A DNA stretch of 33,030 nt, taken from positions 1 through 33,030 of the forward strand of contig VBAS01000047.1 of NCBI GenBank assembly GCA_005882975.1. Direction: 5' to 3'. The notes beneath the pieces were generated by a model. That model had not been told where the DNA came from and searched no databases. It saw only the letters and a list, made by a program, of their open reading frames with translations. The translations under genes were made by a program, and so were the position numbers. Below are positions 1-33,030 of the stretch, in pieces. Origin of the DNA: Bacteroidota bacterium (GTDB taxonomy: Bacteria > Bacteroidota > Bacteroidia > Chitinophagales > Chitinophagaceae). The first letter of the stretch is position 1; every line of letters starts with the position of its first letter.

Positions 1-1119
1 GCCATACAACAGAGAATGACATCAGGATCATTGCAAGGGATACAACACGGATAACGGGAATGCCTTGTCGGATAAACTCGTCGCCTTGTCCGTATATGGA
101 AAGAAATAGTTGCGGAAAAAGATTGAGTAGAATACAAAGAACAATGGCAATACTGGTACTCAACTTTACTATTTTCTTTATTACAAAAAGTACTTCGTCT
201 TTTTTGCCTTGTCCAATTATGTTACTTACCATGCTATTGCTGGTAGAAGCAAATGCCCAGCTCATACAGCCGAACATGCCAAATACATTTCGCATAACAT
301 TTGAAATGGCTTGCGGCATATCTGATGATTGATTTCTTTCAATAAGAATAAAGAAGAACTCCCAGCTCATGATACTGATCGCATGCTGAAATACTAGCGG
401 TGCCGACATCGAAGTTATGAGTGATGCATTTCGTTTATCCCAACGCAGGTTTTTCCTTTTTGATGGATAACAATATAAATAACAAACATGCCCACAAACT
501 CGGCAATGATAGATGCGTAGGCTGCTCCATTAAAACCCAATTCCGGTAAACCCCATTTGCCAAAGATCAATGTGTAATCAAAAACAACATTTGCTACTGC
601 TTCGGCAATTGTTCCCATCACCATGTATTTACTTTGGTTGGTACCGACAAGCAAAGCATTTCGCATTTGATATATATATAAAAATGGCAAACCCCAGATG
701 CGGATCTTTATAAAACTGATTGCCATTTCAGCTTTTTCAGGCTCATGTAATATGGCCCGAAGAAGAGTTGGTGTTATAGTATAAGAAAGAATAATGGCGA
801 TCGCAGAAACAAGTAGTGCATTAAATATTCCCTGGTTGAAAATTTTCCCGATCTCTTCAGTTTTACCTTCTCCCGCCCGGCGACTAATAAGTGCCAGCAA
901 GCCATTATTCATAGCAAAACCTATAGAACCAAAAATTAAATAATAAACCCCGGTGATGCTGGCGACGGCAAGTGTTGTGGTCGAATAATGTCCAAGAAAA
1001 ATATTATTAGTAATAAAATTCAGTTGGGGAACAAGAATAGCAATGCTTACAGGCAGAGTTAGTTTAAGGATCTGCTTGTTGGTGATCTTAAATTGCAGGC
1101 TATTTTGAAGGCTATCCAT
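1..1119 (-). pseudogene. MATE-family multidrug/Na+ antiporter, frameshifted and cut by the window edge
   Basis: Polytopic membrane efflux protein of the MATE family, normally about 440-460 residues with 12 helices. From the ATG at 1117-1119 the frame gives 234 residues (N-terminal half; 'LTLPVSIAILVPQLNFITNN' is the typical first helix) and then a stop at 415-417. The C-terminal half is in another minus-strand frame, open from about 456 to the window edge. It reads KNLRWDKRNASLITS, then SAPLVFQHAISIMSWEFFF and an IGQGKKDE loop, which are typical of the second MATE bundle. The switch falls at two adjacent runs of five T (450-454 and 457-461, plus strand). One extra base there would restore a single frame. 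I infer one gene with a one-base loss or a sequencing error in a homopolymer. The C-terminus lies beyond position 1. Confidence 0.85.
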
Positions 1120-1151
1120 TGAGTAAAGGGCTGCAAGATAAGGAAGAGCTA

Positions 1152-1230
1152 GATGCTGGATACTAGATACTGGATTCTGGATATTAGATTATAGTTTGTT
1201 TTTAGCACCCAGTATCTAGCATCTAGTATC
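1152..1230. repeat. Imperfect inverted repeat (hairpin) built from a degenerate ~10-bp unit
   Basis: The arms 1152-1173 and 1209-1230 are complementary over 22 positions. The three exceptions are all A/G differences that become G-U pairs in RNA. The sequence between and around the arms repeats the theme GATACTGGAT / AGATGCTGGA several times. It lies between the divergent MATE and DUF3822 genes, so it occupies both 5' regions. Function is unknown; it could be a structured leader or a dispersed intergenic repeat. Confidence 0.7.
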
Positions 1231-1239
1231 CAGTAACTT

Positions 1240-2114
1240 TTGCCTCAGTCTGATTTTTGTTCTAACATTGCACGCAATAAAATCAACTATCTGAAACCTT
1301 CTTTTCATATTAAGACTGAGGCGGAGTATAACCCGGCGAATTCGATCTTATTAATGATCGCCAGTGCAAGGCATTGCAGCTTTGCAGTAATGAATTATTT
1401 GTCAAAAGAATTAGTTGAGTTTGGATACTACACTTCAACCGAGAAGATGAAAATGATTATAAAAGTTTTTTTGAAGGGGTGGAGTCGTTAAATAACCGGT
1501 ATTATCAAACTGCGATCGGTTATGATTCGAACGAATCAGTCCAAATACCGTCGGTTGTGTATAAGTATGAAGACGGTCAATTGAATTTAGATGCCACTTT
1601 TGGAAAAAGTGTTCATACAACTGTTGTTTCAGAAAATGTTCCGGGCTGGAATCTTTATAATGTTTATCGTCTTCCTTCAAGCCTTCATTCGGCAATCAGC
1701 TGGAAATTCTTAAGTGCAAAATCCTGGAGCGTTTATTCTGTATTATTAAAAGGTCAAGCTTCACAAAATGATGAAGCAATGATCATAGATTTTAAAACGG
1801 ATGAGTTTTCAGTGGTCATTTTGAAAAATAATAAATTATTACTTGCAAAAACATTTTCATACACATCGCCTGAAGACGTCTTGTATTATTTGTTGAAATG
1901 CTGCCAGCAATTAAACTTATCACAACAAACTATCAAGCTATCATTAGCTGGCTTGATTGAGAAAGACTCTGCAGTTTACCGGGAATTGTATAAATATTTT
2001 ATCAATCTTGAGTTTGAATCTTTATCAGCAGAAGTAAAACTTTCTGAAGCATTAATCGTACATCCCGAACATTATTTTTCATCAATCAGTAAACTGGCTG
2101 CATGCGTATTATAG
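1240..2114 (+). pseudogene. DUF3822 family protein, frameshifted
   Basis: DUF3822 proteins (about 260 residues, Bacteroidota, function unknown) are commonly encoded just upstream of rsmD, as here. The N-terminal part (LKPSFHIKTEAEYNPANSIL ... ELVEFGYY) is in the frame starting at 1240 and ends at 1489-1491. The rest continues in a second frame, HFNREDENDYKSFFEGVESL, then NNRYYQTAIGYDSNES and on to the stop at 2112-2114. The frames would join if one base were added near 1425-1435. No ATG begins the first frame: the stop at 1234-1236 is followed by TTG at 1240, and the family-like N-terminus begins at a CTG (1291), so the start is uncertain. The last 13 bases overlap rsmD, suggesting translational coupling. 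It is either a decayed gene or carries a sequence error. Confidence 0.75.
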
Positions 2115-2644
2115 GTGGAGAACATGGCCGCAGAAGAATTAGCCCCCCGGCAAATATGCCGCATACAAGACCCACCACTGATGTAGCCAAAGAAGGACTC
2201 TTCAATGTAATCTCCAACAACCTCGACATTGAAGAATTAAAAACACTGGATCTTTTTGGCGGCACAGGCAGCATTAGTTATGAATTAGCGAGTCGCGGTG
2301 CAAATGACCTGACAATAATTGAGAAGGATCCAAAGATGTATGAGTTCATTAAGAAAACTGCTACTGAATTAAAGCTTGAAAATTTCAGGGTACTAAAGAT
2401 GGATGTATTTAAATTCATTGATCAGTGTACTGACAAGTTTGATTTTATTTTTGCTGGTCCACCTTATGCACTCGGCAATATTGATGATCTGCCGAAACTT
2501 ATTTTTGAAAAGCAATTGTTGAACTCCAAAGGATGGTTTGTGCTTGAACATACGCCGAGAAATGATTACAAGAAATTTCCCTTTTATGCTACTGAGAGAA
2601 ATTATGGCACTACGATCTTTTCTATTTTTATTGAAAACCGGTAG
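2102..2644 (+). CDS. rsmD: RsmD-family 16S rRNA (guanine966-N2)-methyltransferase
   Basis: Cytoplasmic SAM-dependent methylase that modifies G966 of 16S rRNA in the 30S subunit. It has 180 residues, the usual size. The N-terminus MRIIGGEHGRRRISPP and the RPTTDVAKEGLFNVI segment are RsmD hallmarks. The SAM-binding motif I is LDLFGGTGSISYELASRG (about residues 49-66). The motif IV loop, usually (D/N)PPY, reads FAGPPY at about residues 116-121, so the acidic or amide residue expected to bind the target amine is Gly. The start at 2102 lies inside the end of the DUF3822 gene. It is followed 61 bases later by the cyclo-ligase gene in what looks like an operon. I am confident of the family; activity is uncertain because of the GPPY substitution. 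Confidence 0.9.
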   Translation: MRIIGGEHGRRRISPPANMPHTRPTTDVAKEGLFNVISNNLDIEELKTLDLFGGTGSISYELASRGANDLTIIEKDPKMYEFIKKTATELKLENFRVLKMDVFKFIDQCTDKFDFIFAGPPYALGNIDDLPKLIFEKQLLNSKGWFVLEHTPRNDYKKFPFYATERNYGTTIFSIFIENR

Positions 2645-2657
2645 ATCATCAAGGAAC

Positions 2658-2690
2658 ATTCACAATTCACCATTGACCATTCACCAATAG
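2658..2690. repeat. Short degenerate ATTCACMATT-type tandem repeat between rsmD and the cyclo-ligase gene
   Basis: The intergenic stretch consists of overlapping variants of CATTCAC / AATTCACC / CCATTGACC / CATTCACC. It resembles simple intergenic repeats seen in Chitinophagaceae-type genomes. No hairpin or promoter is evident and no role can be assigned. Confidence 0.4.
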
Positions 2691-2705
2691 TTATTATCTT
2701 GATGA

Positions 2706-3275
2706 ATGCTTAAGACAGAAGCAAGGGATTTATATAAGAAAAAAAGATTGGATCTTTCCGCTACCGAAAGAATTAAGCTTGATGACCTGTTGTTGATACA
2801 ATTGCAAACTGTACAATTGCCATTTATTACTTTTTTGCTTTCTTATTGGCCGATCGAACAAAATCATGAACCTAATACTCACTTGTTTACTGATTATTTA
2901 GAATTTCAGAACCCTGAATTGATCATTTGTTATCCTAAAACCAATTTTGAGGATCATAGCATGCAATCAGTGCAGACAGATGATGATACTCGTTTTCGTA
3001 AGAATAAATATGATCTGTATGAGCCGGAAGATGGCGTAGTTGTTAATCATGCAGGTATGGATATGATCTTTGTTCCATTGCTGTCATTTGATAAAGAGGG
3101 GTACAGGGTTGGTTATGGAAAGGGCTTTTATGATCGCTATCTTTCCCAATGCAGAAGTGATTGTCTTAAGATCGGATTTAGTTATTTTGAACCGTTAGAT
3201 GCAATTGATGATACCAATGAATTTGATGTACCTTTAAACCTTTGTGTAACACCGACGACTGTTTATGTATTCTAA
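2706..3275 (+). CDS. 5-formyltetrahydrofolate cyclo-ligase (5,10-methenyl-THF synthetase)
   Basis: ATP-dependent conversion of 5-formyl-THF to 5,10-methenyl-THF, a cytosolic step in one-carbon metabolism. It has 189 residues, the usual family length. Visible features are the N-terminal K/R-rich helix (RDLYKKKRLDLSATER), the acidic 'LYEPEDG' region and the diagnostic C-terminal loop GYRVGYGKGFYDRYL (about residues 131-145) that holds ATP and phosphate. The gene ends 11 bases inside lpxK, so translation of the two is probably coupled. No SD-like sequence precedes the ATG, as is usual in Bacteroidota. Confidence 0.92.
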   Translation: MLKTEARDLYKKKRLDLSATERIKLDDLLLIQLQTVQLPFITFLLSYWPIEQNHEPNTHLFTDYLEFQNPELIICYPKTNFEDHSMQSVQTDDDTRFRKNKYDLYEPEDGVVVNHAGMDMIFVPLLSFDKEGYRVGYGKGFYDRYLSQCRSDCLKIGFSYFEPLDAIDDTNEFDVPLNLCVTPTTVYVF

Positions 3276-4356
3276 TCTTTTCCTAAAAACATTCCGCATA
3301 CTTCTCTTTCCCCTGGCCATCATTTATTGGTTGATCATTTTTATCCGGAATAAATTTTACGATCTGAAAATTTTCGATTCAGCAACATTTGGCATGCCTT
3401 TGATATGTGTTGGTAATCTTTCCGTCGGCGGTACAGGTAAATCGCCTATGGTGGAATTTTTGGTAGGAAATTTGAAAGATGATTTTAAGGTGGCAACGCT
3501 TAGCAGGGGATACAAAAGAAAAACAAAAGGATATGCATTGGCAAATAAAAGATCTGATGCATTGGAGATAGGAGATGAGCCAATGCAATTCAAGTTGAAG
3601 TTTCCCGATGTACCTGTAGCAGTAGGAGAAGAAAGATTAGATGCTATTTCTCAACTTCTGCATGATAAGCCCGACATTCAATCTATTATTCTTGATGATG
3701 CATTCCAACATCGTGCAATAAAAGCGGGAATGAATATTTTGTTGACAGATTATAACAATCTTTTTACCCGTGATTTTTATTTGCCCACAGGTGATCTTCG
3801 TGATCTGAAATCAAGTTATAAAAGAGCCGAGATAATAGTAGTGACAAAATGCGAGCCCTTCTTAACGGAAAACGAAAGAAACAAGATCATCGAAGAGATC
3901 AAGCCGTTAGCTACGCAACATATTTTTTTTGCAGCTAATCTATACCCTGCACCTTATCATATAATCCGGCATCATGAAACAGTAAGTCTTCTTCCGGACG
4001 CAGAGATCCTGCTTGTAACGGGTATTGCAAATCCTCAGCCTCTTAAAGATCTTGTGATGGACCATTCTGAAACATACTATATGTTGCATTACCCCGATCA
4101 TCATATTTTTACTATTGATGACTGGAAGGATATAAAAAAAAGATTTGATAAAATAGAAGCAGAGAAAAAAATAATATTGACAACGGAAAAAGATGCTGTA
4201 AGACTCTCGAAGTTTGGCAGTCAATTAAATGATGTGCCGCTTTATGTAATTCCGCTGCAACATCATTTCCTTTTCAATGAGGAGGCAAAATTCTTATCAT
4301 TGATAAAAAACTATATAAAAGATTTTACCGATAGTTATCGGGATAAGATTAAATAA
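3265..4356 (+). CDS. lpxK: Tetraacyldisaccharide 4'-kinase (lipid A kinase)
   Basis: Inner-membrane-associated kinase that phosphorylates the 4' position of the lipid A precursor disaccharide-1-phosphate to give lipid IVA, so the organism makes lipopolysaccharide. It has 363 residues. An N-terminal hydrophobic anchor (about 8-28, ILLFPLAIIYWLIIFI) precedes the P-loop GNLSVGGTGKSP (about 50-61), a Walker A unusually close to the N-terminus as in all LpxK. 'LDDAFQHRAI' and 'LTTEKDAVRL' are further conserved family segments. It overlaps the cyclo-ligase gene by 11 bases and is 5 bases from rnr. Its last codons contain a CCGATA-GT-TATCGG hairpin-like repeat (4328-4341). Confidence 0.95.
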   Translation: MYSNLFLKTFRILLFPLAIIYWLIIFIRNKFYDLKIFDSATFGMPLICVGNLSVGGTGKSPMVEFLVGNLKDDFKVATLSRGYKRKTKGYALANKRSDALEIGDEPMQFKLKFPDVPVAVGEERLDAISQLLHDKPDIQSIILDDAFQHRAIKAGMNILLTDYNNLFTRDFYLPTGDLRDLKSSYKRAEIIVVTKCEPFLTENERNKIIEEIKPLATQHIFFAANLYPAPYHIIRHHETVSLLPDAEILLVTGIANPQPLKDLVMDHSETYYMLHYPDHHIFTIDDWKDIKKRFDKIEAEKKIILTTEKDAVRLSKFGSQLNDVPLYVIPLQHHFLFNEEAKFLSLIKNYIKDFTDSYRDKIK

Positions 4357-4361
4357 ATAAA

Positions 4362-6392
4362 ATGGGAAGAAAAAATTCAAAAAAGAAAAAAGATAAGGAA
4401 AGGGGTAAACAAAAAGATAAGCATTCCCATGATCAGTCGTTGACCGGTGTATTGGATATAAGCCGTTCAGGAACTGGTTTTGTTGTGGTGCCAAATATGC
4501 CTGTCGATATTCTTATTCGTCCGGATGATCTGGGTACTGCATTGCATGGCGATACGGTAAAGGTTAAAGTAAAGGATGCTAAAGAAAAACATAAAAGACA
4601 GCGGGGAGTTATAACTCAAATCGTCAGTCGAAAGCAAACTGAATTTGTGGGAACACTTCAAATGAATAAAGGCTTTGCATTTTTTGTGGCTGACGGTAAT
4701 AAGAAGATGCCTGATATTTTTATTCACTCTTCTAAATTCAATAATGCCAAGGATCGTGATAGGGTAGTTGTAAGATTGCGGGAATGGGAAGACCAGGATA
4801 AAAGACCCGAAGGAGAGGTGCTTCAGATCCTTGACAAGGAAAATGAGAATGATATTGCGATGAAGGAAATTTTATTGCAATTCGGATTCCCATTAGGGTT
4901 TCCTGATGAGGCGTTGGAAGAAGCAGCAAGAATTCCTGATATTATTACAGATAAAGAAATTAAGAATCGAAAGGATTTTCGTGATATTCTCACATTTACG
5001 ATCGACCCTGTTGATGCAAAAGATTTTGATGATGCTATTTCATTCAGAGTATTGAAAAATGGTAACTATGAAATTGGGGTTCATATTGCTGATGTTAGCC
5101 ATTATCTTGAAGAAGGCACATCATTGGATAACGCAGCGTATGAAAAAGCAACTTCAGTTTATTTGCCGGACCGGGTAAATCCAATGCTGCCTGAAGAGAT
5201 CTCCAATGTACTTTGCTCATTAAGACCGCATGAAGAAAAGCTGACTTTCTCTGCTGTTTTCCAAATAACACCTGACGGAAAAATAAAACAATATTGGCTG
5301 GGTAAAACAATTATCCATTCAGATCACCGGTTTACTTATGAGGAAGTGCAGGAAATAATTGAAACAAAGGATGGGTTGTATCGTGATGAAATTCTAATTC
5401 TGAATGGCCTTGCACAGCAAATGCGTAATGATCGATTTAAAAACGGTGCAATTAATTTTTCATCACAGGAAGTTAGGTTTAAACTTGATGAAAATAATAA
5501 GCCGATCGGTATCATGATAAAGGAAAGCAAAGAAGCGCATCAGTTGATCGAAGAGTTTATGCTTCTTGCTAATCGTACGGTGGCAGAAAATCTAGGTAAA
5601 ATAAAGATCAATAATAAACCAATTCCTTTTCCTTACCGGATTCATGATGACCCGGATGAAGAAAAATTGTTGCCCTTTGTTGCATTTGCAAAAAAATTCG
5701 GTTACCAGTTTGATATTTCAAGCCCCGATGCGATCGCTTCATCATTTAATCATATGCTAAAACAAGTTCATGGGAAGCCTGAACAACATGTACTGGAACA
5801 ATTAGGAATAAGAACAATGTCAAAAGCGAAGTACACAACTGAAAATGTTGGGCACTATGGTCTGGGCTTTGAACATTATTGTCATTTCACTTCTCCGATC
5901 CGTCGTTACCCGGATGTAATGGTGCACCGCATTCTTGAGCAGGCATTAAATAATAATTTTATCATTGATAAGAAGATCGAAGAAAAATGCAAGCATTGCA
6001 GTGATAAGGAACGATCAGCAATGGAAGCTGAAAGAGCTGCTAATAAGTACAAGCAGGTTGAGTATATGCAAAATTTTTTAGGTGATGAATTTGAGGGAGT
6101 CATCAGCGGGGTATCATCTTTTGGTTTTTGGGTAGAAACAGTTGAACATAAATGCGAGGGACTTGTTAGTATACACAGCTTATCTGAGTATGATGATTTC
6201 AGGCATATAGAAACTGATTATTGTCTTGCAGGAGCCCGGTCAGGAAGAACTTTCAGGATGGGCGACAAGGTTTGGATAAAAGTGATTGCAGCCAACCTTA
6301 CAAAGAGGCAATTGGATTATGAATGGGTAGTGGCAAGTGGTTTGAAGGAGGTAAAGAAGAAAAAAGCTAAACCGCAAAGTCGCAAAGAATAA
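4362..6392 (+). CDS. rnr: Ribonuclease R (RNB-family 3'-5' exoribonuclease)
   Basis: Processive 3'-5' exoribonuclease that degrades structured RNA and defective ribosomal or messenger RNA. It has 676 residues. Order of domains: a lysine-rich N-terminal tail, cold-shock-like OB domains (GTGFVVV... and GFAFFVADGNKKMPDIFIH), the RNB catalytic domain with the acidic cluster DPVDAKDFDDAISF (about 214-227), the HFTSPIRRYPDVMVHR segment, then an S1 domain (about 573-655) and a basic C-terminal tail. The last seven residues, KPQSRKE, and the stop codon are written by a repeat unit that also brackets the next gene, so the native C-terminus seems to have been replaced by an insertion. Catalytic parts look intact. 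Confidence 0.95.
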   Translation: MGRKNSKKKKDKERGKQKDKHSHDQSLTGVLDISRSGTGFVVVPNMPVDILIRPDDLGTALHGDTVKVKVKDAKEKHKRQRGVITQIVSRKQTEFVGTLQMNKGFAFFVADGNKKMPDIFIHSSKFNNAKDRDRVVVRLREWEDQDKRPEGEVLQILDKENENDIAMKEILLQFGFPLGFPDEALEEAARIPDIITDKEIKNRKDFRDILTFTIDPVDAKDFDDAISFRVLKNGNYEIGVHIADVSHYLEEGTSLDNAAYEKATSVYLPDRVNPMLPEEISNVLCSLRPHEEKLTFSAVFQITPDGKIKQYWLGKTIIHSDHRFTYEEVQEIIETKDGLYRDEILILNGLAQQMRNDRFKNGAINFSSQEVRFKLDENNKPIGIMIKESKEAHQLIEEFMLLANRTVAENLGKIKINNKPIPFPYRIHDDPDEEKLLPFVAFAKKFGYQFDISSPDAIASSFNHMLKQVHGKPEQHVLEQLGIRTMSKAKYTTENVGHYGLGFEHYCHFTSPIRRYPDVMVHRILEQALNNNFIIDKKIEEKCKHCSDKERSAMEAERAANKYKQVEYMQNFLGDEFEGVISGVSSFGFWVETVEHKCEGLVSIHSLSEYDDFRHIETDYCLAGARSGRTFRMGDKVWIKVIAANLTKRQLDYEWVVASGLKEVKKKKAKPQSRKE

Positions 6393-6818
6393 ATAAGAGT
6401 TCGCAAAGCGATGAATGAAAATGAACTTTCAAAAATTGTTGTGGACTGTATTTTTAAGGTTCATAAAAATCTTGGTCCTGGATTGCTGGAAAGTGCATAT
6501 GAAGAATGCTTGTTTTATGAGCTGTCAAAAACAAGCTTAAATATTGAAAGACAAAAGCCATTGCCGCTTTTTTATGAAACAATTAGAATGGAAATTGGCT
6601 ATAGACTGGATTTTTTGATCGATAATAAAGTAGTTATTGAAGTGAAAGCAGTTGAGGCAGTGAATGATGTTCACAAAGCTCAGGTAATAACTTATCTTAA
6701 ATTATCTGGTACCAAGTTGGCACTATTAGTAAATTTTAATGTTGTTTTAATTAAGGACGGAATAAAAAGAATAGTTAATAACTTATAAAACTTTGCGTAA
6801 TCCTTGCGCCTTTGCGGT
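6371..6818. mobile_element. Putative GxxExxY cassette bounded by CGCAAAG inverted repeats
   Basis: The left side (6371-6408) reads ACCGCAAAGTCGCAAAG, then a 17-base gap, then CGCAAAG. The right side (6791-6818), read on the other strand, is ACCGCAAAGGCGCAAGG, then a short gap, then ACGCAAAG. The two ends are therefore inverted copies with ACCGCAAAG at the outer tips, and the only gene between them is the GxxExxY ORF. The left end is inside the last codons of rnr. No transposase and no clear target duplication is visible. Calling it mobile is inference from the bracketed structure. Confidence 0.5.
6411..6788 (+). CDS. GxxExxY protein (PD-(D/E)XK-nuclease-like small protein)
   Basis: 125-residue protein of the GxxExxY family (Pfam PDDEXK_3), whose cellular role is not established. 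The name-giving motif is visible as GPGLLESAYEECL (about residues 22-34). The PD-(D/E)XK-like core follows at about 65-80: RLDFLIDNKVVIEVKA, where the Asp and the E-x-K are in the expected order, so the fold and a metal site look preserved. It begins 18 bases after rnr and ends 41 bases before the prenyl synthase gene, interrupting an otherwise housekeeping run. Inverted CGCAAAG repeats lie directly on both sides. It is probably an acquired gene with its own boundaries; the family call is firm, the function is not. Confidence 0.88.
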   Translation: MNENELSKIVVDCIFKVHKNLGPGLLESAYEECLFYELSKTSLNIERQKPLPLFYETIRMEIGYRLDFLIDNKVVIEVKAVEAVNDVHKAQVITYLKLSGTKLALLVNFNVVLIKDGIKRIVNNL

Positions 6819-6829
6819 AAAAAAAATTT

Positions 6830-7789
6830 ATGCAGTCATTTGAAACATTATCCAAACAATTTGCTGAGAAATTTGATACAAGGCATTTTCCCGAACAGCC
6901 GGCTTCGCTGTACGAACCCAATGAATATTTTTTGAAACTCGGTGGTAAAAGAGTTCGTCCCGTTTTATGTTTAATGGGCAATGAACTCTTTGATGAAATT
7001 ATTCCCGATGCATGGCATGCCGCAACAGCAATTGAGCTTTTTCACAATTTTACTTTGATCCATGATGATATTATGGATAAAGCGCCTTTAAGGAGAGGCC
7101 AGCAAACTGTTCATACAAAATATAACGATAGTACAGCATTGCTTGCAGGCGACGTAATGATGGTGAAAGCGTATGAATATCTGAATAAAACCTCTTCAAA
7201 ATATTTAAGTAAAGTGTTGTCTTTATTTAACAAGACGGCGATCGAGGTTTGCGAAGGACAACAAATGGATATGGACTACCAGTCACAGAATAATGTAAGC
7301 ATGAATGATTATTTGCAAATGATAGAGCTTAAAACTTCTGTAGCATTGGCGGCCAGTTTGAAAATAGGCGGCTTGCTTGGTGGTGGCGGCGAAAGAAATC
7401 AAAATCTTTTATATGAATTTGGAAAAAAACTGGGAATTGCTTTCCAGGTACAGGATGATTACCTTGATGCATTCGGAGATAAAAATAAAACTGGTAAACA
7501 AGTGGGTGGAGATATTTTGGCCAATAAAAAAACTTTTTTACTTATTCATGCAATGGAATCTCCTTCCTGCAAAAAAGAATTAGAACAATTAATGAATACG
7601 AACCCGGATGATAAAGTACAAAAAGTAATAGCCTTGTATAAAGACTGCAAAGCCGATGAATGGGCCATTCAATTAAAAAATAAATACTTTGATGAAGCCC
7701 TGACTCACTTAGATGATATTGCCGTTCTTTCAAAAAGAAAAGAGCCTCTTAGAGAGCTGGCTCTTTTCCTTGTACAGAGAGATTTCTAG
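6830..7789 (+). CDS. Trans-isoprenyl diphosphate synthase (polyprenyl synthetase family)
   Basis: Cytosolic enzyme that condenses isopentenyl diphosphate onto an allylic diphosphate to make linear prenyl chains for quinones, carotenoids or other isoprenoids. It has 319 residues. Motifs: 'KLGGKRVRPVL' substrate loop (about 37-47), first aspartate-rich motif HDDIMDKAPLRRGQ (about 77-90), second motif QDDYLDAFGDKNKTGK (about 207-222). A Phe lies five residues before the first DDxxD, an arrangement linked to geranylgeranyl-length products in some family members, but product length cannot be settled by reading. The stop codon overlaps that of the convergent small membrane protein. Confidence 0.9.
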   Translation: MQSFETLSKQFAEKFDTRHFPEQPASLYEPNEYFLKLGGKRVRPVLCLMGNELFDEIIPDAWHAATAIELFHNFTLIHDDIMDKAPLRRGQQTVHTKYNDSTALLAGDVMMVKAYEYLNKTSSKYLSKVLSLFNKTAIEVCEGQQMDMDYQSQNNVSMNDYLQMIELKTSVALAASLKIGGLLGGGGERNQNLLYEFGKKLGIAFQVQDDYLDAFGDKNKTGKQVGGDILANKKTFLLIHAMESPSCKKELEQLMNTNPDDKVQKVIALYKDCKADEWAIQLKNKYFDEALTHLDDIAVLSKRKEPLRELALFLVQRDF

Positions 7790-8151
7790 ATCATTGTACC
7801 GCTGGCATCAAATCCAATAGCGATACAACTTATAATTATTGCAAGATCTACTAACACACTAAAGAAAAAAACCGGAATGGTGATCCTGGTTGGCAAAGCC
7901 GCAAGATTCACAACAAGTGTAATTCCCATTCCTCCAATAATGAATGGCCAGAAAATAAAATGATTTCCGGCAAGTACTACTGCAAACATTGTAATTATTG
8001 TCAGCACGCAACCATGAAGAGTAATTGCTGCGGCAAGCCAGCCAAGGCGATATTTCTCCTGGCTTATACACCAGTCAATAAATTTTTTCCATACAGATAT
8101 TTTTGTATCATCATGCTGATGTGCATATACATGTTTAATTGTTGTTTCCAT
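7786..8151 (-). CDS. Small integral membrane protein of unknown function
   Basis: I do not recognise the family. The ATG at 8149-8151 gives 121 residues; an in-frame TTG six bases upstream is a less likely start. A short charged His-rich N-terminus (KHVYAHQHDDTK) is followed by three or four hydrophobic segments: about 33-57 (GWLAAAITLHGCVLTIITMF), 62-82 (HFIFWPFIIGGMGITLVVNL) and 89-112 (ITIPVFFFSVLVDLAIIISC). It converges on the prenyl synthase gene, sharing the bases of the two stop codons, and faces away from the permease gene. It could be an accessory to transport but nothing shows this. Confidence 0.65.
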   Translation of the reverse strand: METTIKHVYAHQHDDTKISVWKKFIDWCISQEKYRLGWLAAAITLHGCVLTIITMFAVVLAGNHFIFWPFIIGGMGITLVVNLAALPTRITIPVFFFSVLVDLAIIISCIAIGFDASGTMI

Positions 8152-8315
8152 TATCAATTATTTTACACAAAATTCTTTCGTTAAAGGTTTTTCAACGATG
8201 AGGATCGTTAATATTTCACATGATCTTTGTCAGTAGCACGTAAATGAGGGATCTTTTAATATTAAAAACCCTTCTTTCAAAATTTTCCCTATTTTGAACT
8301 TCAAAACCAACGCTG

Positions 8316-10070
8316 ATGGCTAATTCATTGTTTCGTCGTAAAACAATCGATTCAATTCTTACTGATGCTGAAAAAGGTGATGCAGAAGTTCATGCACATG
8401 GATTAAAAAGAGTTCTTACTGTTCGTGATCTTACATTTTTTGGAATTGCGGCCATCATTGGCGCAGGAAGTTTTAGCTCTCTTGGCGAAGCTGTTTTTAA
8501 AGGAGGTCCTGGTGTTGTATTGCTTTTTGTTATTACAGGTATTGCCTGTGCATTCACAGCCCTTTGTTATTCCGAATTTGCAAGTCGCATACCAGTAGCA
8601 GGAAGCGCCTATACTTACGCATATGCAAGCTTCGGAGAATTGTTTGCCTGGATAATTGGCTGGGCACTGATCATGGAATATTCAATTGGCAATATTTATG
8701 TAGCATTTAGTTGGAGCGATTACTTCACTTCTTTTTTGCATAAGGTAAATCTTCATATACCAGATTATCTGACCACCAGCTATGCCGAAGCACATAAAGC
8801 AGTATTAAATAATAGCTCGAATGATGAATTGATCAATGCATGGAATTCGGCCCCAATGCTCGGAAAACTTCGGATAATTTTTGATATGCCGGCCCTGGTG
8901 ATCAATTTACTTATTACTTACCTGGTTTTCCGCGGGATAAAAGAAAGCCGCAATTTCAGCAATGTGATGGTGATGTTAAAACTTGCCATTGTCGTACTCG
9001 TGATCTTAGTTGGCGGTTCACTAATATTATCACATGGATTAACTTTTAACTGGACACCAGCAAATGATGAAGGAGTAAGATCATTTATGCCCAATGGGTT
9101 TAGCGGTGTAATGGCTGCTGTGGCCGGCGTTTTCTTTGCCTATATTGGATTTGATGCGGTCAGTGTGTTAGCAGAAGAAAGTAAAAACCCACAGCGGGAT
9201 CTTCCCCGTGGTATGATCTATTCATTAGTGATCTGCACGGTTGTATATATTTTATTGTCCCTCGTACTTACGGGTGCTGTTCATTATAAGAATTTTGATG
9301 GTGTAGGTGATCCGCTTGCATTTATTTTTGAAAAGCAAAATCTAAATATTGCATGGATGCAAATACTCGTTTCAATTTGTGCAGTAATTGCAATGACAAG
9401 TGTGTTGCTTGTTTTTCAAATGGGACAGCCAAGAATTTGGATGAGCATGAGCCGCGACGGTTTGCTGCCCCCGGTTTTTCAAAAGATCCATCACAAATTT
9501 AAAACTCCCTCTTTTGCCACCATCGTTACGGGATTAGTTGTAGGAGTTCCTATTCTTTTTACAGATAAAACGTTTGTGCTTGACTTCACAAGTATTGCAA
9601 CCCTGTTTGCTTTTGTTCTTGTTTGCGGTGGTGTATTATTGATCCCAAGAAAAGAAAAAGTGGCGGGCCGTTTTCAGATTCCTTATATCAACGGACAGTT
9701 TTTATATCCATTGATCATTGCGATTTCTCTTATTTTGTTCGCGGTTCTTAGTAAAAATTATTTCGGCAACCTTTTTGATTTTGACTTTTCAGCAAATACA
9801 GAATACAATGAAGGGAAGAAAAGCTTTATGGATCTTGCCACTCCCAATATTTCTGTTATTATTTTTTGGATAGTTTGTTTTCTACTGGCTGTTGCAACTA
9901 TTATAAAAAAATATTCTTTGATCCCATTGATGGGGGTTACTACCTGTCTTTATTTACTTACGGGCATGAATAAAGATAACTGGGCATGGTTTCTCAGCTG
10001 GCTAGGGATCGGGCTGATCATTTATTTTATTTATGGGTATAATAAAAGTAAACTGGCTGCTAAAAAATAA
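8316..10070 (+). CDS. APC-superfamily amino-acid permease (cationic amino acid transporter type)
   Basis: Inner-membrane secondary transporter for amino acids. It has 584 residues with about 12 or more hydrophobic segments. The N-terminus carries the family signature: 'LTVRDLTFFGIAAIIGAGSF' (first helix, unwound IGAG motif binding the amino-acid backbone), then GPGVVLLFVITGIACAFTALCYSEFASRIPVAGSAYTY. Further signatures are 'FFAYIGFDAVSVLAEESKNPQRDLPRGM' and 'RIWMSMSRDGLLPPVFQKIH', as in eukaryotic-like CAT/YfnA proteins. The loop at about 145-195 is long. It stands alone. Downstream is a dispersed intergenic repeat. The exact substrate cannot be read from sequence. Confidence 0.9.
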   Translation: MANSLFRRKTIDSILTDAEKGDAEVHAHGLKRVLTVRDLTFFGIAAIIGAGSFSSLGEAVFKGGPGVVLLFVITGIACAFTALCYSEFASRIPVAGSAYTYAYASFGELFAWIIGWALIMEYSIGNIYVAFSWSDYFTSFLHKVNLHIPDYLTTSYAEAHKAVLNNSSNDELINAWNSAPMLGKLRIIFDMPALVINLLITYLVFRGIKESRNFSNVMVMLKLAIVVLVILVGGSLILSHGLTFNWTPANDEGVRSFMPNGFSGVMAAVAGVFFAYIGFDAVSVLAEESKNPQRDLPRGMIYSLVICTVVYILLSLVLTGAVHYKNFDGVGDPLAFIFEKQNLNIAWMQILVSICAVIAMTSVLLVFQMGQPRIWMSMSRDGLLPPVFQKIHHKFKTPSFATIVTGLVVGVPILFTDKTFVLDFTSIATLFAFVLVCGGVLLIPRKEKVAGRFQIPYINGQFLYPLIIAISLILFAVLSKNYFGNLFDFDFSANTEYNEGKKSFMDLATPNISVIIFWIVCFLLAVATIIKKYSLIPLMGVTTCLYLLTGMNKDNWAWFLSWLGIGLIIYFIYGYNKSKLAAKK

Positions 10071-10213
10071 TTATTTGTCCGGCTTTGGTGCTACTATTAA
10101 GCTTCCGTTGCGACGCTCCGTTCAAGGTTCTGCTTAACTTTGAGCAAATGCGTCGCAGTTTACCCAGACACTGAGCTTGCGAAGTGGAAGGGTCGCAGCC
10201 GATAGCTATCGGC
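10071..10213 (+). repeat. Dispersed intergenic repeat, copy 1 (long form), with internal hairpins
   Basis: Contains the core GCTACTATTAAG followed by CTTCCGTTGC, seen again at 30731-30752 and, inverted, at 32610-32631. This copy is longer. It holds an 8-bp stem TGCGACGC (10109-10116) with GCGTCGCA (10150-10157). It also holds a GTTTACCCAGA segment that is shared with the copy at 32580-32652. It ends with a perfect 16-bp palindrome, GCCGATAGCTATCGGC (10198-10213). It separates the permease from the Smr gene and probably provides no coding sequence. Confidence 0.65.
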
Positions 10214-10246
10214 TCTTATACTTTAGTAACTTTGCTGAGCAATCTT

Positions 10247-11263
10247 ATGAAATTTGAAATAGGTGATATTGTTCTCATATTACATTCAAACGAAGAAGCC
10301 CAGGTGGTCGACATTATCAACGACAAAATGGTAATGGTAGATGCCGGAGGCGTACAGTTCCCTGTTTATAAAGACCAGATCGAATATCCCTACCTGAAAC
10401 GCTTTATGGAAAAGAAGAATGGGAATGAAAAAAAGCAGAAACATTACATCGATGATCTTAAAAAGGAGAAAGAAAATAATGCCGGGCGGGAAGAAGATGG
10501 TATGTGGCTGACTTTTTTACCTGTTGTTGATACGGACGAATTCGGAGATGATGTTGTAGACGAATTAAAAGTTCATTTGCTTAACATGACAAATACGGCT
10601 TACAATTTTGATTACAAGCTTGCATTTTTTGGTAAGCCCGAGTTTGAATTAAAAAATACGATTCATCCTTTCGAAGATTTTTATATTCATGATGTTCCTT
10701 TTGAAGATCTGAGTGATAGTCCTTTTTTCGAATTCGAGTTTTCTTTAGTAAATCCAAATAAGGCAAAAGCAGAAATATGTACCGCGTCACTAAAGCTGAA
10801 ACCTAAACAACTTTTTACCAAAATAGAAGAGATAAGAAGCAAGAACGAAGCAAGTTTTTCATACCGTTTATTTGACAAATATCCTGATAAGGTTGTTCAT
10901 GAAAAATTTGATATAGGATCTCTTGCAGCAAAATATAAAGTGTATGATGCTTCAAAAGCAAAAGAACATCTTGAGCCGCCGCGTTCTGTCATTGACCTTC
11001 ACATTGAAAAACTAACTGATAACTGGCATCATCTCGGAAATCTCCAGATACTTGGGATACAACTAAAGACTTTTGAAAAGTATTATGATCTTGCCATTGC
11101 ACATCTTCAACCCTCGTTGATCGTCATTCATGGTGTTGGCAGTGGCAGGTTGCGGGATGAGATACATGAATTGCTAAAACTTCGAAAGGAAGTAAAGACA
11201 TTCGTCAATCAGTATGATCCTCGTTTTGGTTACGGAGCCACCGAAATATTTTTTGAATACTGA
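10247..11263 (+). CDS. DUF2027 / Smr-domain protein (MutS2-like C-terminal nuclease domain)
   Basis: Predicted cytoplasmic nucleic-acid-acting protein. The ATG at 10247 (MKFEIGDIVLILHSNEEAQV) starts the family-like N-terminus. An in-frame upstream extension to 10184 would run through the intergenic repeat and is rejected. From 10247 it has 338 residues. Layout: N-terminal KOW/SH3-like segment (about 1-50), a charged linker, a DUF2027 beta-rich middle domain (about 80-230), then a C-terminal Smr domain with VIDLHIEKL (about 254-262) and the nuclease/binding loop VIHGVGSGRLRDEIHELL (about 295-312). Smr domains are nicking endonucleases or RNA-binding modules in known proteins. Nothing nearby identifies a partner. 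rnpB follows about 30 bases later. Confidence 0.85.
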   Translation: MKFEIGDIVLILHSNEEAQVVDIINDKMVMVDAGGVQFPVYKDQIEYPYLKRFMEKKNGNEKKQKHYIDDLKKEKENNAGREEDGMWLTFLPVVDTDEFGDDVVDELKVHLLNMTNTAYNFDYKLAFFGKPEFELKNTIHPFEDFYIHDVPFEDLSDSPFFEFEFSLVNPNKAKAEICTASLKLKPKQLFTKIEEIRSKNEASFSYRLFDKYPDKVVHEKFDIGSLAAKYKVYDASKAKEHLEPPRSVIDLHIEKLTDNWHHLGNLQILGIQLKTFEKYYDLAIAHLQPSLIVIHGVGSGRLRDEIHELLKLRKEVKTFVNQYDPRFGYGATEIFFEY

Positions 11264-11286
11264 TCCACATTTTAAAAGTAAATTTG
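11252..11286 (+). promoter_or_regulatory. Bacteroidota-type promoter of rnpB
   Basis: TAAATTTG at 11279-11286 matches the -7 consensus TAnnTTTG of the Bacteroidota primary sigma factor. A TTTG at 11252-11255 lies at roughly the distance of a -33 box. The predicted transcription start, a few bases after 11286, coincides with the 5' end of the RNase P RNA. The match is seen in the sequence; use as a promoter is inferred. Confidence 0.6.
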
Positions 11287-11290
11287 CCAT

Positions 11291-11682
11291 TCGCTGCAAA
11301 CCGTGCTATCGCTTCAGCGCTTCCAGTTGAGGAGGAAAGTCCGGACAGTACAGAGCAATGCACCCCGTGATAAGCGGGGGTACTTCAACCAATGCTGAAA
11401 AGTAAGTTGAAGTAACAGATAGTGCCACAGAAAATAACTACTTCGCTTCGGCGGAGAAAAGATGAAAATGTGGGGTAAGAGCCCACGGCTTTTGATCGTG
11501 ACATCATTTGCGGGTAAACCTTGCATGCTGAAATGCCACATATAGTATCGTTTGAGGGCTGCTCGTCCAAGATACAGGGTAGGCAGATTGATCCCGGTGA
11601 GTAATTACCGGGACAGATAAATGATAGCGGTCCCGATTTATCGGGATAACAGGATCCGGCTTACAAGTTTGCAGCGTTTTTT
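11291..11682 (+). ncRNA. rnpB: RNase P RNA (M1-type ribozyme)
   Basis: Catalytic RNA of ribonuclease P, which matures tRNA 5' ends. The universal conserved region GAGGAAAGTCCGGAC is at 11331-11345. The 3' partner region ACAGGATCCGGCTTAC is at about 11649-11664. The terminal helix P1 is visible as CGCTGCAAAC (11292-11301) pairing with GTTTGCAGCG (11667-11676). A T-run starting at 11677 provides the terminator. Length is about 385 bases. Near the 3' part a TCCCGA-TTTA-TCGGGA hairpin (11631-11646) resembles the CCGATA/TATCGG palindromes elsewhere in the window and may be a lineage-specific helix. Identification is firm; ends are good to a few bases. Confidence 0.95.
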
Positions 11683-11688
11683 ATTTTT
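11667..11688 (+). terminator. Intrinsic terminator of rnpB
   Basis: The 3' strand of the P1 helix (11667-11676) is followed at once by TTTTTTATTTTT. The closing helix of the RNA therefore doubles as the terminator stem. Confidence 0.55.
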
Positions 11689-11690
11689 AA

Positions 11691-12392
11691 ATGTCAAAGT
11701 TTTTTATAATCTTTATTTCAATTTTTTTATTCCTTGCTGCTTGTAAAAACAATACGAAGCAAGAAAATGAAAAGCAAATTATAAAAAGGGAAGACACTGT
11801 AGGCATTAAAAATTCTATAGGAAATTCAGAAAATAAAACTAACCCCATAGCGAAATCAGGCAGTGCTCAGATTAATTCCCGCAAAGACTCAATATTATTA
11901 CAATTAACCCAGGACATACTTACAGCGATCAAAAACAAAAACTATTTTGCAGTTGCAAATTTTATTGACCCAATATTGGGTGTAAGATTCTCTCCATATG
12001 CTTATGTGGACACTGTCGATAATGTGATATTTTCTAAAGAAAAACTTGCTTAACAGTCGAAACTCGTAAAACAAGATAAAACTGTTTGGGGTGTTATTGA
12101 TCCAACCGGGGAATCGATTAACATGACTTTAAATGACTATATGCAAAAGTTTGTCTATGATGTTGATTTTGTTAAACCAGAGAAGCAGAGTGTAAATAAA
12201 TCTATTGGAGGTGGCAACTCATTGGATAATCTGGAATTAATTTATAAAAATTGTGATTTCACCGAAAGCTATTTCTCAGGTTTCGAAGAAAAATATGGAG
12301 GAATGGATTGGAGAAGCCTGCGTCTGGTCTTTAAAAAAAGAAATGGAAAATTTTTCTTAGTAGGAATCGTTCACGACAAATGGACGATATGA
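11691..12392 (+). pseudogene. Lipoprotein gene interrupted by an in-frame stop
   Basis: Two open segments, 11691-12053 and 12123-12392, are in the same frame and separated only by TAA at 12051-12053. Reading through gives one protein of about 233 residues. It has a lipoprotein signal peptide (MSKFFIIFISIFLFLAAC, Cys18), a low-complexity Lys/Asn/Ser linker, and a globular domain running smoothly across the stop: FSKEKLA-stop-QSKLVKQDKTVWGVIDPTG, then MTLNDYMQKFVYDVDF and MDWRSLRLVFKKRNGKFFLV. The continuous protein-like text on both sides argues for one gene with a nonsense change. The family is not characterised as far as I know. If the TAA is real, only the first 120 residues are made. It follows rnpB directly. 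Confidence 0.7.
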
Positions 12393-12395
12393 TAG

Positions 12396-13310
12396 TTATA
12401 AAAACGAATTACCGATATAGCCACCCAACTCCATCAGCCATGCAATTCCCAGATGAACCATTAATCCACCCAAGATCGATCGTGTATTGTAAACAACTAT
12501 TCCCAGTATCATTCCCCCAAAATAAGAACTGATACATTCGCCAAGAGGTTTGCCAAAATGTATTGTACAATAAAAACAAGCCATTGGTAAGATCGCATCT
12601 TTACCTGCAATTTTTACAAATGCCAAAATAAGAAAGCCACGAAAGAAAAGTTCTACGGAAATAAAATCACTTCCGTAAGAAAGTTCATGAAGCAAATGAT
12701 AGAACCATTTATTTTTTACACCATATAAAGCTGTGTCAACATCCTTGAGTTTTGGATACATGCTTAAAAAATCTGATTGGGTAGAAGCTGCTGCGATTAA
12801 AGGCACCATTATCAAAAGCATAATTAAATATGGTTTCCAATTAAAACTTTTTACCGTTAAGCCAAAAAATTTTTCTTTAGAATAATAAATTTTCCAGACG
12901 ATAAAAAGAATAAAACACAATACTATTAACCTTATAGGCCAGTATATGACCTGGTTCCAGTAATAATCCCAATAAATATTATTTGATAAATGAAAGGTTG
13001 TGTTCATTACCATTTTCCAGGAGAAAATGGCCGGCGACAAAAAAATAAGTAAAAGGATTAATGGGTTTTTAAAATAATTTTTCCTATCAAAAAGAAGATA
13101 AAACGAATAGGGTAGAGCAAAGGCAATTAAAAAGACCAGGTAACGAAATAGAAATTGAATCCCCGTCGAATCAAATTCATCAATTTTACGATCGACATCA
13201 TAATGAAAATTCAAATAGATCATTAAAGCCGCCAACAGGCTGCAGGCTATAAAAACTTTGCCATTTAAGCTTTTTAAATAATCAACCAGGTATCTAAAAA
13301 TATCTTTCAT
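12396..13310 (-). CDS. CPBP-family intramembrane metalloprotease homologue
   Basis: Polytopic inner-membrane protein of 304 residues with about eight hydrophobic segments. The C-terminal third matches the CPBP/Abi (Rce1-like) domain: SVELFFRGFL (about 217-226) is motif 1, CTIHFGKPLGECISSYFGG (about 246-264) carries the motif 2 histidine, and HLGIAWLMEL (about 285-294) the last one. Motif 1 is normally EExxxR; here the first Glu is Val, leaving a single Glu plus Arg. Family members process prenylated or hydrophobic peptides or act in bacteriocin immunity; the substrate here is unknown. The gene converges on the interrupted lipoprotein gene with only three bases between them. Confidence 0.8.
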   Translation of the reverse strand: MKDIFRYLVDYLKSLNGKVFIACSLLAALMIYLNFHYDVDRKIDEFDSTGIQFLFRYLVFLIAFALPYSFYLLFDRKNYFKNPLILLLIFLSPAIFSWKMVMNTTFHLSNNIYWDYYWNQVIYWPIRLIVLCFILFIVWKIYYSKEKFFGLTVKSFNWKPYLIMLLIMVPLIAAASTQSDFLSMYPKLKDVDTALYGVKNKWFYHLLHELSYGSDFISVELFFRGFLILAFVKIAGKDAILPMACFYCTIHFGKPLGECISSYFGGMILGIVVYNTRSILGGLMVHLGIAWLMELGGYIGNSFL

Positions 13311-13414
13311 TAAAACTGAAAATAGAAGTTTTTTTACTATCGTTTAAACTTTTCTCAAAGCCCGGCTTCTCATATTTCATGTTTGATTTTCCACAACCCT
13401 TTAAAACTAATAAA

Positions 13415-14287
13415 ATGAAAAAGTTCTCAATTAACCGGATCAGCGTAGTGGCATTTACCTTCATGGTTGTCGCTATGCTTTTTTCTTGTCAAAAAGATCT
13501 TAGCTCATCGAACAACAACAACACATCTGTAACCGAAGAACAGGCTACAACTTATTCTGAAGAAAGTTCACAGGCTGAAGTAAGTTTTGATGATGCAGAA
13601 GATGTTGCTACGATCGCAGCAGACGAAGAAGGTAATGCAAGTTTATATGGTATGAATGGCCGCTTGATCCATCCATTGTTTACAGAATTAAGAGCTGCTA
13701 TTGGTGATTGTGCAGAGATCACAATTACACCAAATGATTCTACCTATCCTAAAACGATCACAATTGATTTTGGGAATGGTTGCGTTGGTCGTGATGGAAA
13801 ATTTCGTGTCGGTGCCATCGTTGTTCATCTTACTGCACCTTTGCGCAGACCAGGTTCTGTAGTTACTATAACTTTTAGAGATTATTATGTAAATCGTGTT
13901 CATCTTGAAGGTTCAAAAATTATCAGCAACCTTAGTGAACCACCATCGCACAAATGGAGAGTAGAAGTAGTAGGCGGTAAAGTAACATTCCCTGCGGGCA
14001 GAGGTTACAGTTATCAAAGCGTGAAAACGAAAACTCAGATTGAAGGAATGGATACAAGGATCGTTCGTGATGATGCGTATGAAATTACAGGTCGTTCACA
14101 AACTGAATTCAATAGTGGCCTTACAATAACCCTGAACACTGAAACTCCACTCGTAAAGAAAGTAGCGTGTCCCTGGATCAGCGATGGTAAATTAAAGATC
14201 AAGATCAATGACCGGGTACTTTATCTTGATAACAAAGCATTACTGTCCTGGAACGATGGGAATAAACAATTAGAAATAAATTTATAG
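13415..14287 (+). CDS. Putative lipoprotein of unknown function
   Basis: The start is set at the ATG at 13415, because MKKFSINRISVVAFTFMVVA followed by MLFSC is a clear lipoprotein signal peptide (Cys25); an in-frame ATG at 13379 would bury it. It has 290 residues. After the Cys comes an Asn/Ser/Thr/Glu-rich tether (about 28-75), then a beta-rich domain with 'ITITPNDSTYPKTITIDFGNGCVGRDGKFRVGAIVVHLTAPLRRPGSVVTITFRDYYVN' style alternating strands, in which TIDFGNGC is the sharpest motif. It is likely attached to the outer membrane and exposed. I recognise similar Bacteroidota proteins but no assigned function. A strong hairpin terminator follows. Confidence 0.7.
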   Translation: MKKFSINRISVVAFTFMVVAMLFSCQKDLSSSNNNNTSVTEEQATTYSEESSQAEVSFDDAEDVATIAADEEGNASLYGMNGRLIHPLFTELRAAIGDCAEITITPNDSTYPKTITIDFGNGCVGRDGKFRVGAIVVHLTAPLRRPGSVVTITFRDYYVNRVHLEGSKIISNLSEPPSHKWRVEVVGGKVTFPAGRGYSYQSVKTKTQIEGMDTRIVRDDAYEITGRSQTEFNSGLTITLNTETPLVKKVACPWISDGKLKIKINDRVLYLDNKALLSWNDGNKQLEINL

Positions 14288-14307
14288 ATCTCTCATATAT
14301 GGCAATC

Positions 14308-14335
14308 AAAAAAGACCTCCGACCGGAGGTCTTTT
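14308..14335. terminator. Bidirectional intrinsic terminator
   Basis: A-run, GACCTCC (14314-14320), loop GACC, GGAGGTC (14325-14331), then TTTT. The stem extends through the flanking A and T runs, so it has a U-tract on either strand. It sits between the convergent lipoprotein gene (ends 14287) and the YqaE-type gene (ends 14354). Confidence 0.85.
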
Positions 14336-14353
14336 AAATTTATTGGGTTTGAT

Positions 14354-14758
14354 CTAAATAGTATTTGTTACAACCAATAAGGCATAAATAACACCTGGTA
14401 TAATGAAAAGGAACCAGAACAAAATACTTAACCAGAACTTTCCATTTATTTCACCCTCGTGAAGATAAACAGCAAGCGGTGGAAGCAGAATGGCCAGTAC
14501 AATAAGCAACCACATTTCAACATTTGCGGATTTATTTGCTTTCTTTTCTTTCTGAAAAACTTTCACTTGTTTTTTTGCCTCTTTGATCCTTACTTTCTGT
14601 TCTTTTTTAGAAAGGCTTTTGAATTCTGCAAATGCCGCTTTAACGGTACCAGGATTAGGTTCATTGCTGCCCGGTAATATCACTAATGCAGAAGATTGAA
14701 GGGGAATCATCGAGATCATCATTGCTGCCATCACTAGTGAGCTAAAGATCTTTTTCAT
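14354..14758 (-). CDS. YqaE/Pmp3-domain membrane protein with exported N-terminal part
   Basis: The start is the ATG at 14756-14758 (MKKIFSSLVMAAMMISMIPL), which opens a signal-peptide-like segment; the longer in-frame ORF to 14809 is rejected. It has 134 residues. Order: signal or first membrane segment (1-25), a basic coiled stretch 'FAEFKSLSKKEQKVRIKEAKKQVKVFQKEKKAN' style Lys-rich helix (about 48-80), then two C-terminal membrane helices LLIVLAILLPPLAVYL (about 84-99) and FWLSILFWFLFIIPGVIYAL (about 107-126). The LLPPLAV and IPGVIYAL pattern is that of the Pmp3/YqaE small membrane proteins. The role is unknown; in other organisms Pmp3 proteins are linked to salt or membrane stress. Confidence 0.75.
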   Translation of the reverse strand: MKKIFSSLVMAAMMISMIPLQSSALVILPGSNEPNPGTVKAAFAEFKSLSKKEQKVRIKEAKKQVKVFQKEKKANKSANVEMWLLIVLAILLPPLAVYLHEGEINGKFWLSILFWFLFIIPGVIYALLVVTNTI

Positions 14759-14863
14759 AAGTATAATGTTTGGTTGATTAATGAACAAAAATATAATGTA
14801 CCTGAGCACAATCTACCAATTTTTATCAATAGGTTGTAAAATTTTAGCCCTTAATTTTAATCC

Positions 14864-15556
14864 ATGAAATCAATTGGACTTATTGGTGGCTTAACATATG
14901 TATCCACGATAGAATACTATCGCTACTTAAATGAATTAGCGAATGAAAAACTTGGGGGAACCGAAACAGTCCAGATCATTTTGTATTCAGTAAACTTTGG
15001 CGAAATTAAAGTTCTTACAGAAGCTGGTGAATGGGGAAAAATTTCCGACATTATTTGTAAAGTTGCGCAAACAATTGAACGAGCTGGTGCATCTTGCCTG
15101 CTTATTGGTGCCAACACAATGCATAAGATCGCAGATGAAGTACAGGCCGCAATAAAGATCCCCGTTATTCATATTGCTGAAGCTGTAGCAAAAGCTATTC
15201 TGAAAAATGGATTGAGAAAAGTTGGATTGATAGGAACCCGGTATACAATGCAACTTGAATTTTACACTGATCATCTCGCAAAGCACGGAATAGAAACAAT
15301 AATTCCAGACCAGGAAGACATTGAATACATTAACTACACCATCTACAATGAGTTCAGTAAAAATATTTTTACTGCCGAAGCAAAGACAAATTATCTGAAT
15401 ATTATTTCAAAGCTTAAAGAAAGAGGCGCTGAAGGAATTATAGGAGGTTGTACAGAAATATCAATTTTAATTAAGCAAAGCGATTGCGACATTCTGATCT
15501 TTGATACAGCAAAAATTCATTCTGAAGCTGGAGTAGAATATGTGACAGGATCGTGA
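14864..15556 (+). CDS. Aspartate/glutamate racemase family protein
   Basis: PLP-independent amino-acid racemase fold, cytosolic. It has 230 residues, the usual length. The N-terminus MKSIGLIGGLTYVSTIEYY matches the family's IGGMSxxST opening. The first catalytic region, usually with Cys, reads LLIGANTMHKIAD (about 81-93), with no Cys at that site. The second, GGCTEISIL (about 196-204), keeps its Cys. Some known L-Asp/Glu-specific members work with one Cys and a Thr, so the enzyme may still be active, perhaps with changed specificity. It is monocistronic, about 105 bases from the divergent membrane-protein gene. Confidence 0.85.
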   Translation: MKSIGLIGGLTYVSTIEYYRYLNELANEKLGGTETVQIILYSVNFGEIKVLTEAGEWGKISDIICKVAQTIERAGASCLLIGANTMHKIADEVQAAIKIPVIHIAEAVAKAILKNGLRKVGLIGTRYTMQLEFYTDHLAKHGIETIIPDQEDIEYINYTIYNEFSKNIFTAEAKTNYLNIISKLKERGAEGIIGGCTEISILIKQSDCDILIFDTAKIHSEAGVEYVTGS

Positions 15557-15609
15557 TCTTAAAACCAAAGGACATTCTGCAAGGAGATGCTGTCAATTCC
15601 TAAAGAAAA

Positions 15610-16770
15610 TTATTTAGAAACTGTTTCTTTTTGGCTCTGATCAACATAAGCAGAGATCCATCCAACTTGTCCATTTTTTACCAGATAGAATTGCTTTGTT
15701 TCATACAGAGAAGAAAATTGTCTCATGATTTTTAAGAGCAAACCGGTTCCCGCCATCAAAGATTTTTGATCAAATACGCCGTGCACAGTTTTGGCTGCTT
15801 TCATGATCGCCGCTTTTTCATTATTATCTTCGGAAGTTTTTGCAAGATTTTCTGGTGAAAAGTTTGCAAAACTGGTGTATAGTTTTTCATAATACTTTAC
15901 CACTTCTTCAAATGTAACTGAAATGACTGCGTTATCTATAAGTTCAGGATGCATTAAGGTAGCAGCAGCCCATGCAGCACCACCGCTGAATGCAATATAA
16001 TCACTCAATGGATAAGCGCCGCTGGCATTCACCGCATAAATGATATCTGCATTTTCAGCTTGTGATAAAGTACGGGTAAGTTGTTTTTGATAGTTGCCAA
16101 GGCTTTTATCTTCTTCCATTCTTTTATCTGCGGCATTTGACATGCTTTTTGTTCCCCAATTCAACTGAAACAAATAAAAATCTTTTGTGTTGCCATAAGG
16201 AAAGTAACCACCCTTAGTATTACCGCTTCCAATATCAATCAGGAAAGTTGAATATCTTCTTGATTCCGGAACAATGCCAAGGTGTGAAAGCAAAGCTTCC
16301 TGTTTTACATCTATTACAGCTACTGTTTTTGATTGGTCATTGATCCTTATCTTAAATGAATCGATCAGTTTTTTTATGAATTCTGTTTTTTCATCTTTTT
16401 CTGCCTGCATTTTTACGCCGCTGCTGATCGCTGTAAAAATTCTTTTGTCGGAGATCTTATAATCTTTCCTTGCCGTTTCATATAGACCACATAGTGCATT
16501 CAGCGTGGCAGAGAATGTTGATTCATTAAAAGAAATAAAATCAGTATTGACAGAGGTATCTTTTAAAATATTAAAGCTGCCGTTGGATTGAGCATTTTTG
16601 CCAAGCTCCACCATACTCATCTTTACGCCTTTCGATCCTACTTCAATGCCGGTATAAACAGTAGAGTTATTGTATTTAAGCTTAAGATTATTTTGTGCCG
16701 ATAAAAAGCTTACAGAAACACAAAGGCAAACAGACACGATAATACTGCGCTTAAAATGGATATGGAACAT
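15610..16770 (-). CDS. Exported ASKHA-fold (Ppx/GppA-like) protein
   Basis: It has 386 residues. A signal peptide (SIIVSVCLCVSVSFLSAQ, about 9-26) directs it to the periplasm. The rest reads like the actin/hexokinase/Hsp70 fold of exopolyphosphatases. It has a phosphate-1-like YTGIEVGSKGVKMSMVEL (about 39-56), a phosphate-2-like TFLIDIGSGNTKGGYF (about 175-190) with the DIGSGNT core, and an adenosine-loop-like IAFSGGAAWAAATLM (about 258-272). Such enzymes are normally cytosolic because they use nucleotides or polyphosphate. An exported copy is unusual: it may bind another phosphorylated ligand or be a structural derivative. Family assignment is by motif reading only. Confidence 0.6.
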   Translation of the reverse strand: MFHIHFKRSIIVSVCLCVSVSFLSAQNNLKLKYNNSTVYTGIEVGSKGVKMSMVELGKNAQSNGSFNILKDTSVNTDFISFNESTFSATLNALCGLYETARKDYKISDKRIFTAISSGVKMQAEKDEKTEFIKKLIDSFKIRINDQSKTVAVIDVKQEALLSHLGIVPESRRYSTFLIDIGSGNTKGGYFPYGNTKDFYLFQLNWGTKSMSNAADKRMEEDKSLGNYQKQLTRTLSQAENADIIYAVNASGAYPLSDYIAFSGGAAWAAATLMHPELIDNAVISVTFEEVVKYYEKLYTSFANFSPENLAKTSEDNNEKAAIMKAAKTVHGVFDQKSLMAGTGLLLKIMRQFSSLYETKQFYLVKNGQVGWISAYVDQSQKETVSK

Positions 16771-16877
16771 AGGTGAGGTATTTTGGTAGTTGTAAAACTA
16801 CTTAATACCGCGCTGCTTCGAACGGGGAGGTAGCTGCAAATGAAACTGTGTGAAAAGAATGTGATTAACTCTGAGTG

Positions 16878-17708
16878 TTACTGATCAGGTTCTCTCTTTA
16901 GTAAAGCAGCAATTGTTTCACCACCTTTTGTTATTTCTTCATCATAAACGATCCTTACTCTTGCACTTTTAACTTCAGAAGAACTTAATGTTAATGAGTG
17001 ACGACTCTTACCTGCAGTAATAATAAGAATGGCTGTGTTGGGAGGAATGCTGCCCAGATTTTCTGCAACCATTTCTATTTCATGAAAGGTATTGTTCAGA
17101 TCTATCTTTACATAAGTAGTAAGTGGTTTTGCACTTAATCTTTGGTGGGTCATTACAACCTGTTTATCTACCAGTACAGTTATTGAATCGCCATCAATTT
17201 GAGCGTTGTCATAAAAATCGAGACGAATGGTGCCGGTATCAACTTTTATTTCAGGAACTTCTTTAAATGCAGATTCTCTTATCCGGGTTAAAATAATGTT
17301 GCCGCCATCGCAACTTTGAAGTGTATTCAAAACATTTCCCGACCAATAGCCTTTTAGTGTTTCCTTGTTGCCTTCACGATAATAAGTGAGATCGAAATTT
17401 TTGACGCAGATAACACATCGTTGAGGAATATGATATGTTGTTACGGAACCTTCCTGCAGTGTAAGTTTTTTTGAAATACGGTCAAATGATCCTCTAAAAT
17501 TTTTCTTTACATAGTTGTCGATATCTTGGTAATGGTATGAATCACCGGCAAGCACATTGCCTTTTGCGTTTATCTGGAGTTCAATATTATTTTCGGGAAA
17601 ACATCCTCTCATGCTAAGTGTACCCTTCCAATAGCCGCTGACGTCCTGGCCAGCGCATTGAAAAATGAGCGTAGTAAACAAAAAGCTAAATGCCAGGAGT
17701 ATTTTCAC
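16878..17708 (-). CDS. Secreted protein of unknown function
   Basis: I do not recognise the family. No ATG is available. The GTG at 17706-17708 starts MKILLAFSFLFTTLIFQCAG, a clean signal peptide; a TTG six bases upstream is the alternative. It has about 276 residues. After the signal comes a 'SGYWKGTLSMRGCFPENNIELQI' lipocalin-like or calycin-like opening (the 'xGxWxGxL' theme common in Bacteroidota secreted proteins), Cys residues in RCVIC and LQSCDGG that may pair, then a beta-rich C-terminal half from about 150 (VDTGTIRLDFYDNAQIDGDS, VLVDKQ...). The gene precedes the ASKHA-fold gene on the same strand by about 107 bases, so they might be co-transcribed. Confidence 0.6.
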   Translation of the reverse strand: MKILLAFSFLFTTLIFQCAGQDVSGYWKGTLSMRGCFPENNIELQINAKGNVLAGDSYHYQDIDNYVKKNFRGSFDRISKKLTLQEGSVTTYHIPQRCVICVKNFDLTYYREGNKETLKGYWSGNVLNTLQSCDGGNIILTRIRESAFKEVPEIKVDTGTIRLDFYDNAQIDGDSITVLVDKQVVMTHQRLSAKPLTTYVKIDLNNTFHEIEMVAENLGSIPPNTAILIITAGKSRHSLTLSSSEVKSARVRIVYDEEITKGGETIAALLKREPDQ

Positions 17709-17724
17709 CGTCAAAATTTAAGAC

Positions 17725-17769
17725 AAAAAATTCGCCTGAAATGTGAAAATTATACAAAAGGCGAATTTT
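17725..17769 (-). terminator. Intrinsic terminator after the 53-aa membrane protein gene
   Basis: An 11-bp perfect stem, AAAATTCGCCT (17727-17737) with AGGCGAATTTT (17759-17769), has a loop of about 21 bases. On the minus strand the stem runs into TTTTTTG. It lies downstream of the 17812-17973 gene and upstream of the secreted-protein gene. Confidence 0.65.
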
Positions 17770-17811
17770 ATTTTAAACATGTGGTGATAACCCCGGCTTA
17801 TGAACAGCCGT

Positions 17812-17973
17812 TTACTTATTTCTTAACCCCAAAAAGGCGATTGCAATGATCATAAAACCTATTCCGGTAATGGTTGGAGGTAAAATTTTCCCTTTTGTTC
17901 CAAGATAGATCATGTAAATGCCGAGAATAATAAGCAGGATGGCGGCAATGGCAAGAGTGGAATTCTTTTTCAT
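17812..17973 (-). CDS. 53-residue two-helix membrane protein
   Basis: Short gene from ATG (17971-17973) to TAA (17812-17814). The protein begins MKKNSTLAIAAILLIILGIY and has a second hydrophobic stretch, ITGIGFMIIAIAFLGL, ending in RNK. The two helices (about 6-24 and 35-51) are joined by a short basic turn (TKGKILPP), with positive-inside flanks. It has its own downstream terminator. A family cannot be named; small two-helix proteins of this type are common in Bacteroidota. The clean composition and terminator support a real gene. Confidence 0.6.
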   Translation of the reverse strand: MKKNSTLAIAAILLIILGIYMIYLGTKGKILPPTITGIGFMIIAIAFLGLRNK

Positions 17974-18123
17974 CTTACATTGTTTCAGATTTTTAAAGAA
18001 CCTTTAAGTTCGGAAATAATTAACTCTTATGAAAATATCTTACTCCCGATCTTCCTGGTGCAGTGGTTGCTTCATTTGCAGCTCTATTAAAGTCAAACGT
18101 TATCTTCGCTCAAAAAAAAGGAA

Positions 18124-18432
18124 ATGTTTATACACCATGTTTATTTCTGGCTAAAGAATTCTGGTAATAAAGAAGATAAAGCTAAATTGATCGAAGGGTT
18201 GAGAAAACTTTCAAAAGTCAGTACGATCAAAAACTTTTATATCGGTCAGCCTGCTGCTACCCGCCGCGAAGTGATCGACAGCTCTTATGATGTAAGCTGG
18301 TTATTGTTTTTTGATACCGCCACCGACCAGGACAGCTATCAAACAGATCCTATCCATTTAAAATTTGTGGAAGAATGTTCTGCGCTTTGGACGAAAGTTA
18401 CCGTTTACGATTCTATTGATGCAAACATTTGA
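18124..18432 (+). CDS. Dabb-family (stress-responsive alpha/beta barrel) protein
   Basis: 102 residues, the full length of a single ferredoxin-like Dabb domain. The N-terminal strand MFIHHVYFWLK carries the family's H-x-V-x-F pattern. 'LIEGLRKLSKVSTIKNFYIG' and 'SYDVSWLLFFDTATDQDSYQTDPIHLKFVEE' follow the usual order, the latter with the Y-x-x-D-P-x-H-x-x-F signature. Members dimerise into a barrel; some are cyclases or monooxygenase-like, most are uncharacterised. No partner gene is evident; it converges with the sugar isomerase/epimerase gene. Confidence 0.85.
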   Translation: MFIHHVYFWLKNSGNKEDKAKLIEGLRKLSKVSTIKNFYIGQPAATRREVIDSSYDVSWLLFFDTATDQDSYQTDPIHLKFVEECSALWTKVTVYDSIDANI

Positions 18433-18461
18433 ATACTCTAAAGGAGCGTTATAGTATTCAA
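18429..18461. terminator. Hairpin spanning both stop codons of a convergent gene pair
   Basis: TTGAATACT (18429-18437) pairs with AGTATTCAA (18453-18461), and the stem continues inward with TAA/TTA after one mismatch. The stop codons of the Dabb gene (plus) and of the isomerase gene (minus) both fall in the stem. There is only a weak T-run, so termination is inferred. Confidence 0.5.
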
Positions 18462-19378
18462 TTTGTATAACCCCATTTTTTCATTATCGCCAGGTCTTCT
18501 TTAGCACAATCAAGCGGCGTTTTACCCTGGTAAGATTCTTGTTCAATGATATAATGAACATTCTTTGAATTTTTTCTTATCATGTCAATTACATCTTTCG
18601 TATTTACTATACCAGCTCCAAGAATCGTGCTTTCATATCTTTCATTACCTCCGCTTGCTTTTATTTCATCTTTAACATGAATTGATGAATATCGACCGGG
18701 ATATTTTTTTACGATCTCTGCTGCGTTGGCACCACCATTATATAAGTTGCCAATATCCAATTGTTGAATCACCAATTTAGGATCTGTGTTTTTCATCATG
18801 ATATCATAGAGCATTTCACCTCCAAGACTTTCACTAAATTCAAAATCATGATTATGATAACCGAATTTCATTCCTGATTTTTTGCAGAGCTCCCCGCTTT
18901 TGTTAAACACTTCCATAAAACTTAAGAGACCATCTTTATCTTTTCTAAGCGATTGGTTAAGGGATGGACTGATAACATATTTCTGCCCCATAGTTGCTGC
19001 ATCTTCTACTGTATATTTCCATAAGTCAGTAAAATCTTTTTTTGCCGCATCCCAATGTTGTGAACCCAATACTGTATGCCCACTTGGCATTTTTATTCCA
19101 AGTCCATCCAATATTTTTTTGAACTCGGCTGCAGTATACCCGTAAAATTTTCTGTTCACATAATTAGCATGCTCCACATGCTTATACCCCATTGCCGATA
19201 ATTGTTGCAAAGTCCCTAAAGGATCTTTTCCCATATCATCCCGTACGGAATAAAGTTGAATACCCACCAGTTCGTTGCCTTTTGTATTTGTATTCGCAAA
19301 AGAAAGGCGGGATAAAAGAGAGCTGCCGGCTAATGCCAGTGTTGATCTTTTTATAAATGTTCTGCGTGAATTACTCAT
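18458..19378 (-). CDS. Tat-exported sugar phosphate isomerase/epimerase family protein (TIM barrel)
   Basis: The start is the ATG at 19376-19378, because MSNSRRTFIKRSTLALAGSS is a twin-arginine (S-R-R-T-F-I-K) signal; the longer in-frame ORF hides it. It has 306 residues. The mature part is an AP-endonuclease-2-type TIM barrel: 'GIQLYSVRDDMGKDPLGTL', KFGYHNHDFEF (histidine pair), VIQQLDIGNLYNGG, YSSIHVKDE and the C-terminal YIIEQE supply the usual divalent-metal ligands (His, Asp, His, Glu). Such exported proteins are typically sugar or inositol-type isomerases, or 3-keto-glycoside-processing enzymes. The substrate is not readable. It is encoded apart from other sugar genes, but the GH172 gene follows within 1 kb. 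Confidence 0.85.
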   Translation of the reverse strand: MSNSRRTFIKRSTLALAGSSLLSRLSFANTNTKGNELVGIQLYSVRDDMGKDPLGTLQQLSAMGYKHVEHANYVNRKFYGYTAAEFKKILDGLGIKMPSGHTVLGSQHWDAAKKDFTDLWKYTVEDAATMGQKYVISPSLNQSLRKDKDGLLSFMEVFNKSGELCKKSGMKFGYHNHDFEFSESLGGEMLYDIMMKNTDPKLVIQQLDIGNLYNGGANAAEIVKKYPGRYSSIHVKDEIKASGGNERYESTILGAGIVNTKDVIDMIRKNSKNVHYIIEQESYQGKTPLDCAKEDLAIMKKWGYTN

Positions 19379-19602
19379 GGCAAACGATTTTAATAGGGGT
19401 TTAAGATATGATTTTCCTTCGAATCTTAACCGCATGCTGATAAATAAAATAAAATTCATTCAACAAACAAAGACAATCAGATGAAGGATTTGAAGTACCG
19501 ACATTTCCTGATTGAATTATTATTTGTTGATGCTTTCAAACTTTATCGTTTCTACGTCAGTAATTAAGGTTACATTACAGAACACGGAATAATATATTTA
19601 AA

Positions 19603-20151
19603 ATGGATAATGAGATCATAGTTCAGTTTGTGTTTTTTGAGACAATGGGAGATAACAATGAATTTATTTCTCAATGGGATCAATATTCGAAGGAAATAAA
19701 GAAAACGCAGAAAATAAAACTTCAGCAGGAAACGGGTAGTAAGAAAAAAGCAAAATATTTATCGCAGCATTCTTGTTATAAGGATGAATTTAAATTTGTT
19801 TTCAAAAAAGAAAGACGATCGGCGCATTTCCCGGAAGTTGAAATGCGGGTACGCCAGTTAGGCGGATATACTCCCTTGCAGATCCAATGCAATCATAATT
19901 CAAAAACAAATGAAAGTAAAGTGTTTGTTTTTATGAATGGATATGAAACAGACATGAATTCCTGTAGTAAGCTGTTGCATTATCGGTTTCTGAATATTTA
20001 CAAAGCATATTTTGAAAGCAGCAATTATGACTATATCCTTGAATTTTTTGTTGCTAATGATCAAAGCACAGAATTCATGGATCAATTAAAGACTCAAACT
20101 GGTCATTTTGAATCAGGAATATATAAGGAATGTGTGCTGCAAGCAGTGTGA
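19603..20151 (+). CDS. Hypothetical protein
   Basis: 182 residues, no signal peptide or membrane segment. I do not recognise it. The sequence is mixed alpha/beta and Lys-rich in the first third (QYSKEIKKTQKIKLQQETGS), with aromatic-rich strands MRVRQLGGYTPLQIQCNHNS and KVFVFMNGYETDM in the centre and LEFFVANDQSTEFMDQL near the end. Codon use and composition resemble the neighbours. It stands alone on the plus strand between two minus-strand genes. The ATG at 19603 is the only reasonable start. Confidence 0.6.
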   Translation: MDNEIIVQFVFFETMGDNNEFISQWDQYSKEIKKTQKIKLQQETGSKKKAKYLSQHSCYKDEFKFVFKKERRSAHFPEVEMRVRQLGGYTPLQIQCNHNSKTNESKVFVFMNGYETDMNSCSKLLHYRFLNIYKAYFESSNYDYILEFFVANDQSTEFMDQLKTQTGHFESGIYKECVLQAV

Positions 20152-20169
20152 CCTCAAGCAGCATTTCTA

Positions 20170-21312
20170 TCAATTTACTTCTAATTCATTTTTTGCAGGC
20201 AGTTTTGGAAAACTATGATGTGGTTCTGTTTGATACCAGAACACTACTGAACTGATATCGGACTGCTGCACCAGGTAACGGCCACCGCTTTTCCATCCAA
20301 GATCTTGTATCGTTACTTTTAAACTCTTTTCAAAACGTATGGGATCCATTATATGCCATCGGTACAAACCGAATCGTTGCATTACATTGTAATGGCCATC
20401 TCCATCGATCACTTGATGTAAGCCAGTATAGGCCGTAGAAAATTCTGTATAGTCAACAACATCAACACCGGCTGCATTTTTCTTTCTTGTATCAAAATCA
20501 TAAGAGCCGCAAAAATAATCTTCAGTTCCCGTGCCGTTGATCGTTGGAAACTGCGTGTCTCCATCCATATAAAATTTTATTTCACCCTCTCCCCACCAGC
20601 CATTGTTATGCACGCCCCATGCAAGTAATGTTCCGACATACTGACCCTTGCCCTGGATGCTATCAACCAGTGTGCAGATCCCGCCTTTTACCGGGTTGCT
20701 TCTTCTAAACTGCGCATGAAAATAACCAGCATCGTCGGGAACGTTGGTAAGGGTGTAATTGACCTGGTAATACATATTTGTCATTGTGATCTTACATTTT
20801 TTTCTGAAGGGCATTACCCAATAACAATTAAAAGCACTACCGGGATTAATTGTAACGGGTAAAGAATTGAGATGTGAATAGCCGCCCCAGCCGGCGCCAA
20901 AAAAATCACCAACAGGAACTTCTACTGACGGTTCGCTTTCATCATCCCAATAAAAATGAAGAATAGAAAATCGCCAGTTACCAGTTGGTGTCATCCAGAT
21001 ATGTTGAATGGCGCCTGGTCCGGCTATCTCAGCTATGGTAAAAGTTTCGCCGGGTTTAATAACTACAAATGGATTTACTTTCCAACCTTGACCCAGATCT
21101 CTTGCAGCACTTTTTGCACTGCCATTTTCCAAAGTAGCCATGCCACCTTTGCCCGGTTCACCAGTTAAATTTTCAGGACTGATCGATCTTGTTTTTGCAT
21201 CACTCAACCGGAAAAGATTTCCAAGGTTCATATTAAGCCCATTAAATTTTTCCGGTTGCTGCGCAGAAGTGATGGTTGAAATAAAAAGGGATAAAAAAAA
21301 TAACTTTCTCAT
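20170..21312 (-). CDS. GH172 (DUF2961) secreted glycoside hydrolase
   Basis: It has 380 residues. The signal peptide MRKLFFLSLFISTITSAQQ exports it. Members of GH172 (formerly DUF2961) include difructose-anhydride- and arabinofuranose-releasing enzymes, and assemble as trimers with a double jelly-roll fold. Visible family features are the N-terminal SISPENLTGEPGKGGMA, then 'AEIAGPGAIQHIWMT', the acidic 'YWDDESEPSVEVPVGDFFG' and the strong GTGTEDYFCGSYDF segment carrying catalytic-type Glu/Asp residues. 'YRWHIMDPIRFEKSLKV' closes the domain. The start codon lies inside a perfect hairpin with the leader. Single-domain length is normal for the family. The substrate is unknown. Confidence 0.88.
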   Translation of the reverse strand: MRKLFFLSLFISTITSAQQPEKFNGLNMNLGNLFRLSDAKTRSISPENLTGEPGKGGMATLENGSAKSAARDLGQGWKVNPFVVIKPGETFTIAEIAGPGAIQHIWMTPTGNWRFSILHFYWDDESEPSVEVPVGDFFGAGWGGYSHLNSLPVTINPGSAFNCYWVMPFRKKCKITMTNMYYQVNYTLTNVPDDAGYFHAQFRRSNPVKGGICTLVDSIQGKGQYVGTLLAWGVHNNGWWGEGEIKFYMDGDTQFPTINGTGTEDYFCGSYDFDTRKKNAAGVDVVDYTEFSTAYTGLHQVIDGDGHYNVMQRFGLYRWHIMDPIRFEKSLKVTIQDLGWKSGGRYLVQQSDISSVVFWYQTEPHHSFPKLPAKNELEVN

Positions 21313-21341
21313 ACCAGTATTTTTTGGTGATGAGAAAGTTA
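21301..21341 (-). promoter_or_regulatory. Hairpin sequestering the start codon of the GH172 gene
   Basis: TAACTTTCTCAT (21301-21312) is perfectly complementary to ATGAGAAAGTTA (21330-21341). Inside it ACCA pairs with TGGT around a short A/T loop, with one bulged base. On the mRNA the ATG and codons 2-4 form one arm and the leader forms the other. No T-run follows, so it is not a terminator. A role in translational control is inferred. Confidence 0.55.
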
Positions 21342-21401
21342 ATGAATAATCTGTTGAGAGATCGGAGTTAATTGATTTTTTTCAATCCGGCACTTACAAA
21401 G

Positions 21402-21914
21402 TTATTGTTTATCGTAAGCAGCTTTTGTAGTTACTTCTCCTTGTTGAGAACTTCTGACTGCTGTAACTGTAAGAGATTTGCCGCCATCACCCAATGTCCA
21501 TGTTTCTGTACTTGAGAATGTAAAGCTTTGGCCATTTCTTTCGCCTGTTGTAGTGGAACTGATCGATAAACTTTGTCCATCAGCGGCCCATTTCAAAGTT
21601 GATTTTCTTACGGAGCCTCCAAACCCTGTGCCTTGTACTTCTTTACCATCAAAGCCAAGAGTTTCAGTAGTAGTCACATCGTCTCCGCCCTGGAAAGAAG
21701 GAGTTGTTCTTGATATAGTGATCGCATCATCTTTTTGTTCCACTTTTAATGCTTTAGTAGCAAACCGGGCACCTCTTTCTCCGAAATCGCTTTTGCCTTC
21801 ATTTAATGCCCAACTACCAGAGAAGTTTGCACGATCTGCTTTAGTGCTGAATGAAACAAGTGTAGATGAAACTATAACAGCTGCTAATAATTTTTTTACA
21901 AAAGACATATTCAT
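21402..21914 (-). CDS. Secreted beta-rich protein of unknown function
   Basis: It has 170 residues. Signal peptide MNMSFVKKLLAAVIVSSTLV cleaves near STKA. The mature part opens with NFSGSWALNEGKSDFGERG, a lipocalin-like 'SGxWxLNxxKSDFG' theme seen in many small exported Bacteroidota and Acidobacteria proteins. It continues with alternating short strands rich in Ser/Thr (TISRTTPSFQGGDDVTTTET, SLSISSTTTGERNGQSFTFS, SLTVTAVRSSQQGEV), consistent with an eight-stranded barrel. There are no Cys residues and no catalytic motif. An equally long open frame on the opposite strand (21478-21960) is only its antisense shadow. Confidence 0.7.
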   Translation of the reverse strand: MNMSFVKKLLAAVIVSSTLVSFSTKADRANFSGSWALNEGKSDFGERGARFATKALKVEQKDDAITISRTTPSFQGGDDVTTTETLGFDGKEVQGTGFGGSVRKSTLKWAADGQSLSISSTTTGERNGQSFTFSSTETWTLGDGGKSLTVTAVRSSQQGEVTTKAAYDKQ

Positions 21915-22008
21915 AATAATTGATTTTAGGACGATAAATGTAAGGAAAGATCTGAAATGAAAAGATGAATAAAATATATGATTTGTTATTCAATTGTAAA
22001 TTAGCCGA

Positions 22009-22851
22009 TCATTTAAAGATCCTTCCAAAAAAATCTTTCATGTCATTCCATGATGCAGTGTCAGCCGCGGCATTATATTCTATTGGCATTTTAAATTTCT
22101 TTCCCGTTTCCGTAGCATCAGGATTTGTAAAAGCATGTGTGGCGCCGGGATATGATTTGAAAGTATAAGATTTACCAATAGAATCCATTTGTTTTTTAAA
22201 CTTATCAACATCTGCTTTTGGAACAAATGAATCTGCTTCACCATGACAAACTAATATTTCTGCTTTTGTTAAGTTTTTATCTGGCGGTGTGCCAATAAGA
22301 GTTCCATGAAAACTTACAACTCCATTTAGAGGTTCACCCATTCTTGCAAGATTAAGAAGCACACCACCTCCAAAACAATAACCGATACCAGCGATCTTAC
22401 TTTGATCCACATTTGGATTTTTTTTCAATTCTTCTAATGCAGCGTCAAAATGTTTTTTTGCCATATCGGGATGCATATAAAAAGGTGTAGCCAGGGCTTG
22501 TGCAGTTCCAGGATCATTTCCCATGCGGCCATTTCCATACATGTCAACCGCCATTGCGATATAACCCATTTCTGCCAGCATTCTTGCACGGCGTTTTATA
22601 TAATCATTTAGGCCCCACCATTCATGCACAACCAAAACGGCAGGACGTTTACCCTCAATGTTTTCATCATAGTAAACATAACTGCTCATGTTGAGCGTAT
22701 CAATTTTATAACTTACTGTCTCTTCTTTTATTTTTGGTGTTTTTGTTTCTGTTGATTTCGTGCTGCTCTCATTTGAACTTGTTTTATCAGAATTACTATT
22801 ACATGAACAAAAAATAAGGAGTGCAGCGGGCAAAAGAATTTGAAGTTTCAT
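22009..22851 (-). CDS. Dienelactone hydrolase family lipoprotein (alpha/beta hydrolase)
   Basis: The start is the ATG at 22849-22851 (MKLQILLPAALLIFCSC), a lipoprotein-type signal with Cys15 or Cys17; upstream in-frame codons add only a non-signal tail. It has 280 residues. After a Ser/Thr/Lys-rich tether (about 18-45) comes a DLH domain: 'AVLVVHEWWGLNDYIKRRA' (oxyanion region), nucleophile Cys159 in GYCFGGG, Asp207 in HGEADSFVP, His239 in GATHAF. The C-D-H triad is complete. It hydrolyses lactones or esters at the cell envelope; the substrate is unknown. It is transcribed away from the serine hydrolase gene. Confidence 0.9.
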   Translation of the reverse strand: MKLQILLPAALLIFCSCNSNSDKTSSNESSTKSTETKTPKIKEETVSYKIDTLNMSSYVYYDENIEGKRPAVLVVHEWWGLNDYIKRRARMLAEMGYIAMAVDMYGNGRMGNDPGTAQALATPFYMHPDMAKKHFDAALEELKKNPNVDQSKIAGIGYCFGGGVLLNLARMGEPLNGVVSFHGTLIGTPPDKNLTKAEILVCHGEADSFVPKADVDKFKKQMDSIGKSYTFKSYPGATHAFTNPDATETGKKFKMPIEYNAAADTASWNDMKDFFGRIFK

Positions 22852-22952
22852 ATCATTGGTTTTGTTGTGATGAAAGAATATAAAGTTCATAAAATATTTT
22901 TTATTGACAATGGCTTTTTTGCACGCCTGGGTTTTTCATATCTTCAACAATT

Positions 22953-24581
22953 ATGAAAAAATACCTGGTTATAGCATTCTTCTTTGCATCCATGTCCATT
23001 TCTGCCCAAAGTTGGCAGGATACAGCAAATATGATCGATAATATCATGAATAAATATAAGAATGATGGACCGGGTGCAGAATTTGCAATAAGCAGGCACG
23101 GAACTTTGATATCAACAGCAAAGGGAATGGCTGATCTTGAACATATGTCGCCGTTCACTAAAACTACAAAGACAGAGGCTGGCTCAGTTTCAAAACAATT
23201 TACTGCCGCTGCAATTTTATTATTAGAACAGCAAGGAAAACTTTCTATCAATGACGACATAAGAAAATATTTACCGGAGATAAAAGATTATGGTCATGTT
23301 ATCCGTATATATCATTTGCTCCATCATACCAGCGGGTTGAGAGATTGGGGAAGTGTTATTTCGCATTCAGGCTGGCCAAGGGGAACAAGAGCCTATACAA
23401 ACAATGATGCATTTCAAATTATCATTCGCCAGAAATCGCTTAATAATATTCCGGGTGATGAATATATCTATAGTAATTCAAACTATACAGCACTTACAAT
23501 GATCGTGCAACGGGTAAGTGGCATGAGTCACGCAGCGTTTACAAAAAAATATTTGTTTGAACCTGCTGGCATGAAGAATACCGAATGGAGAGATGATCAT
23601 ACAAGAGTGGTTCATAACCGGGCAATTGCTTATAGCAAAGAAGATGGAGTGTATGTAACTAACATGCCAAATGAAGATACATACGGGCATGGGGGATTAT
23701 TGACCACAGCGGAAGACCTTTTGCTTTGGAATCAATTTTATTTATCAGGAAAATTTGGGAGCCCTTCACTTTTCTCCAGGCAAACTGAAACAATGACTTT
23801 GAATAATGGAAAAAGAAATGGCTATGCAGCAGGTTTAAGTACTGACCCCATAAATGGATGGAAGGCGATCAGCCATACAGGAAATACTGCTGCATACTTT
23901 GCGGATCTTGAATATTTTCCTGAATTGGGTCTTTCATTTGCATGGCTTAGTAATACAACGTCGGTTTCGTTTGATGATGTACCTTATTCTATTCGGAATT
24001 TATTTGTAAAAAATCTGCCATTAACTGTCTCCACAGAGTTGAAAACTGATTCAACTATTGATTGGAAAAAATTTATTCCTTTTTCAGGAGCATACCGTAA
24101 CGAGAAAACAGGTTCTGGCTTTAAACTTTATTCAAAGGATAATGGGATTTATTTGTTACCCAATGGAGGACCGTTACGAACAATTAATAACAATACACTT
24201 GGTTTAGGGCGGGGAAGATTATTGTTTCCCGACAAACAATCTGGTAAACTAACTGTAATTACTGCTGCAGGAGATACAGTGATTTATTCCGCAATCGATA
24301 CGGCTCTGTCTGATCCTGCATCTTTGCAGGAGTATACCGGAGCTTATTTTTCTGATGAAACAGAATCGTATATGTATGTAGAATTAAGAGATGGAAAACT
24401 GTTTATATATCCCCGAAAGGAAATGGAAGAAGAACTTATGGGGATCTATAAGGATGCGTTTATATATCCAGGTGCCGAAATATGGTTTGAAAGAGATATA
24501 AAAAAAGGTATCACCAATTTTTATATTACAATTGCCCGGGCAAGAAAAGTGGAATTCAGAAAAGTATATAAAATAAACTAA
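22953..24581 (+). CDS. Secreted class C beta-lactamase-type serine hydrolase
   Basis: It has 542 residues. Signal peptide MKKYLVIAFFFASMSISAQS. The penicillin-binding-like domain has the nucleophile motif S78-V-S-K81 (in AGSVSKQFTAAA), Y173-S-N175 in YIYSNSNY and the third motif HTG (ISHTGNTAAYF, about 308). The order and spacing fit class C beta-lactamases, D-Ala-D-Ala peptidases and esterases of the same fold. An extra C-terminal beta-rich region (about 385-540, FSGAYRNEKTGSGFKLY ... ) is commonly found in such Bacteroidota proteins and is of unknown role. The substrate cannot be inferred. The start codon and lysine codons can pair with TTTTTCAT upstream. Confidence 0.9.
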   Translation: MKKYLVIAFFFASMSISAQSWQDTANMIDNIMNKYKNDGPGAEFAISRHGTLISTAKGMADLEHMSPFTKTTKTEAGSVSKQFTAAAILLLEQQGKLSINDDIRKYLPEIKDYGHVIRIYHLLHHTSGLRDWGSVISHSGWPRGTRAYTNNDAFQIIIRQKSLNNIPGDEYIYSNSNYTALTMIVQRVSGMSHAAFTKKYLFEPAGMKNTEWRDDHTRVVHNRAIAYSKEDGVYVTNMPNEDTYGHGGLLTTAEDLLLWNQFYLSGKFGSPSLFSRQTETMTLNNGKRNGYAAGLSTDPINGWKAISHTGNTAAYFADLEYFPELGLSFAWLSNTTSVSFDDVPYSIRNLFVKNLPLTVSTELKTDSTIDWKKFIPFSGAYRNEKTGSGFKLYSKDNGIYLLPNGGPLRTINNNTLGLGRGRLLFPDKQSGKLTVITAAGDTVIYSAIDTALSDPASLQEYTGAYFSDETESYMYVELRDGKLFIYPRKEMEEELMGIYKDAFIYPGAEIWFERDIKKGITNFYITIARARKVEFRKVYKIN

Positions 24582-24705
24582 ACGTATTAACACAAAATTG
24601 AGAGTAGCGTTTATGGTGCTTTGTTTTTTTGAAAGATCTTTATTTTAACCTGGTATTTAAAAGTTATTATTCGCAATGTTAACTTGCAGGAGTCAAAATC
24701 ATTTT

Positions 24706-25521
24706 ATGAGGTATAAATTTTTGTTGACAATTATAATTTCAGGTTTTTCGATCGTTTCTTTTTCACAAACAAAACTTGGGGAAGTAGCTTGTATATACGT
24801 TACCTCGCCAAATCTTGATTCTTCTGTTGCTTTGTATGATAAAATAGGGTTTACAAAAATTGCTTTTAATTCTCTTCCCGTTCCCTGGGTGCAGGTAACG
24901 GATGGCAGCCTGCTCATTATGATGAGAAAAGATTCAGTGAAGTATGCAGGACTTACTTATTATACAAACGATCTTGAAAATACAGTAGCGCAACTGGAAA
25001 AAATAGGAATTCAATTTACACAAAAACCCAAAGAAGGAGATCCGATAAAAAGATATTTTTTCAAATCACCTGATGGATTAAATATAATGCTTGCTTCCAA
25101 TGTCGGAGGGTTTAAGCAGCCAACAGGAATAACTATGCTTAACATGAATCCTATCGCTCTTCAATCCGAAGATAAATATCCCAATAAGGAATGTGGTGCC
25201 TTTGGTGAATTCTGTCATCCTGTTATTGATCTTAATACATCTATCGAGTATTGGAAAAAACTTGGCTTTGAAGTAAAGTCACAAATGAACCAACCTTATC
25301 CGTGGGCAATTCTTTCTGATGGTTTAATGCTGATCGGTTTGCATCAGACAAAAGATTTCAGTTATCCTGCTGTTACTTACTTTGGATTAAACACCGAAAA
25401 AAGAGTTCAGGAGTTAAAACAAAATGGCGTAACTGGTTTTACAGAAATGATGGGTAAAAAGAATGTGGTTCTTAAGACGTGGGAAGGCCTTCATTTCTTT
25501 TTGTTTTCGATGGGAATGTAA
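24706..25521 (+). CDS. Exported two-domain VOC (glyoxalase/bleomycin-resistance fold) protein
   Basis: The start is the ATG at 24706, opening the signal peptide MRYKFLLTIIISGFSIVSFS; the ATG at 24676 only adds a non-signal extension. It has 271 residues. Two tandem VOC modules are visible: VACIYVTSPNLDSSVALYDK with 'PWVQVTDGSLLIMMRKDS' (first), and FCHPVIDLNTSIEYWKKLGF with YPWAILSDGLMLIGLHQTK (second). The metal ligands of glyoxalase I are not obvious. The family also includes dioxygenases and binding proteins. Its neighbours are exported hydrolases. Confidence 0.8.
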   Translation: MRYKFLLTIIISGFSIVSFSQTKLGEVACIYVTSPNLDSSVALYDKIGFTKIAFNSLPVPWVQVTDGSLLIMMRKDSVKYAGLTYYTNDLENTVAQLEKIGIQFTQKPKEGDPIKRYFFKSPDGLNIMLASNVGGFKQPTGITMLNMNPIALQSEDKYPNKECGAFGEFCHPVIDLNTSIEYWKKLGFEVKSQMNQPYPWAILSDGLMLIGLHQTKDFSYPAVTYFGLNTEKRVQELKQNGVTGFTEMMGKKNVVLKTWEGLHFFLFSMGM

Positions 25522-25558
25522 GAAAACTATTCTTGATCTATTTCACGTATAAATTACA

Positions 25559-27127
25559 ATGAAAGGTTTACAACTAATATTATTGGTTTTGTTGTTTTCT
25601 TTCTCTGCCTTATCGCAAAAGAAATATTATTTCAGAGGTTATAGAAAAGAACCTGATTGGGAAAGACAGGATGGAAGCAAGCAACATCCGTTTGAAAGTT
25701 TGGAAGCTTTTAAAAAGCTCCGGTTAAAGCAAGGCGATACTGTTTTTTTTCAGGGAGGTGATGTTTTTACAGGAACGATCACGATCAGCGATATTCATGG
25801 AACTTTTAAGAAGCCGATCGTTTTTACTACTTATGGAAAAGAGAAAGCAAAAATTTATCCTGGCAATAAAGAAGGCTTTGTTTTTACTGGATGTGAAAAT
25901 TTTTCGATCAGCAATTTTATTGTATATGGGTCCGGTCGCAAAGCTGGCAATACAACAGATGGACTGAAACTGATGAACTGCAATTTTATGAAAATTAAAA
26001 ACGTGGGAATAGCAGGCTTTCAGAAATCCGGTTTACAATTATTTAATTGTCGTGATGCTGAAATTGACGGAGTGATCACACAGGATAATGGCCAGGCCGG
26101 TATTACTGTTGAGGGGGAATATCAAAAAAGATTATCAGAAAAAATTCATTTTGTCAATTGTCGGGCTGATAATAATCCCGGCGACCCGACAAATCTTACT
26201 AATCATAGTGGGAATGGAATTGTTGTTGGTAATTGCAGAAATGTTTTGATAGAATATTGTACAGCGACCAATAATGGATGGGATATGCCGCGAATTGGTA
26301 ATGGACCCGTTGGTATCTGGGCTTATGAAGCAGACTCAGTAATTATTCAACATTGTATTTCTTACAGGAATAAAACTGCACCCGGCGCTGCTGATGGAGG
26401 GGGATTTGATCTTGATGGCGGTGTTACAAATTCTATAATTCAGTATTGTCTTTCCTATGAGAATGAAGGAAGCGGCTATGGTATCTTCCAATATTGGAGT
26501 GCCGGTAAATGGAAAAACAATACCGTTCGGTATTGTATAAGCATCAATGATGGAAGAGTAACTGAGAATGCTTCTGGAATGTATATCTGGAATGGGCACA
26601 ATGGTGATTCAACGTTTACAGACTTTTATGCGTACAATAATTTTTTTTATAACGATACTAAATATTCGTTCAGTTTTTCCCAACTGAATGAGCATAAAAG
26701 ATTTTATTTTTTAAATAATGTTTTTGTTTCATCAGATACAAGCGATATTTTTTTTGGTGTTGACAGCAGCACAACAGATATTTTCCTGAACAATGTATGG
26801 ATTCGTAAAAGCGGTGGGTTCATGCAAAACGGTTTCAACAGTGTGGAACAATGGGCGAGGTCCACTGGTTATGAGGTCAGGGACAATAAGTTTTATGGAA
26901 TTACTTTAGACAGAATGGTCTTTGATCTTCCGAAATACACTGACATTACTGATCCATATAGTTTCAAAACAAATCCTGTATTATTGAAGACCTGTAATAA
27001 TATTTTATGGGATAAAGGGCTTGATCTAAAAAAAATGTTTGGGATCGATCCGGGAAAAAAAGATTTTTTTGGTAACCCTGCCTCGAATGGTGGCCCATTT
27101 GAACCAGGGGTTTGTCAAATGTATTGA
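25559..27127 (+). CDS. Secreted right-handed parallel beta-helix protein (pectate-lyase-like)
   Basis: It has 522 residues. Signal peptide MKGLQLILLVLLFSFSALSQ. A short N-terminal segment of the kind found in polysaccharide lyases and hydrolases (DGSKQHPFESLEAFKKLRLK, QGDTVFFQGGDVFTGTITI) precedes a series of PbH1-like coils with repeated short strands ending in Asn/Cys ladders: FTGCENFSISNFIVYGSG, LMNCNFMKIKNVGIAGF, LFNCRDAEIDGVITQ, VVGNCRNVLIEYCTATNNGW, IIQHCISYRN and IIQYCLSYENEGS. It is likely a carbohydrate-active enzyme or binding protein, but no catalytic residues can be assigned by eye. The C-terminus lacks an obvious sorting domain. Confidence 0.8.
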   Translation: MKGLQLILLVLLFSFSALSQKKYYFRGYRKEPDWERQDGSKQHPFESLEAFKKLRLKQGDTVFFQGGDVFTGTITISDIHGTFKKPIVFTTYGKEKAKIYPGNKEGFVFTGCENFSISNFIVYGSGRKAGNTTDGLKLMNCNFMKIKNVGIAGFQKSGLQLFNCRDAEIDGVITQDNGQAGITVEGEYQKRLSEKIHFVNCRADNNPGDPTNLTNHSGNGIVVGNCRNVLIEYCTATNNGWDMPRIGNGPVGIWAYEADSVIIQHCISYRNKTAPGAADGGGFDLDGGVTNSIIQYCLSYENEGSGYGIFQYWSAGKWKNNTVRYCISINDGRVTENASGMYIWNGHNGDSTFTDFYAYNNFFYNDTKYSFSFSQLNEHKRFYFLNNVFVSSDTSDIFFGVDSSTTDIFLNNVWIRKSGGFMQNGFNSVEQWARSTGYEVRDNKFYGITLDRMVFDLPKYTDITDPYSFKTNPVLLKTCNNILWDKGLDLKKMFGIDPGKKDFFGNPASNGGPFEPGVCQMY

Positions 27128-27202
27128 GAGGATTTGGTCTGGCTTATATAACAGACATTATCCCGGAGGATTTGTTAACTGAACATTTTGATTTGTCTCC
27201 TC

Positions 27203-27210
27203 TATATTTG
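27203..27210 (+). promoter_or_regulatory. -7 box of the FKBP lipoprotein gene
   Basis: TATATTTG matches TAnnTTTG, 17 bases before the start codon at 27228. A convincing -33 element at the usual distance is not seen. Confidence 0.4.
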
Positions 27211-27227
27211 CCAAAATTTAAAAACTA

Positions 27228-27722
27228 ATGAAGAGTTTTTTGGTCTTTTTATCCGCTATGATCTTATTTTCATCCTGTTCCAAAAATGATATGAATCAAT
27301 GTAATTATGATGCTTGTGCGATCGCTGCGCCTGCATCTGAAATTACCCAATTGGAAGCCTATTTATCTTCAGCTTCAATTACTGCAACTAAGCATTGCAG
27401 TGGCATGTATTATACCATTGATGTAGCTGGTTCCGGCTCTTCAGCCACTGCTTGCTCAACCGTAGGCGTGAAATATAAAGGGCAATTAACGAATGGAACT
27501 ATATTTGACCAGGCCACCACTCCAGTAACTTTCTCACTTAATAATTTGATCGAAGCCTGGAAAAAAGGCATACCGATGTTAAAACCGGGAGGCAAAATAA
27601 AATTGTATTGTCCTCCGACACTTGCTTACGGTAGCCAAGTTGTTAGAGACAATGCAGGTAATACTGTTATTCCTGCAAACTCGATTCTCATATTTGAAGT
27701 GGAACTGACGAATGTTTATTGA
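27228..27722 (+). CDS. FKBP-type peptidyl-prolyl isomerase lipoprotein
   Basis: It has 164 residues. Lipoprotein signal MKSFLVFLSAMILFSSC (Cys17). After a linker with extra Cys residues (MNQCNYDACA), the FKBP domain occupies about 60-164: GMYYTIDVAGSG, VGVKYKGQLTNGTIFDQATT, FSLNNLIEAWKKGIPMLKPG, GGKIKLYCPPTLAYGSQVVR, IPANSILIFEVELTNV. The core aromatic/acidic pattern Y-x-G-x-L-x-x-G-x-x-F-D and the LAYG motif are present. It accelerates prolyl isomerisation in envelope proteins. A promoter -7 box TATATTTG sits just upstream. Confidence 0.92.
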   Translation: MKSFLVFLSAMILFSSCSKNDMNQCNYDACAIAAPASEITQLEAYLSSASITATKHCSGMYYTIDVAGSGSSATACSTVGVKYKGQLTNGTIFDQATTPVTFSLNNLIEAWKKGIPMLKPGGKIKLYCPPTLAYGSQVVRDNAGNTVIPANSILIFEVELTNVY

Positions 27723-27770
27723 TCTGATTGAAAAATCTCTAACAATCCTTTTTTATTTCAGACCAACTGC

Positions 27771-28778
27771 TCAGCTATGATCTTTTTTATGCCTGTCAAA
27801 CCTGTGGGCAACTACAAGACGAATATTGCCTGAGGAGAATTTATAATTTTCTGGCGTAAGAGAGCCTTGCGTCGATATAGAGCTACCTGTCCAGTTAGCA
27901 CTTATATTCCATCTTCTTCCATTATACCCAGCCGCCGCTTTAAAAACTTTGGAAGGATTGAGAGAAACATTTTTTTCTTTTATTGCTTCATTTTCTTCTC
28001 TTACAAAATTGACATCTAAATTGATCACCATGGAACCTGTAATAAAAAAGTGTTGCGCCATCACCAAAGTATAGGCATAACCTGCCCCCGGACCAAAACT
28101 CAGGATATTGATCTTATTAATTCCTGCTTGTGGAAACTTACTGCTATAGAAAGCAGGTATCAATGCACTATCGCCCTGTGCTGTGCCGTGATGAATTTCA
28201 CCACCATATATAATTGACCCGGCCGACTTCTTTTGCCACTCACTTTGTAAGAGTGCGGCACGATAAGAAAATCTTTTTTTGTTAGGAACCTGGTAAGCAG
28301 AAATGCCAAAGAAAGTTGTTTTCACATCTTCACGATAGTAATATTTGTCTGCGGGAACACCTGCTAATCCTTGTGGTTCCAAATGATAACCTTTAGGGGC
28401 TACGTACATCAGGTCAATGGCCCATTTATGGGGATACACATGCACCTGGAAATTGAAACCTTTTGTTTTTCCTTTTTCATCGGCTTTGTTGTTTAAGAAA
28501 CTAAAGCCATTAAAAAGATTTATTGAAATGTTTTTAACCGTAACGCCTACCCCAAGATTCAATTTAGGATTTGCTTTGTACTCAAGATCTTCTGCGCTTC
28601 CGTCGGAAGGGAAATTAAGATGAACATATTTTTTTGATAAATACAGGCGGACAGTAGTCTTACCGGGAAAAGTCTCATAATAAGAGGTGTCTTGCTGAAA
28701 ACCCTTTTGAGCATTCAATTGTACAGAACAAATGATGAAAATAAGGGCCGTTAAAAGAACTTGCTTCCGTTGGTTCAT
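27771..28778 (-). CDS. DUF4421 family outer-membrane-type protein
   Basis: It has 335 residues. Signal peptide MNQRKQVLLTALIFIICSVQ cleaves near LNA-Q. DUF4421 proteins are Bacteroidota proteins predicted to form a beta-barrel. Here alternating strands with aromatic ends run through the length ('LNLGVGVTVKNISINLFNGF', GFNFQVHVYPHKWAIDLMYV, 'FFITGSMVINLDVNF', 'AAAGYNGRRWNISANWTGS'). The sequence ends 'IRLVVAHRFDRHKKDHS' rather than in the classical terminal Phe. The function is unknown. It is transcribed away from the histidine kinase gene; 239 bases between them hold a 12-bp palindrome. Confidence 0.8.
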   Translation of the reverse strand: MNQRKQVLLTALIFIICSVQLNAQKGFQQDTSYYETFPGKTTVRLYLSKKYVHLNFPSDGSAEDLEYKANPKLNLGVGVTVKNISINLFNGFSFLNNKADEKGKTKGFNFQVHVYPHKWAIDLMYVAPKGYHLEPQGLAGVPADKYYYREDVKTTFFGISAYQVPNKKRFSYRAALLQSEWQKKSAGSIIYGGEIHHGTAQGDSALIPAFYSSKFPQAGINKINILSFGPGAGYAYTLVMAQHFFITGSMVINLDVNFVREENEAIKEKNVSLNPSKVFKAAAGYNGRRWNISANWTGSSISTQGSLTPENYKFSSGNIRLVVAHRFDRHKKDHS

Positions 28779-29017
28779 TTTATAAATATTAAAACTTAAA
28801 TAATTGTTTGGTTTAACTGCTGCGGTTTGAAAAAGATTTTAAAAATAAATTTTAATGCCGGGTGTAGCAAAATTTATTTTGTGATCACAACTGATTGACC
28901 GGTGCGTAGTAAAGAAAATGAAAATGTGTGAATCATGTAACAATTGCCCATAAGTATATAACAATTGAGGAAATACTTGCACATACCTTGCTCATGTCTC
29001 AATAAAACCCCCTCAAA

Positions 29018-29806
29018 ATGAATTCTATTACAATTTCCCCCCAAAAAAAGACAACACCGTCCGTTTGGAGTGAATCTTCCATTCCATTGGTTTCGGTTCT
29101 CGCACATGAATTAAGAAATCCCCTGACCAATATCATGCTCACGGTTCATTTGCTTGAATCCAAAATTTTAGATGACAACGATAGAATGTATATTGATATT
29201 ATTAGGCGTAGTTCGACGAAGATCAATGACCTGATAAATGACCTTTTGAAAGGACAAAGGAAGGATGAGATAAAAACGGAAAAACATTCTATTCATCAAT
29301 TGCTTGACGATGTGATCGAACTGGCAAGCGACAGGCTGATTCTTAAAAAAGTTATCGTTAAGAAAAATTATGCTCCTTACGATCTAAAAATAAAAATGGA
29401 CAGCCCAAAAATAAAAATAGCTTTGACAAATATCGTCATCAACGCTATTGATGCTATGCCTTCAGAAAAAGGAGAACTGAAACTTGGAACAAAATTAATA
29501 AAGGGCAGATGTGCTGTATCCATCCAGGACAATGGCATTGGTATAAGCAAAGAGAATTTACCATTGATATTTGAGCCTTATTTTACCAGCAAACAAAATG
29601 GAGTAGGAGTTGGATTAGCAGCAACAAAAGATATTCTTCAATCGAACAAGATAGATGTACGAGTAGAATCATTGGTAGGGCATGGAACAAGATTCATTTT
29701 GTTGTTCGAAAAAAATAGGATGACCGCTAAAATTAGAAATTTAAATGGTCATCAACATACAATTACCGGGAACAGAATGCCTGTATTAATTGCATGCGAA
29801 GCTTGA
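29018..29806 (+). CDS. Orphan cytoplasmic histidine kinase
   Basis: It has 262 residues with no membrane segment and no recognisable sensor domain. HisKA helix with phospho-acceptor His30 (LAHELRNPLTNIML), then HATPase: N box NIVINAIDAMPSEKGE, G1 box DNGIGISKENLPLIFEPYF, G2 box VGVGLAATKDILQ. The last 30 or so residues after the catalytic domain (NRMTAKIRNLNGHQHTITGN ...) are unlike a usual kinase end. No response regulator gene is adjacent. The short N-terminus (29 residues) suggests it is a partner-dependent kinase, or a truncated form of a PAS-containing kinase. It may autophosphorylate and transfer to a remote regulator. Confidence 0.85.
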   Translation: MNSITISPQKKTTPSVWSESSIPLVSVLAHELRNPLTNIMLTVHLLESKILDDNDRMYIDIIRRSSTKINDLINDLLKGQRKDEIKTEKHSIHQLLDDVIELASDRLILKKVIVKKNYAPYDLKIKMDSPKIKIALTNIVINAIDAMPSEKGELKLGTKLIKGRCAVSIQDNGIGISKENLPLIFEPYFTSKQNGVGVGLAATKDILQSNKIDVRVESLVGHGTRFILLFEKNRMTAKIRNLNGHQHTITGNRMPVLIACEA

Positions 29807-29836
29807 AAATAAATTAGTGACAGTGATTAGGATTTA

Positions 29837-30691
29837 TTAAACGCTATACACGTTTTCTAAAAGACAATCGCCTGACCAGGGGAAAGGACGGCGTGGACCC
29901 GGAGGCTCCGGCATATCTGCAAAAGGTTTTAATTCATCGTAAAGCCTGTTCAGTTTACCTGCAGTTTTTAGTTTTGATTTTGATTCGATATGTTTCCATC
30001 CATATTTCTCAAAAAACTCTTCGCCTTCTTCAGGTGCAAATTGAAATAATGCACCGCTTCCTTCTAAAGCCGGTTGCATTTCTTTTAATATCATTTCTAA
30101 AAGCGCAGGAGAAACAAGATCAAAAACCCAGCGACGAAAATGATGTTGTGATGAAAGGTCAGTCGCCAATTCAGCATTTTGTTCAGCGGTGAGGTAGATG
30201 GTTAATCCTTCTGTGATCACAAGAGCTTTTTTACATTCATTATTTAATTGCTGAAATAACTCAAATCTTGCTTTTCTGTCTGCAAGATCGAGAGCAATGC
30301 TTCTGTAATCACATTTTGGTTTTTCATTTTTCAGTATCTCATTTTTGTAATTGATCATTCCTGGCAGGTCAACATCTATCCACTTTAAATTTTTTGGCAA
30401 TTGCATTCTGTAAGCTCTTGCATCAAGACCAGCAGCAAGGTTAACGATCATATCATATCCCTGCTCAACATGCTGTATGACGAATTCATCAATCAAATAA
30501 GTTCTTGCAACAAAAGACCAACTATTCTTCCTGCTGAATTCGATGGCATTGGCAATTTGCTCACCTTTTTCTCCCGCAAGACTGCGTGCAAAAGGATCAT
30601 GAAAAACTGCATCGGGTCTTTCACTTTCTTCGGCTCTGAAGATGGCAACCCATCTTGCTGTATCGGAAATATTTTCTACGAGTTGATTCAT
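29837..30691 (-). CDS. TIGR00027-family SAM-dependent methyltransferase
   Basis: It has 284 residues, cytosolic. The N-terminal signature SDTARWVAIFRAEESERPDA and VFHDPFARSLAGEKG are diagnostic of the TIGR00027 / leucine-carboxyl-methyltransferase-like group. SAM motif I is IVNLAAGLDARAYRM (about 82-96), with the acidic 'WIDVDLPGMINYKNEIL' (about 105-121) as the ribose-binding region and 'ALVITEGLTIYL' later. The group methylates carboxylates or small molecules in various bacteria, but the substrate is unknown here. It ends 30 bases from the kinase gene, convergent. The dispersed repeat begins 18 bases upstream. Confidence 0.85.
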   Translation of the reverse strand: MNQLVENISDTARWVAIFRAEESERPDAVFHDPFARSLAGEKGEQIANAIEFSRKNSWSFVARTYLIDEFVIQHVEQGYDMIVNLAAGLDARAYRMQLPKNLKWIDVDLPGMINYKNEILKNEKPKCDYRSIALDLADRKARFELFQQLNNECKKALVITEGLTIYLTAEQNAELATDLSSQHHFRRWVFDLVSPALLEMILKEMQPALEGSGALFQFAPEEGEEFFEKYGWKHIESKSKLKTAGKLNRLYDELKPFADMPEPPGPRRPFPWSGDCLLENVYSV

Positions 30692-30708
30692 GAATTGAAG
30701 GTAAAAAA

Positions 30709-30757
30709 TTATTATGAGTAGGGCTGAGTTGCTACTATTAAGCTTTCGTTGCGACGT
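30709..30757 (+). repeat. Dispersed intergenic repeat, copy 2 (short form)
   Basis: TTATTATGAG, ten variable bases, then TTGCTACTATTAAG and CTTTCGTTGCGACG. It matches the inverted copy at 32610-32652 in both conserved blocks with the same 10-base spacing, and matches the copy at 10071-10113 in its second block. Confidence 0.65.
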
Positions 30758-30794
30758 ACATGCCTACACAATATGCCTAAAGAACGTACACGAA

Positions 30795-31448
30795 TCATCT
30801 TAAAATAAATGAAACAAACGTCGCACCTCTAGAAGTTAATGTAGCTGTAAAATTATCTATCGTAACGTTGGTCATCATTGTTTGCAAATTTTGACTGACG
30901 TTTTCGATAAGACTATTAATTTCTAAATCATTTAAGTGGTCTTTAAGATAATCATATTCCCAGCTTGGTAACAGGGTTCTAAAGAAACTTAGAAAAGTAC
31001 TCGTTCGAATTTGGGACACTTCAGGTCTGAATGTTTTTGGAGATTTAAAAAACCTTAATAAAAAAATATGACTTTCGTTCAACTGCTCAAGAATTCGCAT
31101 TTGATTTTCGAGATCGTCGTAAGTATAATTAGGAGATAAAATACCCGTTAATAAAATATTTTTGAAGGCATTGCGCTTTTCCTCAGATCTTTCATTTGCA
31201 ATTTTGATTGTAGTAGCTTCAAAAACATCTAAGAAATCAACTTTAGAAATGAATTCAGAATTAATTCGCTCTTTGTTCTCACTTATTTCATCTTTTAAAG
31301 CTTGTAAAAAGTCATTAACCCTTTGTTCCTTCCTATCAGCTAATATATCGCTTAAAATAGATCCAATTGCCCCACCAATTCCTGGAATAAACGATATAAG
31401 AGCTTTGATGGTGCCTTCAATTACAAATTGGTTATCTTTTTTATCCAT
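30795..31448 (-). CDS. Unknown protein with an N-terminal glycine-rich hydrophobic helix
   Basis: The start is the ATG at 31446-31448 (MDKKDNQFVIEGTIKALISF); upstream in-frame codons lack a good start context. It has 217 residues. Residues 12-34 form a glycine-rich amphipathic or hydrophobic helix (ALISFIPGIGGAIGSILSDI), a type seen in membrane-inserting effector and immunity-type proteins. The rest is charged and helical (RKEQRVNDFLQALKDEISEN, 'EERSEEKRNAFKNIL'-like segments, LNESHIFLLRFFKS). The last 80 residues look like a second helical domain. I do not recognise the family. It lies alone between a dispersed-repeat copy and a palindrome array, a setting suggesting an accessory gene. Confidence 0.6.
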   Translation of the reverse strand: MDKKDNQFVIEGTIKALISFIPGIGGAIGSILSDILADRKEQRVNDFLQALKDEISENKERINSEFISKVDFLDVFEATTIKIANERSEEKRNAFKNILLTGILSPNYTYDDLENQMRILEQLNESHIFLLRFFKSPKTFRPEVSQIRTSTFLSFFRTLLPSWEYDYLKDHLNDLEINSLIENVSQNLQTMMTNVTIDNFTATLTSRGATFVSFILR

Positions 31449-31569
31449 GCTGTTATTTTGCTTCGTTGTGGGCCATTGGGATAATTGCGCCCAACTCGCA
31501 GGTTTCTGCAAATTGTTGTTCCAAATCTAATTAAGAAAAGAACAATTGAGAAATGAAATCATGATAAAA

Positions 31570-31745
31570 AAGTGTCCCATAGGGACACTTGGTGGGTAGT
31601 AGTAAAAATCATCAAAATGTATCAGCGTTCCGTAGGAACGCATTGTGCTAAATTTTCGAATTTCGATTTGCACCAAACGTTCCGATGGAACGTTATGGCC
31701 ATTCACGATTGTTAAACTACCCATCAAATGTTCCTGCGGAACATT
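31570..31745. repeat. Array of four ~52-bp-spaced hairpins forming one larger palindrome
   Basis: Stems: AGTGTCCC-ATA-GGGACACT (31571-31589), GCGTTCC-GTA-GGAACGC (31625-31641), AACGTTCC-GAT-GGAACGTT (31676-31694), AATGTTCC-TGC-GGAACATT (31727-31745). The differences between stems are matched on both arms, so pairing is conserved. Centres are at about 31580, 31633, 31685 and 31736. The first spacer (TGGTGGGTAGT...) is the inverse of the third (...ACTACCCATCA). The middle is itself near-palindromic around TTCGAA (31655-31660). It lies between two minus-strand genes and has no coding content. Confidence 0.8.
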
Positions 31746-31776
31746 CTTAGCAGTTACGTAATGTCATCTCGTTATT

Positions 31777-32460
31777 TTATTCTGCTGTCAACAATTGTTC
31801 AAAGAAAGCGCCAATATTATTTTTTCTATCTACAAAATGAAGTTCAAGCATCCAATGTCTTTTGTTTCCGTGTTTGTCTAATTGAAGAATATTAGTATGA
31901 TTATCCGGGTGTACATCTAAACAGAGATCATTAGGATCATCAGGTTGTTCATGAGGATAACGACCGAGAATATGACCAGCTATTGCATTTCCAAATTCAT
32001 AGCCATAACGTTTTGTAAGGTCGTTCACATAATTAAAATATCCGGCGCCAGTAAGATCGGTTTGTTTAAAATACCAGGCATTCGCTTCGTGCCATGCAGC
32101 TTCTACGTCTTTTTTTATTTTTAGTTTTAAAGGATCGTTACCTAAAACATATGTTCTTCCAAGATCTGCTTCCCAATCTTCAAAAACGGGATGAAAATCG
32201 AAGAACAAGATGTCACCCTTTTGTATAATAAGGTTTGGTGGATCTGCTATGTATGGTTGTAAGGTATTGATGCCTGTTCTTACAATTTTTTTGCCCCAAT
32301 GAATTTCTGTACCAAAATCTTCCTTGGCAATCTTTACTATTTCATCGGAGAGTTCTTTCTCAGATTTGCCGGCAACTATTGATCCTCTTTTTTCTACAGT
32401 GTCAAATAATTCTTTTGCTTTTTGTTCAGCAAGGATTAGTCTTTGTCTTGTTTCGTTCAT
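31777..32460 (-). CDS. M24-family metallopeptidase homologue (Xaa-Pro/methionine aminopeptidase fold)
   Basis: 227 residues of pita-bread fold with no N-terminal domain, shorter than classical Xaa-Pro dipeptidases. Likely metal ligands in order: Asp and Asp in ILFFDFHPVFEDWEADLG (about 104-121), His in AGHILGRYPHE (about 162-172), and a late Glu in MLELHFVD (about 203-210). The final Glu pair of the five-ligand set cannot be fully assigned. 'LCLDVHPDNHTNILQLDKHG' is an insert typical of Bacteroidota and actinobacterial M24 proteins. Intracellular. It may cleave small peptides or be a creatinase-like enzyme. It stands between the palindrome array and a repeat copy. Confidence 0.8.
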   Translation of the reverse strand: MNETRQRLILAEQKAKELFDTVEKRGSIVAGKSEKELSDEIVKIAKEDFGTEIHWGKKIVRTGINTLQPYIADPPNLIIQKGDILFFDFHPVFEDWEADLGRTYVLGNDPLKLKIKKDVEAAWHEANAWYFKQTDLTGAGYFNYVNDLTKRYGYEFGNAIAGHILGRYPHEQPDDPNDLCLDVHPDNHTNILQLDKHGNKRHWMLELHFVDRKNNIGAFFEQLLTAE

Positions 32461-32579
32461 AATTTTTTTATTAAATCAAAGGAAACTGTTTGAAATGACC
32501 ACTAACTACCGCTTTTCGCTGCTCGAACTTATAGCTTTGGAAATACAACAAGGTGAATAGAATTACAGAAAGTATAAGA

Positions 32580-32652
32580 GTGCCCTTCGTCTCGCTCTGG
32601 GTAAACTATGCAACGAAAGTTTAATAGTAGCAATGCAGATGGGCTCATAATA
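32580..32652 (-). repeat. Dispersed intergenic repeat, copy 3 (inverted orientation)
   Basis: On the minus strand it reads TTATTATGAG, ten bases, TTGCTACTATTAAA and CTTTCGTTGC, then GTTTACCCAGAGCGAGACGA and AGGGCACTC. The part after the core matches the later part of copy 1 (GTTTACCCAGA), as if copy 3 lacked the internal stem region of copy 1. Confidence 0.6.
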
Positions 32653-32654
32653 AC

Positions 32655-32682
32655 CTTCAACTTTCAACTGGCAACTTTCAAC
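32655..32682. repeat. Short direct repeat just upstream of the prfB promoter box
   Basis: The 11-mer AACTTTCAACT occurs twice, separated by GGC, directly before TATATTTG. It may be part of the promoter region or simple intergenic filler. Confidence 0.4.
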
Positions 32683-32690
32683 TATATTTG
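32683..32690 (+). promoter_or_regulatory. -7 box of prfB
   Basis: TATATTTG matches the Bacteroidota TAnnTTTG consensus and ends seven bases before the ATG at 32697. If used, the transcript would be leaderless or nearly so. No clear -33 TTTG is present at the usual distance. Confidence 0.45.
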
Positions 32691-32696
32691 CGCCCT

Positions 32697-33030
32697 ATGA
32701 CAATCGAAAAATTGAATGATATGCGGTCCCGCATTGCCGGGGTAAGGAGGTTTCTTTGACGTCGATAACCGCCTTGATAAGATCCAAAATGATAAGCAAC
32801 TTTCACTAAGTCCCGGTTTTTGGAATGATAATGCCCGTGCGACTTCCATCATGAAGGAAATAAAAGTGAATGAATACTGGGTTGACCTGTATAACCAAAC
32901 AGGATCGGCAGTGGAAGATTTTGCCGTATTGTTTGAATTCTGGAAAGCTGGTGATGCAACAGAAGAAGAAACAAAAGTTGCGTATGATAAAGCATTAACA
33001 ATGCTTGATGATGCAGAATTCAAAGCAACG
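32697..33030 (+). CDS. prfB: Peptide chain release factor 2 with programmed +1 frameshift (3' part outside window)
   Basis: RF2 recognises UGA and UAA and releases the finished peptide from the ribosome. The first frame, MTIEKLNDMRSRIAGVRRFL, ends at TGA (32757-32759). The classical RF2 autoregulatory signal is present: AGGAGG (32745-32750), three bases, then CTT TGA C (32754-32760). A +1 shift at CTT continues with DVDNRLDKIQNDKQLSLSPG and on to the window edge (FWNDNARATSIMKEIKVNEY, ...), matching the RF2 N-terminal domain. When RF2 is scarce the ribosome pauses at UGA and shifts, so expression is self-limiting. It is not a lesion. The catalytic GGQ domain lies beyond the window. Confidence 0.95.
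32745..32760 (+). promoter_or_regulatory. RF2 programmed +1 frameshift site
   Basis: An internal Shine-Dalgarno AGGAGG sits three bases upstream of CTT, followed by TGA C, as in the E. coli prfB element. Frame 1 stops at 32757-32759; the continuing frame begins with GAC at 32758-32760. Confidence 0.95.

Follow-up and report, generated by a model that had tools for sequence, protein, structure and literature searches.

A GxxExxY cassette at the end of rnr

The window analyzed here is a 33,030-nt stretch of DNA from a Bacteroidota bacterium of the Chitinophagaceae (GCA_005882975.1, contig VBAS01000047.1, positions 1 to 33,030, forward strand). Between the RNase R gene rnr and a polyprenyl synthase-like gene, it carries one small gene enclosed by inverted repeat arms (Table 1). 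The first-pass annotation had read the outer tips as an inverted pair, and this is borne out: ACCGCAAAG at 6371-6379 faces CTTTGCGGT at 6810-6818, and the alignment of the two arms, ACCGCAAAGTCGCAAAGAATAAATAAGAGTT against ACCGCAAAGGCGCAAGGATTACGCAA-AGTT, has a score of 16, a value reached in 0 of 5,000 shuffles. The repeat unit is tandem inside each arm. Exact CGCAAAG words occur five times within 6373-6816, on the + strand upstream of the gene (6373, 6381, and 6402) and on the - strand downstream of it (6791 and 6810); the whole window holds 10 such words, compared to 3.4 ± 1.8 expected, and the five outside the cassette are all single. RNase R ends in KKKAKPQSRKE followed by a stop; the left arm contributes PQSRKE together with the stop, so that the earlier statement that the left tip supplies the last seven residues and stop is a fair one, the exact count being six residues and part of a lysine codon.

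Table 1. Features of the cassette locus (window coordinates) and the related four-helix-bundle loci
Feature	Coordinates	Strand	Basis or remark
rnr (RNase R, 676 aa)	4362..6392	+	ORF list; final codons and stop from left arm
Left arm, ACCGCAAAG-T-CGCAAAG-(14 nt)-CGCAAAG, three + units	6371..6408	+	Sequence, pattern search, arm alignment
GxxExxY gene, 125 aa	6411..6788	+	TIGR04256, PF13366, alignment, AlphaFold model
Right arm, CTTTGCG-TAATC-CTTGCG-C-CTTTGCGGT, inverted relative to left arm	6791..6818	-	Sequence, pattern search, arm alignment
Polyprenyl synthase-like gene, right border of the insertion site	6830..7789	+	ORF; synteny with rnr in congeners and in the family
TIGR02436 (S23p/IVP) loci L297-L305 (own genome) and L306-L334 (relatives)			Iterated-word inverted arms, of classes unlike those of GxxExxY

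The single ORF of the cassette matches the GxxExxY family TIGR04256 with 145 bits (cut-off, 35) over positions 2 to 116 of the 116-position profile and PF13366 (PDDEXK_3) with 140.6 bits; both matches span the full protein, and both entries name the protein alone. No transposase of the DDE, HuH, serine, or tyrosine type is encoded in the cassette. The description of a self-contained cassette without a transposase therefore stands, given that the cassette is absent at four congener junctions, has gene-free copies, and recurs in unrelated contexts, as detailed below. The nuclease core, also claimed to be intact, is present as E27, D67, E77xK79, and Q91 in the family alignment, and these five residues are intact in 155 of 161 GxxExxY proteins. 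The AlphaFold model (pLDDT, 95.7) has SSO0001 and lambda exonuclease as its top fold matches (TM about 0.5, all E values above 0.01), and profile comparison gave weak matches to Cas4 (E = 0.002). With Cas4/lambda-exonuclease-type PD-(D/E)XK proteins, GxxExxY has the motif order E-D-ExK-Q in common; it differs from them in being about 60% as long as the matched chains. This motif order and the modeled fold place GxxExxY in the PD-(D/E)XK superfamily, with a predicted nuclease activity. A sequence search of solved structures returned no match for the protein, and PADLOC gave no defense assignment beyond the weak Cas4 similarity. In all four pairs compared, dN was about 0.05 to 0.08 and dS above 1.3, which, together with the intact core in 155 of 161 proteins, suggests that an active nuclease is being selected for: judged by these substitution rates, GxxExxY is under purifying selection. 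We also considered the gene as phage cargo and rejected this, there being no match in INPHARED and one contig in IMG/VR.

Inverted arms around GxxExxY genes in general

Eight GxxExxY genes, of which one is split over two reading frames, are found in the genome that contains the window, and all eight lie between inverted arms whose words differ by gene, comprising CGCAAAG, CACAGATT, AACCACGATT/AGGATT, CACGAATT, CACATAG, and CACAAAG classes. We extended this comparison to 163 loci: the family contributed 90, and most of the other 73 came from scanning 85,462 species genomes, the latter set spanning Bacteroidota, Ignavibacteria, Acidobacteria, Verrucomicrobia, Chloroflexi, and Planctomycetes. The inverted-arm score, a local alignment of the upstream flank with the reverse-complemented downstream flank, had a median of 21 in both sets, compared to 12 for mismatched pairs and 11 for control ORFs. 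The motif CRCNNAG occurs 0.61 times per 50 nt on the + strand just upstream of the genes and 0.99 times on the - strand just downstream, compared to about 0.1 farther out. Arms of the same gene score 20 against each other and 13 against same-class arms of other genes, indicating that the mirror symmetry itself is kept, beyond the common words. Arm classes, assigned by regular expressions that left 34 loci unclassified, consist of CGCNNAG, CACNNAG, CACAGAT, CACGAAT, or GATT units across genomes; one locus, L155, falls below the threshold of the final classifier though its arms read CGCAAAG. At the radA site of Bacteroides finegoldii, the arms read CACCACAGAGGACGCAGAGG...

Thus, an enrichment of arm repeats around GxxExxY genes elsewhere is strong over the 163 loci. 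The inverted CGCAAAG ends noted by the first-pass annotation are real at rnr, yet as a general rule the claim needs amending: what GxxExxY genes have in common is inverted arm repeats, CGCAAAG is one arm class among several, and the words vary, with the class following the protein clade. The arm pattern is not universal either, as a GxxExxY gene on a Fusobacteria plasmid (L338) lies between direct repeats around AATCCGTGTACCTAT and one from Sphingomonas (L337) has a left arm alone.

Arms and gene as one unit

Several comparisons link the arms to the gene they enclose. Protein similarity correlates with arm similarity (Mantel r = 0.28; permutation standard deviation, 0.024), the protein tree requires 23 changes of arm class compared to a mean of 64 and a minimum of 54 after shuffling, and the nearest protein neighbor has the same arm class in 101 of 127 cases, where 37 are expected. 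In 69 of 164 pairs of loci whose proteins are at least 68% identical, gene and arms are alike and both outer flanks are unrelated. On the basis of these comparisons, we regard it as well supported that arms and gene form one mobile unit. Some of the other pairs are orthologous loci with conserved outer flanks, so parts of the GxxExxY family appear to have been inherited vertically. Five loci (L085, L086, L090, L108, and L190) have inside-out arms, with CTTTGCG words upstream, and outer flanks conserved across genera; with these conserved surroundings, the locus is read as an old copy that has been passed on vertically.

Where the element adjoins rnr, trpG, or hsdS-like genes, the upstream reading frame ends on a stop codon that belongs to the arm; at trpG-trpD, the cassette takes the place of about 30 bp of spacer. 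Target duplications are irregular: the arms are TIR-like, with 38 bp duplicated in L153 and nothing visible at trpG-trpD. In L153, the cassette follows an hsdS-like gene and is flanked by a perfect 38- to 39-bp direct duplication of that gene's 3' end, and at L158 the start of an hsdM-like gene is duplicated over a longer stretch, though imperfectly. In each of two phyla, a GxxExxY cassette separates two domains of a metH-like gene (L009 and L226). We examined the hsdS trio L136/L153/L149 as possible recent jumps and rejected this reading, since synonymous sites are saturated and every left flank is an hsdS-like end.

The rnr junction and other sites in relatives

The genus keeps the order of rnr and the prenyl synthase gene, as does much of the family. 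The first-pass annotation had called for empty sites at this junction in relatives, and the cassette is indeed missing in all four congeners with a readable junction (G001, G003, G004, and G005; the G002 junction lies outside the loci read), so the locus is not fixed in the family. The congeners' rnr genes lack the arm and end in lysine-rich tails of unrelated sequence. In G003, whose RNase R C terminus is 91% identical, a short spacer without cassette arms separates the two genes, and the rnr tail holds a short tandem run, AAAAGTGAAAAGTC; in G004 and G005, rnr and the prenyl synthase gene are joined by a short spacer with arms absent, and the G001 spacer contains a gene-free hairpin of another word class, GTCAGAAGTCTGAGGTC. 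The absence from four congeners marks the cassette as lineage specific, and by this comparison it was either gained at rnr in its own lineage or lost independently from the others. Among the congener proteins compared (7 of 10), the window GxxExxY has no counterpart above 55% identity, and its nearest relatives, 61 to 68% identical and mostly with CGC-class arms, come from Flavobacterium, Melioribacter, Niabella, and others. Given such distant relatives and the lack of a congener match, horizontal arrival of the cassette would be the simplest history.

To compare further sites, the joined flanks of 12 elements were searched in five congeners. At the trpG-trpD junction, two species have a cassette, two others have a plain spacer, and one has a hairpin of the CAC class. 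At the L006 site, two species carry GxxExxY, G001 carries a four-helix-bundle gene between AGTC-type arms, and G002 apparently carries another, gene-free hairpin. Hairpins of another class occupy the L004, L014, and L039 sites in G001, and the L003 site does not enter the comparison, as other genes lie between its flanks in congeners. Overall, G001 has a different element at six of seven comparable sites (rnr, trpG-trpD, L004, L006, L014, and L039, but not L007). Such a coincidence would be highly improbable by chance (binomial probability below 2e-5 at a rough background of one hairpin per 12 to 20 genes), which suggests that insertion sites are shared or that elements replace each other.

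Gene-free hairpins and genome counts

Copies of the flanks lacking the gene, which the first-pass annotation had proposed looking for, were found in the cassette's own genome, where same-word hairpins without a gene are dispersed between genes. Those tested fold strongly as RNA (z scores of -2.8 to -7.9), and no Rfam family covered the hairpins tried. We counted them with a two-unit CGC pattern, as the single pair CGCAAAG...CTTTGCG was too loose and picked up unrelated repeats in G008 and G077; the two-unit pattern occurs 38 times in the own genome and its reversed control 0 times. Across a sample of 120 family genomes, and with kinship ignored throughout these counts, the mean was 8.6 copies in the 77 genomes with GxxExxY compared to 1.2 in the 43 without, at least 10 copies were present in 20 of 77 compared to 2 of 43 (Fisher P = 0.003), and the median was 17 in typed genomes with a CGC-class gene compared to 1 in other typed genomes. 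The genomes of L163 and L155, each with exactly one GxxExxY gene and CGCAAAG-type arms, hold 59 and 36 copies, respectively, and two genomes without a GxxExxY gene hold 22 and 11. De novo hairpin density in samples of about 100 kb from eight genomes did not separate genomes with and without the genes; it ranged from 2 to 9 per 100 kb, with appreciable false positives and only about half sensitivity, and was highest in G005, which has none of them. We use this density solely as the approximate background for the sharing of sites.

Many of the own-genome CGC hairpins are adjoined by a second repeat, GTTGCGTCGCACTCTTGTAC..., and this repeat or a variant of it lies directly beside CGC hairpins at L013, L014, L017, L026, L031, and L039. 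A further repeat, CCCCCTGTCCCCCTAAAGGGGG, is found at L017 and in many places in G001 to G003, being common in congeners. The window itself contains a gene-free hairpin at 1151-1238, whose GATGCTGGATACTGG word class is the one that flanks the four-helix-bundle gene L303, and a hairpin-like inverted pair at 31561-31760 (score, 21) that is not of the iterated-word type; the stretch at 11293-11679 is an ordinary bacterial RNase P RNA of class A.

A sibling family with four-helix-bundle genes

We came to TIGR02436, the four-helix-bundle/S23p family, through the hairpin that G001 has at its rnr site. All eight readable TIGR02436 genes of the own genome lie between inverted arms, built of GTCCATAGTC, GATGCTGGATACTGG, GTTTGAAGTTTGAGG, and further words, and over 32 such genes from the own genome and relatives, the median arm score is 24, compared to a null of 12. 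The S23p protein is known from the 23S rRNA intervening sequence (IVS) of Coxiella, a selfish stem-loop that has tandem heptamers in its stem, holds the S23p ORF in its loop, and is removed from the RNA by RNase III (PMC4990558). A passenger- or addiction-type role has been proposed for the ORF of 23S rRNA IVS.

Discussion

In its anatomy, the GxxExxY cassette resembles the IVS of Coxiella and Leptospira, which likewise has a terminal inverted stem whose loop holds one small ORF, shows tandem heptamers in its arm, comparable to the tandem words of the GxxExxY arms, and is considered selfish (PMC4990558). The IVS, however, sits in a 23S rRNA helix and encodes an S23p four-helix bundle, whereas the cassette lies between protein genes and encodes the PD-(D/E)XK nuclease GxxExxY; it thus has the anatomy of an IVS with a different gene and outside rRNA. 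In their distribution, GxxExxY elements follow the pattern of REP/REPIN-RAYT systems, in which one gene is found with inverted short palindromes of a clade-specific class and many gene-free intergenic copies (PMC2817692, PMC3116915): here, too, own-class inverted palindromes enclose the gene and gene-free copies are dispersed. Yet, RAYT is a Y1/HuH tyrosine transposase, while GxxExxY is a PD-(D/E)XK protein in which a tyrosine-transposase domain was not found, and the GxxExxY arms are longer than REP palindromes and built of iterated words. The element combines an IVS-like anatomy with a REP/RAYT-like population structure, and there is a real chance that it represents a new class. In the open-access literature, to which our search was limited, with most subscription papers and preprints outside its scope, we found nothing on the flanks of GxxExxY genes, on TIGR04256/PF13366 in such a role, or on the repeat words, and the GxxExxY hairpin element is apparently undescribed.

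We lean, by a little, toward reading the cassette as a selfish hairpin element whose sole gene, GxxExxY, serves as its own mobility enzyme by acting on its own arms. Comparison reveals the unit of arms and gene, its gain or loss at sites, its gene-free relatives, the matching of arm class to protein, and the selection on the active site, and we infer the enzymatic role; its own arms are probably what the nuclease acts on, which makes this its candidate role. On this reading, the cassette is one copy of a widespread hairpin element, in which two inverted arms of tandem 7- to 10-nt words enclose a loop that holds one small nuclease gene and nothing else. The element inserts between genes, often right at a stop codon, in which case the arm gives the upstream gene a new C terminus and stop. 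We propose that GxxExxY recognizes the iterated words of its own arm class, perhaps binding the palindrome or an extruded hairpin as a symmetrical multimer, and cuts there, with repair or religation into another intergenic region as the final step. It might also mobilize gene-free hairpins in trans, a service that RAYT transposases are believed to perform for REPs/REPINs. The chemistry, to judge by residues and fold, would be that of a metal-dependent PD-(D/E)XK enzyme like Cas4 or lambda exonuclease.

The main doubt about a role of the nuclease comes from the four-helix-bundle family, whose elements share this chassis but carry no nuclease, so that carriage by another enzyme, the alternative named by the first-pass annotation, may apply. 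The old, vertically inherited GxxExxY loci, the 22 and 11 CGC repeats in two genomes without the gene, and the irregular target duplications also speak against the main reading. The hairpin could be a general chassis that host processes spread, be it slippage or template switching when hairpins are replicated, repair, or the action of an unrelated transposase, and the ORF in the loop could be a passenger or addiction gene with a function of its own. The four-helix-bundle genes (8 readable here, 32 scored) mostly stand in the same arm architecture with other words, the L006 site alternates between GxxExxY, a four-helix-bundle gene, and an apparent gene-free hairpin, and the Coxiella IVS, excised by RNase III, has the same anatomy (PMC4990558), all of which would fit such a chassis. 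Against it stand the arm class tracking the GxxExxY phylogeny, with each protein family keeping its own words, which a pure passenger would not need, and the strong conservation of the active site, and we consider it rather unlikely.

PD-(D/E)XK homing enzymes are known in general, and gene-free palindromes might accordingly be prior targets, the nuclease cutting their center and its gene being copied into the loop. A gene in the middle of a palindrome would then protect its own site, and gene-free palindromes of the same class do abound. The empty rnr and trpG-trpD sites argue against this variant, as they are plain spacers or hairpins of other classes rather than cognate palindromes, and homing is in our view improbable. 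Finally, we reject as highly implausible that there is no cassette and that a housekeeping gene has ordinary repeats or terminators in the spacers next to it: hairpins do occur at gene ends and a vertically conserved GxxExxY locus does exist, but elements are present or absent at orthologous sites, their classes turn over, the arms match each other and move together with the gene, and the outer order is T-run, arms, A-run, where an intrinsic terminator has the order A-hairpin-T.

Returning to GxxExxY as a mobility enzyme, a wider proposal, which we offer tentatively and as short of an even bet, is that the cassette represents a new class of transposable elements, in which a 125-aa PD-(D/E)XK nuclease, without any known transposase, would read the words of its own arms and move both itself and gene-free hairpins, with a four-helix-bundle guild on the same chassis, of which the rRNA IVS would be a special case. 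GxxExxY genes are widely annotated without a function, and, if they are indeed the mobility genes of hairpin elements, a common mystery family would gain a role and many of the short intergenic repeats of Bacteroidota and further phyla would gain a source. This would also link the 23S rRNA IVS, REP-like repeats, and a nuclease able to transpose alone. The matched protein-arm pairs constitute a natural data set on the evolving sequence specificity of a tiny nuclease, and the common insertion sites at gene ends show how elements rewrite C termini and stop codons.
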